From: Sulfurifustis variabilis | Lineage (GTDB): Bacteria; Pseudomonadota; Gammaproteobacteria; Acidiferrobacterales; Sulfurifustaceae | Direction of reading: 5' to 3' | DNA length: 64,000 bases | Assembly: GCF_002355415.1 (NCBI RefSeq) | Contig: NZ_AP014936.1 | Span: 2,542,001-2,606,000 of the forward strand | In this document: positions 1-64,000 of the stretch, in pieces | How positions within the stretch are numbered: the first letter of the stretch is position 1 | Layout: each line of letters opens with the position of its first letter | Notes under the pieces: model-generated | Database searches by the model: none | What the model saw: only the letters and a program-made list of their open reading frames with translations | What the model was told of the DNA's origin: nothing | Translations under genes and position numbers: made by a program

Positions 1-77
1 ATGCACCGGCGCGCACGCAGGCCCTGCACCGGGTGGCGGACGTGCTTTACGGCCGCTGGGTGCAGGGCCTTGCCTGA
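1..77 (+). CDS. C-terminal fragment of an unidentified protein
   Basis: An open frame enters from the left edge and stops at TGA 75-77, leaving about 24 residues ending in YGRWVQGLA. Nothing in this short tail identifies the family. It lies 30 bases upstream of the symporter on the same strand, so it may belong to the same transcription unit. It is called a gene end only because the frame is open and in operon-like spacing. Confidence 0.45.
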   Translation, partial: APARTQALHRVADVLYGRWVQGLA

Positions 78-107
78 GCAGCCCCGCGTCGAGCGCGGGG
101 CGGGCAC

Positions 108-1502
108 GTGAACGCGATTCTCCTCGGCGTCCTCGGCTATGTCCTGGTCCAGCTCCTGATCGGGGTGGCGCTTTCGCGCCGCATCAAGAACGAGGCCGAC
201 TACCTCCTCGCCGGCCGCAGCCTCGGGCTCGGCATCGGGACCTTCACCATATTCGCGACCTGGTTCGGCGCCGAAACCGTCGTCGGTGCGGCGGGATCGA
301 TCTACGCGGAGGGGCTTTCCGGCGGCGCCGCCGACCCGTTCGGCTACGGCGCGTGCCTGATCCTGATGGGACTCTTCTTCGCCGCGCCGCTGTGGCGCCG
401 GGGACTCACCACGTTCGCCGACCTGTTCCGGCAGCGCTACTCGGCGAACGTCGAGCGCCTGGCCGTGATCCTGCTCGTGCCGACATCGATCATGTGGGGC
501 GCGGCGCAGATCCGCGCCTTCGGCCAGGTGATCGCCGCCGTCTCCACGTTCGACGTGGAGATCGCGATCACGGTGGCCGCCGGGGTCGTCATCGTCTACA
601 CGGTCTACGGCGGCCTGCTGGCCGACGCCTACACCGACGTGATCCAGGGGCTCGCGCTCGTTGCGGGCCTGATCGTGCTCTTTGTCGTGATCCTGGACGA
701 GACGGGCGGGATGACGCAGGCGGCGAGCACGATCGAGCCCCGGCGGCTCAACCCGTTCGCCGGCGCCTCGGCCCTTGCCGTGGTCGAGCAGTGGGCCATC
801 CCGATCTGCGGCTCGGTGCTCTCGCAGGAGCTCGTCGCGCGCGTGCTCGCCACGCGCTCCCCGCAAGTCGCCCGCCGCGCGGCGCTGCTCGGCGGCGGAA
901 TTTATCTCTCGGTCGGCATGATCCCCGTGTTCATCGGGCTCGTCGGGGTGTCGCTCCTGCCCGGCCTCGACGAACCCGAGCAGCTGCTCGCAAGGCTCGC
1001 GCAGCAGTATCTCCATACCGCGCTCTACGTCATGTTCGCGGGCGCGATCATTTCCGCGATTCTGTCGACGGTGGACAGCGCGCTCCTCGCGGCCTCGGCC
1101 CTGATGTCCCACAACCTCGTGGTGCCGCTCGCGCCGGCGATCAGCGAGGCGGCGAAGGTGCGCGTGGCGCGGGCCGGCGTCATGGTCTTCGGTCTGATCG
1201 CCTACGTGCTCGCCCTCTACGCCGAAGGCGTGTATGCGCTCGTCGAGGAGGCCTCCGCGTTCGGCAGCGCCGGCGTATTCGTCGCCGCGCTCTTCGCCCT
1301 GTTCACCCCGTTCGGAGGCGCGAAGAGCGCGACGGCCGCGCTGCTCGCCGGCGTCGCGAGCTGGGTGCTCGGCGCCTACGTGCTCGAGCTCGACGTCCCG
1401 TATCTCGTCTCGCTTGCCGCGGCGCTGTTGAGCTACGTCACGGTCGCCGTGCTCGAGGGAGCAGGGGCGAAACGGCCGGAGAGCGAAACGAAAGAGGCCT
1501 GA
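108..1502 (+). CDS. Sodium:solute symporter (SSS family)
   Basis: Inner-membrane secondary transporter of 464 residues, expected to couple sodium (or proton) entry to uptake of an organic solute. The protein is almost entirely hydrophobic, with about 13 predicted membrane helices. Near the N-terminus is the pattern ADYLLAGRSLG, typical of the SSS family just after helix 1, followed by a glycine-rich helix 2 (FGAETVVGAAG). Length fits the family (450-550). It starts with GTG, and no strong ribosome site is visible. It ends 8 bases before a sugar kinase, so the substrate may be a sugar phosphorylated after uptake, but that is inference from context. The sequence does not fix the substrate. Confidence 0.88.
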   Translation: MNAILLGVLGYVLVQLLIGVALSRRIKNEADYLLAGRSLGLGIGTFTIFATWFGAETVVGAAGSIYAEGLSGGAADPFGYGACLILMGLFFAAPLWRRGLTTFADLFRQRYSANVERLAVILLVPTSIMWGAAQIRAFGQVIAAVSTFDVEIAITVAAGVVIVYTVYGGLLADAYTDVIQGLALVAGLIVLFVVILDETGGMTQAASTIEPRRLNPFAGASALAVVEQWAIPICGSVLSQELVARVLATRSPQVARRAALLGGGIYLSVGMIPVFIGLVGVSLLPGLDEPEQLLARLAQQYLHTALYVMFAGAIISAILSTVDSALLAASALMSHNLVVPLAPAISEAAKVRVARAGVMVFGLIAYVLALYAEGVYALVEEASAFGSAGVFVAALFALFTPFGGAKSATAALLAGVASWVLGAYVLELDVPYLVSLAAALLSYVTVAVLEGAGAKRPESETKEA

Positions 1503-1510
1503 AGAGACGC

Positions 1511-2440
1511 ATGTACCGTATCGGCATCGACCTCGGCGGAACGAAAACCGAAGGCATCGTCCTCGACGACGCCGGCCGCGAGCTCGCCCGGGAGCGGCGG
1601 CCCACGCCCGCGGCGGCGGGATACGATGCCATTCTCGGTGACGTCGTCTCGCTCGTGCGCGATCTGGAGGCCCGGTGCGGCCCGTGCTCGGTCGGCGTCG
1701 GCACGCCCGGGGCGATCTCGGCGCAGACCGGGCGTCTCAAGAATTCGAACACCATCTGCCTGAACGGTCAGCCCATTCTGGCCGACCTCGAGCGCCTGCT
1801 CGCCCGGCCGGTGCGCGTCGCGAACGACGCCAACTGCTTCGCGCTCTCCGAGGCGCTCGACGGAGCCGCGCGCGGAGCGCGCGTCGTCTTCGGCGTGATC
1901 CTCGGCACGGGGGTCGGGGGTGGCATCGTGATCGACGGCCGTCCGATCGAAGGCCTGCAGCGCATCGCCGGCGAGTGGGGGCACAACGTGCTCGAGCCCG
2001 ACGGCCCGCCGTGTTACTGCGGCAAGCGCGGCTGCGTGGAGACTTTCCTTTCGGGTCCGGGCTTGACGCGCGATTACGCGTCGCACGGCGGGGAGCCGGA
2101 CGTTCCCGCGACGCGTATCGTCGCGCGGGCCGGGGCCGGTGAGGCGGCAGCGCGCGCCGCGCTGGAACGCTACCACGATCGCTTCGGGCGGGCGCTCTCC
2201 GTCGTGGTCAACATCCTCGACCCGGACGCGGTGGTGCTCGGCGGCGGGATGTCGAACATCGACTCGCTCTATACGGCCGGTCGCGCTCGCCTGGGGTGCT
2301 ACGTCTTCTCCGCGCACGGCACGGAAAACCCGCCGGAGGGGAAACGCGGCGAAGCGCTGCGCACCCCGATCCTGCGGCACGTTCACGGCGACAGCTCCGG
2401 CGTGCGCGGCGCGGCACTGCTCTGGTCAGCGCGGAAGTGA
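1511..2440 (+). CDS. mak: ROK-family sugar kinase, fructokinase (Mak) type
   Basis: ATP-dependent cytoplasmic sugar kinase of 309 residues. The N-terminal phosphate-binding motif DLGGTKTE is at residues 7-14, the catalytic Asp lies in NDAN (about 106), and the ROK zinc site is a His in GEWGHN (about 158) with CYCGKRGC at 168-175. The C-terminal HGDSSGVRGAA matches what I recall of Escherichia coli Mak more closely than NagK, so fructose is the favoured substrate, with mannose or N-acetylglucosamine possible. It starts at ATG 8 bases after the symporter stop, which points to one operon for uptake and phosphorylation. Confidence 0.85.
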   Translation: MYRIGIDLGGTKTEGIVLDDAGRELARERRPTPAAAGYDAILGDVVSLVRDLEARCGPCSVGVGTPGAISAQTGRLKNSNTICLNGQPILADLERLLARPVRVANDANCFALSEALDGAARGARVVFGVILGTGVGGGIVIDGRPIEGLQRIAGEWGHNVLEPDGPPCYCGKRGCVETFLSGPGLTRDYASHGGEPDVPATRIVARAGAGEAAARAALERYHDRFGRALSVVVNILDPDAVVLGGGMSNIDSLYTAGRARLGCYVFSAHGTENPPEGKRGEALRTPILRHVHGDSSGVRGAALLWSARK

Positions 2441-2598
2441 ATACCGGGAGATCCGGGGCCAAGCCCGTGCGAGCGCCGAGCCTATGGCACGCGCGGGAGC
2501 GCAGGCGCACGAAGCAAAGGCGCGCCGCATCGCCTTTCCGGGCGACCTCCGCGCTATACTTCGCTCCTCCCGCAGAGCAATAACCACCGGAGGATCTC

Positions 2599-3090
2599 AT
2601 GTTGCGCACCTCGCTGACCGGGCTCTTCATCGCGGCGATTCTCTCCGCGCCGGCTGTCGTTCGTGCCGGGGGCCCGACTCCCGGACCGATCGCGCGATAC
2701 GCCGTCGAGGGCGAGTTCGACATCGTCAGGGACGACGTGCTGCTCGCCATTCAGGGCCGAGGTCTGGTGGTCGACCATACCTCGCACATCCACAACATGC
2801 TCGAGCGCACCGGCAAGGACCTCGGCACGACAAAAACCGTTTTCCGCCAGGCCGAGGCCTACTCGTTCTGCAGCGCGGTCGTCTCGCGCAAGATGATGGA
2901 GGCCGATGCGCACAACATCGCCTTCTGCCCGTACGTCATTACGGTGTACGCGCTGCCGAACGAACCGAAGCGGGTCTATGTCGCCTTCCGTCGGCCGACC
3001 GCGGTCGGCAGCGAGGCCTCGAAGAAATCGCTGAAGGCCGTCGAGGACCTGCTGGACGGAATCGTGCGCGAAGCACTTAATATCAAATAA
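2599..3090 (+). CDS. Exported DUF302 domain protein
   Basis: A 163-residue protein with a cleavable signal peptide (about residues 1-24, ending ...VVRAGG). The rest resembles a DUF302 domain: an opening segment on membrane/ligand contact ([16 protein letters not shown]), then [12 protein letters not shown] and a conserved C-terminal strand [12 protein letters not shown]302 proteins are small alpha/beta proteins of unknown function, often found in sulfur-oxidising bacteria. A good ribosome site (GGAGG) precedes the ATG, and a TATACT -10-like element lies at 2555-2560. It stands alone between the kinase and proS. Confidence 0.75.
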
Positions 3091-3205
3091 CTTCCGACTC
3101 CCCCTCTCCCGCTTGCGGGAGAGGGCAAGGGGTGAGGGTTCTCAAACTCTCTTCCAACTCCCGCTCTCCCGCGCACTCCGGGAGAGGCAAGGGGTGAGGC
3201 TCCTC
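3091..3205. repeat. Pair of REP-like hairpin repeats
   Basis: Two direct copies of about 53 bases start at 3091 and 3151, exactly 60 bases apart. Each carries an inverted repeat (CCCTCTCCC at 3102-3110 with GGGAGAGGG at 3117-3125 in the first copy) followed by the tail GGCAAGGGGTGAGG. This resembles extragenic palindromes common in beta- and gammaproteobacteria. Placement between a stop codon and the next promoter is typical, and the hairpins may attenuate readthrough from the DUF302 gene. Confidence 0.8.
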
Positions 3206-3216
3206 CCCCGCCTGCG

Positions 3217-3245
3217 TTTCACCGGCCGCCCTCCTCGCTTATACT
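3217..3245 (+). promoter_or_regulatory. Probable sigma-70 promoter of proS
   Basis: TTTCAC at 3217-3222 and TATACT at 3240-3245 are separated by 17 bases and lie 27 bases upstream of the proS ATG. This is a good match to a housekeeping promoter in an otherwise GC-rich stretch. Confidence 0.5.
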
Positions 3246-3271
3246 GCGCGGGCTTTTCACCCCGGTATCCC

Positions 3272-4999
3272 ATGCGCACCTCCCAATACCTGCTTGCCAC
3301 CGTCAAGGAGACGCCCGCCGACGCGGAGGTCGTCTCGCACAAACTCATGCTGCGCGCCGGCCTCGTTCGAAAGCTCGCGGCCGGTCTCTACACCTGGCTC
3401 CCGATGGGGCTGCGCGTGCTGCGCAAGGTGGAGCGGATCGTGCGCGACGAAATGGACCGCGCGGGCGCCCAGGAAGTGCTCATGCCGGCGGTGCAGCCGG
3501 CCGAGCTGTGGCAGGAATCGGGGCGCTGGGAAAAGTACGGCCCCGAGCTGCTGCGCCTCAAGGACCGCCACCACCGGGAGTTCTGCTTCGGCCCGACGCA
3601 CGAGGAGGTCATCACCGACCTCATTCGCCGCGAAATCAAGAGCTACCGTCAGCTGCCGGCGAACTTCTACCAGATCCAGACCAAGTTCCGCGACGAGATT
3701 CGCCCGCGTTTCGGCGTCATGCGGGCGCGCGAGTTCCTGATGAAGGACGCCTATTCGTTCCACGCCGACGTGGCGTCGCTGGAAGAGACCTATCGCGTGA
3801 TGTACGAGACCTACTCGCGCATCTTCGCGCGCCTCGGGCTGGCGTTCCGCCCGGTCGAGGCCGACACGGGCGCGATCGGCGGATACGCCTCCCACGAGTT
3901 CCACGTGCTTGCCGATTCCGGCGAGGACGCGATCGCGATCTGCTCCAACTGCGATTACGCGGCGAACGTCGAGCTCGCGCCCGCGCGGGCGCCGGTCGGC
4001 AAACGTCCCGCGCCCGCGCAGCCGATGCAGGCGATCGACACGCCCGGTCAACACACCATTGACGAGGTGAGCCGGTATCTCCAGGTGGACGCCTCGCGCA
4101 CCGTCAAGACGCTGCTCGTGCGCGGCACCGGCGGAGTCGTCGCCCTCGCGCTGCGCGGCGACCACGAACTGAACGCCGTGAAGGCCGAGAAGCTGCCGCA
4201 GGTGGAAAAGCCGCTGCGGTTCGTGACGCCGGCGGAGGTCGAGCTCGCGGCCGGGTGCGAGCCGGGCTCCATCGGGCCGGTCGGACTCCGGGTCGCCGTG
4301 ATCGCCGACGAGGCGGCCGCGCGCCTCGCCGACTTCGTCTGTGGCGCAAACGCCAACGGCCGGCATCTCGTGAACGTGAACTGGGGCAGGGACCTGCCCG
4401 AGCCCGAGGTCGCGGACCTCCGAAACGTCGTCGCCGGCGATCCCTGCCCGGCCGACGGCTGCCAGGGAACGCTTTCGATCCGCCGCGGGATCGAGGTCGG
4501 GCACATCTTCCAGCTCGGGACGAAGTACAGCGAAGCCTTGCAGGCGACCGTGCTGGACGAAGGCGGGCGCGCGGTCGTGATGCCGATGGGCTGCTACGGC
4601 ATCGGCGTCTCGCGCGTGGTCGCGGCCGCCATCGAGCAGAACCACGACGAGCGCGGCATCCGCTGGCCGGACGCCATCGCCCCTTACCGGGTCGCACTCG
4701 TCCCGATCGGTTACCACAAGTCGCCGGCGGTGCGTGAAGCGGTCGACCGGCTCTATGCCGATCTCCGCGCGGCCGGACACGAGGTGTTGCTGGACGACCG
4801 CAACGAGCGCCCGGGCGTGATGTTCGCCGACATGGATCTCATCGGCATACCGCACCGGCTGGTGCTCGGCGACAAGGGTCTCGCGAACGGCACGATCGAG
4901 TACAAGGCCCGGACCGCGGAGGCGGCGCGCGAGCTGCCGCTCGCCTCGCTCCTCCCCGAGCTCAAGCGCCTTTTCGCGAACCCCGCTGCCCCCGGCTGA
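3272..4999 (+). CDS. proS: Prolyl-tRNA synthetase
   Basis: Cytoplasmic class II aminoacyl-tRNA synthetase that charges tRNA-Pro, 575 residues, matching the bacterial-type enzyme (about 570). The N-terminus [15 protein letters not shown] is typical of ProS. The core carries class II motifs ([36 protein letters not shown]). A YbaK-like editing insertion lies in the middle (about residues 240-400). Motif 3 and the anticodon-binding domain follow. The frame is open further upstream, but the ATG at 3272 matches the family start and sits behind a promoter. Confidence 0.97.
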
Positions 5000-7646
5000 C
5001 CGAGGGCACACCGCGCGGCAGGTCCAGGGTCGCCTGCAGCGCTTCGTCGAGCGGCACCGGCCGGCAGATGACGTTGCCCTGGGCGAAGTCCACGCCCATC
5101 GCGCGCAGCCGCTCCAGCACTCCCGGGTGCTCGACGTACTCGGCGATCGTCTCGATGCCCATCACGTGCCCGAGCTGGTTGATCGACTCGACCAGCGCGC
5201 TGTCGATCGGGTCGTTACCCATGTCGCGCACGAAGCTCCCGTCGATCTTGAGGAAGTCCACCGGGAGGTTCTTGAGGTACGCGAAGGACGACAGGCCCGA
5301 GCCGAAGTCATCGAGCGCGAATCGGCAGCCGAGCTGCCGCAGCTCGGTCATGAACTGCTTGGCCTGGGCGAAGTTCGCGACCGCGGCCGTCTCCGTGAGC
5401 TCGAACGACAGGCGCGACGGCGCGATCCCGCTCGATCCGATTTCGCCTCGGACGAACTCGAGAAAGCCGGGCTCGCACAGCGAGCGGCCCGACACGTTGA
5501 CCGCGCAGTCGAACGGCTCGGCTCCCTGCGCGTCGCGCTGCCGCATGCGCGCGAGCGTCGTTCCGATCACCCAGCGGTCCACGGCCGCCATGAGGTTGTA
5601 GCGCTCGGCCGCGGGAATGAACGCCATCGGCGGCACGAGCCCGCCGCCTTCGTCGACCAGGCGCACCAGGATTTCATATCGCACCGGTCGCGACGCGTCC
5701 TGCAGCGCCACGATCGGCTGCGCGTAGAGCAGCAGGCGGTCCTCCTGGACCGCGTTCGAGAGGCGCTGTGCCCACCGGATCTCGTTGCGATGCCGGGTCA
5801 GCGCGGTGTCGTCGAGCTGGTGCACGTACACGCGATTGCGGCCGAGGTCCTTCGCCACGTAGCAGGCGGCATCGGCCGCGCTCAGTACCTCGACGGCGCT
5901 CGCGCTGTCCTTGCCGATTTCGGCGAGCCCGATGGACGCGCCCACGTCGAAGCGACGGTCGCCCCACACGAAACGGAAGTCGCTGATCGCCCTGCGCACG
6001 TGCTCGGCCAGCTCGCGCGCGCGCTCGAGGCCGCATCCCTCAAGCAGGATGCCGAACTCGTCGCCTCCGAGGCGCGCGAGCGTGTCGTTCTCCCGGATCA
6101 TCGGTTTGATGAGCGCGGCGAGCTGGCGCAGCAACTGGTCCCCGGCCACGTGGCCGCAGCTGTCGTTCACCACCTTGAACTGGTCCAGGTCCAGGTAACA
6201 CAGCACGTGGCGGCGCGCGCCGCGCTTCGCCTCCTCGAGCGCCTGCTCCAGCCGGTGTTCGAACTCGCGGCGGTTGAGCAGCCCCGTCAGTGCATCGTGG
6301 GACGCCTGGTAGGAGAGCTGCCGCGCGAGGTGGCGCATCTCCGTGACGTCGCGGATGGCGAGCACGACGCCGGCGACCCGACCGCTGCGGTCGCGTATCG
6401 GACCGGCCGAGTGCTCGATCGCATACTCGCGGCCGTCGGCACGGCGCAGCGTGTGCGCTCCCGCCGAGGTCACGATGGCGTCACGCGCGAGACATTGCCC
6501 GACGAGATCCGTCAGCGTCTCACCGCCCGTCTCGTCGAGGACGGCGAAGAGTTCGCCCAAATGCCGCCCTTCCGCGTTCTCGCTTGCCCACCCGATCAGC
6601 CGCTCGGCGATCGGGTTCAGGTACTCGACGCGGCCGTTCACATCGGTCGCGATCACCGCCTCGCCGATCGAGCGCAGCGTGACCATGAGCCGCTCCTTTT
6701 CCTCGAACAGCGCCCGCTGGGCGCGCTTGAGCTCCGTGATGTCGCGTACGGCCACGACCCGCAGCTCGCGCCGCTCGTAGGGAAACGCCCGCGCCCGAAC
6801 CTCGGCGACGAAGGTGGTTCCGTCGCGGCGGACGACCTCGATCTCGAGGGGTTGCTCGGTCGTGGCCGCGAAGCGCGACATCACCAGATCACGCGACGAT
6901 GGCGCGGCGAGCTCGAGCATGTGCGCCCCGATGATCTCGTCGAGCGGGTAACCGAGCATGTCGGCGAGCGCCTGGTTCGCGTCCAGGATCACCCCCTTGT
7001 CGTGGATCGCGATACCCTCGAAGGCGGCCTGCGAGAGATTGCGGTAGCGGATCTCGCTCTCGCGCAGCGCCTGGTCCGCCTCCCTCTGGCGGGAGAGATC
7101 CCGGATCGCCTGGAGCACCCCGATCGGCGCCCCGTCGGCGTCGCGCAGGATGCGCACGATGATCTCGATGGGCTTGTGCAGCTTGTTCCAGGGATCGGTG
7201 GCCTCTTTCACGAACACGGCGTCGCGCCGGTCCCGGCGGGCCTGGCATACCGGGCAGGGCGTCTCCTCGCGCCCGCCGTGCACCAGTTCGACCACGTTCC
7301 GGCCGATCGCCTCCTCCGGGCGCTGCCCGATGTAGCGGAAGAACGCCTCGTTCCCGCGCACGAGGTTGTCGTCGAGGTCGATGAGGTAAAGCGCTTCGTC
7401 CGCGAAATCGAGCGCGTACCGCCACTCGGCCTCCGCGCGCGCGAGAATCGCCTCCTTGGCCTTGAGGCGCGTACGCAGCCGGGCGAGGGCGTAGACGCTC
7501 GCGCCCAGCGCAACGGCGAGCGCGAACGCGAGCCACGCGATCAGCGCGACTGCGCTGGGAGACGGGTCGGCACCCATCAGGCCGGCGGGCAAGACGGCGC
7601 GAGGCGTGCGCGCGCCCGGGGAGGCATCGGCGAAATCTCCATCCAC
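4962..7646 (-). CDS. Membrane PAS-GGDEF-EAL c-di-GMP signalling protein
   Basis: Protein of 894 residues with one N-terminal membrane helix (about 30-52), three PAS domains with S-box motifs, a GGDEF domain with intact GGDEF (in [10 protein letters not shown]), and an EAL domain. It should make and/or break the second messenger c-di-GMP in response to signals sensed by PAS. The EAL signature reads EILVRL, a variant often still active, and the downstream DDFGSGLSS metal/catalytic motif is intact. The start is GTG at 7646. An in-frame ATG at 7577 is a possible alternative and neither has a strong ribosome site. Its 3' end overlaps the convergent proS end by 38 bases. Confidence 0.92.
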
Positions 7647-7826
7647 TCTCGGTAGTTGTTATGTGCAGCCAACGGGCGCACCTCCATCGGCCTTGGATCA
7701 AGTTTAGATCACGGGAGCCCGCATGGCGGGTCGCGCAGCCCGCGGCCGGGGATGCGCGACTTCAAGGAAGGCATTAACTATGGGAGCTAAGTGGCGTGGC
7801 CGCGCCACACCGGCACGAGCGGTGGA

Positions 7827-10037
7827 CTACTGGATCTTCCGGTGCACCTCGGCGACGTTCGGGATCTGGTCGATCAGCGCCAGTACCCGGGCGAGCGCCC
7901 CGAGGTCGGGCACCTCCACGGTGAACGTCATGCGCGCGACGTGCTGGCCCTTGTCGGTCAGCGTATTCACGGCGAGGACATTGACGCGCTCGTTGGCGAG
8001 CAGGGCCGTGATGTCGCGCAACAGCCCCGCGCGCTCGTAGGCCGTGATCTCGATGTCGACCGGGTAGGTACGCCCGGCCTCCGCACCCCAGCTGACCTCG
8101 ATGAGCCGCTCGTCGGTCTCGCCGTGATGCCGAAGCGCGTTCGGACAGTCGCGCCGGTGGATGGTGATGCCGTGGCCGCGGGTGATGAAGCCGACGATGG
8201 GATCGCCCGGCACCGGGTTGCAGCAACGCCCCATGCGCGTCAGCAGATTGCCGACGCCGAGGATCGTGACGCCGGCGGGCGGCGCCGCGCGCACCGGCGC
8301 GACGGCCGGCAGCGGCCGCTCTTCCTTCGGTCGCAGCTCCACGATCTCCTGGAGTCCCGACACGATCTGCGACGGCTTGACGTCGCCGCGCCCGATGGCC
8401 GCAAGGAAGTCGTCCACCTTGGCGAAGCCCGACTTGTGCGCCAGCCGCTCGTAGTTCACGTCGTCGAGCCCGAGGCGCTGGAACTCGCGCTCCAGCACGT
8501 TGCGCCCGTCGGCCACGCTCACCTCGTAGTTCTGCAGGCGGAACCACTGGCTGACCTTGGACCGCGCCTTGGAGGTGCGCAGGTAGCCGAGATGCGGGTT
8601 CAGCCAGTCGCGCGACGGCCCGCCCTCCTTCACGGTCAGCACCTCGACCTGCTCGCCGGTCTTGAGCGCGTACGTGAGGGGCACTATGTGGCCGTTCACC
8701 TTGGCGCCGCGGCAGCGATGCCCCACGTCGCTGTGTATGGCGTATGCGAAGTCGAGCGGCGTCGCGCCGGCGGGCAGGTCGATGACCTTCCCCTTCGGCG
8801 TGAAGACGTAGACCCGCTCGCTGAAGACCTCCGACTTGAACTGGTCCACGAAGTCGGCCGCCTCGGCCACCTCGTCCTTCCATTCAAGCAGGGTCCGCAG
8901 CCAGGCGATCTTCTTGTCGAAGCTCTCGTCGGGGCGCAAGCCCTCCTTGTATCGCCAGTGGGCGGCGACCCCGAGCTCGGACTGCTGGTGCATCTCGTGC
9001 GTCCGGATCTGCACCTCGACGGTCTTGCCCTCCGGGCCGATCACGGCCGTGTGGATGGACCGGTAGTTGTTTTCCTTGGGCGTGGCGATGTAGTCGTCGA
9101 ACTCGCCCCGGATATGGTTCCAGAGCGAGTGCACGATCCCGAGAGCCGCGTAGCAGTCGCGCACCGTGTTCACGAGCACGCGCACGGCGCGCACGTCCGT
9201 GATCTGCTCGAAGGTCTTGGCCTTGCGCCGCATCTTGCGCCAGATTCCGTAGATGTGCTTCGGGCGCCCGGTGACTTCCGCCTGGATGCCCGCCGCCACG
9301 AGCTCGCGCGATAACCGGTCGACGAACCCGGAGATGTAGCGCTCGCGATCGCTGCGCTTCTCCGCGACCATCTGCGCGATCTGCTTGTAGGCGGCGGGCT
9401 CCAGATAACGGAAGGAGAGGTCCTCCAGCTCCCAGCGGAGCTGCCAGATCCCGAGGCGGTTGGCCAGCGGCGCGAAGACGTCCATCGTCTCGCGCGCGAT
9501 GCGCACGCGACTTTCCTCGGACAGCGAGCCGAGCGTGCGCATGTTATGCAACCGGTCGGCGAGCTTGATCAGCACGACGCGGACGTCCTCGGCCATGGCG
9601 AGCAGCATCTTGCGCAGCGACTCCGCCTGCGCGTGCTCGCGGCGGCTGCGGGTCTCGGTACCGCGGTACTCCTGGATCACGTCCATCTTCGTGACGCCGT
9701 CGACCAGCGCCGCGATTCGCGGCCCGAACTCCCGCGCGACGTCCTCGAGGGTCGCCGGCGTGTCCTCGACCACGTCGTGCAGGATGGCGGCCGCGATCGT
9801 TTCGTGATCGAGCTTGAGCTCGGCGAGGATCCCGGCGGCCGCGAGCGCGTGCGTGAAGAAGGGCTCTCCCGAGACCCGGGTCTGTCCGGCATGCGCACCC
9901 TCGGCGAAGCGGCAGGCCCGCCGGATCACCTCGATCTCCGCCTCGGGGCGCCCGGCGGCGAGGGTGGCGAGCCAGGCCTCGACGTCCGCGGCGCGGTCGA
10001 TCGGGCTTCCGGCAAAGGGGCGGGTGACGCTGACCAT
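7827..10037 (-). CDS. relA: RelA/SpoT-family (p)ppGpp synthetase, RelA-like with intact hydrolase motifs
   Basis: Long RSH alarmone enzyme of 736 residues. Order: HD hydrolase domain (R54, H63, H87-D88, E91-D92, D161 all present), synthetase domain (GRPKHIYGIWRKM at 257-269, EFDDY at 312-316), TGS (about 405-470), zinc-finger-like region with MGRCCNPVPGD (602-612), and ACT (about 655-736). The synthetase half and its EXDD motif resemble RelA, whereas hydrolase-competent SpoT enzymes usually carry RXKD. RelA of E. coli has lost the HD residues kept here. The enzyme may therefore both make and degrade (p)ppGpp. The symbol is by synthetase similarity, and spoT is the alternative. Confidence 0.9.
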   Translation of the reverse strand: MVSVTRPFAGSPIDRAADVEAWLATLAAGRPEAEIEVIRRACRFAEGAHAGQTRVSGEPFFTHALAAAGILAELKLDHETIAAAILHDVVEDTPATLEDVAREFGPRIAALVDGVTKMDVIQEYRGTETRSRREHAQAESLRKMLLAMAEDVRVVLIKLADRLHNMRTLGSLSEESRVRIARETMDVFAPLANRLGIWQLRWELEDLSFRYLEPAAYKQIAQMVAEKRSDRERYISGFVDRLSRELVAAGIQAEVTGRPKHIYGIWRKMRRKAKTFEQITDVRAVRVLVNTVRDCYAALGIVHSLWNHIRGEFDDYIATPKENNYRSIHTAVIGPEGKTVEVQIRTHEMHQQSELGVAAHWRYKEGLRPDESFDKKIAWLRTLLEWKDEVAEAADFVDQFKSEVFSERVYVFTPKGKVIDLPAGATPLDFAYAIHSDVGHRCRGAKVNGHIVPLTYALKTGEQVEVLTVKEGGPSRDWLNPHLGYLRTSKARSKVSQWFRLQNYEVSVADGRNVLEREFQRLGLDDVNYERLAHKSGFAKVDDFLAAIGRGDVKPSQIVSGLQEIVELRPKEERPLPAVAPVRAAPPAGVTILGVGNLLTRMGRCCNPVPGDPIVGFITRGHGITIHRRDCPNALRHHGETDERLIEVSWGAEAGRTYPVDIEITAYERAGLLRDITALLANERVNVLAVNTLTDKGQHVARMTFTVEVPDLGALARVLALIDQIPNVAEVHRKIQ

Positions 10038-10148
10038 GCGTCCATTATGGGGGCCCGGGCCTGCGGATTAAACGCGCTCCCGGGCGGGGCGGCCTCTGCG
10101 CCCCCGCTGGCGGCAGGCGGCCGCCGGGCTATGCTCCTCTGAAGAACC

Positions 10149-10751
10149 ATGCGCCGCTCCGCTTTCCAGCTTCTCGCGTTCCGCCTCCTCGTTCTCGTGC
10201 TCGGGTGCCTGGCCTCCGGAGCCCGCGCGGGATCGCCCCCCGATGCCGCCCCGGCGGTGGACGCCGAGTTGCGCGCGCTGCTCTCCCGGGCCGTGGCCGA
10301 GGCCGAGTCCTTCCCGGACCGGTTCGAGGCGGAGGTCTGGCTGCTGGACATGTCCCGACGCCTGGCGGCCAAGGTCCCCGATCAGGCGTTCCGGCTGGAC
10401 CTCCTCAAGTCGGTCCATGCGGAAGCCACCCGGGCGCGCCTGCCGCCGGAGCTCGTGCTCGCGGTGATCGAGGTCGAGAGCAACTTCGACCCCTTCGCCA
10501 TTTCGCACGCCGGCGCCCGGGGCCTGATGCAAGTCATGCCCTTCTGGTTGAAGGAAATAGGGCGACCCGGGGACAGCCTGTTTCGCGTGCGCACCAACCT
10601 GCGCTACGGCTGCACGATCCTGCGTTACTACCTGGACAAGGAGAAGGGCAACCTGTGGCACGCCCTCGCGCGCTACAACGGCTCCCGCGGGCAGCATTGG
10701 TACCCCACGCGCGTGAACCACGCGCTCAACACGCGCTGGTTCAGGCAGTGA
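10149..10751 (+). CDS. Exported lytic murein transglycosylase (SLT domain)
   Basis: A 200-residue protein with a signal peptide (about 1-27, ending SGARAG). The C-terminal half is a transglycosylase SLT fold: the catalytic Glu is in AVIEVESNFDP, followed by SHAGARGLMQVMP and the closing ARYNGS motif. It should cleave peptidoglycan glycan strands in the periplasm, forming anhydro-muropeptides. It is divergent from relA and has no evident operon partner. Short SLT proteins of this type are common near proS in gammaproteobacteria. Confidence 0.88.
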   Translation: MRRSAFQLLAFRLLVLVLGCLASGARAGSPPDAAPAVDAELRALLSRAVAEAESFPDRFEAEVWLLDMSRRLAAKVPDQAFRLDLLKSVHAEATRARLPPELVLAVIEVESNFDPFAISHAGARGLMQVMPFWLKEIGRPGDSLFRVRTNLRYGCTILRYYLDKEKGNLWHALARYNGSRGQHWYPTRVNHALNTRWFRQ

Positions 10752-10768
10752 AGACCATGCTGAATCGT

Positions 10769-10838
10769 GGATGCTTAACGTTGAATCATTGAAAGCGCGA
10801 TGCGCGCTCATCAATTCAAAATCAAACATCCAGCATCC
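10769..10838. repeat. AT-richer imperfect inverted repeat
   Basis: GGATGCT at 10769-10775 is inverted as AGCATCC at 10832-10838. The centre is a short dyad, AGCGCG-ATG-CGCGCT (10794-10808). The flanks (TTGAATCATTGA, TCAATTCAAAATC) also pair partly. The block is clearly poorer in GC than its surroundings and lies between the convergent transglycosylase and acylphosphatase ends. It could act as a bidirectional terminator or be a small mobile-repeat remnant. Confidence 0.5.
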
Positions 10839-10851
10839 AAAATTGCTCTTA

Positions 10852-11121
10852 TCACCGTACCCGGAACCCCTTGAAGTCCTCCTCCGGTACATCGCTCGCT
10901 ACCACGGCCTCGACCCGCGCGTGGGCCGGACCTTCCCACAGCCAGGCCTCGAAAGCACGGAGCGCCGCGGCCTCGCCGCAGGCGAGCGCTTCCACGCGCC
11001 CGTCCGGAAGGTTCCGCACCCAGCCGGTCAGGCCGAGACGACGCGCCACGTCACAGGCCGTCGCGCGATAGAACACCCCCTGCACACGGCCCGACACGTA
11101 GAAGTGACGGCCACGCTTCAC
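10852..11121 (-). CDS. acyP: Acylphosphatase
   Basis: Small cytoplasmic enzyme of 89 residues that hydrolyses acyl phosphates such as 1,3-bisphosphoglycerate or carbamoyl phosphate. The active-site loop GRVQGVFYR (catalytic Arg19) and WVRNLPDG (Asn37) are intact, as is the fold core. It starts with GTG overlapping the TGA of the membrane fusion gene (GTGA), so it is translated as the last member of that operon. Confidence 0.93.
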   Translation of the reverse strand: MKRGRHFYVSGRVQGVFYRATACDVARRLGLTGWVRNLPDGRVEALACGEAAALRAFEAWLWEGPAHARVEAVVASDVPEEDFKGFRVR

Positions 11122-11864
11122 GGCAGCGCGACGCGGGCGGCCTGGCCGACCCGCACGCCGCCCGGCGCGGCGAAGCCGACCGCGATTTCGTAGCGCGCAT
11201 CCGCTGTCGCACTCTCGATCCCGACCGCGCGCACGCGCCCTTCGTAGCGTTGTCCGGCGATCGTCACCGACGCGGCCTGCCCGGGTTCGATCGCGCTCGC
11301 GTGCACGGGTGCCAGCAGTGCCCGCGCGACGTACTCGCCCTCCGCCGCCAGCGACACGAGCGGCCGGGCCTCGAGGCGGCTGACCACCGCCTCGCCCGGC
11401 TGCACGCGCACGGCGAGCACACGCCCGTCGAAGGGCGCGGAGAGCGCGCTGCGCGCGAGCTCGTAGCGGGCCCGTTTGAGATGCGCGGCGGCCGCCTGGT
11501 GCTCGGCCTCGGCGCGGCTGGCGCGCAGCCTGGCGTTTTCCAGCTCGACGGTGGACAGCACGGTACGCTCGTAGAGCTCCCTGGCCTGCGCGTGATCCCG
11601 CGCCGCCTCGGTCCGGTCCGCCGCCGCGCGGTTGAGCGCCGCCTCCGCGCGCATCACTTCCGCCTCGAACGGCGTCTTCTCGAGCGCGACCAGCACGTCG
11701 CCCTTGCGCACGCGCGCGCCCGGTGCGACGTGGACGGCCTCGACGATCCCCGAAACGGCAAGACCGAGCTCGGCGGTCCGGCCGTACTGAACGACCGCGT
11801 CATACTCCGCGGCGACGGCTGCCAGCGGCGCGAGGCCCAGCACCAGCATCCAACGTCGATTCAT
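11118..11864 (-). CDS. Periplasmic membrane fusion (HlyD/RND adaptor) protein
   Basis: A 248-residue adaptor with an N-terminal signal (about 1-18), a split lipoyl/biotinyl-like domain (GIVEAVHVAPGARVRKGDVLV and later APFDGRVLAVRVQPGE), a helical hairpin between them (about 70-130), and a beta-barrel end. Adaptors of this kind link an inner-membrane pump to a TolC channel. It is short for the family, with a compact C-terminus. The ATG overlaps the TGA of the TolC-like gene upstream (ATGA). No pump gene sits beside it. Confidence 0.85.
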   Translation of the reverse strand: MNRRWMLVLGLAPLAAVAAEYDAVVQYGRTAELGLAVSGIVEAVHVAPGARVRKGDVLVALEKTPFEAEVMRAEAALNRAAADRTEAARDHAQARELYERTVLSTVELENARLRASRAEAEHQAAAAHLKRARYELARSALSAPFDGRVLAVRVQPGEAVVSRLEARPLVSLAAEGEYVARALLAPVHASAIEPGQAASVTIAGQRYEGRVRAVGIESATADARYEIAVGFAAPGGVRVGQAARVALP

Positions 11865-13147
11865 CGCGAAACCTCCCGTGCCGGGGGCACGAGCCGCCCG
11901 GTCAGCGCGTCTATCTTGGCCCAGGTGAGGACGAGCTCGTAGTCGGCCGCGGCCGCCAGCCACTGCGCCTCGGTCAGCCGCGTGAGCGCATCGCCGAGGT
12001 CGGTGCGCACTTCCATTTCGTAAAGGGCCCGGCTGCGATCGAGATAGAGATCGCGGAAGGCGAGGCGCTGGCGGGCCGTTTCCCGCCGGACCTTCAGCGC
12101 CTCGACCGCCTGCACCAGGTCGAGCGCCGCCTGCGCGAGCGCCTGCTCGTCCGCCCGCATTCTCGCCTCTTCGGCTGCCAGCTCGGCCGCGGCGCGGGTT
12201 ATCGCCGCGTCGAGCTCGGCCCCCTGATAGAGCGGAATCCGCAGGTTGAGCGTCGCCCGCGCATCGTTCCGGGAGGCGAGCTCCCGCTCCCAGGTGGCGG
12301 CCTCGATCTCGCCGGTGAGGGTCGGCCGTCGGCGCGCCCGCTCGGCATCGAGCGCCGCGCGCGCGGCCTCCAGGCTGCGCCGGCGCGCCGCCAGCGCCGG
12401 GTTTGCCTTTCGGGCCTGCTCGAGCAGGTTGCGATAATCCGGCGCCTCGCGCTCGGCCGGAAGCGCCGGCGGCGCGAGCTCGCCGGGAAGGGAATCGGGG
12501 CGCCCCATTGCGATGGCGAGCGCCAGGCGCGCGGCCGCCTGGCGCTTTTGCGCGTCGGTCCGCAGGTCGAGGGCCTCGCGGTAGACGTTCTCGGCTTCCA
12601 GCAGGTCGACGTCGGAGACCTGACCGAGCGCGTGGCGCTCGCGCCGCCGGTCGAAGCTCACGTACTTCTGCGCCATGTCCTCGTTCAGCACCGCGTAGCG
12701 CATGTCGGCGAGCAGGACGTCGAAAAAGCGCGCCATGATGTCGAGCCGCCGGCGCGCCCGGGCGTCGATGTAGAGCTGCTCGGCGGCGTCGAATGCGGCG
12801 GAGGCCGACTGCTCGAAGGCACGGCTGCGGCCGAAGTCGTAGAGGGGCTTCGCCAGCACGAGGCGGGCGCGCGAGTCGTCGATGCCGCTCGACTGCGTCG
12901 TCGGGTTCGCCCATTCGGGGGTGATGTCCGCGAAACTCTGGACGCCGGTGCGTGCCTCGGCTTCCAGCACGTGCGATCGAGCGCGGGCGATTCCGGCGCG
13001 CGCCAGCGCCAGATCGGGGTGCGGGGCATCGGCGTACGCCAGCGCCGCTTCCAGCGTGAGCGGGCGCGGCAACGGGGACGGTGATTCGGCGACGGCCGCC
13101 GCGGCGCCGAGGGCCAGCGCCAGCCCGGCCATGCCCGCTCGTTCCAT
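11861..13147 (-). CDS. TolC-family outer membrane efflux protein
   Basis: Protein of 428 residues with a signal peptide (MERAGMAGLALALG...) and two long alpha-helical repeats rich in Ala, Glu and Arg, the outer membrane efflux protein pattern of a trimeric channel. The ATG at 13147 is chosen because GAGGGGAGGG lies just upstream. An in-frame start 21 bases earlier has no such site. It is coupled to the adaptor gene downstream. Likely exports small molecules or divalent metals, but the cargo cannot be read from sequence. Confidence 0.87.
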   Translation of the reverse strand: MERAGMAGLALALGAAAAVAESPSPLPRPLTLEAALAYADAPHPDLALARAGIARARSHVLEAEARTGVQSFADITPEWANPTTQSSGIDDSRARLVLAKPLYDFGRSRAFEQSASAAFDAAEQLYIDARARRRLDIMARFFDVLLADMRYAVLNEDMAQKYVSFDRRRERHALGQVSDVDLLEAENVYREALDLRTDAQKRQAAARLALAIAMGRPDSLPGELAPPALPAEREAPDYRNLLEQARKANPALAARRRSLEAARAALDAERARRRPTLTGEIEAATWERELASRNDARATLNLRIPLYQGAELDAAITRAAAELAAEEARMRADEQALAQAALDLVQAVEALKVRRETARQRLAFRDLYLDRSRALYEMEVRTDLGDALTRLTEAQWLAAAADYELVLTWAKIDALTGRLVPPAREVSR

Positions 13148-13178
13148 CCGCCCTCCCCTCACGGGCACGTGCGGCTCC

Positions 13179-13736
13179 CTAGGAGCTGCGCTTCGCGGCC
13201 AGCCGTTCCCTCTTGTAGACCGTGAAGTTCTTGTGCCGGTACTCGCCGCTCTGGACGAACTCGCCGAGCCAGACGAACTCCTCGACCGTTGCCGTGGCTC
13301 CCGTGTAACGCATGACCGGCCTCCCCTCGAGATCGAAAAAGATGAAAACCGGCGTCGCGCGCACCCGGTGCTCCCTGAAGGCGAAGTCCTTTTCCGCCAT
13401 CTCGCGGCCGGAGAAATCGACGAGGGGCGTGTCGCCCCGCGTGTCGATGTGCAGCGGCCGGAAGTAACGCCGGTAGTAGTCCTGCACCCCGGATTGACTG
13501 AGCACGGTCGCCTTCATCTTGTTGCACCAAGGACAATCGGGGTCGTTGAACATCACCAGGAGCCCGAGTTTGCCTTCCGCTCGCGCGGTTTCCGCCTCCT
13601 CCTTCAGGTTGCCGAAGCTCTGGTGGAAGAAGTGGGTCATCGCGTCGCGCGTCTCGGCACGCGCGAGTGCCGCGGCGCCCAGCGCCAGGAGGGCGACGAG
13701 TGCGAGCAGGGATCGCGGGATGCGGTTCCGGGTCAT
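13179..13736 (-). CDS. Exported thioredoxin-like protein (SoxW-like)
   Basis: A 185-residue protein with a signal peptide (ending about ALARAE) and a thioredoxin fold with the active site CPWC in DPDCPWCNKMK, a cis-Pro in RATPVFIFF, and the segment VMRYTG. It resembles SoxW and DsbD C-terminal-like periplasmic reductases. Start is taken at ATG 13736, behind AGAGG. A longer start 18 bases upstream lacks a site. It follows the TlpA-like gene by 4 bases and precedes the TolC gene, suggesting linked periplasmic redox and export functions. Confidence 0.85.
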   Translation of the reverse strand: MTRNRIPRSLLALVALLALGAAALARAETRDAMTHFFHQSFGNLKEEAETARAEGKLGLLVMFNDPDCPWCNKMKATVLSQSGVQDYYRRYFRPLHIDTRGDTPLVDFSGREMAEKDFAFREHRVRATPVFIFFDLEGRPVMRYTGATATVEEFVWLGEFVQSGEYRHKNFTVYKRERLAAKRSS

Positions 13737-13740
13737 GCCG

Positions 13741-14238
13741 TCAGCCTCTTGCACGTTGCACCTTGAAGTTCCGAATGAGTTCTTCGGCCTGCGCCTGCGT
13801 GACCGAGCCGACGCGACCGCCCACGAAGCGTCCCTGCGGGTCGAAAAAATAATAAGTGGGCGTGCCGATGAACGGCTGCCCGCTCAGGCGGGAGGCGTCA
13901 TCCGGGTCGCCGATCAGGTTGGGGAAGTTGAGGTCGTGCTCGTCGATGAAGGCCTGCGCCTGGCGGCGGTGGGCGATACCGTCGACGGACAGGCCGAGGA
14001 CGCGCGCTTCCTTGTCCTTGTGCTCGTCGTGAAAGAAGGTCATATGATGGATGTCGCGCTTGCAGATGGGGCAGTCCTTGGACCAGGCGACGACGACGAC
14101 CCAGTGCCCCTGGCCGAGAAACTCCCGGACGTCCCGCTGCTTGCCGTCGAAGTCCTGGAGCGCCAGCTCGGGCGCCGCCGCGGACAGGAGCGGCACAAGC
14201 AGCAGTAGGAGCAGCGACGCGAAGATACGTTTCGGCAC
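13741..14238 (-). CDS. Exported TlpA/ResA-like thioredoxin
   Basis: A 165-residue protein with a hydrophobic signal (LLLLLLVPLLSAAA) and an AhpC-TSA/TlpA-type thioredoxin fold. The redox pair is CPIC in SKDCPICKRD, and the cis-Pro is in GTPTYYFF. Such proteins reduce disulfides in the periplasm, for example during cytochrome c maturation. Start is GTG at 14238, five bases after a GGAGG site, since no suitable ATG is in frame. First gene of the reverse operon that continues with the second thioredoxin, TolC, adaptor and acyP. Confidence 0.85.
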   Translation of the reverse strand: MPKRIFASLLLLLLVPLLSAAAPELALQDFDGKQRDVREFLGQGHWVVVVAWSKDCPICKRDIHHMTFFHDEHKDKEARVLGLSVDGIAHRRQAQAFIDEHDLNFPNLIGDPDDASRLSGQPFIGTPTYYFFDPQGRFVGGRVGSVTQAQAEELIRNFKVQRARG

Positions 14239-14300
14239 GACGACCTCCGGCAAGTTGGATATATTCCAGGACGCGCGACCGGTCCTGCAACGCGATCCTA

Positions 14301-14306
14301 TATAAT
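14301..14306 (+). promoter_or_regulatory. Consensus -10 element for the lyase gene
   Basis: TATAAT at 14301-14306, a perfect sigma-70 -10 hexamer, lies 24 bases before the ATG of the aspartase-type gene. No convincing -35 is visible 17 bases upstream, so an activator may be involved. Confidence 0.45.
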
Positions 14307-14329
14307 CCTGCTGGCTTTTGGAGCGGTCT

Positions 14330-15730
14330 ATGGACAAAAAATTCCGCATCGAGAAGGACAGCCTCGGCGAGTTTCCGGTGCCGGCGGATGCCTGGTACGG
14401 CGTCCAGACGGCCCGGGCCGTCGCCAACTTCCCCATCTCCGGTCGACGGCCGGACCGCGATTTCATCGTCGCCCACGCGCGCATCAAGCGCGCGGCCGCC
14501 GCGGCGAACGAGGCCGCCGGCTGGCTCGAAAGCCGACTCGCCGAATCCATTCGTGCGGCCGCCGACGCGATCATCGCGGGGCGTCACCACGACGAGTTCG
14601 TGGTGGACCGTTTCCAGGCGGGCGCCGGCACCAGTCACAACATGAACACGAACGAGGTGATCGCGAACCTCGCGAACGTGGCGCTCGGAGGCAGCCGCGG
14701 GGTCTACAAGCCCGTGCACCCGAACGACCACGTGAACATGGGTCAGAGCACGAACGACACGATTCCGACCGCGATCCGCCTCGCCTGCCTCGCGAAGCTC
14801 CCGAAACTCACGCAGGCGCTCGAACGCATGGCGCAGGAGTACGGGCGCATCGCCGCGGCCGAGGCGAACACGGTGAAGAGCGGGCGCACCCACTTGCAGG
14901 ACGCGGTGCCGACGACCGTGGGGCGCGAGTTCGCCGCCCATGCCTACATCCTGCGCCGCTGCGCGCAGAATCTCGAGGCGGTACGCCCGCGCCTGGCGGA
15001 GATCGGGCTCGGCGGATCGGCGGCGGGCACCGGCCTGAACACCGCGCCCGGGTACGTCGAGCGCGCTGCCGCCGAGCTGGCGCAGCTCACGGGCGAACCC
15101 ATCCGGCCGTCGGCGGACCTCGCCGCGCAGATGCAGTCCATGGGCGACCTGCAGCACCTGTCGAACGGCATTCGCCTTGCCGCCCTCGAGCTGACGCGCA
15201 TCAGCAACGATATGCGCTTGCTGGCCTCGGGGCCGCGCACCGGGCTCGGCGAGATCGAGCTGCCGCCGGTGCAACCCGGCTCGTCGATCATGCCGGGAAA
15301 GGTGAACCCGGTCATGTTCGAAATGCTGAACCAGGTGTGCTACCAGGTGCTCGGGCAGGACGCCGCGGTCGCGTACATGACGCAGGCGGGACAGCTCGAG
15401 CTCAACGTCATGATGCCCGCGCTCGGCAGCGCCCTCTTCGACGCCATGGACTGGCTCACGAACGCGGTTGCGGCGGCGACCGAGAAGAATCTCAAGGGGC
15501 TCAAGGTGAACCGCGAGCGGTGCCGCGAGTACACGCACCTGAGCGTCGGCCTCGCGACGCTGCTCAACACGTCGATCGGTTACGCCGCCGCGGCCGAGGT
15601 GGCCAAGGAGTCCGAGAAGAGCGGTCGCCCGGTGCGCGAGATCGTGGCGGAGAAGGGACTGATGACGACCGCGGCCTTCGATCGCCTGGTCGAACAGGCC
15701 GCGGTCGACGGGAACATCGAGCGCCGCTGA
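14330..15730 (+). CDS. aspA: Aspartase/class II fumarase family lyase, aspartase-like
   Basis: Cytoplasmic homotetrameric lyase of 466 residues. The family signature GSSIMPGKVNP is at about residues 323-333, and the substrate-site motifs are GAGTSHNMNTNE, HPNDHVNMGQSTND and GRTHLQDAVP. GAGTS...NMNTNE and the YGVQT start resemble aspartate ammonia-lyases rather than FumC (which has GSGTQSNMNMNE), so conversion of aspartate to fumarate plus ammonia is favoured. Fumarase activity cannot be excluded. ATG 14330 is preferred, with GGAG seven bases upstream. A TTG 12 bases earlier is in frame but has no site. Confidence 0.82.
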   Translation: MDKKFRIEKDSLGEFPVPADAWYGVQTARAVANFPISGRRPDRDFIVAHARIKRAAAAANEAAGWLESRLAESIRAAADAIIAGRHHDEFVVDRFQAGAGTSHNMNTNEVIANLANVALGGSRGVYKPVHPNDHVNMGQSTNDTIPTAIRLACLAKLPKLTQALERMAQEYGRIAAAEANTVKSGRTHLQDAVPTTVGREFAAHAYILRRCAQNLEAVRPRLAEIGLGGSAAGTGLNTAPGYVERAAAELAQLTGEPIRPSADLAAQMQSMGDLQHLSNGIRLAALELTRISNDMRLLASGPRTGLGEIELPPVQPGSSIMPGKVNPVMFEMLNQVCYQVLGQDAAVAYMTQAGQLELNVMMPALGSALFDAMDWLTNAVAAATEKNLKGLKVNRERCREYTHLSVGLATLLNTSIGYAAAAEVAKESEKSGRPVREIVAEKGLMTTAAFDRLVEQAAVDGNIERR

Positions 15731-15816
15731 CGCCCGGGCTTGCGCGCTCCTGGCGCGCTTCTTGCAGTCTTGCTGTGCCGCGGGATAGCCCGCCGAACGC
15801 CCTCTTCAGGACGCCG

Positions 15817-17421
15817 ATGGCACTCGAGCTCTCCGTACCCGATTCTTCCGCCCGCCTGCTGGCGCAGGTCGAGCTGGATCCGCACAAGGTCGAGCGCTGG
15901 CTCGCCGGTCTGCCGCTGCTCAACACCGCCGGCACGGCGCAGAAGCTGGACGACACCCTGATCGCGTACAACCGGATGCCGCTCGAGCCGGATCTGCGCT
16001 TCGCGCTGCTCGAGCTTTACCGCCCGCCGATCCAGCAGATCGTCCTCGAGCTCCAAAAGCAGTTCGTCGGCCTGCCGCTGCCCCTGCCGGAACGGGCGAG
16101 GCGCATGGCGGAGCAGACCCTGCAGTTCCAGCGCGAGCTGGCATACGGCTACAAGCAGGTCGTCCTCGCCCACGGCGAGACCGCCGCGCTGCGCAACGAT
16201 CAGGTCGCCGCGTTGCAGCGCGCCATCCGTCACCTCACGGAGGTCCTCGCGGCGAGCTACCTCTCCTACTCCCCGTTCCCCGTCGGGACCTGGAAGGAGA
16301 TTCACGCCCTCTATGCGCACGCGGAGAAGCTCGGTTTCGGCGAGGTCGAGATCGAGGACGCGCTGAGTACCGCGACCGGGAAAGGGACAATCGTGAGCGC
16401 CTACAAGCACGCGCTGCTACTCGACCTCTGCGATCCCTACCACCTGCCGTCGCGCATGGTGGCCCACATCGATCGCTTCCTCGAGAGCCATGCCTCTCTC
16501 GCCGAGCTCGGCGTGGCATCGCGGCAGGTGGAAAGCGTCTGCCAGTTTCTCATCGACCTGCGCGCCGATCGGGCGGGGGTGGCGAACGCGGGTCAACCCG
16601 TGGAACCGGTCGATACCTTGCGGCTGCTCAATACCGTGGAGCTTGCGCGCACGCTCCACATCCAGCTCACGACGCTGCAGGCCGGTGTTCCGCCCTCCGC
16701 GCTCGGCCTGCCCGCGGAACTGTACGCCGACGGCGAGGAGATGCTGCGGCGGCTCGTGCACGTCTGGGGCGTCAACCCGAAGCGGGTGTTTCGCCGCAAT
16801 GCCCGCCCGAACCTGGACATCGACGTCATCATCGGGACCGACGCGATCAACTACTGGCTCAACGGCGGCCGCCGGTTTCTGCCGAGCGCGGCGTTCGTCG
16901 GCCCCCACCCGCAACGGACCTGCGTGGGCACGTTCGGCAAGAAGCAGCTGGAGGCGGAAAATACGGACCACGAGTACAGCGTCTGGCAGCTTCAGGACGA
17001 GAGCGCCGGGGGCATGTCCTTGCGCAAGACGGGGCTCGTTAAAAGACCCGTGCGCGTGGGCGACCTGCTCGCAACCCGCTTCTCGGAGGATCAGCCCTGG
17101 TCGATCTCCGTCGTCCGCTGGGTGCGCAGCCCCAACCCGTCACGCGTGGAGATCGGGACGCAGCGCATGGCGCCGAGCGCGCAGCCGGTTCTCGTAAAGA
17201 CCGTTACGGGCGACAAGAAGGAGAGCGACTTCCTCGCGGCACTGCTGCTTCCCGAGATTCCGATGCTGAAGCAGCCGCAAACCCTCGTCACCCCGCGCAA
17301 CGTGTTCAGGCCGAACCGGATTCTTTACATGGACGACGGCCATCGCCTCGAACGCCTCGTCGGGAAGCAGCTCATCGAGCTCAGCGCAGGGTTCGAACGT
17401 TTCCAGTTCCAGCCCTCGTAA
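15817..17421 (+). CDS. Large conserved hypothetical protein, possible PilZ-like C-terminus
   Basis: A 534-residue soluble protein without signal or membrane helices. The first 330 residues are mostly helical. The last 200 look beta-rich, with NPKRVFRRNARPNLDIDV and later SVVRWVRSP...EIGTQRMAPSAQPV. That second pattern is reminiscent of PilZ-type c-di-GMP-binding barrels, but the canonical RxxxR / DxSxxG set is not clearly complete. The function is unknown. It is monocistronic, 86 bases after the lyase gene, and ends at a strong terminator shared with the LysM gene. Confidence 0.7.
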   Translation: MALELSVPDSSARLLAQVELDPHKVERWLAGLPLLNTAGTAQKLDDTLIAYNRMPLEPDLRFALLELYRPPIQQIVLELQKQFVGLPLPLPERARRMAEQTLQFQRELAYGYKQVVLAHGETAALRNDQVAALQRAIRHLTEVLAASYLSYSPFPVGTWKEIHALYAHAEKLGFGEVEIEDALSTATGKGTIVSAYKHALLLDLCDPYHLPSRMVAHIDRFLESHASLAELGVASRQVESVCQFLIDLRADRAGVANAGQPVEPVDTLRLLNTVELARTLHIQLTTLQAGVPPSALGLPAELYADGEEMLRRLVHVWGVNPKRVFRRNARPNLDIDVIIGTDAINYWLNGGRRFLPSAAFVGPHPQRTCVGTFGKKQLEAENTDHEYSVWQLQDESAGGMSLRKTGLVKRPVRVGDLLATRFSEDQPWSISVVRWVRSPNPSRVEIGTQRMAPSAQPVLVKTVTGDKKESDFLAALLLPEIPMLKQPQTLVTPRNVFRPNRILYMDDGHRLERLVGKQLIELSAGFERFQFQPS

Positions 17422-17463
17422 ACGGCCGGTCGTCGGACCGCGCCGTTCGGGCCGTGAAAAACA

Positions 17464-17487
17464 GAAGGGCCCCATTGGGGGCCCTTC
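17464..17487. terminator. Bidirectional stem-loop terminator
   Basis: GAAGGGCCCC at 17464-17473 pairs perfectly with GGGGCCCTTC at 17478-17487 around a four-base loop, between two convergent genes. The stem is flanked by an A-run on the left, which gives U-rich RNA for the reverse-strand transcript. Confidence 0.85.
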
Positions 17488-17507
17488 GTCGTGCCGGAAA
17501 CGGCGGG

Positions 17508-17960
17508 TCAGCGATGTGCGAAGCGGGAGCCGTCCAGATAGGCCCGATCCGAATCCTCCACCACGCCGAGGCTCCAGGCACCCCGCGTGCGGGCGTGGCG
17601 AACCGCGGCATCCACGTCGGCGCTGGAAGCGCCCCGCCGGATGGTGAGGACCTGTCCCGGATGGATCAGGTCTGCGTCTTCGATGCGGTCGCGATTGGCG
17701 CGATAGATGAGCGGCCACTGGTACGGGTCGCCGTAAATGCTGCTCATCGCCGAAATTCCCCACAGGTGGTCGCCGCGAACGACGGTGTAGCTGTCGTCGG
17801 CCGCCATGGGTTCGGGCGCCGGGGCCGGCTCCGCAGCGACGGGGGCGGGAGCGGTCGCGGCCGGCTCGGTCGGCTCCGGGGAAGGGGCGGTCTGCGTGCT
17901 CGCGCACCCGACCATGACCAGGCCGACGAGACCGACACCGAAAAGGGTTGCGATTTTCAT
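17508..17960 (-). CDS. LysM-domain lipoprotein
   Basis: A 150-residue lipoprotein. The signal ends in a lipobox before Cys at MVGCAS (about residue 19). A Pro/Ala/Glu-rich linker (about 22-55) leads to one LysM domain (YTVVRGDHLWGISA...IHPGQVLTI), which binds peptidoglycan glycan chains. The protein should tether to a membrane and touch the cell wall. The ATG at 17960 follows GGAGGCG. An open frame continues upstream, but only this start gives a signal peptide. Monocistronic, convergent with the 534-residue unknown. Confidence 0.85.
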   Translation of the reverse strand: MKIATLFGVGLVGLVMVGCASTQTAPSPEPTEPAATAPAPVAAEPAPAPEPMAADDSYTVVRGDHLWGISAMSSIYGDPYQWPLIYRANRDRIEDADLIHPGQVLTIRRGASSADVDAAVRHARTRGAWSLGVVEDSDRAYLDGSRFAHR

Positions 17961-18015
17961 GGGGGGACGCCTCCGTCCATCTATTTGTGTTAGCGGCGAG
18001 TCTTTTTGACCGTAG

Positions 18016-19076
<1,061 letters not shown>

Positions 19077-19724
19077 CACGCCGGCGAGAGGCGAGCGAGG
19101 CGACGTCGATGCGCTCGAGCAGCGCGAAGAGCGAGACCATGTCGCGCGGGTAGCGGTTCAGAATGTAACGCGCCGCGTCCGCCGGCACCTCGAGGCCTCG
19201 GTTCTTCGCGCGGAGCCGGATGGCCGCGATCTTCCCGGCGTCGTCGAGCGCCCGCAACTGATACACGGTGCCCCACGCCAGGCGCGTCGCGAGATCGGGC
19301 AGACGCAGTCCGATGCCCCCCGGCGGCCCGATCGCCGCGGAGAGAAGTCGCCCCCGCTGCTCGCGCACGCGCTCGATGAGCGCGAACAGCGCGGCCTCCC
19401 AGTCGCGATCGCCCGCGATCCGCTCGACGTCGTCGAGACAAACGAGGTCCGCGTGCTCCGCGTCCTCGAGCACGGCCGGATGGAGACCGGGGGTGGCGAG
19501 CGGTACGTAGCGCGGGAGGCCGCCCTGCTCCTGCACGGCCCGGCAGGCGGCCTCGAGCAGGTGCGTCTTGCCGGCGGCGCGCTCGCCCCAGAGGAAAACG
19601 TTCCCGGGCTCGCGCTTCGAAATCATCGTGCGAAGCCGCGCCGGCACCTCTTCGTTGCCGCTCGCCAGGAAGTTCGCGAAGGACGAGCCGTCGCGCAACC
19701 GCAGGTCGAGCGGAAGCTGCGTGG

Positions 19725-20813
19725 TCACGGCACCGGGTTCGCCTGCCGCGCCCGGCGGGGGGCGCGCCGCGGTTTCTCCGGCGGCGCGATATAGCTCCTG
19801 TGGACGTGACGCATCCATACCTTGAGCGCCGCGGCGGCCGGCAGCCCGAGCAGCACGCCCAGGAAACCGAAGAGCTGTCCGCCGGCCATCACGGCGAAGA
19901 TCACGGCGACCGGGTGCAGGCCGATACGGGCCCCGACCAGCCGCGGCGTCAGCACGTAGCTCTCCACGAGCTGCGCGACGAAGAAGACGAGAAACACCCA
20001 CGCGAGCAAAGACGGGTCCTGGAACTGCAAATAGGCCGCGACGCCCGCCGTACCGAGGCCGACGATGAACCCCAGGTAGGGCACGAAGCTGACGAGCCCG
20101 GCGAGCAGGCCGATCGGCAGGGCGAGCTCGAGTCCGATCACGAGCAGGCCCGCCGAGTACATGGCGGCGAGGGCGAGCATCACGAGGAGCTGCCCGCGCA
20201 GAAAGCTCGACAGCACTGCGTCGGTCTCGCCCGTGAGCCGCGCGACCGTGGGCCGCGTGCGAGGCGGAAACAGCTCGAGCGTCGCGCGCACGATCCGGTT
20301 CCAGTCGAGCAGCAGATAGAAGGTGACGATGGGCACCAGCACGAGGTTCACGAGCCACAGCACCACCTGCATGCCGGAAGCGGTGATCTGCGTGAGCGCG
20401 GTACGGAGTATCTTCGCCACCTGCTGCCAGTTGGCGACGATCGCTTCACGGAGCTGGACGAAGTCGACGGGAAGCGGCTCGCCGATCAGCGCCTCGACGC
20501 GCGGAACCAGGTTCGTCTGCACCCAGTCGAGATAGACCGGGACGCGGCCCGCGAACACCACGATCTGCCGCGAGACCATGGGAACGAGAAACAGCAGCAG
20601 CACCCCCGTCGCGGCGACGAGGAGGAAGAACACCAGGCCCACGGCCGCCGCCCGCGGGAGCTTCCATCGCTCCAGCCGCGCGACCAGTGGATTGAAGAGG
20701 TAGGCGAGGAGCGCCGCGAGCAGGAACGGCGTGAGAATGGGGGCAAGCAGGTACAGCAGGACCGCCGCACCCGCCGCCGCAGCGAGGATGACGAGCGCGC
20801 GCACTCCGCTCAC
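19725..20813 (-). CDS. AI-2E family permease (PerM-like)
   Basis: Inner membrane protein of 362 residues with about eight helices and the conserved central segment LSSFLRGQLLVMLALA followed by PIGLLAGLVSFVPYLGFIVG, hallmarks of the AI-2E exporter family. Members move small molecules or act as sodium/proton antiporters; the substrate here is unknown. GTG at 20813 overlaps the pgsA TGA (GTGA), and the 3' end overlaps the hda start by four bases. The order purM-permease-hda is widely conserved in this class. Confidence 0.88.
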   Translation of the reverse strand: MSGVRALVILAAAAGAAVLLYLLAPILTPFLLAALLAYLFNPLVARLERWKLPRAAAVGLVFFLLVAATGVLLLFLVPMVSRQIVVFAGRVPVYLDWVQTNLVPRVEALIGEPLPVDFVQLREAIVANWQQVAKILRTALTQITASGMQVVLWLVNLVLVPIVTFYLLLDWNRIVRATLELFPPRTRPTVARLTGETDAVLSSFLRGQLLVMLALAAMYSAGLLVIGLELALPIGLLAGLVSFVPYLGFIVGLGTAGVAAYLQFQDPSLLAWVFLVFFVAQLVESYVLTPRLVGARIGLHPVAVIFAVMAGGQLFGFLGVLLGLPAAAALKVWMRHVHRSYIAPPEKPRRAPRRARQANPVP

Positions 20814-21373
20814 GGGCCGCGTCCGCCCACCGGCTCGATTTCCTTCATCACCACCCAGATCCAAAGGTAGTGCCCGCCGCTGAGCACGGTCGTCCCCAGC
20901 ACGACGTAGGAGAGCACCTCGCCCGCGTGCGGGTAGCCGAAGCCGGTCGCCTGCTCCACCAGGACCGTCACGATCAGGAGAATCTGCATCAGCGTATTGA
21001 CCTTGCTCAACCGGCTCGGCCGCATCTGCACCGGCCCGTACATCGAGGTATAGACGAGATAGCCGCCGACGATGAGGAGGTCGCGGAACGCGACGGCCAC
21101 CATGAGCCAGAAGGGCAGGTGCCCGAGCACCGTGAGCATCACATAGGCGCTCACGAGAAGGATCTTGTCCGCCGCCGGATCGAGGATGCCGCCGAGCCGG
21201 GTCTCGCAGTGGTAGCGCTTGGCGATGAAGCCGTCGAGGCCGTCCGAAAAGCCTGCAATGACGAAGAGCAGCAGGGAGAGGACGTACTCCCCCTCGTTCA
21301 GCAGGACGATGAAGGCTGGCGCCAGGGCGATGCGGGACAGCGTGATGAGATTCGGCAGCTGGCGGATGTTCAC
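20810..21373 (-). CDS. pgsA: CDP-alcohol phosphatidyltransferase (PgsA-like)
   Basis: Inner membrane enzyme of 187 residues with four to six helices. The CDP-alcohol phosphotransferase motif is complete: DGLDGFIAKRY followed by GGILDPAADK. It most likely joins CDP-diacylglycerol to glycerol-3-phosphate in phosphatidylglycerol synthesis. A related CDP-alcohol substrate is possible because other members share the motif. First gene of a reverse operon with the AI-2E permease and hda, divergent from purM. Confidence 0.85.
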   Translation of the reverse strand: MNIRQLPNLITLSRIALAPAFIVLLNEGEYVLSLLLFVIAGFSDGLDGFIAKRYHCETRLGGILDPAADKILLVSAYVMLTVLGHLPFWLMVAVAFRDLLIVGGYLVYTSMYGPVQMRPSRLSKVNTLMQILLIVTVLVEQATGFGYPHAGEVLSYVVLGTTVLSGGHYLWIWVVMKEIEPVGGRGP

Positions 21374-21519
21374 CGGCCCTATTCCTTATGATGCAGCTTT
21401 CTCGGGCATGCCGGGGGTCGGCACGGCCGGCACGCTAAAGCGCACCCTCCCCCCAAGTCAAGTTTGCGCCCGCCCCATGGCGGCCATACCATACGCACTC
21501 CCCGATTCCGGTCTTTTAC

Positions 21520-22563
21520 GTGACCAAGCCACGCGCTTCCCTGACCTACCGCGATGCCGGCGTCGACATCGACGCGGGCGACGCGCTCGTGGAGGCGATC
21601 AAGCCGATCGCCAAGTCCACCGCCCGGCCCGGCGTGCTTGCCGGCGTCGGCGGCTTCGGTGCGATGTTCCAGATCCCGCCCGGCCGCTACCGGGAGCCGG
21701 TGCTCGTATCGAGCACCGACGGGGTGGGCACGAAGCTCAAGCTCGCGATCGAGACCGACCGTCACGACACGATCGGGATCGACCTCGTGGCGATGTGCGT
21801 CAACGACGTCGTGGTCCAGGGCGCGGAGCCGCTCTTCTTCCTCGATTACTTCGCCACCGGCAAGCTCGAGCCCGCGCGCGACCCCCGGATCATCGCCGGC
21901 ATCGGCGAAGGCTGCCGGCAGGCGGGCGCCGCGCTCATCGGGGGCGAGACCGCCGAGATGCCCGGCATGTACGCGGCCGGAGACTACGACCTGGCCGGCT
22001 TCTGCGTCGGCGTGGTCGAGCGCGAGCGCATCATCGACGGGAGCCGGGTCCGTCCTAACGACACGCTGGTGGGCATCGCGTCGAGCGGCCCGCATTCGAA
22101 CGGCTACTCGCTCATCCGCAAGATCCTGAAAAGCCGCAAGTCGCGCCTCGAGGACCCGTTCGACGGCCGCACGCTGGGCGACGCGCTCCTTCAGCCCACA
22201 CGCATCTACGTGAAGCCCCTGCTGTCGCTGATCGAAGCGATCCCGGTCCATGCCGCGGCGCACATCACCGGCGGCGGCCTGCCCGGCAACGTGCCCCGCG
22301 TGCTTCCGCAAGGCGTGCGGGCGGTGATCGACGGCCGGGCGTGGCGGCGCCCGGCGGTGTTCGACTGGCTGCAGGAAGGCGGAAACGTGGAGAGGGCCGA
22401 AATGTACCGCACCTTCAACTGCGGCATCGGCATGGTGCTCGTGCTCGACGCGGCGGACGCCGAGGCGGCGCTCCAGCGGCTTGCGCAGGCCGGCGAAACG
22501 GCGCACATCATCGGACACATCGAGGCGCATCCGGGGGAACCGGAGGTCGTCATCCTCGATTGA
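21520..22563 (+). CDS. purM: Phosphoribosylformylglycinamidine cyclo-ligase
   Basis: Cytoplasmic AIR synthetase of 347 residues, fifth step of purine synthesis, which closes the imidazole ring with ATP. It carries [13 protein letters not shown] at the N-terminus, the ATP/metal motif [14 protein letters not shown], and [11 protein letters not shown]. Length matches the bacterial enzyme. The start is GTG at 21520. Followed 10 bases later by purN, as in other gammaproteobacteria. Confidence 0.97.
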
Positions 22564-22573
22564 CGGCTGCCGC

Positions 22574-23239
22574 ATGGCTGCCCGCGCGCGCTGCCGGCTC
22601 GTCGTCCTGATCTCGGGACGCGGGAGCAACCTACAGGCGATCATCGACGCGGTGCGCGCCGGGCAGGTGCCGGCCGAGATCGCGGCCGTCGTCAGCAACC
22701 GTCCCGATGCCGCCGGGCTCTCGCGTGCCCGCGAGGCAGGCCTCCCCGTCGAGGCGGTCGACCACCGGGCCTACGCGTCCCGGGAGGAGTTCGACCGGGC
22801 GCTCCAGGAGCGCATCGACCGCCACCGGCCGGACCTCGTGGTGCTCGCCGGGTTTCTCCGCATTCTCGGAACCCGTTTCATCGAGCACTATGAAGGGCGG
22901 CTCGTGAATATTCATCCGTCTCTGTTGCCCGCCTTCCCCGGACTCGACACCCACGCCCGTGCGCTGGCCGCCGGGGTCCGCCGGCACGGGGCGAGCGTGC
23001 ACTTCGTGACGAACGAAGTCGACTGCGGACCCCTGATCGTCCAGGCGTCGGTTCCGGTGCTCCCCGGCGATACCCCGGCGTCCCTGGCGGAACGGGTTCT
23101 GAGCGAGGAGCACCGGATCTACCCGCTCGCGATCCGCTGGTTCGCCGAGGGGAGGCTTAGTATTAAGGATGGCAGGGTGCTGCTGGACGGGGCTCGTCGG
23201 CCGGAACAGGGGCTCGATATCCCCCCGCCCGAGGAATAA
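22574..23239 (+). CDS. purN: Phosphoribosylglycinamide formyltransferase
   Basis: GAR transformylase of 221 residues, third step of purine synthesis using 10-formyl-tetrahydrofolate. It has the phosphate loop ISGRGSNLQAII, the catalytic Asn-His in VNIHPSLLPAFPG, and the Asp in VHFVTNEVDCGPLI. The ATG at 22574 gives the usual N-terminus. Coupled with purM in one operon. Confidence 0.96.
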   Translation: MAARARCRLVVLISGRGSNLQAIIDAVRAGQVPAEIAAVVSNRPDAAGLSRAREAGLPVEAVDHRAYASREEFDRALQERIDRHRPDLVVLAGFLRILGTRFIEHYEGRLVNIHPSLLPAFPGLDTHARALAAGVRRHGASVHFVTNEVDCGPLIVQASVPVLPGDTPASLAERVLSEEHRIYPLAIRWFAEGRLSIKDGRVLLDGARRPEQGLDIPPPEE

Positions 23240-23295
23240 ACCGGCGACCGGCATCGTCTCTCTCTAGTCATAGCGGGAGGTCTCCGACAGACGCC

Positions 23296-23853
23296 ATGGA
23301 CGTACTGAAGACTCTTTTCTCGCGTTCGCGCGAGACGCGGGCCCGGCTGGAGCAACATCGCGCCCGGCTGTACCGCATCGCGTACGCGTGGACGCATAAC
23401 CGGGCGCTCGCCGACGACCTCGTGCAGGAAACGCTCGCGAAAGCGCTGGCGAAATCGGGTCAGTTGCGCGATCCGAACGCGGGCGAGGCATGGCTCTACA
23501 GCATTCTCGCGAACTGCTTCCGCGATCACTTCCGGCGCCAGCGGGATACCGAGCCGATGGACGAAATCGAGCTGGTCGCGGAGTCGACGCCCGAATCGGA
23601 AAGCAGCGAGCTCGAGATCGTGCGCAAGGTGCGTGCCGCGATGGGCCGCCTGCCGTTCCCCCAGCGTCAGGTCCTGAGCCTGGTCGATCTGGAAGGCTTC
23701 AGCTACGTCGAAGTCGCCAGGGTGCTGGAGATCCCGATCGGAACGGTGATGAGCCGACTCTGCCGCGCACGGGCGGCTCTGAAGACCCAGCTCATGAACG
23801 ACATGCAGCGCCTTGCCGGAGGGCAGGAAGCGAAGATCCGGAGGATCAAATGA
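23296..23853 (+). CDS. ECF-type RNA polymerase sigma factor
   Basis: A 185-residue sigma-70 family factor of the extracytoplasmic type: region 2 (LYRIAYAWTHNRALADDLVQETL) and region 4 (LPFPQRQVLSLVDLEGFSYVEVARVL, then IPIGTVMSRLCRAR) with a short linker. It directs RNA polymerase to a small regulon when released by its anti-sigma factor. The TGA at 23851-23853 overlaps the ATG of the anti-sigma gene (ATGA), so both are made together. It carries no extra domain. The regulon and signal are not known from sequence. The next two genes suggest a sulfur- or thiol-related cue. Confidence 0.93.
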   Translation: MDVLKTLFSRSRETRARLEQHRARLYRIAYAWTHNRALADDLVQETLAKALAKSGQLRDPNAGEAWLYSILANCFRDHFRRQRDTEPMDEIELVAESTPESESSELEIVRKVRAAMGRLPFPQRQVLSLVDLEGFSYVEVARVLEIPIGTVMSRLCRARAALKTQLMNDMQRLAGGQEAKIRRIK

Positions 23854-24584
23854 ACGAACAGAAACTCTCCGAAGAGTTCCTCAACGCCTTCGTCGACGAT
23901 CAGCTCGGGCCCGAGGAAAAGAGCCGCGCGTTTCTCGAGCTCAGCCGCGACGAGGCGCTCAATCGCCAGGTCTGCGAGCTGCGCAAGCTCCGCGACATGG
24001 TGCGCATGGCCTACGCGGATATCCAGCCCCCGAGCACCGAGACGGGCGCGGGCGGGCGCTCCGGGCGCCTGGGCATCGGAATCGCGGCCGCCGTCACGCT
24101 TGCGCTCGGCGTGGTACTCGGCTGGACGCTGCATCAACGCCCCGCCGAGCTGCACCCGGCGGTGGAGGCATCGGGCTCGATGCAGGTCCAGGCGCCGCAG
24201 GAAGACGCGACCGACGCGCAGCTGAAGATCGTCGTACACCTGAACGAGCGCGCGCCGCAGCGGATCGAACAGGCGCTCGACGAAGTCGAGTCGCTGCTGA
24301 AGCTCTACCGCTCGACCGGGCAGGCCGCGCGTGTCGAGCTCGTCGTCAACGGCGACGGTTTGGCGCTGCTGCGCTCGGACCTGTCCCCGGCGCCGGAACG
24401 CGTGCGCCGGATGCAGCAGGAGTACGACAACCTGACGTTCATCGCGTGCCAGAACACGATCGATCGGCTGAAGCGCGATACCGGCGTCGTCGCCCGCCTG
24501 TTGCCGGGCGTCGTCGTGATCGACTCTGGGGTGGCGCAGCTGCAGCGGCGCCAGAATCAGGGCTGGGCCTACATCCAGGCCTAG
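23850..24584 (+). CDS. Transmembrane anti-sigma factor with periplasmic DsrE-like domain
   Basis: A 244-residue membrane protein. Residues 1-55 resemble the cytoplasmic anti-sigma helix bundle (LSEEFLNAFVDDQLGPEE), without the zinc HxxxCxxC motif. A single helix at about 74-94 crosses the membrane. Residues 125-244 are periplasmic and align with the next gene's product: VVHLNE for VYHLNS, LVVNGDGLALL for VVMHGPGITLM, FIACQNT for FNVCANT, and a shared closing SGVA...QGWAYIQA / SKGYAYVKP. That fold is DsrE-like, and Cys200 aligns with the conserved Cys. I infer that it senses sulfur or thiol state and releases the sigma factor. Confidence 0.85.
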   Translation: MNEQKLSEEFLNAFVDDQLGPEEKSRAFLELSRDEALNRQVCELRKLRDMVRMAYADIQPPSTETGAGGRSGRLGIGIAAAVTLALGVVLGWTLHQRPAELHPAVEASGSMQVQAPQEDATDAQLKIVVHLNERAPQRIEQALDEVESLLKLYRSTGQAARVELVVNGDGLALLRSDLSPAPERVRRMQQEYDNLTFIACQNTIDRLKRDTGVVARLLPGVVVIDSGVAQLQRRQNQGWAYIQA

Positions 24585-24631
24585 ATACAACCACACACCA
24601 CTGCCGTTACCAGGAGTCTAAGGAGGCTGAT

Positions 24632-25075
24632 ATGAAGAAGTTCGTGACTGCGGGCATCGCCGCGCTGCTGGCGCTGGGAGGCATCGCCGGTGCCGCACAG
24701 GCCGCGGAGAGCGCCCAGCACAAGGCGGTCTACCACCTCAACTCGGACGACGCCAAGCACCACAAGGCGTTCCTGAACAACGTCCAGAACCACATCAACG
24801 CCGTCGGCAAGGACAAGCTCGACCTGCGGGTCGTGATGCACGGTCCCGGCATCACGCTCATGCAGAACGCCAAGTCCGACGAGGACGTCCGCAGCAAGAT
24901 CGACAACCTGAAGCTGCAGGGCGTGAGCTTCAACGTGTGCGCCAATACGCTGAAGGGCAAGAAGGTCAACTACAAGACGGACATGCACGACGTCTCCGAG
25001 AAGGACATCGTGCCGAGCGGGGTCGCGGAGATCGCGATCCTCCAGAGCAAGGGCTACGCGTACGTCAAGCCCTGA
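24632..25075 (+). CDS. Secreted DsrE-like protein
   Basis: A 147-residue protein with a cleavable signal peptide (about 1-25, ending AQAAES) and a DsrE/DsrF-like alpha/beta domain. Cys103 in FNVCANTLKG sits where DsrE-family proteins carry the sulfur-accepting cysteine. It lies 47 bases after the anti-sigma gene with a strong site (AAGGAGG) and ends at a strong terminator, so it may also have its own transcript. Its domain is paralogous to the periplasmic half of the anti-sigma factor, so it could be its ligand, competitor or sulfur donor. Confidence 0.85.
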   Translation: MKKFVTAGIAALLALGGIAGAAQAAESAQHKAVYHLNSDDAKHHKAFLNNVQNHINAVGKDKLDLRVVMHGPGITLMQNAKSDEDVRSKIDNLKLQGVSFNVCANTLKGKKVNYKTDMHDVSEKDIVPSGVAEIAILQSKGYAYVKP

Positions 25076-25094
25076 GTAACGATTCTCTCCTCAT

Positions 25095-25126
25095 GCCCGC
25101 GGGTGCAGATCCGCGGGCTTTTTTTT
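25095..25126 (+). terminator. Rho-independent terminator
   Basis: GCCCGCGG at 25095-25102 pairs with CCGCGGGC at 25111-25118, followed by eight T residues (25119-25126). It closes the sigma/anti-sigma/DsrE operon. Confidence 0.95.
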
Positions 25127-25144
25127 GCCCGTGATCGGTCGCGG

Positions 25145-25588
25145 TCAGCGCCCCGCGTCCGGCGAGGGCGGCTGCCCGGTGGCGCGCAAGGCGCGGTAGT
25201 CGGCGAGGATCCGGGCGTGATCGAAGGCCAGGTCCGATGGAGGGTTCGCGGGGTCGAACGCGCCCGCTTCGCGGGCGTCGTCCTGTCCGCGCGGCTCGCC
25301 GACCGCCTCGGCGACGTAGACGACCGAGGCGGTATGTCCCCTCGGGTCTCGGCTGGGATCGGAGTAGCAGCCCAGCAGCCGTAAAAGCCGCACCTGCAGA
25401 CCGGTCTCTTCGCGCGCCTCCCGAACCGCCGCCTGTTCGACGGTCTCGCCGACGTCCACGAACCCGCCCGGGATCGCCCAACCCCGAGGGGGATAGCGGC
25501 GGGCGATGAGCACGATCGGACGGTCCGGCCGGTCGGCGAGCTCGATGATCACGTCGGCGGCGAGCAGCGGCGTACGGGGTGCGGTCAT
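25145..25588 (-). CDS. Nudix hydrolase
   Basis: A 147-residue cytoplasmic Nudix enzyme. The Nudix box is complete: GGFVDVGETVEQAAVREA then REETGL. It hydrolyses a nucleoside diphosphate linked to X; the family pattern around YPPRGWAIPGG favours ADP-ribose or related substrates, but this is not certain. It stands alone between the DsrE operon terminator and the divergent desaturase gene. Confidence 0.9.
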   Translation of the reverse strand: MTAPRTPLLAADVIIELADRPDRPIVLIARRYPPRGWAIPGGFVDVGETVEQAAVREAREETGLQVRLLRLLGCYSDPSRDPRGHTASVVYVAEAVGEPRGQDDAREAGAFDPANPPSDLAFDHARILADYRALRATGQPPSPDAGR

Positions 25589-25672
25589 ATTCGCAGAAAT
25601 GGGCTTGGGACGGCCAGAATACCCGAATGGCCGGGAATAGGCCCGAATTGCCGGCGATCGAAGCAGTTGGGT

Positions 25673-25678
25673 TATACT
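25673..25678 (+). promoter_or_regulatory. Likely -10 element of the desaturase promoter
   Basis: TATACT at 25673-25678 lies 39 bases before the desaturase ATG. TTGCCG at 25648-25653 could serve as -35, but the 19-base spacing is longer than ideal. Confidence 0.4.
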
Positions 25679-25717
25679 CAGTCTTGAATCCTATCCACCT
25701 CCCGGGACAACCCACCC

Positions 25718-26908
25718 ATGCTCGACGGTCTGATCGACCTCCCGTGGTGGGGCTACGTGCTTGTTGCACTCGGCCTCACGCACATCACCATCGCCTCCGT
25801 CACCATCTTCCTTCATCGCCACCAGGCGCACCGCGCCCTGGACCTGCACCCGATCCTCAGCCACTTCTTCCGGTTCTGGCTCTGGCTCACGACCGGCATG
25901 GTGACGAAGGAATGGGCGGCGGTGCACCGGAAGCACCACGCCAAGGTCGAAACGCCGGACGACCCGCACAGCCCGCAACAGGTGGGCATCAACAAGGTCC
26001 TGTGGGACGGCGTCTCGCTCTACCGCGTCGAAACGCGAAATGCCGAGACGCTCGCGAAGTACGGCCACGGCACGCCGAACGACTGGATCGAGCGCAGGCT
26101 CTACAGCCGCCACACGGCGGCCGGCATCGTGCTGATGCTCGCGATCGACCTCGTGCTCTTCGGCCCGATCGGGCTCTCGATCTGGGCGGTGCAGATGATG
26201 TGGATCCCGTTCTTCGCGGCGGGCGTCATCAACGGCATCGGGCACTACTGGGGCTACCGCAACTTCGAGTGCACCGACGCGAGCACGAACATCGTTCCGA
26301 TCGGAATCGTCATCGGGGGCGAGGAGCTGCACAACAACCACCATACCTTCCCGAGCTCGGCGAAATTCTCGTCGAAGTGGTGGGAGTTCGACATCGGCTG
26401 GCTCTACATTCGCCTCTTCGAAGCGTTCGGGCTCGCCCGCGTGAAGAAGATTCCCCCGGAGCTCGCGTGCGATGCCGGCAAGCAGCAGGTGGATCTCGAC
26501 ACCGTGCGCGCCGTCATCGCGGGCCGTTTCCAGGTCATGGCGCAGTTCGCGCGCGACGTCCTGCGCCCGGTGCATCGCGAGGAGCTGCAGAAGGTGAAAC
26601 CGGAAGACCGCGAATCCTGGGCGCTGCTCAAGCGGGCGAAGCGACTGCTCGTGCGCGAAGCGAGCCTGCTCGACGAGTCGAGCCGGAGCTGGCTGCAGCA
26701 GGTGCTCGAGCGGCACGCGAACCTGAACACGGTGTACGCGATGAAGCAGGCGCTGGCCGATATCTGGAATCGCTCGGCGACCACGCAGGACCACTTGCGG
26801 CGCGCGATCGAGGACTGGTGCCGGGAGGCCGAACAGACGGGCATCCAGGCCCTGAGGGACTTCGCCGCGAAACTTCGAGGCTACACGCTGGTTCCCGTGC
26901 CCGCCTGA
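25718..26908 (+). CDS. desA: Acyl-CoA/fatty-acid desaturase with C-terminal extension
   Basis: Membrane di-iron desaturase of 396 residues that introduces a cis double bond in fatty acyl chains. The three histidine boxes are present: HRHQAH (about 34-39), HRKHH (70-74) and HNNHH (about 207-211), with four hydrophobic segments. About 110 C-terminal residues extend beyond the desaturase core, with a pattern (LNTVYAMKQALADIW, RAIEDWCREAEQTGIQALRDFA) like the end of ISL3-type transposases. A similar tail is known to me from Pseudomonas DesA-type proteins. Monocistronic, with promoter and terminator. Confidence 0.88.
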   Translation: MLDGLIDLPWWGYVLVALGLTHITIASVTIFLHRHQAHRALDLHPILSHFFRFWLWLTTGMVTKEWAAVHRKHHAKVETPDDPHSPQQVGINKVLWDGVSLYRVETRNAETLAKYGHGTPNDWIERRLYSRHTAAGIVLMLAIDLVLFGPIGLSIWAVQMMWIPFFAAGVINGIGHYWGYRNFECTDASTNIVPIGIVIGGEELHNNHHTFPSSAKFSSKWWEFDIGWLYIRLFEAFGLARVKKIPPELACDAGKQQVDLDTVRAVIAGRFQVMAQFARDVLRPVHREELQKVKPEDRESWALLKRAKRLLVREASLLDESSRSWLQQVLERHANLNTVYAMKQALADIWNRSATTQDHLRRAIEDWCREAEQTGIQALRDFAAKLRGYTLVPVPA

Positions 26909-26933
26909 GCGGACCGGAGGGCGCGCTTCGACG

Positions 26934-26957
26934 AAAAACCCGCGTTGGCGGGTTTTT
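26934..26957. terminator. Bidirectional terminator
   Basis: AAAAACCCGC at 26934-26943 pairs with GCGGGTTTTT at 26948-26957 around GTTG, between the convergent desaturase and HNH genes. A-run and T-run allow termination in both directions. Confidence 0.93.
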
Positions 26958-26963
26958 CCTTGC

Positions 26964-27584
26964 CTACTGCAGCAGCCGCGAGACCCGCTGGTGCAACGGG
27001 CTCGAATGCGGGAAATGGGCCAGCAGGAACTCCATCTGGTCGGCGAGCACGCGCTTGCCCTGCAGGTAGATGTACTCGGCATGGGTCGGCACGAACGGCA
27101 CCGCGAGCAGCTCCATCCCGGCCTGCTCCGGCGTGCGCCCGGCCTTGCGGTTGTTGCAGCGCTTGCACGCCGTCACCACGTTCTTCCAGGCATCGGTGCC
27201 GCCCCGGCTGAGCGGGATGATGTGATCGCGCGACAGCCCGCGTCCCGAGAACTGCGTGCCGCAGTACATGCACATGTGCGCGTCGCGCGCGAACAGCGCC
27301 TGGTTGTTGAGCGGCGGAACGTAGTGGGCCAGGGCCTTGAGGACCGCGTGGCTGTCCCCGTGCGTGGCGATGATGGAATTCACCTTGATGATCGAGCGGC
27401 GGCCGGTGATGGCGTTGTGCCCGCCGTGAATCTCGTACAGCGGCGCGCCCAGCGAGTAGACCACCAGGCCGAGATAGTAGGCCCGTACCGCCTCGCGGAA
27501 GTCGATCCATTCGAGAGGAATGCCGGAGGCGTCGGTGCGCAGGACTTGCTGGCTCAAGGCGTACACGAGGAAACCTTCATCCAA
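26964..27584 (-). CDS. HNH endonuclease domain protein
   Basis: A 206-residue protein. The HNH nuclease motif lies in the middle: CMYCGTQF, then SRDHIIPLSRGGTDAWKNVV, then CKRCNNRK, with Cys pairs for zinc. The N-terminal part (EIHGGHNAITGRRS) matches a conserved chromosomal HNH family in gammaproteobacteria, whose role is unclear. The only plausible start is TTG at 27584, since a stop lies eight codons upstream in frame and no other start is available before the core. Confidence 0.85.
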   Translation of the reverse strand: MDEGFLVYALSQQVLRTDASGIPLEWIDFREAVRAYYLGLVVYSLGAPLYEIHGGHNAITGRRSIIKVNSIIATHGDSHAVLKALAHYVPPLNNQALFARDAHMCMYCGTQFSGRGLSRDHIIPLSRGGTDAWKNVVTACKRCNNRKAGRTPEQAGMELLAVPFVPTHAEYIYLQGKRVLADQMEFLLAHFPHSSPLHQRVSRLLQ

Positions 27585-27634
27585 GCAAAAAACAACGCTG
27601 CGTATTTATCCCAGAAATCCGGCGTGTTGTACAT
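27554..27634 (-). CDS. Possible 26-residue leader ORF overlapping the HNH start
   Basis: An ATG at 27634 opens a short aromatic-rich frame (begins MYNTPDFWDKYAALFF) that overlaps the HNH TTG start in another frame and ends at 27554. It lies in an AT-rich patch and has no clear ribosome site. It could be a translation-coupling leader, or its 5' part could be the true HNH N-terminus broken by a frameshift. Weakly supported. Confidence 0.25.
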   Translation of the reverse strand: MYNTPDFWDKYAALFFAWMKVSSCTP

Positions 27635-27691
27635 AGTAATAGCACGAATACGCGCGTCGGGCGGCGTCGCCGGATGACGACGCAGAAAAGC

Positions 27692-27716
27692 GAAAGCCCG
27701 GCAAAGCCGGGCTTTC
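27692..27716 (-). terminator. Terminator after rpmG
   Basis: GAAAGCCCGGC at 27692-27702 pairs with GCCGGGCTTTC at 27706-27716 around AAA. It sits 28 bases downstream of the rpmG stop on the reverse strand, and may also stop rightward transcription. Confidence 0.85.
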
Positions 27717-27743
27717 GGTAACACGCCGCAGTACCGGTGGAAG

Positions 27744-27911
27744 CTACTTGATCTTGGCTTCCTTGTAGGCCACGTGCTTGCGCACGACCGGGTCGTACTT
27801 CTTGAGCTCCAGCTTGTCCGGCGTCGTGCGCTTGTTCTTGGTGGTCGTGTAGAAGTGTCCCGTCCCGGCGCTCGAGACGAGCTTGATCTTTTCGCGTATC
27901 GCCTTGGCCAC
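27744..27911 (-). CDS. rpmG: 50S ribosomal protein L33
   Basis: A 55-residue ribosomal protein of the large subunit. The sequence shows the L33 pattern [18 protein letters not shown], then [19 protein letters not shown] and VAYKEAKIK at the end. It lacks the zinc-binding cysteine pairs, i.e. it is the C-minus form. GTG start at 27911 with AAAGGAG upstream. It follows rpmB by 16 bases in the usual rpmB-rpmG order. Confidence 0.95.
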
Positions 27912-27927
27912 GATCGGTCTCCTTTAC

Positions 27928-28164
27928 CTAAACCTTTTCCCCGCGGGCGCGCAGCTCCGCGAGCACGACGTCGATGCCCTTCTTGTCGATGGTGCGCAAC
28001 CCCTGCTGGGACAGGCGGAGGGTGACCCAGCGCTTCTCGCTCTCCACCCACAACCGGCGGTAATGCAGGTTGGGCAGGAAGCGGCGACGGGTCTTGTTGT
28101 TCGCGTGGGAGACGTTGTTGCCGGTCCGCACGCGCTTGCCGGTGACCTGACAGACTCGCGACAT
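27928..28164 (-). CDS. rpmB: 50S ribosomal protein L28
   Basis: A 78-residue ribosomal protein, exactly the usual length. The conserved start [29 protein letters not shown] and the C-terminal [11 protein letters not shown] are all present. First gene of the rpmB-rpmG pair, next to radC as in most gammaproteobacteria. Confidence 0.97.
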
Positions 28165-28247
28165 AACTGATGCTCCAGGCGCCCCGGAGGGCCGAAAAGG
28201 AGCGGTTTTATATCAGAATCCCGGGTGACAGGCCAGCCCCGCCGATG

Positions 28248-28922
28248 CTACAGCACGCCCCGCTCGGCCAGGGAGACCATCTCCCCGTCGCCGACCACGA
28301 TGTGGTCCAGGACCCGCACTTCCACGAGCCCGAGGGCCTCCTTGAGGCGCTCCGTCAGGACCTCGTCCGCCCGGCTCGGCTCCGCCACCCCGGACGGGTG
28401 GTTGTGCACGAGGATCAGCGCCGCGGCGTTGAGCTTGAGGGCCCGTTTCACCACCTCCCGGGGATAGACGGCGGTACCGTTCAACGTGCCCCGGAACAGC
28501 TCCTCGAAGGCGAGCACCCGGTGGCGATTGTCCAGAAAGAGCGCGCAGAACACCTCGTACGGGCGGTCCCGCAGGCAGGCGTGCAGGAAGGCCTTGGTAT
28601 CGGCCGGCGACTCGAGCGCGTTTCCGCGCGCGAGGCGCGCGCCGAGGTGACGCCGCCCCATCTCGAGCGCCGCCTGGAGCTGCGCGTACTTCGCCTCGCC
28701 GAGCCCGGGCGCCTCGCACACGTCCTCGCGGCTCGCGACCAGCAGGTTGCGCAGGCCGTTGAAGCGCGTGAGCAGTTCGCGGGCCAGATCGACCGCGGTT
28801 TTCCCGGCCACGCCGGTTCTGACGAAGATCGCGAGGAGCTCGGCGTCGGAGAGCGCTTCCGGCCCGCGCATCAGCAGCTTCTCGCGCGGCCGCTCGGCTT
28901 CCGGCCAGTCGGTGATCGGCAT
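28248..28922 (-). CDS. radC: RadC-family JAB1/MPN domain protein
   Basis: A 224-residue protein with an N-terminal helix-hairpin-helix part ([16 protein letters not shown]) and the JAMM metal motif [16 protein letters not shown]. Once linked to DNA repair, its precise function is unsettled. The ATG at 28922 has GGGAGG upstream. An open frame extends further but only this start gives the family N-terminus [15 protein letters not shown]. Divergent from coaBC, as usual. Confidence 0.95.
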
Positions 28923-28982
28923 GGCAACCTCCCTGTCGTTGTTTGTGCCCGGGCTTCGCGGGCGCGTACACTTTAAATAAAT

Positions 28983-30218
28983 ATGCCCACCCTCGCCAAC
29001 AAACGGGTCCTGCTCGGCGTCACCGGCGGCATCGCGGCCTACAAGAGCGCCGACCTCGTGCGCCGGCTGCGCGAGGCCGGGGCCGACGTGCGCGTGGCCA
29101 TGACCCGCGCCGCGGGGGAGTTCATCACGCCGCTCACGCTCCAGGCGGTGAGCGGTCATCCGGTGCACCAGGCGCTCCTCGATACCGAGGCGGAAGCCGG
29201 GATGAGTCACATCGAGCTCGCGCGCTGGGCCGACGCCGTGCTCGTCGCGCCGGCGAGCGCCGACTTCATCGCCCGCCTAGTGCTCGGCCGCGCGGACGAC
29301 CTGCTCTCGGCGCTGTGCCTCGCCACCGCCGCGCCACTCGCCGTCGCCCCCGCGATGAACCAGCAGATGTGGCAGAACCCGGCGACGCAGTCGAACCTCG
29401 CGCGGTTGCGGGAACGCGGCGTGCGGGTCTTCGGTCCGGCTTCCGGCTCGCAGGCGTGCGGCGAGGTCGGGCCGGGACGGATGCTGGAGCCCGCCGAGCT
29501 CGTCGGCCTCGCGGCGGAGATCTTCGCCACCGGCGAGCTCGACGGCGTGCGCGTGCTCGTCACCGGCGGGCCGACATGGGAGGCGATCGACCCGGTGCGC
29601 GGACTCACCAACCGCAGTTCCGGAAAGATGGGCTACGCCGTCGCGGCGGCGGCGGCCGAGGCCGGCGCGCGCGCGGTCCTCGTCTCCGGACCGACGACGC
29701 TTCCCGACCCGGACCGGGTGCGCACGGTGCGGGTGGTCAGCGCGCGCGAGATGCATGACGCGGTGATGGCCGAGATCGACGCGGCGGATATCTTCGTCGG
29801 CGTCGCCGCCGTCGCCGACTACCGGCCGGTCGAGAGCGCCCCGCGCAAGATCAAGAAGGAAGCCGAACGCCTGACCCTCGATCTCGTACGCAACCCGGAT
29901 ATTCTCGCCGACGTCGCGAAGCGACGACCCGACATCTATGCCGTCGGCTTCGCGGCCGAGACCGAGGACCTCGAGGCGCGGGCGCGGGCCAAGCTCGAGG
30001 CGAAGGGGCTCGATCTCGTCGCCGCCAATCTCGTCGGTCGGCCGGGCTCGGGCTTCGAAGCCGACACGAACACGCTGCTGCTCGTCGATCGACGGGGCAC
30101 GACCGAGCTCGCGCAGGCGCACAAGACCGCGCTCGCGCGCATCCTCATTCATGAAATCGCCCAGAGGTACCATGCACAAGGTAGAGCTCAAGATTCTCGA
30201 CACGCGCATCGGCACTGA
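28983..30218 (+). CDS. coaBC: Bifunctional phosphopantothenoylcysteine decarboxylase/synthetase
   Basis: Two-domain coenzyme A enzyme of 411 residues. The CoaC flavoprotein half makes 4'-phosphopantetheine: [30 protein letters not shown], and the active-site Cys in [13 protein letters not shown]. The CoaB half joins phosphopantothenate and cysteine with [26 protein letters not shown], and the Lys pair in RKIKKE. It overlaps dut by 47 bases in a different frame. The extra C-terminal end ([17 protein letters not shown]) is coded inside dut. Confidence 0.96.
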
Positions 30219-30627
30219 ATTTCCCCTGCCCGCCTACGCCACCGACGGCTCCGCCGGCGTCGACCTGCGCGCCTGCATCGACGAGCACCTGCGCATCGAG
30301 CCCGGCGAGACGCATCTGATCCCGACCGGCATCGCCATCCACATCGCCGACAGGCACATCGCCGCGATGCTGCTCCCCCGCTCGGGCCTTGGCCACAAGA
30401 ACGGCATCGTGCTGGGCAATCTCGTCGGTCTCATCGACTCCGACTACCAGGGGCAGCTGCTGGTCTCGCTCTGGAACCGCGGGCAGGAACCGTTCGTGCT
30501 GGAACCGGGCGACCGCATCTGCCAGATGGTGTTCGTGCCGGTCGTACCCGCGCACTTCGAGGTGGTCGAAGAGTTCGAGGAGTCGCGGCGCGGAGCGGGC
30601 GGCTTCGGCCACTCCGGCCGCAAATGA
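30172..30627 (+). CDS. dut: Deoxyuridine 5'-triphosphate nucleotidohydrolase
   Basis: Trimeric dUTPase of 151 residues that removes dUTP and supplies dUMP. All five motifs are seen: [42 protein letters not shown] and the C-terminal [10 protein letters not shown]. Length matches E. coli Dut. Its ATG lies inside the end of coaBC, so it is likely translated by coupling. Confidence 0.97.
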
Positions 30628-30756
30628 ATCGCCCTGATCTCCGGGGCGCCCCCGTGGGCTTGGAACGCGCGCGCCGCGCGGCCGCGATTTCCGGGTGGAA
30701 GGGGCGACGGGCGTTGTTCTACACTGCGACCCGAAACCGAATCGAGCGATAAGGAC

Positions 30757-32166
30757 ATGTCCACCCCGGGTTCCGTGCCGCGCAGCCAACCGACCGCCCT
30801 TCCTCCGGAGATTTTCAAGGCCTACGACATTCGCGGCATCGTCGGGCGCAGCCTCACGCCCGCGATCGTCGAGCGCATCGGCCAGGCGATCGGGAGCGAG
30901 GCGATCGCGCGCGGCAGCCGGAAGTTCGCCGTGGGGCGCGACGGACGTCTGTCGGGACCCGAGCTCGTCGCCGCGCTCGCTCGCGGACTCAACCGCGCCG
31001 GCTGCGACGTCGTCGACATCGGACAGGTACCGACACCGGTACTCTACTTCGCGACGCATCACCTCGGCACCGGCTCCGGCGTCAGCGTCACGGGCAGCCA
31101 CAACCCGCCCGACTACAACGGCCTGAAGATCATGATCGCCGGCGAGACGCTTTCGGGCGAGGCGATCCAGGACCTGCGCCGGCGTCTCGAGCGCAACGAC
31201 CTCGTCCGAGGCGAGGGGCGCGTGACGCCGGTCGACGTCAAGCCGGCGTACATGGATCGCATCGCCGGCGACGTGAAGCTGGCGCGTCGGATGCGCGTGG
31301 CGATGGACTGCGGCAACGGCGTCGCCGGCGCGGTCGCGCCCGAGCTGCTGAAACGCCTCGGGTGCGAGCTGACCGAGCTCTATTGCGAGGTCGACGGCCG
31401 CTTCCCGAACCACCATCCGGATCCGAGCAAGCCGGAGAACCTCGCCGACCTCATCGCCGCCGTGAAAGGCGGCGGGTACGACGTCGGTCTCGCGTTCGAC
31501 GGCGACGGCGACCGCCTGGGCGTCGTCACACCGGCCGGCGACATCGTCTGGGCCGATCGCCAGATGATTCTCTACGCGCGCGACGTGCTCGCACGCAACC
31601 CCGGCGGAAAGATCATCTACGACGTGAAGTGCTCGCGTACGCTCGACGCCGAGATCCGCAAGGCGGGCGGCGAACCGATCATGTGGAAGACCGGGCACTC
31701 GCTCATCAAGGCGAAGCTCAGGGAGTCCGGCGCGCTGCTCGCGGGCGAGATGAGCGGGCACATCTTCTTCAAGGAGCGGTGGTACGGCTTCGACGACGGG
31801 CTGTATGCCGCCGCGAGGCTGCTCGAGCTCCTCTCGCGCGATTCCCGGTCTCCCGCGGACATCTTCGGATCGCTCCCGAACACGGTGAACACGCCGGAGC
31901 TGAACCTCAAGTTCGCGGAGGGGGAGCATCATGCGGTGATCAAGGAGCTCGTCGGCCAGGCGAGCTTCCCCGACGCGAAGGTCACGACCATCGACGGCCT
32001 GCGGGTCGACTTCACCGACGGCTTCGGCCTGGTGCGCGCCTCGAACACCACCCCCGTGCTGGTGCTGCGCTTCGAGGGCGATACCCCGGCGGCGCTCGAG
32101 CGCATCCAGGCGCGGTTCCGGGAGCTCCTGAAAAGCGTGCGGCCCGATCTCACCCTGCCCTTCTGA
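30757..32166 (+). CDS. algC: Phosphomannomutase/phosphoglucomutase
   Basis: Alpha-D-phosphohexomutase of 469 residues. Catalytic phosphoserine lies in SVTGSHNPPDYNG, metal loop in LAFDGDGDRLG, sugar loop in GEMSGHIFF, and phosphate-binding loop near the end (RASNTTPVLVLR). It interconverts hexose 1- and 6-phosphates for exopolysaccharide and lipopolysaccharide precursors. Downstream of coaBC-dut, as in Pseudomonas. Length is close to AlgC (463). Confidence 0.94.
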   Translation: MSTPGSVPRSQPTALPPEIFKAYDIRGIVGRSLTPAIVERIGQAIGSEAIARGSRKFAVGRDGRLSGPELVAALARGLNRAGCDVVDIGQVPTPVLYFATHHLGTGSGVSVTGSHNPPDYNGLKIMIAGETLSGEAIQDLRRRLERNDLVRGEGRVTPVDVKPAYMDRIAGDVKLARRMRVAMDCGNGVAGAVAPELLKRLGCELTELYCEVDGRFPNHHPDPSKPENLADLIAAVKGGGYDVGLAFDGDGDRLGVVTPAGDIVWADRQMILYARDVLARNPGGKIIYDVKCSRTLDAEIRKAGGEPIMWKTGHSLIKAKLRESGALLAGEMSGHIFFKERWYGFDDGLYAAARLLELLSRDSRSPADIFGSLPNTVNTPELNLKFAEGEHHAVIKELVGQASFPDAKVTTIDGLRVDFTDGFGLVRASNTTPVLVLRFEGDTPAALERIQARFRELLKSVRPDLTLPF

Positions 32167-32168
32167 CC

Positions 32169-32744
32169 GTGCGCCTGTTCTCCGCGCTCTACGCCCGCGC
32201 CATGGTGTGGGCCCGCCATCCGCGCGCGCCGTACTTCCTCGCCGGGCTCTCGTTCGCCGAGTCCTCGTTCTTTCCCATCCCGCCCGATGTCATGCTGGCG
32301 CCGATGGCGCTCGCCCGCCCCAGGCAGGCGTGGGCGTACGCCGCGATCACCACCGCGGCATCGGTCGTCGGCGGCCTCGCCGGTTACCTGATCGGCTGGC
32401 TCGCCTTCGGGCTCATCGAGCCGATCCTGCAGCGCGCCGGTTACTGGGAGGGTTATCTCGCCGCCCGGGCGTGGTTCGACGCCTGGGGATTCTGGGCGAT
32501 CTTCGTCGCCGGTTTTTCGCCGATTCCGTACAAGCTCTTCACGATCGCCGCCGGCGTCATCGGGATGCCGCTCGTACCGTTCGTGCTCGCCTCGACGATC
32601 GGGCGCGGCGGGCGCTTCTTCCTCGTCGCCGGGCTGATGGCCCGGGGTGGCGAGCGCATGGAGAAGGCGCTGCACCGCTACGTCGACCGCATCGGCTGGG
32701 CGACGGTCGTCGCGCTCGTCGTCGTGTATTTCTGGGCGCGCTGA
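32169..32744 (+). CDS. DedA/YqaA-like inner membrane protein
   Basis: A 191-residue membrane protein with a re-entrant first segment (FAESSFFPIPPDVML) and the matching ...FSPIPYKLFTIAAGV loop, the SNARE-associated/VTT pattern of YqaA and DedA proteins, linked to lipid transport or membrane homeostasis. GTG start two bases after the algC stop, so it is in the same operon. Confidence 0.88.
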   Translation: MRLFSALYARAMVWARHPRAPYFLAGLSFAESSFFPIPPDVMLAPMALARPRQAWAYAAITTAASVVGGLAGYLIGWLAFGLIEPILQRAGYWEGYLAARAWFDAWGFWAIFVAGFSPIPYKLFTIAAGVIGMPLVPFVLASTIGRGGRFFLVAGLMARGGERMEKALHRYVDRIGWATVVALVVVYFWAR

Positions 32745-32891
32745 ACCGCGGCAATCGCGAGTGGCGCGACGTTGGCCGCCGGTCGCTCTTGCCCTCGGCC
32801 CGGCTACCTAGTGATGTTCCCCAATGGCGATCGGCGCTTGCCTTCTGCATCGTTGATGCGGGGGCCGAGATCAACGACACGGAGGTGTGCG

Positions 32892-33458
32892 ATGCGAGCC
32901 ACGAGGGAGCTCGGACGATTCATCGGCGTCGTCCTTCTCGTTCTTGGCGTGGGCGCGACGGTCGCCCGCGCCTACGATGTGCCGTACGTGCCGACGCCCG
33001 AGCCGGTCGTTCGCGAGATGCTGCAGCTGGCCAAGGTCGGTCCGAACGACATGGTCTACGATCTCGGCTCCGGCGACGGACGTATCGTGATCATGGCCGC
33101 GAAGGAGTTCGGCGCACGCGGCGTGGGGGTCGATATCGATCCGGCGCGCATCGCCGAGGCGCGCGAGAACGCCCGCCGGGCCGGCGTGGCGGACAAGGTG
33201 AGGTTCGTGCAGGGCAACCTGTTCGACGTCGACCTGCGGCCGGCCACCGCCGTGACGCTCTACCTGCTGCCTTCCGTGAACCTGCAGCTCAAGCCCAAGC
33301 TGCTGCGCGAACTGCGGCCCGGCACGCCGGTCGTGTCGCACGCGTGGGACATGGGCACGGACTGGGAGCCGGAGGCGGAACGCACGGTCAGCGACCGCAA
33401 GGTGTTCCTGTGGCACGTCCCGCGGCGGACGGCCGGCGCGGCTCGCGGATCCCGTTAG
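32892..33458 (+). CDS. Methyltransferase-fold protein with N-terminal signal or anchor
   Basis: A 188-residue protein whose first 27 residues look like a signal peptide or membrane anchor (GVVLLVLGVGATVARAYD). The rest is a class I SAM methyltransferase: motif I VYDLGSGDGRIVI, acidic end of strand 2 GVDIDPARI, and FVQGNLFDVD. SAM is not expected in the periplasm, so it is probably anchored facing the cytoplasm, or no longer uses SAM. Good ribosome site GGAGG. Substrate unknown. Confidence 0.75.
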   Translation: MRATRELGRFIGVVLLVLGVGATVARAYDVPYVPTPEPVVREMLQLAKVGPNDMVYDLGSGDGRIVIMAAKEFGARGVGVDIDPARIAEARENARRAGVADKVRFVQGNLFDVDLRPATAVTLYLLPSVNLQLKPKLLRELRPGTPVVSHAWDMGTDWEPEAERTVSDRKVFLWHVPRRTAGAARGSR

Positions 33459-33546
33459 GCCGCCGGCCGGCAACCCGCGTCCGGAGAATGCGCCGGCAGT
33501 CGGCGCAGGTAGAATGAACGGCCGACGTGTCGCGAGGGACGGCGCC

Positions 33547-33960
33547 ATGCACACCGCGGAAAAGATCCGGAAGCTCGGGTTCAAGCGCTGGTACGAGCGC
33601 GCCCTGCTCGAAGGTCACGCGTACCTCGTCACCTGCTTCCTCGGCATGATCGTCGCCATCGCGGGCATCGAGGTCGTCGGCGGAAGACAGGGCCTGGGCC
33701 AGGTGCTCGTCGGCGTGGCGGTCGGCGGCCTCGGCGTCGGTGTCTGCCTGTTCAGCTGGCAGCGGTACCACCGGATCCTCATCCTCGCCGAGCACCTGGG
33801 GGCCGGTGCGACCTGCGGGCGCTGCGGCCACTACGCCCGATTCGGCCTCATCGGCTCCGGGGGGTCCGATATGGACGACCCGCGCGAGCAGCCGCAGGAG
33901 CGCGGTCCGATCTGGCTCCACGTGAAGTGCCGCGAGTGCGGCAACGAGTGGGTGATCTGA
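33547..33960 (+). CDS. Small membrane protein with cytoplasmic zinc-ribbon-like Cys pairs
   Basis: A 137-residue protein with two membrane helices (about 25-75) followed by a soluble tail with CGRCGHYARFG and later CRECGNEW, a possible zinc ribbon. ATG 33547 is preferred because GAGGG lies upstream. ATG 33514 would add 11 residues. No known family is recognised. It lies alone, convergent with the coupled pair of unknown genes. Confidence 0.6.
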   Translation: MHTAEKIRKLGFKRWYERALLEGHAYLVTCFLGMIVAIAGIEVVGGRQGLGQVLVGVAVGGLGVGVCLFSWQRYHRILILAEHLGAGATCGRCGHYARFGLIGSGGSDMDDPREQPQERGPIWLHVKCRECGNEWVI

Positions 33961-33984
33961 GGCGCCGGGTCCGGCGTTCGCCCC

Positions 33985-34431
33985 CTAATCGAGCCTGAAG
34001 CCCCTCTCCTGCAGGTACCGGATCAGGTGGTACGTCCCCCCGAAGCGGTCGGGAAACTCGTGGAACCGCCTGCCGCAATAAAAGAGATTGTGCCGAAAGT
34101 GCGAGCAGAACCACTTCTCCCCGTTCACCTCGAGCGCGAGCTTCACCGCCACCATGCGGTCGTACCGGTTCGAGTTGTCCTCCAGATGGACGCACGCGTG
34201 GTAGAGCACCCCGCGCGGCGCCGCCCGGAAAAAGAGACCCCGGCTTTTCTGCAGGAAGATGACGACCGGATGGGAGCGGGTGGAAACCTCGGCGGCGTTC
34301 CCGCTGGGAAACTGAACCAGAAAGCTCTGCGTTTCGTCGAACTGCGCACGCTGTCGCCGGCTCAGAACCGTATGAAGGAGGTCGCGGCCGCGGCGCTCCG
34401 CGGCCGTGAGCAGCACCTCGTTCACGAGCAT
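33985..34431 (-). CDS. Unknown protein, second gene of a coupled pair
   Basis: A 148-residue soluble protein with mixed polarity and no signal. Some aromatic/Cys-rich patches (EKWFCSHFRHNLFYCG) are notable. The family is not recognised. Its ATG overlaps the stop of the 71-residue gene (TGATG), so the two are translated together. Confidence 0.6.
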   Translation of the reverse strand: MLVNEVLLTAAERRGRDLLHTVLSRRQRAQFDETQSFLVQFPSGNAAEVSTRSHPVVIFLQKSRGLFFRAAPRGVLYHACVHLEDNSNRYDRMVAVKLALEVNGEKWFCSHFRHNLFYCGRRFHEFPDRFGGTYHLIRYLQERGFRLD

Positions 34432-34646
34432 CAGCCGCCGACGAGCGGCGTGTGCATCACGATGGATCCCGCCTCCGGCTTGAAGCTCCGGATGGACTCG
34501 GCGGAACCGTCGCCCTTCACCTCGTAGGCCAGGTAGTTCCTGGCCTTCAATTCGTTAAACACCTTCTCTGCTGCGATCCGCGTTGCCTGGTCGTGCCAGG
34601 AATACTGCCGATCTCCCTCGTCGCACATTACGCGCAGCATACCCAT
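34431..34646 (-). CDS. Small unknown protein, first gene of a coupled pair
   Basis: A 71-residue soluble protein (MGMLRVMCDEGDRQYSW...). Its middle looks like a short alpha-beta fold (AAEKVFNELKARNYLAYEV). No family recognised. The TGATG junction couples it to the downstream 148-residue gene. Confidence 0.6.
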   Translation of the reverse strand: MGMLRVMCDEGDRQYSWHDQATRIAAEKVFNELKARNYLAYEVKGDGSAESIRSFKPEAGSIVMHTPLVGG

Positions 34647-34986
34647 GGATGATTCCCTCCGATGGACTCGTTGCTCGGCAACCGTAGGGCGGTTTTTTCC
34701 TGCCCTGCTGTCTTTTGGTTTTGCCTAGGTTAGGGAAGCGCGGCGGTTCGATCAATCAAGGGGTTTCCCCCAAGTCACCCGAACTACACCGGAGGCGAGG
34801 TCGTGACGCGGGTAAGCACCGCGGCCAATGGCGAAAACTGCGCCGAGCCGATCGAGCGCGGGACGTCGAGTTGCCCTTTGCCCAAGCAGGCGAATACCGC
34901 GTCGGCCTACGGACCACGCTCCGCCTCTTCTGCCCCGACCGCACCGGCATGATAATCAGCGCTGTGAAGGAATCGTGGAGCTGACA
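34647..34986. other. Intergenic region between the unknown pair and the M48 protease gene
   Basis: About 340 bases without a credible gene. It holds a divergent promoter region with an AT-richer patch near 34690-34735 (TTTTTTCCTG, GTTTTGCCTAGG) and a symmetric GGGGTTTCCCC at 34760-34770. No strong terminator or RNA was seen. Confidence 0.5.
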
Positions 34987-35802
34987 ATGACCCTGACCCG
35001 CCGAAGGCTCGCCGCCGTTCTCGCCGGTATGCTCGTGCTGCTCTTCGCGTGCCAGACGACGCCGACCGGCCGGCGTCAGCTCAACCTGTTCCCCGACGAG
35101 CAGGTGGCGGAAATGGGCCAGACGGCGTTCGCGCAGATGAAGCAAAAGACGCCGCCTGCGCAGGGCGATCCCGCGAGCAAGTACATCCAGTGCGTCGCGC
35201 AGTCCGTCGTGCAGGTCGTCCGGAAGCCCAAGGGGGGCGGGCAGTGGGACGTGAGCGTCTTCGCGGACGACCAGGTGAACGCTTTCGCCCTGCCGGGTGG
35301 CGGCATCGGCATCTACACCGGCATCCTGAAGGCGGCACGCACGCCCGATCAGCTGGCCGCAGTGATCGGGCACGAGATCGCGCACGTGCAGGCCGAGCAC
35401 GCGAACGCACGGCTCTCGACGCAGTATGCGACGGAGGCCGGACTCGGCCTCATCCAGGCGATCGCGGGCGGAGGCGGTGGAGAAGGCGGCAACGTCATGG
35501 CGCTCCTCGGTCTGGGCGCGCAGGTCGGAATCCTGCTTCCTTTCAGCCGCGCCCAGGAGTCGGAAGCCGATATCATCGGACTGGAATACATGGCGCGGGC
35601 CGGCTACGACCCGCGCCAGGCCGTCAACCTGTGGCAGAACATGGCCAGGGTGGGCGGCTCCGGGCCGCCGGCGTTCCTCTCCACGCATCCGTCGAGCGAG
35701 CAGCGCATGGAGAACCTGAACAAGCATACGCCCAAGGCGCTCGAGCTATACCGGCAGGCGCAGGCGCAGGGACGCAAACCGAACTGCACTCCGCCGCGCT
35801 GA
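34987..35802 (+). CDS. M48-family metalloprotease lipoprotein
   Basis: A 271-residue zinc protease with lipoprotein signal (lipobox LLFACQ, Cys about residue 22). Zinc motif VIGHEIAHVQAEH, with the third ligand region SRAQESEADIIGLEYM. It resembles YggG/LoiP and BepA-type envelope proteases, which trim misassembled outer-membrane proteins. Start at ATG 34987, since only this gives the lipoprotein signal. Confidence 0.9.
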   Translation: MTLTRRRLAAVLAGMLVLLFACQTTPTGRRQLNLFPDEQVAEMGQTAFAQMKQKTPPAQGDPASKYIQCVAQSVVQVVRKPKGGGQWDVSVFADDQVNAFALPGGGIGIYTGILKAARTPDQLAAVIGHEIAHVQAEHANARLSTQYATEAGLGLIQAIAGGGGGEGGNVMALLGLGAQVGILLPFSRAQESEADIIGLEYMARAGYDPRQAVNLWQNMARVGGSGPPAFLSTHPSSEQRMENLNKHTPKALELYRQAQAQGRKPNCTPPR

Positions 35803-35916
35803 TCGCGCGACGCCGCGGAGTGGGGGATTCCCCGGATACAGGCGCTGGTCGCGGCGTGAAAAGGTGCGGGCTACGGAAAAGCCGGACGGCCTGTCCGGCA
35901 TGGCAAGGAGGGACTC

Positions 35917-36297
35917 ATGCTCAAACGCGCAGCCGTCGTCTTCGGCATCGCTTTCATCGCCGCCGGCATCCTGGGGTTCGTACCGGGCATCACGACGTCG
36001 GACGGTTACCTGCTTGGAATCTTCCACGTCAACGCCGCGCACAACGTCATTCATCTGGTCAGCGGAGCGGCCGCGCTCTACGCCGGCATGCAGAGCGAAT
36101 CGCTCTCGCGCCTCTACTTCCAGGTCTTCGGGGTGATCTACGCGCTCGTCGCCCTGCTCGGGCTGTTCTACGGGAGGGAGCCTTTGCTCGGTTTCATCGC
36201 GCACAACCCGGCGGACGTCGTCCTGCACCTCGTGATCGCGGCGGCCGCCCTGTACTTCGGCTTCGGTTATCGGGAGCACCGGCCGATCACGGCCTAG
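35917..36297 (+). CDS. DUF4383 membrane protein
   Basis: A 126-residue protein with four membrane helices. The conserved pattern GIFHVNAAHNVIHLVSGAAAL and the later HNPADVVLHLVIAA mark DUF4383. Function unknown; members are often in stress-linked gene sets. It follows the M48 gene by 114 bases and ends before a terminator. Confidence 0.85.
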   Translation: MLKRAAVVFGIAFIAAGILGFVPGITTSDGYLLGIFHVNAAHNVIHLVSGAAALYAGMQSESLSRLYFQVFGVIYALVALLGLFYGREPLLGFIAHNPADVVLHLVIAAAALYFGFGYREHRPITA

Positions 36298-36308
36298 GCG
36301 ACAAAGGC

Positions 36309-36349
36309 GCCGGACCGGGAGACCGGTCCGGCGGCGTCTGGCTTTTTTT
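36309..36349 (+). terminator. Rho-independent terminator
   Basis: GCCGGACCGG at 36309-36318 pairs with CCGGTCCGGC at 36323-36332 around GAGA. A run of seven T follows at 36343-36349 after a ten-base spacer. Confidence 0.75.
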
Positions 36350-36369
36350 AAGCGGTTCGCCTAAGCTTT

Positions 36370-36390
36370 CCGTGGCTGCAGTCGCCACGG
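36370..36390 (+). promoter_or_regulatory. Hairpin in the cold-shock gene leader
   Basis: CCGTGGC at 36370-36376 pairs with GCCACGG at 36384-36390. It lies about 95 bases before the start of the cold-shock gene, within a probable long leader, where cold-shock mRNAs often carry temperature-sensing structure. Confidence 0.4.
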
Positions 36391-36485
36391 CCCTTCGGTA
36401 GTCCCTCCGGTTAAATCCGCAGTTACTTCCGCAGTCCCGTTCGATAGGCTCCTGCAGCTCTAGTCAACTAACCGGAGTAAGTACA

Positions 36486-36689
36486 GTGCTCAAAGGTACC
36501 GTCAAGTGGTTCAACGAGAGTAAAGGTTTCGGCTTCATCACCCCGGAGAGCGGCGGGAAGGACGTGTTCGTGCACTACTCCGCCATCCAGGGCGGCGGAT
36601 TCAAGGTCCTGACCGAGGGCCAGAAGGTGCAGTTCGAGCTGCAGCAGACCCCGAAGGGCCCCGCGGCGGCGAACGTCACCGCGATCTGA
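36486..36689 (+). CDS. cspA: Cold-shock protein (CspA family)
   Basis: A 67-residue single OB-fold nucleic-acid chaperone. Start [19 protein letters not shown] contains RNP1 (KGFGFI), and VFVHYSAI contains RNP2. It binds single-stranded RNA and DNA, melts secondary structure and helps translation at low temperature or in stress. GTG start at 36486 with CGGAG upstream. A strong terminator follows. Confidence 0.97.
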
Positions 36690-36710
36690 CCGACCGCGAT
36701 TTTCGGTAAA

Positions 36711-36740
36711 CGAACCCCGCTTCGGCGGGGTTCGCTTTTT
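36711..36740 (+). terminator. Terminator after the cold-shock gene
   Basis: CGAACCCCGC at 36711-36720 pairs with GCGGGGTTCG at 36725-36734 around a stable TTCG loop, followed by a T-run at 36736-36740. Confidence 0.93.
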
Positions 36741-36777
36741 CGAGGGCCGGCCGGGCGCGTGCCGGTGCGGTTCTCGC

Positions 36778-37455
36778 TCACTTCCTGCCTTTCTTGTCCC
36801 CCTTTCCGCGCCCGCCCTTCCCGTCATCATCATCATCGTCGTCGTCATCCTCTCGGCCACCGGGCCGGCCGGCGCCGTTGCCGCCTGTTCCTATCGTGAT
36901 GGTCGGGCCGCCGCCGCCCGAGCCGCTCGGGGGTGGGCTCGCGTTGCCGGAGGATGGGGCGGACGCTTCGGGCGCGCTGCCTCCCGATGAAGCCCCGCCG
37001 CCCGAGCTCACGGGAGGCGCCGCCGCACCTCCGCCCGAGCCGCCGCCGAGATCGACGCCGGCATTGACCTGCACATCGCCTCCGCCGCCTCCGTCCTTGC
37101 CGGCCAGCGCCGCCATGGCGCCCACGAGCAGCACGCCGATCAGGATCTTGGGCCAGACCCGGCCGCCCTCTTCCGGCGCGGGGGCCCGCGTTTCGCTGCC
37201 GAGCCCCGGGAGCGCGATCTCCCGCGCGGGGGTCGTCGCGGCGCCCGGCGCACCGGACGGATCGACGGAGCCGCTTGCCGGGTCCGTCGCCGGGTCGGCC
37301 GATTCCCGCGAAGCGGGCGGCAGGCGGTATTCGTACGGATCGCCGATGGCGCGCGCGTAGTGAATGTCGACCGCGCTGGCGGTGTGGGAGACGGGAAGCG
37401 AAAAGGCCGCGATGAGGAGCGCGCGTCGCGCGCGGCGGGCTCGTCCTTGCCTCAT
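36778..37455 (-). CDS. Exported low-complexity protein with poly-Asp stretch and basic tail
   Basis: A 225-residue protein with a signal peptide (about 1-28) and a second hydrophobic helix (KILIGVLLVGAMAALAG). It continues as a long Gly/Ser/Pro-rich region, then nine Asp in a row (codons at about 36823-36849, GTC/ATC repeat on the + strand) and a Lys/Arg/Gly-rich end. It is probably a membrane-anchored envelope or surface protein. The acidic run may bind metal ions. Family not recognised. Confidence 0.55.
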   Translation of the reverse strand: MRQGRARRARRALLIAAFSLPVSHTASAVDIHYARAIGDPYEYRLPPASRESADPATDPASGSVDPSGAPGAATTPAREIALPGLGSETRAPAPEEGGRVWPKILIGVLLVGAMAALAGKDGGGGGDVQVNAGVDLGGGSGGGAAAPPVSSGGGASSGGSAPEASAPSSGNASPPPSGSGGGGPTITIGTGGNGAGRPGGREDDDDDDDDDGKGGRGKGDKKGRK

Positions 37456-37547
37456 GACCGATCACTCCTGTGATCGCGCCCATGGGAGCACAGTGCCCGC
37501 AAGCCGGCAATGCGGTGATACCCGCTCCGTCGAGCGCGGCCCGGGCT

Positions 37548-37967
37548 TCAGCCGGTGATATACCGCGTCAGCTGCTGGATCAGCTGTTCCTTCTCCTCGA
37601 GCATCAGGGCCACCAGGTCGCGCAGCGAGACGATGCCGACGCACTCCTCGCCGTCGAACACCAGCAGATGACGGCAGCGATGCTCCTTCATGAGATCGAG
37701 GCAGCGCCCGACACTTTCGCGCGGGCCGACTCGAACCGGATCCTGCCGCATCACGTCGCGCAGCCGCACGCCGCTCGGATCGCGTCCCGCCGCGATCACC
37801 CGCTTCACCAGATCGCGCTCGGTGAAGATGCCCGTTACGCGTGCCGCCCCCGTCACCACGACCGAACCGATGAAGCGCTCGGTCATGAGCTGAGCGGCTT
37901 CCAGGGCGGTGCTGCGCTCGTCAAGCACCGCGACCGTCCGCTGGATGCCGGTATAGATCAAGGCCAT
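37548..37967 (-). CDS. CBS-domain protein
   Basis: A 139-residue protein with two CBS motifs (VVVTGAARVTGIFTERDLVKRV and LLVFDGEECVGIVSLRDLV), the adenine-nucleotide-sensing Bateman pair. No catalytic domain is attached, so it may regulate another protein. ATG 37967 is chosen because AGGAAGG lies upstream. A longer frame upstream has no site. Confidence 0.9.
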   Translation of the reverse strand: MALIYTGIQRTVAVLDERSTALEAAQLMTERFIGSVVVTGAARVTGIFTERDLVKRVIAAGRDPSGVRLRDVMRQDPVRVGPRESVGRCLDLMKEHRCRHLLVFDGEECVGIVSLRDLVALMLEEKEQLIQQLTRYITG

Positions 37968-38196
37968 GCTGCACCTTCCTGGGCGCGCGCCTGCCGGGCC
38001 CGGGCCCGGCATGCGCCCGCAAACACGATAGCCCGTCCGCGCACGTCCACCAAGAATCCGTCGCGGGAGACAGCGCGCGCAGTGGGGGCGCGTCGGCCTC
38101 GCGCTGCCCGGATAAAAACGGCGCGCGGAATCCCGCGGCGGAGGAAAGGTCTAATCGGGTGCCAGGTGGCGTAGCATGCTGACGGGAGAACCACGC

Positions 38197-38502
38197 ATGA
38201 ACACCTCTTCCCGCATGTTGGTCATCGGCCTCGCCGTCGGCATTCTGTCGGCGGGGTGCGGCGAGGGTCGGGAAGGCCGACCGGCGACCGGCGAGACGGC
38301 GCGCCTGCCTTTCGAGCAGGCCGACATCGACAAGAGCGGGGCGCTTTCCACGCAGGAGGCGGTGCTCGTGCCCGGGCTCGACCTGCTCGCGGTCGACAAG
38401 GACGGAGACGGCACGATCGAGCGCGAGGAGTACGAGGCGTGGGCTCGGGGAGGTCGCGCTGCCCTCCCCGAAACGGCAGGCGCCGACGAGGCCCGGCGCT
38501 GA
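38197..38502 (+). CDS. EF-hand lipoprotein
   Basis: A 101-residue lipoprotein (lipobox LSAGC, Cys about 21) with two EF-hand-like calcium loops, DIDKSGALSTQE and DKDGDGTIEREE. The second loop has ideal ligands; the first is slightly degenerate. Likely an envelope calcium-binding protein of unknown role. ATG 38197 is chosen because it begins the lipoprotein signal. Confidence 0.8.
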   Translation: MNTSSRMLVIGLAVGILSAGCGEGREGRPATGETARLPFEQADIDKSGALSTQEAVLVPGLDLLAVDKDGDGTIEREEYEAWARGGRAALPETAGADEARR

Positions 38503-38565
38503 ACCGCCCTGGCCGTCGCGGGGAGCCGCCCCGCGCCTCCCGCTCACACCGGCCGTGAACGCAAC

Positions 38566-38793
38566 CTAGGCGCCGTCCTCGTACCAGATGGTGATCGTGA
38601 GCGACCGGCTCACGGTGCCGCGCTCGGTCGGCCCATCGGGTATGAACACCGCTCCCTCCGACTGGGCGACGTGCAGCAACCGCGCGGGACGGTGCTGCTC
38701 GAGCCAGTTGTTGATGCCCTTTTTCACGATGGCCGGCGTCACCGAACCCTTGTCGGACCACTCCTCGAACCGGATCACCTCGCAATGCACCAT
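38566..38793 (-). CDS. Small unknown protein
   Basis: A 75-residue soluble protein (MVHCEVIRFEEWSDKG...). It has mixed alpha/beta composition and no signal peptide or membrane helix. Family not recognised. It sits alone between the EF-hand gene and the aminotransferase. Confidence 0.5.
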   Translation of the reverse strand: MVHCEVIRFEEWSDKGSVTPAIVKKGINNWLEQHRPARLLHVAQSEGAVFIPDGPTERGTVSRSLTITIWYEDGA

Positions 38794-38893
38794 ACCGCCC
38801 TCCGCTGCGCGTTCCTGCGCAGAATTCGGTCCATCGGCGCCGTCCCCGCCGCGCGCGGCCGTCGCCCGCCCGCGATCGAGATCCGGCCGTTTC

Positions 38894-40231
38894 CTACGCC
38901 GTTTCCTTCAGCGCCTCGCCCAGTATCGAGTACATCTCGTCGACGTGGCCCCGGGTGAGGATCAGGGGCGGCGAGAGGGCGATGATGTCGGCGACGGCGC
39001 GTACGAGCAGACCCTTCTCGTAGCAGCGCACGAACACGTCGTAGGCGCGCTTCCCGGGGCCGTCCGCGCGCGGCTCGAGCTCGATCCCGGCGACCAGGCC
39101 GAGGTTGCGCAGGTCGATCACGTGCGGCGCGCCTTTCAAACCGTGCACCGCCTCCTCCCAGTACGCGCTCAGGCCGGCGGCGTTCTCGAACACGCCCTCG
39201 TCGCGGTAGAGGTCGAGCGTCGCGAGCCCGGCGGCGGCCGCCAGCGGGTGGCCCGAGTAGGTGTAGCCGTGGGCCAGCTCGATGAGATGCTCGGGTCCGT
39301 TCATGAAAGCGTCGTGAACGGCCGCGCGCACGACCGTCGCCCCCATCGGCACCGCCGCGTTGGTGAGCCCCTTGGCGAGCGTGACGATGTCGGGGAGGAC
39401 GTCGAAATAATCGGCGGCAAACGGCGCGCCCAGCCGCCCGAAGCCGGTGATCACTTCGTCGAAGATGAGCAGGATGCCGTGGCGGTCGCAGAGCTGGCGC
39501 AGCCGCCGCAGGTAACCCTTTGGCGGGATCAGCACGCCGTTCGACCCGGCGATCGGCTCGACGATGACGGCGGCGATGGTGCTCGCGTCGTGCAGCGTGA
39601 CGAGCCGCTCCAGCTCGTCGGCGAGCTCGGCGCCCCGTTCGGGCTCGCCGCGCGAGAAGGCGTTGCGCCCGAGGTCGTGGGTGTGCGGCAGGTGATCGAC
39701 GCCGGGTAGCCCGAGGCCGAAGGCCTTGCGGTTCACGACGACGCCGCCGACCGAGTTTCCGCCGAAGTTGACGCCGTGGTAGCCGCGCACGCGCCCGATC
39801 AGGCGCGTGCGGCTCGCCTGCCCGCGCGCGTGGTGATAGGCGATCGCGATCTTCAGCGCGGTCTCGACCGCCTCCGAGCCGGAGTTCGAGAAGAACACGT
39901 GGTCGAGATCGCCCGGCAGCATCTGCGCCACGCGGCTCGCGAGCTCGAAGGCCTTGGGGTGCCCCATCTGGAACGGGGGCGCGAAATCCATTTCCGCGGC
40001 CTGCCGCCGGATCGCCTCGACGATCGGTTCGCGGCAGTGCCCGGCGTTGACGCACCACAGGCCTGCGGTGCCGTCGAGGACGCGGCGCCCGTCGTGGCTC
40101 ACGTAGTGCATGTCCTTTGCGCCGACCAGGAGTCGCGGCGCCGCCTTGTACTGGCGGTTCGCGGTAAAGGGCATCCACCAGGCGCGGAGGTCCGGCGTGA
40201 CGGAAGGGGAACGGGAAGACGCGCTCTTCAT
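38894..40231 (-). CDS. Class III (omega) aminotransferase
   Basis: PLP-dependent enzyme of 445 residues. PLP Lys is in TLAKGLTNAAVPMGA, the PLP-phosphate motif is FSNSGSEAVETALKIA, and DEVITGFGRLG precedes it. The N-terminal WMPFTANRQ is typical of beta-alanine:pyruvate (omega-amino acid) aminotransferases, so it probably moves amino groups from beta-alanine, taurine or polyamines to pyruvate. ATG 40231 has AAGGAGG upstream. Divergent from the 5'-nucleotidase gene. Confidence 0.92.
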   Translation of the reverse strand: MKSASSRSPSVTPDLRAWWMPFTANRQYKAAPRLLVGAKDMHYVSHDGRRVLDGTAGLWCVNAGHCREPIVEAIRRQAAEMDFAPPFQMGHPKAFELASRVAQMLPGDLDHVFFSNSGSEAVETALKIAIAYHHARGQASRTRLIGRVRGYHGVNFGGNSVGGVVVNRKAFGLGLPGVDHLPHTHDLGRNAFSRGEPERGAELADELERLVTLHDASTIAAVIVEPIAGSNGVLIPPKGYLRRLRQLCDRHGILLIFDEVITGFGRLGAPFAADYFDVLPDIVTLAKGLTNAAVPMGATVVRAAVHDAFMNGPEHLIELAHGYTYSGHPLAAAAGLATLDLYRDEGVFENAAGLSAYWEEAVHGLKGAPHVIDLRNLGLVAGIELEPRADGPGKRAYDVFVRCYEKGLLVRAVADIIALSPPLILTRGHVDEMYSILGEALKETA

Positions 40232-40469
40232 CGACTCCTCCTTGGCCCGGCGCGGATGCGGCGCGCCCGGGATGGCGTACGGAGTACGGCTGATACCCGC
40301 GCGGGGATATCGGGGTGAGCCATCCGTGTCGTCCGATCCTACCTCAGAACAACGGACGTCGCCCGGCATGCTCGGGACTACCGGAAAAAGGAGTACGGGG
40401 AAGTCTCGATTGATCGCCTGGAGGCGCCTCGGACAATGCCCGAATCGCCTCGAACACGGAGTGACACGG

Positions 40470-42038
40470 ATGTCACGTCGTCCGGCCCTCGCCCTGGCGC
40501 TGCTGCTCGCTTCCGGGCTGGGCGCGTGCGCTCACGGAAACGCAGTGAACGACAGCGCGCTCACGATCCTGCACACGAACGATCTGCACGGGCACATCGA
40601 GCCGTGGACCGGTTGGGGCGAGCTGGACGGCAAGCGCATCGGCGGCCTCGATCGGATCGCGACGGCGGTCGCCGATGTGCGTCGAGAGGTCGGCGCCGAG
40701 AAGGTCCTGCTGCTCGACGGCGGAGACACGATCGGCGACACGATGATTGCGGTCGAGACGGAGGGCCGGGCGGTCGTCGAGGCGATGAACGCGATCGGGT
40801 ACGACGCCATGGTGATCGGCAACCACGAGCCCGACTTCGGGCCGGAAGCGCTCGCACGGCGCATCGGCGAGGCCCGATTCCCGGTGCTCGCCGCCAATCT
40901 GTATCGCAAAGGCGGGGGACATTTCGCGACGCCCTACGTTCTTCGCACGATCAACGGCGTGCGCATCGGCGTCATCGGGCTCGCGTACCCCAACACGGCG
41001 CTCACGACCGCGTCGAAGAACGTCGCCGGCCTCGAGTTCCGCGATGCCATCGACACGGCGCGCGAGCTCGTGCCGCAACTGCGCCGCGAAGGCGCGCAGC
41101 TGGTCGTGGTGCTTTCGCACTTCGGCCTCTCGGCCGAGCAGCACCTCGCGCGCGAGGTGCCGGGCATCGACGTGATCGTGGGCGGCCACAGCCACAACCG
41201 CATGGTCGAGGCGGAGCGCGTGGGGGAGACGCTGATCGTGCAGGCCGGCGCGCACGGCTCGGACCTCGGCCGTCTCGACCTCACGATCGAGAACGGCCGG
41301 GTCACCGGACACCGCCGGCATCTGATCCTCATCGACAACGACCTCCTGCAGCCCGATCCGCGCGTCGCCGACGTGGTACACGCGGCCCTCGCGCCGCACC
41401 GGGAGAGACTCGACGAGACCGTCGGCGCCGCGGGCGGTACCGTGGCGCGCGCCCAGACGCTCGCCGGCCAGGAACCGGGGCCGCGCGACGAGCCGTCGCC
41501 GGCGGACATGCTGTTTGCCGATATCGTGCGACGCGAGACCGGCGTGGACGCCGCGCTGCTCCCCGGCGTCGGCTACGGCGTCGCCATTCCGCCGGGATCG
41601 ATCGCGGCCGCCGGGCTTCGCAACCTGATTCCGCACGACTCGAAGGTCGTGACCATGACGCTGACGGGCGCGCAGGTCCGCGAGATCCTCGAGCAGTCGC
41701 TCGAGAACACCTACACGAAGGATCCCCGGGTAAAGGTCGGCGGGCTGGTGCAGGTCAGCGGTCTGACGTTCGCGTACCGGCGCGACGCGAAGCGGGGGGA
41801 GCGGCTACGGGAAGTGCGGATCGGCGACGAGCCGCTCGACCCCGGGCGCCGCTACCGCGTCGCGACGAACACGCTGCTCGCGCAGGGCGGCCACCGCTAC
41901 CGGACGTTCACGGAGGGACAGGACCGGCGCGAGCTCGGGTCGCAGTACGAGCTGGTCAAGTCGGCGATCGGTCGCGCCGGCACGCTCGTCGCGCCGGCCG
42001 AACCTCGAGTGCGCCGGACGTCGAGCGCGGCGCGATGA
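40470..42038 (+). CDS. 5'-nucleotidase/metallophosphatase lipoprotein
   Basis: A 522-residue exported enzyme: lipobox LGACA (Cys about 20), then metallophosphatase (ILHTNDLHGHIEP, GNHEPDFG, VVGGHSHNRM) and a C-terminal 5'-nucleotidase domain (LIPHDSKVV...). It removes phosphate from nucleotides in the periplasm to salvage nucleosides. It resembles UshA rather than SoxB. Start at ATG 40470, which gives the lipoprotein signal. It ends immediately before the convergent GlxA gene. Confidence 0.9.
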   Translation: MSRRPALALALLLASGLGACAHGNAVNDSALTILHTNDLHGHIEPWTGWGELDGKRIGGLDRIATAVADVRREVGAEKVLLLDGGDTIGDTMIAVETEGRAVVEAMNAIGYDAMVIGNHEPDFGPEALARRIGEARFPVLAANLYRKGGGHFATPYVLRTINGVRIGVIGLAYPNTALTTASKNVAGLEFRDAIDTARELVPQLRREGAQLVVVLSHFGLSAEQHLAREVPGIDVIVGGHSHNRMVEAERVGETLIVQAGAHGSDLGRLDLTIENGRVTGHRRHLILIDNDLLQPDPRVADVVHAALAPHRERLDETVGAAGGTVARAQTLAGQEPGPRDEPSPADMLFADIVRRETGVDAALLPGVGYGVAIPPGSIAAAGLRNLIPHDSKVVTMTLTGAQVREILEQSLENTYTKDPRVKVGGLVQVSGLTFAYRRDAKRGERLREVRIGDEPLDPGRRYRVATNTLLAQGGHRYRTFTEGQDRRELGSQYELVKSAIGRAGTLVAPAEPRVRRTSSAAR

Positions 42039-43112
42039 TCATGACGCAAGACGACCGCGCGGCGGCGCCGCGGGTGCGCGCCGCTCGCCCTGCTCCAGCA
42101 CGCGGCGCAGCGCGCCGAAGCGCTTGCGGTACTGCGCGGGGGTGAGGCCGACCTGCCGGCGGAACAGCCGGCCGAAGAAGCTCGCGTCCTCGTAGCCGAC
42201 CTCGTTCGCCACGGCGTCGATGGGGAGCTCGGTGGTCTCGAGGACGTGCTTCGACTCCTCGAGCCTCAGCGTGTGCACGTACGCGATCGGTGACATGCCG
42301 GTCGCCCGCGCGAAGCGCCGCTTGAAGGAGCGCTCGGGCAACCCGCTCAGGCGCGCCATCGCCGCCACGGGGGTGTCCTCGTCGTAATGCAGCGCGATCC
42401 ATTCCTGGCACTTCGCGATGAGGGCGTCCTCGACCTGGCGGCCGCGGGTGAGGGCCGCGTACGGCTGCTGGCCGACGTCGTGCCAGTTGACGAGATGCAA
42501 TCGCGCGACCCGCATCGCCTCCTCGGTCCCGAGGAAGCGCGCGATGAGGAAGAGCGTGACGTCCTGCCAGGAGGTGCCCCCGCCGCCGAGGATCAGGCGG
42601 CCCTCGCCGGAGATCACGAGCGCCCGGTTCGGGTGCACGCGCGTCTTCGGGTAGCGCGCGGCCATCGCCTCGCAGTACCCCCAGTGCGTGGTCGAGTCCT
42701 GCCCGTCGAGCAGCCCGGCCTCGGCGAGCACCAGCGCGCCCGAGCAGGCGGCGGCCAGCGTCGCGCCCGCGGCGTAGCGCTGTCGGAGCCACTCGACCTC
42801 CGCCGTGTAGCGCCCCGAGAGCTCCTCCTCCGGCGCGACCATCAGGTCCGGAATCGCGACGACATCCACCGCCGGGCACGCGTCGAGCGCGCACTCGGGC
42901 TCGACGCGCAGACCGCTGACCGCCCGGAAGCCCCGGCCGTCCGCAGAGACGATGAGCGGGCGGATCAAGGACTGCCCCGGCCGGCCGGCGACGAGAAAGT
43001 CCCAGTCCCGCCCCGCCGAGGCCAGGACGTCGTACATGCCGTAGAGGGTCGAGGCGGTCGACTCGGGCACCGCCAGGAGGGCGACGGTCAGCCTGGCGTT
43101 TGCGTCCGACAT
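42039..43112 (-). CDS. GlxA-type transcriptional regulator (DJ-1/PfpI + AraC)
   Basis: A 357-residue regulator: N-terminal glutamine-amidotransferase-like domain with nucleophile-elbow region AAACSGALVLAEAGLL, and C-terminal AraC DNA-binding domain (LSGLPERSFKRRF...ANEVGYEDASFFGRLFRR). Such proteins sense a small metabolite, often amino compounds, and activate nearby genes. The divergent methyltransferase gene is a likely target. Confidence 0.92.
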   Translation of the reverse strand: MSDANARLTVALLAVPESTASTLYGMYDVLASAGRDWDFLVAGRPGQSLIRPLIVSADGRGFRAVSGLRVEPECALDACPAVDVVAIPDLMVAPEEELSGRYTAEVEWLRQRYAAGATLAAACSGALVLAEAGLLDGQDSTTHWGYCEAMAARYPKTRVHPNRALVISGEGRLILGGGGTSWQDVTLFLIARFLGTEEAMRVARLHLVNWHDVGQQPYAALTRGRQVEDALIAKCQEWIALHYDEDTPVAAMARLSGLPERSFKRRFARATGMSPIAYVHTLRLEESKHVLETTELPIDAVANEVGYEDASFFGRLFRRQVGLTPAQYRKRFGALRRVLEQGERRAPAAPPRGRLAS

Positions 43113-43239
43113 GGCAGATTCGTCCGGTAATTGCCCGAAACGACTTTATCGCAACCGTAGGGGCGGGAGTACCTTTCTCCGCGCCGGGAGAGCCCCGTCG
43201 GCCCCCGTGCGAGAAACATCCGCCTATTAGGAGGCATCC

Positions 43240-44334
43240 ATGGCACAGACAGCGCAGAAACAGCTCGACTTCGATCCGGCGCGCGCCGAGGCCTTCGCCG
43301 GCCGGCTGCTCGCCACCCTCAACAACGGGGCCCTCTGCCTGATGGTCTCCGTCGGCCATCGTACCGGCCTCTTCGACGCCATGCGCACGCTGCCCCCCGC
43401 CACGAGCGCCGAGATCGCGGCGGCCGCGAAGCTCGACGAGCGCTACGTGCGCGAGTGGCTCGGCGCGATGGTGACCGGCGCGATCGTCGAGTACGACCCG
43501 GCGACCCGCCGCTACGCGCTGCCCGCCGAGCACGCCGCTTTCGTGACGCGCGCCGCGAACGCCGACAACATGGCGGTGTTCGCGCAGTACATCGGCGTGC
43601 TCGGCGGCGTCGAGGACGACATCGTGCATTGCTTCAGGCACGGCGGCGGCGTCCCCTACTCGCGCTACCCGCGATTCCACGAGGTCATGGCGGAGGACAG
43701 CGGGCAGTCGGTCCTCTCCTCGCTCGAGACGCACATCCTGCCGCTCGTGCCGGGCCTGACGGACCGGCTCGCGCAGGGGATCCGCATGCTCGACGTGGGC
43801 TGCGGTCGGGGGCGCGTCGTGAACCGCCTCGCGGCGCTGTATCCGAAGAGCCGCTTTACCGGCATCGACCTCTCGGAGGAGGCGATCGCGCACGCGCGGG
43901 AGAGCGCGCGGGCGCAGGGCCTCGTCAACGTCGAGTTCATCGCCGCCGACCTCAGCGACTTCGACCGCAATGCGGAGCCGGAGGCGTACGATTTCATCGC
44001 GACCTTCGATGCCGTGCACGACCAGGCGAAGCCGTTGAACGTGCTCAAGGGCATCCGGCGCGCGCTGAAGCCGGACGGCGTATACCTCATGCAGGACATC
44101 AGCGGCACCGGGCACGTGCACAAGGATGCCGAGCACCCGCTCGGCCCGCTCCTCTACACGGTCTCGTGCATGCACTGCATGACCGTCTCGCTCGCCCAGG
44201 GCGGAGAGGGCCTGGGGGCCATGTGGGGCGAGGAGAAGACCCGGGAGTACCTCGCCCGCGCGGGCTTCCGCTCGGTCACGACGAACCGCCTCGCGCACGA
44301 CCTCCAGAACAACTGGTACACCGTGCTGAAGTAG
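43240..44334 (+). CDS. SAM-dependent methyltransferase with N-terminal winged helix
   Basis: A 364-residue enzyme. Residues 1-100 resemble the winged-helix dimerisation domain of O-methyltransferase-like proteins (TSAEIAAAAKLDERYVREWLGAM). The C-terminal domain has motif I MLDVGCGRGRVVNRLA and DLSDFD. Substrate unknown. Divergent from the GlxA-type gene with 127 bases between, so probably regulated by it. Confidence 0.88.
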   Translation: MAQTAQKQLDFDPARAEAFAGRLLATLNNGALCLMVSVGHRTGLFDAMRTLPPATSAEIAAAAKLDERYVREWLGAMVTGAIVEYDPATRRYALPAEHAAFVTRAANADNMAVFAQYIGVLGGVEDDIVHCFRHGGGVPYSRYPRFHEVMAEDSGQSVLSSLETHILPLVPGLTDRLAQGIRMLDVGCGRGRVVNRLAALYPKSRFTGIDLSEEAIAHARESARAQGLVNVEFIAADLSDFDRNAEPEAYDFIATFDAVHDQAKPLNVLKGIRRALKPDGVYLMQDISGTGHVHKDAEHPLGPLLYTVSCMHCMTVSLAQGGEGLGAMWGEEKTREYLARAGFRSVTTNRLAHDLQNNWYTVLK

Positions 44335-44386
44335 CGATTCGCGCCACGGGGCCTGCGGCGACCGCGAGCCGCGGCCCGCGTGGCGC

Positions 44387-45601
44387 TTACCCCAGCCTGC
44401 GTCCTTCCTCCGGTCGCGCCTCGTCCTCGGAACGCGTCCAGTCGCTGATGTCGAGCATGAGCGCGAGCACGCGGACGGCGCGCCCGTCGCCGTCGCGCAC
44501 GATCACGGCGCGCTCGACGAAGCGCCGGTAGGCGCCGCCGAGCGTGCGGGCGCGGTAGTCGAGGACCCACTTCGCGTCCGGGCCGTGCATGGCGCCGTGG
44601 ATCTGCTGCGCCACGCGCGAGCGGTCCTCCGCGTGCACGCGCTCGAGGCGCCACTGGGGGGCGTGCCCCGTGCGCTGCGGCGGCCGGCCGAACAGGGCTT
44701 CGTACGCCTCGTTCCACCAGACGTGGTCGGCACGCAGATCCCAGTCCCACATGGCATCGCTGGCGGCGCGCGTCACGAGGGCGAGGCGCTCCTCGCGCTC
44801 CCGGAGCGACGCCTCGATGCGGCGCCGCCCGCTGATGTCCCGCAGCGCGACGACCGCGCCCTGCACCTCGCCTTTCTCGTCGCGGATCGGCACCAGCCGA
44901 TACTCGACCGGGAGCTCCTTCCCGGATCGCGTCACGAGGAGCGCGTAGTTCTCCGACTGGATCTCGCTGCGGAGCGCGAGCTCGATGAAGGAACTGCCGA
45001 GCGCGCGATGCGTGTGCTCGTCGAGGATGGAGCAGATCTCCTCGATCGCCCGGCCCCTCGCGGTGCGGATGCGCGCGTCGAGCAGGACCTCGGCCACCGG
45101 GTTCATGAACATCACCCGACCCCCGCCGTCGGTAGCGATGACCGCCTCGCCGATGCTGTCGAGCGTGCCCTGCAGCCACTGCCGCTGCTGCTCCACCGCG
45201 CGCTTCAGATCGACCTTCTTCAGGGCGTACTGAATCGCCCGGTGCAGCTGCTCGGCGGTGATGCTGTTCTTGTCGAGGTAGTCGAGGGCGCCCGCCTTGA
45301 GCGCCTGCACGCCGACCTGGTCGCGCGCGGAGCCGGTGAGCATGATGACCGCCGCGCTCTCGCCCGCCGCCTCGCGGGTCAGCTCGTGCAGCACGGCCAG
45401 GCCGTCCTTGTCGGGCATCAGGTAGTCGAGCAGCACGCAGTCGGGGCGGCGCTCGCGGAACGCCGCCAGGGCGTGCTCGCCGCGGTCCACTTCGAGCACG
45501 GTGTACCGGCACTCCTCGCTGCGCTCGAGGTAGCGCCGGTACAGGGTGCGGTCCTCGGGCGCGTCGTCGACCACCAGCACGGTACACTCGGTCCGGAGCA
45601 T
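44387..45601 (-). CDS. REC-PAS-PAS response regulator without DNA-binding domain
   Basis: A 404-residue protein: receiver domain (LVVDDAPEDRTLYRRYL, phospho-Asp in CVLLDYLMPDKDG, Lys in YLDKNS) followed by two PAS domains (about 155-270 and 285-390). No kinase, GGDEF or DNA-binding end, so it may act by protein contacts. Its ATG overlaps the stop of the Rcp1-like gene (TGATG). Last gene of the signalling cluster. Confidence 0.87.
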   Translation of the reverse strand: MLRTECTVLVVDDAPEDRTLYRRYLERSEECRYTVLEVDRGEHALAAFRERRPDCVLLDYLMPDKDGLAVLHELTREAAGESAAVIMLTGSARDQVGVQALKAGALDYLDKNSITAEQLHRAIQYALKKVDLKRAVEQQRQWLQGTLDSIGEAVIATDGGGRVMFMNPVAEVLLDARIRTARGRAIEEICSILDEHTHRALGSSFIELALRSEIQSENYALLVTRSGKELPVEYRLVPIRDEKGEVQGAVVALRDISGRRRIEASLREREERLALVTRAASDAMWDWDLRADHVWWNEAYEALFGRPPQRTGHAPQWRLERVHAEDRSRVAQQIHGAMHGPDAKWVLDYRARTLGGAYRRFVERAVIVRDGDGRAVRVLALMLDISDWTRSEDEARPEEGRRLG

Positions 45602-46050
45602 CAGTGCGGTCCCTCCATGTTCGCGGGCACGATCGCCGCCTCGAGCCAGTACTCCGCCATCAGGCGGATATCGCGCTGGTACCGTTCGAATTCCATGGAC
45701 TTCACCATGTAGCTGTTCGCGCCGTTGTCGTAGCACGCCTCCACGTCCGAAGGATGCGACGAATGCGTGTTGACGATCACCGGGATCCGCCGAAGACGCG
45801 GATCGCGCTTGATCCGCGCCAGCACCTCCCGGCCGTCGGTGCCCGGCAGGTTGAGATCGAGCAGGATCAGGGCCGGCAGCGCGGCGTCGCCCGCCCCGCC
45901 GGGCGACGTCCGCCCGAGGTGCGCGAGCGCCTCGTCGCCGCTGGTGAACCGCCGGATCCGGTGGCGCCGGCGCGCATCGCGCAGCGCCCGCACGAAGGCG
46001 TCGAAGTCCTCGTCGTTGTCCTCGATCACGACCAGGGTGTGCTCCCTCAT
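45601..46050 (-). CDS. Single-domain response regulator (Rcp1-like)
   Basis: A 149-residue receiver-only protein. Acidic pocket VVIEDNDEDFDAF, phospho-Asp in LILLDLNLPGTDG, switch region VNTHSSHPSDVE, Lys in YMVKSMEF. It resembles Rcp1, the partner of phytochrome-type kinases, which fits the kinase type just upstream. Overlaps that kinase stop by ATGA. Confidence 0.9.
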   Translation of the reverse strand: MREHTLVVIEDNDEDFDAFVRALRDARRRHRIRRFTSGDEALAHLGRTSPGGAGDAALPALILLDLNLPGTDGREVLARIKRDPRLRRIPVIVNTHSSHPSDVEACYDNGANSYMVKSMEFERYQRDIRLMAEYWLEAAIVPANMEGPH

Positions 46051-47839
46051 GGTCCGGGCGCCAGCGTGAAATAGAACGTGGTGCCCTCGCCCGGCGTGGA
46101 CTCGAGCCAGATGCGACCCCCGTGCCGCTCGACGATCTTCCGGACGATGGTCAGCCCGACGCCCACGCCGCCGCCGTACTCGTCGCGCCCGTGGAGGCGG
46201 CGGAAGATGCGGAAGACGGCGTCGTGGTGCTGGGTCGCGATGCCGATGCCGTTGTCCTTCACGTAGTAGACCGGCGGGGCGTGTCCGGCGTGCGTACCCT
46301 CGCCGGGCCGCCAGCCCAGCTCGACCCACCGGCTGCTCTTGTCGTTGTACTTGATCGCGTTGGCGATCAGGTTGCTGAAGACCTCGCCCACGCGGCTGTG
46401 GTCGACGACGGCGGCCGGGAGCGGCCGCGGGATCCGCACCTCGGTCCCCGTCTCCTGGATGCGCGCCTGCAGCAGCTCCAGAGTGTCCTCCACCACGGTC
46501 TGCAGCTCCACCTCGCGCAGCGCGAGCTCCTGACGCCCCACGCGCGAGTAATGGAGCAGGGAGTCGAGCAGCGCCTGCATGCGCTCCGCCAGCCGCGCCA
46601 TGACCCGGAGCTTGCCGGCGGCGTCCCCGTCGAGCCGCTCGCCGTAATCCTCGAGCAGGAAGTGCGCGAAATTGTGGATGCCGCGCAGCGGTTCCTTCAG
46701 GTCATGGGACGCGATGGACGCGAACGCATCGAGCTCGCGGTTGCTGCTTTCGAGCTCCGCGTTGAGGCGCAGCAGCTCCTTCGCCTGCTCCGTGAGCTCG
46801 GCGCGCGCCGCCTGCTCGCGCGCGAGCAGCAGCACGTTGTCGATGGCGATCGCGGCCCGGTCGCTCAGGTCGCGGGCCAGCGCGAGCTCGGCCGCCCCGA
46901 ACCGCTTCTCGCGCCCGCACAGCCCGAGCGCCCACACGCCGAGCGTGCGACCCCGCGCCCGCAGCGGGAGCACCGTGAACGCGCCGGGCCCCGGCGTGCC
47001 GGGCGCGGGAGGCGCCAGGATCCCGTCCGGCGGGTCGGCCATCGTCTCGGCGGTTCCGCTGGCGTGCACGCGGTCGACCGCCTGCGCGAGCGGGCCTTCG
47101 GGCAGCGCACAGAACGCCGCCGGCGTCGCGGTCTCGCCGTCGCGCCAGGCGAGCGCGATGACCCGCGGGCCGCTCTCCTCCGGCACGCTCAGCGCGCTCA
47201 CGTCCGCAAGAAAGGGCACGGCCAGCTGCGACAGCCCCCGGGCGGTCGCGGCGAAATCGAGCGAGCTCGCGAGCACGCGGCTGGCCTCGGCGAGAAAGTT
47301 CGAGCGGCGCGTTTCCGCCTCGGCGGCCGCGCGGGCGATCTGCTCGCGCGCGAGCGCGATGCGCTCCTCGGCCTGGCGCTTGACCCGCTGGCGCATCGCG
47401 TAGAGCTCGACGAATACCCGCACCTTGGCACGCAGCACCTCCGGGACGACGGGCGCCGGGATGTAGTCGACGGCGCCGAGGGAGTAGCCCTGCGCCGTGT
47501 GCATCTCGTCGGCGTACGCGGTGATGAAGATGATCGGCGTGTGCGCCGACTGCCGCCGCCGGCGGATCAGCTCGGCGGTCTCGAAGCCGTCCATGCCCGG
47601 CATGTTGACGTCGAGCAGGATCACGGCGAACTCCTGCTTCAGCAGGCGGCGCAGCGCCTCGTCACCCGATCGCACCGCGACGATGTCCTGGCCGAGCTCC
47701 TCGAGGACGGCCTCGTAGACCATCAGCTTCTCGGGCAGGTCGTCCACCACGAGAATCGCGGCCTTTTCGGTCGCGCTCGCCGGCAGCGCCGGCGACGGGG
47801 CGAGCCCCGCGTCGGCGCGCGGCGCGCGGCGGTCGCGGC

Positions 47840-47855
<16 letters not shown>
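46047..47855 (-). CDS. Hybrid histidine kinase (REC-GAF-HisKA-HATPase)
   Basis: A 602-residue cytoplasmic kinase: receiver (ILVVDDLPEKLMVYEAVL, Asp in VILLDVNMPGMDG), a coiled linker, a GAF domain (about 205-355), HisKA with ASIASHDLKEPLRGI (phospho-His), and HATPase with N, G1 and G2 boxes (NLIANAIKYND, DNGIGI, GVGVGLTIVRKIVERHGG). The SHDLKEPLRG type resembles phytochrome-like kinases. GTG at 47855 is the proposed start, overlapping the HAMP kinase stop, since this keeps the reading frame coupled. Confidence 0.88.
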
Positions 47856-52906
<5,051 letters not shown>

Positions 52907-53565
52907 GCGATCTCCTTTGTCCCCGCTCCGGGGCCGGAGCGCGGTCGGGGTACGGTGACGAAGGGTTTCGTTCGGACACGGCTCCGCGCGTGCGCGGCGC
53001 GGTCGCGCCGTTCGCCGTTCGCAATCCGATTTTCCCCTTCAAAATGCGTTGTTGTTCAAGGCCGTCATCATCGGCCTCGCGGGATCGCCCCGCACGCGAT
53101 TGCGGCAATGCTCCACCCCGAGCAGAGGCCGCGACGCGGTCGCAACCTTGCGCCATCGGCCGCTGGCAGACAAGGGAAGCAGCGGCTCGAAGGGACGGGG
53201 GTTTACCCGACTCAAGCTCAGGGAAAACCCTGAGTCGCGCGTCCCGCGCCTGACGCCCTCGTCCGGGCCGTGGCTCGCTCCCGAATCACGCCCGCACGCC
53301 GATGCATGCGCTATGCGGCGCGTTTTCGCGCGGGCCCCGATTCGCGCGATTGGAACCCGATGCCGGCGAAACGACGAGTCGCCGACCCGCGTCGCGCCGA
53401 CCGGGGGGTTGACCCGGTTGCCAAGGTCGGGTTCATTTCGCGCCTTATTCAGACTCATCGGCATTGCGGCCCGTTGTCGCGCCCGTCCGGGGTACGACGC
53501 GGCGCCGGGTGTCGCCACGCGCCTGTAACCAGGCCCCGGAGACCCTCGTCACCACGCCGCGAATC
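52907..53565. other. Long intergenic region with paired GGG-N4-CCC dyads
   Basis: A 659-base gap between the giant kinase (leftward) and the winged-helix operon (rightward). Open frames here have poor codon character and no ribosome sites. It contains two dyads with a nested stem set near 53192-53245, and a weak promoter-like TTGACC-17-TTCATT at 53409-53437 for the rightward genes. Confidence 0.6.
53199..53230. promoter_or_regulatory. Candidate tandem operator: GGGTTTACCC and GGGAAAACCC
   Basis: Two near-palindromes at 53199-53208 and 53221-53230, with centres 22 bases apart, about two helical turns. They lie between divergent operons. Surrounding bases can also pair (GACTC with GAGTC, GGGACG with CGTCCC), so an RNA structure is the alternative reading. 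Confidence 0.45.
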
Positions 53566-53949
53566 ATGTCTGACGCCGATTTCCCGGACGAGCTGTGTCG
53601 TTTCATCGAGGACACGATACCGACCATCGAGACCGCGGAGCTGCTGCTGTGCCTCGCCCGTCATCCGGAGCGGGAATGGAGCCCGGAAGAGCTCGCCCAC
53701 GAGATCCGGCCGACGGTGATCACCGAGGCCGCCGCGCGCAAGTCCCTCGCGTTATTCAGCGCCCGCGGCCTGGTCGTCGAGAAGCAGGGCGACCGCGTCC
53801 GGTTCAACCCGTCCTCCGCCGACGGCGCGATTCGCGCGCTCGCCAAGGCGTACAACGAACGCCCGGTCACGCTCATCCGCTGGATCTACTCGCTCAAGGA
53901 AAAGAAGATTCAGTCGTTCGCCGACGCATTCAAGATCAAGAAGGACTAG
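53566..53949 (+). CDS. Putative winged-helix protein
   Basis: A 127-residue soluble protein. The middle resembles a winged helix (WSPEELAHEIRPTVITEAAARKSLALF, then ARGLVVEKQGDRVRFNP), and the basic end (KEKKIQSFADAFKIKKD) could bind DNA or a partner. ATG 53566 is chosen as the first start that leaves a compact protein, but no clear ribosome site is visible. First gene of a three-gene operon with two small membrane proteins. Confidence 0.65.
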   Translation: MSDADFPDELCRFIEDTIPTIETAELLLCLARHPEREWSPEELAHEIRPTVITEAAARKSLALFSARGLVVEKQGDRVRFNPSSADGAIRALAKAYNERPVTLIRWIYSLKEKKIQSFADAFKIKKD

Positions 53950-53952
53950 CCG

Positions 53953-54219
53953 ATGGAGACCTTCACGCTCATCCTGTACCTGCTCGCCATCGTCAGCAGC
54001 CTCGCGTGCACCGTGCTTCTCTTTCGCGGCTACGTCCGGAACCGCACGCGGCTTCTCCTGTGGAGCGCGCTCTGCTTCGTGGGCCTGACGATCAACAACG
54101 TGTTCCTGTTCCTGGACCTGATCATCTTTCCCGCGATCGACCTGCGCCCGACGCGCCTGATGGCCTCGCTCGTCGGCATGCTGTTCCTGCTGTACGGGTT
54201 CATCTGGGAATCGGAATGA
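53953..54219 (+). CDS. Small membrane protein, DUF5985-like (first copy)
   Basis: An 88-residue protein with three predicted membrane helices (LYLLAIVSSLACTVLLF, the LLLWSALCFVGLTINNVFLF pair, then a C-terminal helix). It resembles the DUF5985 family of unknown function. Three bases after the winged-helix stop. Confidence 0.75.
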   Translation: METFTLILYLLAIVSSLACTVLLFRGYVRNRTRLLLWSALCFVGLTINNVFLFLDLIIFPAIDLRPTRLMASLVGMLFLLYGFIWESE

Positions 54220-54235
54220 CCAAGGGGACCTGACC

Positions 54236-54532
54236 ATGATCGAATTCCTTGCCGGCGCCGTCACGCTTGCCCACATCGTTTCCGCTGTTTACTTCCTGCG
54301 CTTCTGGCGCAAGACTTCCGATCGCCTGTTTCTCAGCTTTGCAGTGGCGTTCGGGCTGCTGGCGCTCAACCAGATCGCCGTGTCCGTCATCGGTGCGGCG
54401 GACGAGCGAACCAATTACGCCTACATCCTGCGCGTCCTGGGGTTCATCCTGATTTTTCTGGCCATCATCGACAAGAACGTCTTCGCCGTCCGCAAGGGCA
54501 AACGCCGCGCGGCCCCGACCACGCCGCGCTGA
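54236..54532 (+). CDS. Small membrane protein, DUF5985-like (second copy)
   Basis: A 98-residue protein with three membrane helices and a basic C-terminus (KGKRRAAPTTPR). The pattern FLRFWRKTSDRLFLSFAVAFGLLALNQ is shared with the gene before it (RLLLWSALCFVGLTINN), so the two are paralogues. Function unknown. Starts 16 bases after the previous stop. Confidence 0.78.
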   Translation: MIEFLAGAVTLAHIVSAVYFLRFWRKTSDRLFLSFAVAFGLLALNQIAVSVIGAADERTNYAYILRVLGFILIFLAIIDKNVFAVRKGKRRAAPTTPR

Positions 54533-54585
54533 GTCTTCACGACCGGACGGTCCAGCGGTTCGCGTAATCAGCCACGGAGGCACGC

Positions 54586-55359
54586 ATGCGTGACGCAGAC
54601 GAAATAAGGCAGCAGGCGCAGGCCGCGCTCGAGCGCGACCCGCGCGTCAACCCCCATCGCTCCCCCATCGACGTCTCCATCGAAGGACCGTGCGCGACCC
54701 TCACCGGCGAGGTGGCCGGGATCGACGGCAAACGCCGCGCGGTCGAGTGCGTGCGCGCCATCCCCGGCGTCGAGCGCATCGTCGACCGGGTGCGCGTCGC
54801 GCCCGGAGAGTCGCTCGGCGACAGCGCGATCCGCGACAAGCTGTGCGGCTATCTGCTGGACGAACCGGTGTACAAGCGCATGGCCGTTTCCTGCCGCGCC
54901 GAGGGCGGAGGCGAGACGCTGTCGCGCCGCCCGGACGAGGCCGAGGGCCGGATCGAGATCGCCGTCGCGGACGGGGTCGTCACGCTGAGGGGCGAGGTCT
55001 TCAGTCTTTCGCACCGGCGCCTCGCCGCGGTGCTCGCCTGGTGGGTGCCCGGCGTGCGCGACGTGATCAACGAGATCGCGATCGACCCGCCCGAGGAGGA
55101 CAACGACGACGAGATCAGCGACGCCATCGAGCTCGTCCTCGACAAGGACCCGATCATCCACGCCGGCCAGATCGCGCGCCACGTCCGCGACGGGCGCGTC
55201 GTGCTGCGCGGGCTCGTCACCACCGAGGAAGAAAAGCGGATGGCCGAGGAGGACGTGTGGTACGTCGAGGGCGTCCGCGACGTGGTGAACGAGCTGTACG
55301 TGCAGCCGATGCCGGCGGGGCGCGAGCCCATGCGTTCGGGGCCCGCGCCGATCGCCTGA
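54586..55359 (+). CDS. Protein with three BON domains
   Basis: A 257-residue protein without signal peptide, containing three BON-like modules: about 5-75 (VDVSIEGPCATLTGEV), 85-165 (VADGVVTLRGEVFSLSHRR) and 175-245 (VRDGRVVLRGLVTTEEEKR). BON proteins usually bind phospholipid surfaces in the periplasm, but no export signal is present, so it may act in the cytoplasm or at the inner membrane face. A hairpin at 55370 ends the unit. Confidence 0.85.
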   Translation: MRDADEIRQQAQAALERDPRVNPHRSPIDVSIEGPCATLTGEVAGIDGKRRAVECVRAIPGVERIVDRVRVAPGESLGDSAIRDKLCGYLLDEPVYKRMAVSCRAEGGGETLSRRPDEAEGRIEIAVADGVVTLRGEVFSLSHRRLAAVLAWWVPGVRDVINEIAIDPPEEDNDDEISDAIELVLDKDPIIHAGQIARHVRDGRVVLRGLVTTEEEKRMAEEDVWYVEGVRDVVNELYVQPMPAGREPMRSGPAPIA

Positions 55360-55699
55360 AGCGCTGCAGGACGAGGCGCGAAGCCTCGTCGCCCGCTCAA
55401 AAGCAGCGGCGGAAACGCGGCGATCGCGCCGCCCGCGCGCCGCGCCGGCTCGTCTCGGGATCCCGCTTTCCGGTGCGAACGGCGCGAGCGGCCGCCCCGG
55501 TCGCCGACGCTTTTCCTTCCACTCTCGCGTGTTCGCACCCGGTCTTCACGCGCGGTCGCAGCCCGCTTCGCGCCCGCGCAACACTTCGCGCAAAACCAAC
55601 AACGCTTCGGGCAAGTCCTCTAGGGAATCACCGTCCTGTCCGCTTCCGGCGGCCGCTTTAGATTGGCTGCACCGTTCACCCGCACAAGGGAGGTGCACC
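55360..55699. other. Intergenic region before the small exported protein
   Basis: About 340 bases without a credible gene. It begins with the hairpin at 55370-55390 and ends with a possible -10 (TTTAGAT) near 55659 before the next gene. Very GC-rich in the middle. Nothing else seen. Confidence 0.5.
55370..55390 (+). terminator. Hairpin after the BON gene
   Basis: GACGAGGC at 55370-55377 pairs with GCCTCGTC at 55383-55390 around GCGAA. No T-run follows, so it is a weak terminator or an mRNA-end stabiliser. Confidence 0.55.
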
Positions 55700-56095
55700 A
55701 TGCGTCGGTTCGCGTTCGCTTGCCTGTTCGTCCTGCCGCTCTACGCCGTGCCGTCGTTCGCTCAGGACGAACTGCCCTCGCTCCATACCCATGGCCCGCG
55801 CGCGCAGGACGGCGAGTCGGTCCGGCTCGACGAGCTCGCCCCGGGTCTGCGCCGCCTGCGACAGGGAACGTTCGACGTCCCGTTCGGAACGCTCGACTAC
55901 CGGTTGGTGAGCCGCGGCCTGCGGGCCGATCTCCGGTTCGCCGGCGCGGCGGCCGCCGTGCTCGTCGGTTATCGCGGCGGCGAACCGCGCCTGGAGCTCG
56001 CCGAGTGGCGCGCGTACCGCGGGAACGTCAGGCTTGCCGTCACCGCCCGCGACGGCGATGGCGGTTATCGCCTGGAGTTCACGCGGAGCTTCTGA
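55700..56095 (+). CDS. Small exported protein of unknown function
   Basis: A 131-residue protein with a clear signal peptide (MRRFAFACLFVLPLYAVPSFAQDE, cleaved about residue 22). The mature part is beta-rich (FDVPFGTLDYRLVSRGLRADLRF). Site GGGAGG precedes the ATG at 55700. No family recognised. Monocistronic. Confidence 0.65.
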   Translation: MRRFAFACLFVLPLYAVPSFAQDELPSLHTHGPRAQDGESVRLDELAPGLRRLRQGTFDVPFGTLDYRLVSRGLRADLRFAGAAAAVLVGYRGGEPRLELAEWRAYRGNVRLAVTARDGDGGYRLEFTRSF

Positions 56096-56125
56096 GAGCC
56101 GGCGCCCGCCCCGACTCGCGCGCGG

Positions 56126-56893
56126 CTATTCGAACCGCACGCTCACTTCCCCGACGCCGGAGAAGCGGGCCCGCCACGCCCCGGCGGCCGTCACGTCGTG
56201 CTTCGAAAAGGAGCCGGTGATGACGCGCATGCCGGCCTCCAGCGCTTCGCCGTGCTCCGCCAGCATGTTCGCGAGGATCGAGAGCGAGAGGAAATGATCG
56301 TCGATGTGCCCGGCGTCGCCGAGGGCCTGCGCGACGACCGCGCCGTCGCGGCGGCATTCCATCGACACGCGCGAAAAATCGAAACCGGCCGGCGGCGGCG
56401 CGAGCGTTTCCCCGGTCACCAGTCCCCATTGGCTCAGGTTGTCCGCGACGTTGAGCGGAAAATCCGCGACGCCCTGCGCCCGGTTCTGGTTCAGCTCGAA
56501 GGCCGCGCCCGCCGCCGACACGGCGGCGCGGGCCTGCGCGGGCGTCACGCCCGGCCCACGCAGCGTCGTGCCGATCGTGAAGCAGAGCTCGGGCTCGATC
56601 GCCGCATGCGGGAAGCGCGCGAGCGGAACCGTTGCGCCGGACGGGTAGACGTCGGCGGCCATGATGTGTCCGAACGGCCGCGCGTCCGTCCCGTAACGCC
56701 GGCGCACGCGCTCCGAAGTGAGGCCGACCTTCCACCCCGCCTGCCTGCCGCCGGACGCGAGTTTTCGGTCCCGCACACCGAGCTGCACGCGCAACCCCTC
56801 GGCGAGCGACAGCCGACCGCGCAGGGCCTCGGGGAAGAAGCGCCCGGACCGGGACTCGCTCCAGATCAGCTCGCTCGCCTGCTGCAGGTCCAT
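56126..56893 (-). CDS. 2-keto-4-pentenoate hydratase-like (FAH-fold) protein
   Basis: A 255-residue enzyme of the MhpD/hydratase-decarboxylase group. Metal-site pattern AAIEPELCFTIG (Glu pair), GWKVGLTS near the N-terminus and ELNQNRAQGV fit. These act in meta-cleavage of aromatic compounds, hydrating 2-oxopent-4-enoate. No other degradation genes are nearby, so the substrate is uncertain. Confidence 0.85.
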   Translation of the reverse strand: MDLQQASELIWSESRSGRFFPEALRGRLSLAEGLRVQLGVRDRKLASGGRQAGWKVGLTSERVRRRYGTDARPFGHIMAADVYPSGATVPLARFPHAAIEPELCFTIGTTLRGPGVTPAQARAAVSAAGAAFELNQNRAQGVADFPLNVADNLSQWGLVTGETLAPPPAGFDFSRVSMECRRDGAVVAQALGDAGHIDDHFLSLSILANMLAEHGEALEAGMRVITGSFSKHDVTAAGAWRARFSGVGEVSVRFE

Positions 56894-56996
56894 GCGGTTC
56901 TCCGGCCGGATGCGTCGGGGTACGACGGCCCAAGCTAAAGCGACCGGCGTCGATTTTCAATGCGCGTGTGCGTGGACGCGACACCCCTCCTCCGTT

Positions 56997-57452
56997 TCAC
57001 TCCTTGCCCGCCAGCACCGCGAGGATCAGCGCGACGAACGCGCCCAGGTTCAGAACCGCCGCCGTCGCGTGAGCGCACTCCCACTGGCGGCGCAGCGCCT
57101 CCCAACCCTCCGGAAGCACGGCCCAGTTGGCCGTCGCCCGGTTGGCCGGATAGGTGAAGGCGAAGAACACCGCGAGCGACGCGAGCACGCCCAGGAAGGC
57201 GGCCGCGGCCAGGCGGAACGCCCGCGGCCGGGATCGCAGCTGGATCGCGAGGACCAGATTGGCGACCAGGGCGCCGACCACCACGATCCCGAGGAGCGCC
57301 CAGCCGCGGTAGATCTGCTGCACCGTGAGGTATTCCTGCGCGGACAGGCCGATCTTGTTCGGCAGCTCGAACAGGTGCGCCAGTCCCGGCGCAAGCGCGA
57401 GCGCCGTCAACAGCAGGGCGAGGAAGCTTGTCGTTTTGATGCGCATCGTCAT
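56997..57452 (-). CDS. Four-helix membrane protein (DUF1772-like?)
   Basis: A 151-residue protein with four predicted membrane helices; the first may be a signal. The pattern LFELPNKIGLSAQEYLTVQQIYRGW and FTYPANRATANW suggests a DUF1772-type fold, but I am not certain. Starts MTMRIK, with an in-frame ATG two codons later as alternative. Confidence 0.65.
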   Translation of the reverse strand: MTMRIKTTSFLALLLTALALAPGLAHLFELPNKIGLSAQEYLTVQQIYRGWALLGIVVVGALVANLVLAIQLRSRPRAFRLAAAAFLGVLASLAVFFAFTYPANRATANWAVLPEGWEALRRQWECAHATAAVLNLGAFVALILAVLAGKE

Positions 57453-57527
57453 TCCCCCGAAACGCCGCCTTCGGATGCGGCCGGAACGGCACAGGGTACA
57501 ACAGCCCCGCGCGGCGTGGGGGTGCCG

Positions 57528-58022
57528 CTACATCGGGTCCGCGTCGTGGATTTGCACGTAACGCGCCCGGAACCATTCCTGGACGGCGACCGCCTCGGAC
57601 TCGCACACCTCGGCGATTAGCCGCGAACCGAGGTCGACCTTGAAGTACACGACCTGGAGGTAGTGGACGAGCTCGTGGGCGAGCGCGTCGTCCAGCGTCC
57701 GGCCGTGACGCCCGTAGTGGGCGGCGTCGTCCACGAGGAAGATCAGGTTGCCGGCGATCGTGTAGGCGTTCACGAAGACGCGCGGCCGAAACCGCCACTG
57801 CTTTTCCATGGCGTCCTGGAAGAGCCCGAGCGGCGTGGCGCTCTCGAAGAGAATCGCGGGCAACGGGGCGTCCGGGCGCAGGGTCACGTGGAGGTGCGCC
57901 GCCACGCGTTCGAGGATGAACCGGGGATCGTAGCGCAACCTCGCGTGGTCCTCCTTCGGGGCGTCGCTCGCGGCGGCGGACGACGCGAAGGCGAGCGCGA
58001 GAGCGGCGAGCGCGGCGAGCAC
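57528..58022 (-). CDS. Exported HExxH protein, putative metalloprotease
   Basis: A 164-residue protein with signal peptide (about 1-20) and a zinc-type motif LAHELVHYLQ plus downstream Glu residues (AEVCESEAVAVQEW) that may give the third ligand. It could be a small periplasmic protease. GTG 58022 is the proposed start, behind AGGGG, since the upstream frame has no signal-like sequence. Not assigned to a named family. Confidence 0.65.
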   Translation of the reverse strand: MLAALAALALAFASSAAASDAPKEDHARLRYDPRFILERVAAHLHVTLRPDAPLPAILFESATPLGLFQDAMEKQWRFRPRVFVNAYTIAGNLIFLVDDAAHYGRHGRTLDDALAHELVHYLQVVYFKVDLGSRLIAEVCESEAVAVQEWFRARYVQIHDADPM

Positions 58023-58627
58023 GCCGACGAATCCCCTGCTGTCTCCTGCTCGATCCCCGATCGCCGGCCACCGACGAGCGGCCGCCGGGGCCGTGGACTG
58101 CGCCTGCCCGTGCCCGCGGGCGCCGCGCTGCCGGCGGGAATGACGGCTGCCCGCTACCAAGACGACATCGAGCAGGCGTGGAGGATCACCTTTCCGGGAC
58201 GGCCGGGGCGGCGCGCCACACGGCCGGACACATCCCGGGCGCCCGCTTCGTCCGCTTCCCGAGCGGCGGGCGCGTGTGGGTCGGACATCGCGGGGACGCG
58301 ATCGCTGCTGTCGCCGACGTGCCGAGGCAGCGACGCCCGCACTCGCCGATCTCGTCCCTTCCACATGACCGGGTTCCTCCGATTGCGCCGCCCATGCAAG
58401 CACTGCGATCGAAGTACCGCAATGAGGTCAAACCCAAGCCGGGAGCACAACGGAACGCGAAGTCCGATCGCCGGCGCCGATCGGGGCGCGATGCCCAGCG
58501 GACGAGACCGCGCAAGCGGGGAATGCGTTAGGGTGATCCGGGGATGAAGCACGCCCGACGCCGCCGAAACCCGTGATCCCCGCTTCCCTCGAAGTGGTGA
58601 ACGCGACCGCGACCACGCAGGGATGAC
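58023..58627. other. Intergenic region containing the hydrolase remnant
   Basis: About 600 bases between the exported HExxH gene (leftward) and the DUF2382 gene (rightward). Apart from the remnant at 58178-58330 no gene is credible. The right half, 58340-58620, shows only short frames with atypical codon use. Probably a decaying region. Confidence 0.5.
58178..58330 (+). pseudogene. Decayed C-terminal remnant of an alpha/beta hydrolase
   Basis: A short frame reads SGTAGAARHTAGHIPGARF and then VRFPSGGRVWVGH, closely matching the C-terminal segment of alpha/beta-hydrolase-fold proteins, where an SGGH.WVGH motif carries the catalytic His. Here that His is replaced by Arg. No upstream part (no nucleophile Ser) and no ribosome site exist, and the frame runs on into low-complexity basic sequence. 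I read it as a broken gene end. Confidence 0.5.
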
Positions 58628-59218
58628 ATGATCGTCGTGTTCGACAAGGGAGGCCTCGAAGGCTGGCTCGCCGAGGAAGACGAGCTCGCCGGCCAGACGG
58701 ATGCGGTGGCGCTGCTCTCCGACGGGCGCCAGGTGCGGATACCGGTGAACCTGCTCCAGCCTCGCAACGCGAGCGCCTACGATCTTCCCCTCCACTTCTC
58801 CGAGCTCGCGCCGGAGAACGCCGCCGGCCCCGAGGACCGCGTTCTACTTCCCGTGCACGAGGAAACGCTCGAGGTCGGCAAGCGAAGGGTCGAGAAGCGG
58901 CTTGAGATACGGAAGACGGTCAGCGAGCGGCAGGCAACGGTCGAGAGGCCGGTGACTCGGGAGGAGGTGGAGATCGAGCGCGTGCGGGTCGATCGGCCGG
59001 TCGACGGACCCGTGCCGGTCCGGCGCGAGGGCGAGACGCTGGTCATCCCCCTGCTCGAAGAGGAAGTCGTCACGCAAAAGCGTCTGGTCCTGCGTGAAGA
59101 GCTTCGGATCACGAAGCGGCGGACGCGCGAGAACCGGACGGCGACCGTCGCCCTCCGGAGCGAGGACGCGGTGGTCACGCGAACCGATCCGGGGGACAGC
59201 ACAAAGGAGGACCGTTAG
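58628..59218 (+). CDS. DUF2382 (YsnF/AvaK-type) stress protein
   Basis: A 196-residue soluble protein. A short N-terminal domain is followed by DUF2382 (about 75-180): VLLPVHEETLEVGKRRVEKR, then REEVEIERVRVDRPV and PLLEEEVVTQKRLVLREEL. Highly charged, typical of proteins induced by desiccation or oxidative stress; function unknown. Ends 63 bases before a second DUF2382 gene. Confidence 0.85.
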   Translation: MIVVFDKGGLEGWLAEEDELAGQTDAVALLSDGRQVRIPVNLLQPRNASAYDLPLHFSELAPENAAGPEDRVLLPVHEETLEVGKRRVEKRLEIRKTVSERQATVERPVTREEVEIERVRVDRPVDGPVPVRREGETLVIPLLEEEVVTQKRLVLREELRITKRRTRENRTATVALRSEDAVVTRTDPGDSTKEDR

Positions 59219-59281
59219 CGGAAGCCACAGCGAGCAACCGTTCAAGCATGGACAGCCAGAGACCACAGACAGGAGGACGCA

Positions 59282-60334
59282 ATGGCAAAGACGGTGATGG
59301 GATTATTCGATAACCGGGAGAATGCGCAGACGGCCGTGCGGGATCTCGAGTCGGCCGGCATCGTGCGCGAGCACATCGACGTGCGCATGAGCGAGGAGCT
59401 GCTCTCGCAGTACGGCGGGGCCTCATCGCGCGAGGAGGACGAAGGCTTCTGGGGCAGCGTGCGCCGGTTCTTCGGCATGTCCGAAGAGCGCGACATCGGC
59501 GAAGGCATCCAGGGCATGAGCCCGGGTGACGCGCTCGTCGTCGTCCACGCCGACGACGCCCAGGCGGATCGCGTGGCCGAAATCCTGGACGAGCACGGCG
59601 CCGTCGACGTGGACGAGCGGCGGACGGGGGCACCCGAGACCGGCCTGCGAACCGAGGCGGGCCGGGCGACGCCGGCGACCCGCGGCGCCGCCGCGGGCGG
59701 CGAAGAGGAACGCCGGATCCCGGTCGCCGAAGAGGAGCTTCGCGTCGGCAAGCGGCCCGCGAGCCGCGGCGGCGTGCGCATCTACACGCGCACCGTCGAG
59801 CGCCCCGTCGAGGAGGACGTCACCCTGCGCGACGAGAAGGTGCAGGTGGAACGTCGCCCGGTCGACCGGCCGGTGAGCGCGGCTTCGGAGGACGAGCTGT
59901 TCAAGGAAAACACCTACGAGGTCCGCGAGCAGACCGAGGAGCCGGTGGTCGAGAAGCGGGCCCGCGTCAAGGAGGAAGTCCGCGTCCGCAAGGAACCGCG
60001 CGAGCGCAAGGAGACCGTGCGCGACACCGTGCGCGGAACCGACGTCCGGGTGGAATCGCTCAGCCCCGAGGAGGAGCGCGAGTTCGCCCGCTACGAATCG
60101 GAGTTCCAGAGCGACTGGCAGGCGAAGTACTCCCGCTCGGGCCTGAGTTACGAGCAGGTGCTGCCGGGATACCAGTACGGCTACCACCTCGGCAACGATC
60201 CCCGCTACAGCACCTCCAGCTGGCCGGAGATCGAATCGAAGGTGCAGCGCGACTGGGACGCGCGCGGCCAGGGCCCCTGGGACCGCTTCAAGGACGCGGT
60301 CCGCTCCGGTTGGGAGCGGGCCCACCGGCACTGA
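59282..60334 (+). CDS. Larger DUF2382 stress protein with N-terminal alpha/beta domain
   Basis: A 350-residue protein. Residues 1-110 resemble the general-stress 17M-type domain (TVMGLFDNRENAQTAVRDLESAG). DUF2382 covers about 145-255 (RIPVAEEELRVGKR, then VREQTEEPVVEKRARVKEEVR). A C-terminal part has Tyr/Gly/Trp patterns (VLPGYQYGYHLGND). Strong site AGGAGG. It forms an operon with the shorter DUF2382 gene and ends at a strong terminator. Confidence 0.87.
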   Translation: MAKTVMGLFDNRENAQTAVRDLESAGIVREHIDVRMSEELLSQYGGASSREEDEGFWGSVRRFFGMSEERDIGEGIQGMSPGDALVVVHADDAQADRVAEILDEHGAVDVDERRTGAPETGLRTEAGRATPATRGAAAGGEEERRIPVAEEELRVGKRPASRGGVRIYTRTVERPVEEDVTLRDEKVQVERRPVDRPVSAASEDELFKENTYEVREQTEEPVVEKRARVKEEVRVRKEPRERKETVRDTVRGTDVRVESLSPEEEREFARYESEFQSDWQAKYSRSGLSYEQVLPGYQYGYHLGNDPRYSTSSWPEIESKVQRDWDARGQGPWDRFKDAVRSGWERAHRH

Positions 60335-60356
60335 ACCACCCGCAAGCGGCGATGGA

Positions 60357-60385
60357 AGCGCGGGGCGGAGCGCCCCGCGCTTTTT
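60357..60385. terminator. Bidirectional terminator
   Basis: AGCGCGGGGCG at 60357-60367 pairs with CGCCCCGCGCT at 60371-60381 around GAG, followed by a T-run (60381-60385). It lies between the DUF2382 operon and the convergent AI-2E gene. Confidence 0.9.
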
Positions 60386-60410
60386 GCTCGCGCGGAGCCG
60401 CCAGGAACGC

Positions 60411-61553
60411 CTACCGGCGTCCGGCCCGCGCCTCTTCGGCAGGGAGCGCGGCCGCGCCCGCTTCGGCGGCCTCCGCGTGCCGGAGCTCGAGCGTGAAACG
60501 GATCAGGGCGATCACGAGCGCCAGGACCAGCGGACCCACGAACAGCCCGATCGCGCCAAAGGCGGACACGCCGCCCAGCACCCCGATGAAGACGGTGAGC
60601 GTGCCGACCTTCGCGCGGCTCGAGACGAGCACGGGGCGCAGGACGTTGTCCATGGTGGCGACGAGGATTCCCCACACGAGCAGGAAGATCGCCGCCCACC
60701 AGCGCTGCTGCGCGATGAGGACGATGACGGCCGGCACCCAGACGAACGGCGTTCCGGCGAGCGGGACGAGGGCGAAGAGCGCGGCGAGCACCCCGAACAC
60801 GATCGGCGCCGGGAGGCCCAGGATCGCGAAGCCGATCCCGATGAGCGCGCCCTGGATCAGCGCCGTGACCCCCGTACCGTAGAACACCGCGCGGATGACC
60901 GCCGCGAGATGGTCGAACAGGCGCGCGCGATGGCCCGCGGTCATCGGCACCAGCTCGCGCAACGTCGCGACCATCTGCTGCCCGTCGCGGATCATGAAGA
61001 AGAGCAGGAACATCATGAGCACGAAGCCGATCGCCGTGCCCAGGGCGCCGATGAAGATCCGCCCGCCCAGCGTCGCGAGGAACTGGAGCACCGTGCGCGC
61101 CGCCTCGACCGCCCAGCCCTGGATCTGCGCCAGCGAGACGCCGAAGGTGTCCTGGAACCACGCGAGCGCGGTTCCGAGCACGGGCACCGAAGCGAGGTTG
61201 GCGAAGTCCTCGGCCGTGCGTCCCGCGGCGAGCTCCTGCGCGTACTGGAGCAGAACGGCGACCTGCGCCGCGAACGCCGCGCTCAGGCCCGCCAGCGGCC
61301 CGATCAGCAGGAGGAGCACCGCGAACGTGAGCAGGGCCGCGGAGAGGCTCGCCCTGCCCCGCAGCTTGCCGGTCAGCCACGCGTGCACGGGACGAAGCAG
61401 GAACGCGATGAAGAGCGCCCACGCGAGCGGCCCGAAGAAAGGCAACAGGATCTGGTACAGCAGGAAGCCGAGGAGCAGCAGCGTGATCAGCGCGAACGTG
61501 CGCGCGTAGAAAGCCTCGCCGGGAGTCGGCGGGCGGGTCGCATCCGGTTCCAA
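60411..61553 (-). CDS. AI-2E family permease (second copy)
   Basis: A 380-residue inner membrane protein with about eight helices. Family pattern in FYGTGVTALIQGALIGIGFAI, then IVFGVLAALFALVPLAGTPFVWVPA. Its sequence is well diverged from the permease at 19725-20813. TTG 61553 is chosen because AAAGGAG lies seven bases upstream. ATG 61604 adds 17 residues and has a weaker site. Substrate unknown. Confidence 0.85.
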   Translation of the reverse strand: MEPDATRPPTPGEAFYARTFALITLLLLGFLLYQILLPFFGPLAWALFIAFLLRPVHAWLTGKLRGRASLSAALLTFAVLLLLIGPLAGLSAAFAAQVAVLLQYAQELAAGRTAEDFANLASVPVLGTALAWFQDTFGVSLAQIQGWAVEAARTVLQFLATLGGRIFIGALGTAIGFVLMMFLLFFMIRDGQQMVATLRELVPMTAGHRARLFDHLAAVIRAVFYGTGVTALIQGALIGIGFAILGLPAPIVFGVLAALFALVPLAGTPFVWVPAVIVLIAQQRWWAAIFLLVWGILVATMDNVLRPVLVSSRAKVGTLTVFIGVLGGVSAFGAIGLFVGPLVLALVIALIRFTLELRHAEAAEAGAAALPAEEARAGRR

Positions 61554-61699
61554 GGCCACGCTCCTTTCTTCGGTGTTCGTCGTTGTGGTCCGCGGTCGCG
61601 CCATCCGCCTACCGCGCCCGGCATGATAAAAAGGGGCTGCGAACCGTCAATCCCTTCTGCGCAGCGTCCGCTGGCCTGCGGCGCGCGGAAGACTCCCGT

Positions 61700-64000
<2,301 letters not shown>

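Follow-up and report, generated by a model that had tools for sequence, protein, structure and literature searches.

An ECF26-like sigma factor, a membrane anti-sigma factor with a DsrE-fold half, and their probable link to sox genes in Gammaproteobacteria

The locus and the DsrE-fold half of the anti-sigma factor

We analyzed a 64,000-nucleotide stretch of the Sulfurifustis variabilis genome (contig NZ_AP014936.1, positions 2,542,001 to 2,606,000, forward strand; here called the window). The locus under study encodes an ECF sigma factor, a membrane anti-sigma factor whose start codon overlaps the sigma stop codon by ATGA, and a secreted DsrE-like protein, with a terminator-like stem closing the run (Table 1). 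A preliminary description made from the sequence had recognized this three-gene arrangement, and the open reading frames, the Pfam matches, and the terminator stem all agree with it. S. variabilis skN76 and Sulfuricaulis limicola HA5 are both described as using thiosulfate, tetrathionate, and sulfur (PMC5024460).

Table 1. Features of the sigma/anti-sigma/DsrE locus (window coordinates)
Feature	Coordinates	Strand	Basis or remark
Predicted ECF promoter, GGAATA (23233-23238), N16, CGTC (23255-23258)	23233..23258	+	The end of purN and the -35 element overlap
ECF sigma factor, ECF26-like, 185 aa	23296..23853	+	Pfam Sigma70_r2 and r4_2 above cut-off
Membrane-bound anti-sigma factor (244 aa), made up of a helical N-terminal part, a single predicted membrane helix, and a DsrE domain	23850..24584	+	Structure prediction
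N-terminal anti-sigma region, residues 1-60, single Cys42	23850..24029	+	Homology to the N terminus of the S. meliloti EcfR4-type anti-sigma factor
Predicted membrane helix, residues 77-94	24078..24131	+	Helix in the model (low to middling confidence); hydrophobic by inspection
DsrE-fold sensor domain, residues 124-244 (predicted)	24219..24581	+	Structure superposition, Foldseek
Cys200 codon; the residue closes the third strand (195-200) of the sensor domain	24447..24449	+	Conservation and model
Secreted DsrE-like paralogue, 147 aa, signal-peptide-like N terminus (inspection); Cys103 codon 24938-24940	24632..25075	+	Pfam DsrE
Intrinsic terminator, 10-pair stem (25095-25118) and T run	25095..25126	+	Terminator-like sites in region: 2 versus 1.3 expected

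The C-terminal half of the anti-sigma factor had been seen to resemble the secreted protein along its length, one cysteine included, and this homology was borne out. A single BLASTP comparison gave 24% identity over 120 aa (E 4e-8) with the cysteines aligned, and a profile-profile comparison gave a probability of 99.0% and an E value of 2.4e-18 over 119 columns; these E values rule out a chance similarity. The profile search suggested in the preliminary description placed the secreted protein above the cut-off of the Pfam DsrE family (PF02635; E 2.9e-9, 37.6 bits). The anti-sigma half scored under the curated cut-off of the same family (20.6 versus 22.7 bits, E 5e-4), and we therefore describe it as having a DsrE fold and as a homologue of a DsrE protein rather than as a curated Pfam member. 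A match of the secreted protein to a XopAF model (E 3e-4; 20.7 bits, where the cut-off is 200) was taken as chance.

Structure prediction, also suggested beforehand, gave an anti-sigma model with a confident domain at about residues 124 to 244 (pLDDT blocks of 84 to 98), preceded by a low-confidence linker. The sensor-domain model superposed best on MTH1491 (1l1s; Z 18.8, rmsd 1.3 Å over 110 residues; VIA) and more weakly on ST0148, YchN (Z 13.8), a TusBCD chain (Z 12.2), and DsrEFH chain B (Z 12.1), with unrelated structures at Z 6.8 and down. Foldseek returned an E value of 8e-10 for the domain, and the secreted protein superposed on 1l1s with a Z of 18.3. On the predicted model, then, the anti-sigma C-terminal half is a DsrE/MTH1491 fold, and a different fold, which had been considered from the start, is ruled out by the structure comparison. 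MTH1491, ST0148, and YchN have the fold in common with the sensor, and the first two also keep the cysteine and a GW(A/I)Y end (GWAYI in MTH1491, as in the sensor); these proteins are free-standing, whereas here the fold is part of an anti-sigma factor. The signal-like N terminus of the secreted protein and the one membrane helix of the anti-sigma factor suggest that the former and the sensor half of the latter are periplasmic, in the compartment where Sox acts.

Distribution, gene order, and conserved residues

A search with the anti-sigma factor gave a match in 52 of 60 relatives (E 1e-3, a threshold at which DsrE-only matches are counted too) and in 93 of 369 genomes sampled from the class (E 1e-15). 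Judging by alignment ends, the protein is full length in at least 66 of the 369 class genomes, from 41 families, among the matches listed (to about E 1e-15, with at most seven candidates scored per genome); we call these genomes carriers. In a phylum sample of 398 genomes, 20 had a match at E 1e-20; by alignment ends, this match was full length only in the window's genome and in two further members of its class. Among plasmids, the anti-sigma factor retrieved 16 records, none spanning 80% of it. Separately, a scan of genome contigs yielded two loci only.

Removal of identical tails left nonredundant sets of 60 anti-sigma factors and 57 loci. The sigma gene adjoins the anti-sigma gene in every one of these loci. 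In 38 of the 57, the pair is linked to a secreted DsrE gene, which lies downstream on the same strand in 28 and is divergent in 10 (the view upstream of the sigma gene reaching about 900 bp for divergent genes). The other 19 loci have neither a downstream nor a divergent DsrE gene; one of these (L059) has a convergent copy. The survey thus found the gene order on which the preliminary description leaned to be constant for the sigma/anti-sigma pair and present in 38 of the 57 loci for the third gene.

The cysteine that the preliminary description had pointed out is conserved among homologues, with Cys200 kept in 60/60 nonredundant full-length anti-sigma factors. Gly238, Trp239, and Tyr241 are invariant in the same 60 proteins, His130 and Cys42 are each present in 57 of 60, and Cys103 is present in 39 of 41 secreted proteins. 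Cys200 aligns with the cysteine of MTH1491. When the sensor was compared with this genome's own DsrE, from the dsr cluster, Cys200 paired with Cys78 in an alignment that is insignificant (E 0.043, probability 1%), and direct profile alignment of both DsrE alignments (sensor and secreted) with this genome's DsrE gave no significance.

Promoter motif and the genes behind it

The motif GGAATA-N15/16-CGTC was found as an exact match in 56 of 59 sigma upstream regions, compared with 0.055 per set in mononucleotide shuffles that kept single-base content. The site in front of the sigma gene is the sole match in the window, where 0.05 would be expected under dinucleotide shuffling. The motif agrees with the ECF26 promoter consensus (-35 GGAATA, -10 GT/CGTC) and matches the consensus reported for RpoE4 of Sinorhizobium meliloti and SigE of Starkeya novella (-35 GGAAT, -10 CGTC; PMC6527743, PMC6180224). 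Genome-wide, it outnumbers its reversed control 165 to 80 in 10 relatives and 10 to 3 in the window's genome, only about a twofold excess, and single sites are therefore weak evidence.

An exact motif of their own stands before 9 of the 10 divergent DsrE genes, and some unlinked DsrE genes carry it too. These sites, together with the 19 loci without a downstream or divergent DsrE gene, are consistent with the secreted protein being output only, a sulfur carrier of the regulon that takes no part in signaling, with the sensor having arisen by fusion from such a carrier and sensing alone. We give this reading, which is compatible with the explanation preferred below, a little short of an even chance. 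DsrE-fold proteins tend to form mixed oligomers, and this tendency and the linkage of sensor and paralogue in two arrangements fit direct contact between them instead.

In the window's genome, the 10 motif sites lie before the sigma operon itself, soxB, two secreted DsrE genes, and a DJ-1/PfpI gene, with five lacking a convincing target. The soxB site ends 50 bp before the start codon (soxB identified by TIGR04486, 868 bits). One of the two motif-preceded DsrE genes is followed by a metallo-beta-lactamase-fold gene that scores under the cut-off of a SoxH-related model (153 of 280 bits). The soxX gene has a one-mismatch site only, at -208, which we regard as weak since allowing one mismatch revealed no soxX site in six carriers tried.

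Of the 165 motif sites in the 10 relatives, we retrieved 60, picked by inspection because their letters or their position looked promising, so that the genes behind them give no rate. These sites precede soxB, soxX, soxY, a Sulf_transp transporter gene, and DsrE, DsbD, thioredoxin-like, and other genes; many of these names rest on similarity or inspection and some on Pfam or NCBIfam. Seven of the 60 sites had no downstream frame by the rule used, and one protein called DsrE-like by eye (L174) had no Pfam match. Five genomes (G004, G136, G177, G260, and G291) have the motif upstream of soxX as well as of soxB. In two genomes of one genus (G211 and G321), the motif, the sigma and anti-sigma genes, and soxX, Y, Z, A, and B are colinear, with the DsrE gene divergent. 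In a genome of another family (G222), soxXYZAB lies about 2 kb from the sigma/anti-sigma pair on the other strand, and soxX has its own motif.

We compared soxB loci in the best 30 of 143 genomes with SoxB, a set of 19 carriers and 11 non-carriers that is not a random draw. Eight of the 19 carriers, from five families, have a motif in the 300 bp ahead of soxB, versus none of the 11 non-carriers (p 0.014), and in those eight genomes it is 73 to 132 bp upstream and always on the soxB strand. The sox neighborhoods hold 21 motifs in 243 kb from carriers versus 2 in 135 kb from non-carriers (density p 0.0035, one-sided), and the reversed motif occurs in neither group. The 21 carrier motifs stand before soxX (7), soxB (8), the transporter gene (5), and the sigma gene (1); both non-carrier motifs stand before soxX. 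Two of the five transporter-side motifs encode, in frame, a conserved peptide of a different open frame, and a third is similar to them, so these three sites may be chance; dropping them gave a density p of 0.010. Counted per genome, 10 of the 19 carriers and 2 of the 11 non-carriers have at least one motif in the 550 bp ahead of a sox gene (Fisher p 0.12). The motif precedes soxB or soxX in 10 of the 19 carriers, and 8 of the 19 carrier sox neighborhoods have no exact motif, the contig ending before soxX in three of these.

SoxB itself was found in 63 of the 66 listed carriers versus 80 of 303 genomes without the anti-sigma factor (Fisher p 5e-27, with kinship ignored), leaving three listed carriers without a SoxB match. 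Here SoxB means a match at E 1e-100 or better, the weakest listed matches spanning just the first two thirds of the query, and the search was taken as covering the same 369 class genomes.

These results could also arise if the sigma factor controlled DsrE and a few envelope genes and if its co-occurrence with SoxB reflected the shared ancestry of sulfur oxidizers. The carriers are indeed related to one another, and the twofold genome-wide excess, the soxX motifs of two non-carriers, and the nonsignificant per-genome count all fit such an indirect link. However, the soxB-strand motif in eight genomes of five families, with none in the 11 non-carriers, and the colinear runs of sigma, anti-sigma, and sox genes argue against it, and we consider it quite unlikely. 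An ordinary envelope-stress system is ruled out since the motif leads to sox genes. In several relatives, the switch lies beside thiosulfate-oxidation genes or has its promoter before them, and it probably turns these genes on. With Sox genes adjoining the pair or standing behind the same motif, the tie to sulfur oxidation is stronger than the sequence of the window had let the preliminary description see.

Relation to ECF26 systems and the proposed sulfur signal

The sigma factor is 43% identical over 160 aa (E 6e-30) to a sigma factor encoded two genes before sulfite oxidase on an S. meliloti replicon, and the anti-sigma N terminus matches that of an S. meliloti EcfR4-type anti-sigma factor (37% across 51 aa; E value of 1e-8 for this single comparison). 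In the S. meliloti operon of sigma, anti-sigma, and sulfite oxidase genes, GGAAT-CGTC stands before the sigma gene and before the sulfite oxidase gene. Among the ECF sigma factors of two S. meliloti replicons, the RpoE4-type protein, named by gene neighborhood, was the best match (94 bits), with the RpoE6 type at 82 and the others at 75 or below. In a tree, the 19 sigma factors of the DsrE system formed a single clade (98/98), the position of which beside RpoE4 was weakly supported; branches were long, and RpoE4 and RpoE6 did not group.

The anti-sigma factor has the homologous N-terminal domain, the single predicted membrane helix, and the upstream sigma gene of an EcfR-type protein. The periplasmic domain of that type, for which PMC6180224 describes some similarity to RsiW, is absent, and a DsrE domain occupies its place; conversely, none of the three alphaproteobacterial anti-sigma factors examined had a DsrE match. 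Residues 1 to 60 hold one cysteine and no histidine by inspection, which rules out a zinc anti-sigma factor, the motif of which is HxxxCxxC. In four non-carrier genomes, we examined 12 relatives of the sigma factor. Beside four of these (L276, L277, L280, and L286), the N terminus of our anti-sigma factor was matched, with other C-terminal halves where an open frame was available; the exact motif lay upstream of none of the 12 and a partial motif upstream of one.

Since the sigma factor, the anti-sigma N terminus, and the promoter are related while those three alphaproteobacterial proteins have no DsrE match, we read the system, from these comparisons, as an ECF26-like one in which a DsrE domain may have replaced the anti-sigma sensor while the sigma-binding part was conserved. 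The ECF26 factors RpoE4 and SigE are linked to sulfite and to sulfite-oxidase genes (PMC3511301, PMC6527743, PMC6180224). They share with the system described here a related sigma factor, anti-sigma N terminus, and promoter consensus and a target in sulfur oxidation; the published ECF26 target is sulfite oxidase, whereas the target that we propose here is sox.

The likeness makes it conceivable that Sox is controlled and that the signal is sulfite, as for ECF26, or a general thiol or oxidative stress, with the DsrE domain serving as a redox or dimerization module. Besides the promoter consensus and related sigma factor held in common with sulfite-responsive ECF26, the second conserved cysteine, Cys42, could be a redox site on what is presumably the cytoplasmic side. 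However, the systems that probably target Sox have another sensor than the three alphaproteobacterial proteins, which gave no DsrE match, and Cys200, Trp239, and Tyr241 are all invariant, as in a binding site that has been kept. We regard this reading as rather unlikely.

Work on DsrE proteins bears on the choice of signal. Cys78 of DsrE carries sulfur in Allochromatium, and DsrEFH showed no direct uptake of sulfur from thiosulfate or glutathione persulfide (PMC3397948). DsrE3A reacted with tetrathionate to form a Cys-S-thiosulfonate and showed no reaction to thiosulfate, sulfite, polysulfide, sulfide, or glutathione persulfide (PMC4175335). By analogy with this work, tetrathionate or Sox-bound sulfur would be a better guess as the signal than thiosulfate. 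DsrE of DsrEFH and DsrE3A belong to the same fold class, with a cysteine that carries sulfur or thiosulfonate; they are sulfur-relay carriers for which the cited passages mention no regulatory role (PMC3397948, PMC4175335), whereas here the fold forms the sensor half of an anti-sigma factor.

The explanation that we favor, with moderate confidence, combines an ECF26-like sigma factor, an anti-sigma factor with a DsrE sensor, a sulfur intermediate at Cys200, and control of Sox. It starts from what was computed here: the architecture, the fold, the conserved cysteine, the linkage, the promoter motif, the sox motifs in part of the carriers, and the co-occurrence with SoxB. For the ligand, the cysteine chemistry, and the release step, we infer the following course. 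The sigma factor would be held at the membrane by the anti-sigma factor with its MTH1491-type periplasmic sensor. When reduced sulfur is present, a periplasmic intermediate of sulfur oxidation would modify or bind Cys200, the candidates being tetrathionate or another polythionate, polysulfide, and sulfur from SoxYZ or from the secreted DsrE partner. Loading or binding would then release the sigma factor, by a conformational change or regulated proteolysis. Once free, it would initiate transcription at GGAATA-N15/16-CGTC promoters of its own operon, the gene for the secreted DsrE protein, soxXYZA, soxB, the sulfur-transporter gene, and further secreted DsrE genes. The secreted paralogue may be a carrier of the signal or a mere target. 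In a narrower version, which we put forward tentatively and with the balance of probability against it, the secreted DsrE protein would take sulfane sulfur or thiosulfonate from Sox intermediates and pass it to Cys200, so that loading would be the signal for release of the sigma factor and, with it, for sox expression.

The preliminary description had proposed a sulfur-responsive ECF system with a DsrE-like sensor, of a kind new to its author. The DsrE-fold half, the invariant cysteine, the linked paralogue, and the Sox link uphold the proposal in part, with persulfide or thiol compounds as candidate signals and the secreted paralogue as a candidate carrier of them; the novelty of sulfur response as such does not stand, as sulfur-responsive ECF factors are already known. 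Arcobacter butzleri, a member of the Campylobacterota, has an ECF factor that acts on sox, like the system proposed here. This factor, sigma2, raises sox transcript levels, and the cited passages of PMC3445524 mention neither a promoter motif nor a DsrE domain, whereas both are found here. In the open-access literature, searched largely by title, we found no publication joining an anti-sigma factor with a DsrE domain and none on ECF control of soxB in sulfur-oxidizing Gammaproteobacteria; an entry in a catalogue such as the 2021 ECF classification may exist.

To our knowledge, little is known about the sensing of reduced sulfur and the regulation of sox in free-living gammaproteobacterial sulfur oxidizers. 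The system described here is a candidate sox regulator in at least 66 of the 369 class genomes sampled, among the matches listed, with a defined promoter and one cysteine to mutate. It places a sulfur-carrier fold, as judged from the model, in the sensor half of a membrane anti-sigma factor, and it suggests that ECF systems acquire new signals when the periplasmic half is exchanged and the sigma factor, the anti-sigma domain, and the promoter are retained. If sulfur is relayed to Cys200 in the manner outlined above, a metabolic intermediate, sulfur loaded onto the anti-sigma factor, would itself be the signal.

Presence of the DsrE anti-sigma and of sox genes

Three of the sampled genomes that encode a full-length DsrE anti-sigma (G111, G178 and G186) lacked a SoxB match at an E value of 1e-100 or better. 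The predicted ECF promoter motif (GGAATA-N15/16-CGTC) preceded soxX in two genomes without a DsrE anti-sigma, G120 (locus L266) and G419 (locus L269), and the anti-sigmas found there were similar to the window anti-sigma at the N terminus only.

YeiH-like membrane protein genes and paired modules

Genes for YeiH-like or similar-looking membrane proteins were seen at loci L136, L166 and L244. The motif was followed in genome G004 by a gene for a PF03601 (YeiH-like) membrane protein and in genome G011 by a membrane protein gene of similar appearance, and on a Bradyrhizobium betae plasmid a sigma/anti-sigma pair adjoined a gene annotated as YeiH family. Two copies of the module, or of the anti-sigma match, were observed in two genomes; at L240, two secreted DsrE genes flanked the modules.

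Loci with two sigma/anti-sigma modules or two anti-sigma matches
Locus	Genome	Positions	Arrangement
L240	G281	5084-9533	Tandem pair of sigma/anti-sigma modules, each with a separate motif
L044	G165		Two anti-sigma matches spaced about 1.6 kb apart

DsrE proteins elsewhere

Loci L071 to L091 encode DsrE proteins from other classes of the phylum, and their flanks held no sigma gene. Most of these proteins scored higher with the anti-sigma profile than with the secreted-partner profile. The whole G000 genome gave 16 DsrE family matches, 14 of them above the cut-off.

A second cysteine in the anti-sigma

The window anti-sigma has a second cysteine, Cys42, presumed to lie on the cytoplasmic side and conserved in 57 of 60 homologues. 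This residue perhaps has a redox role.
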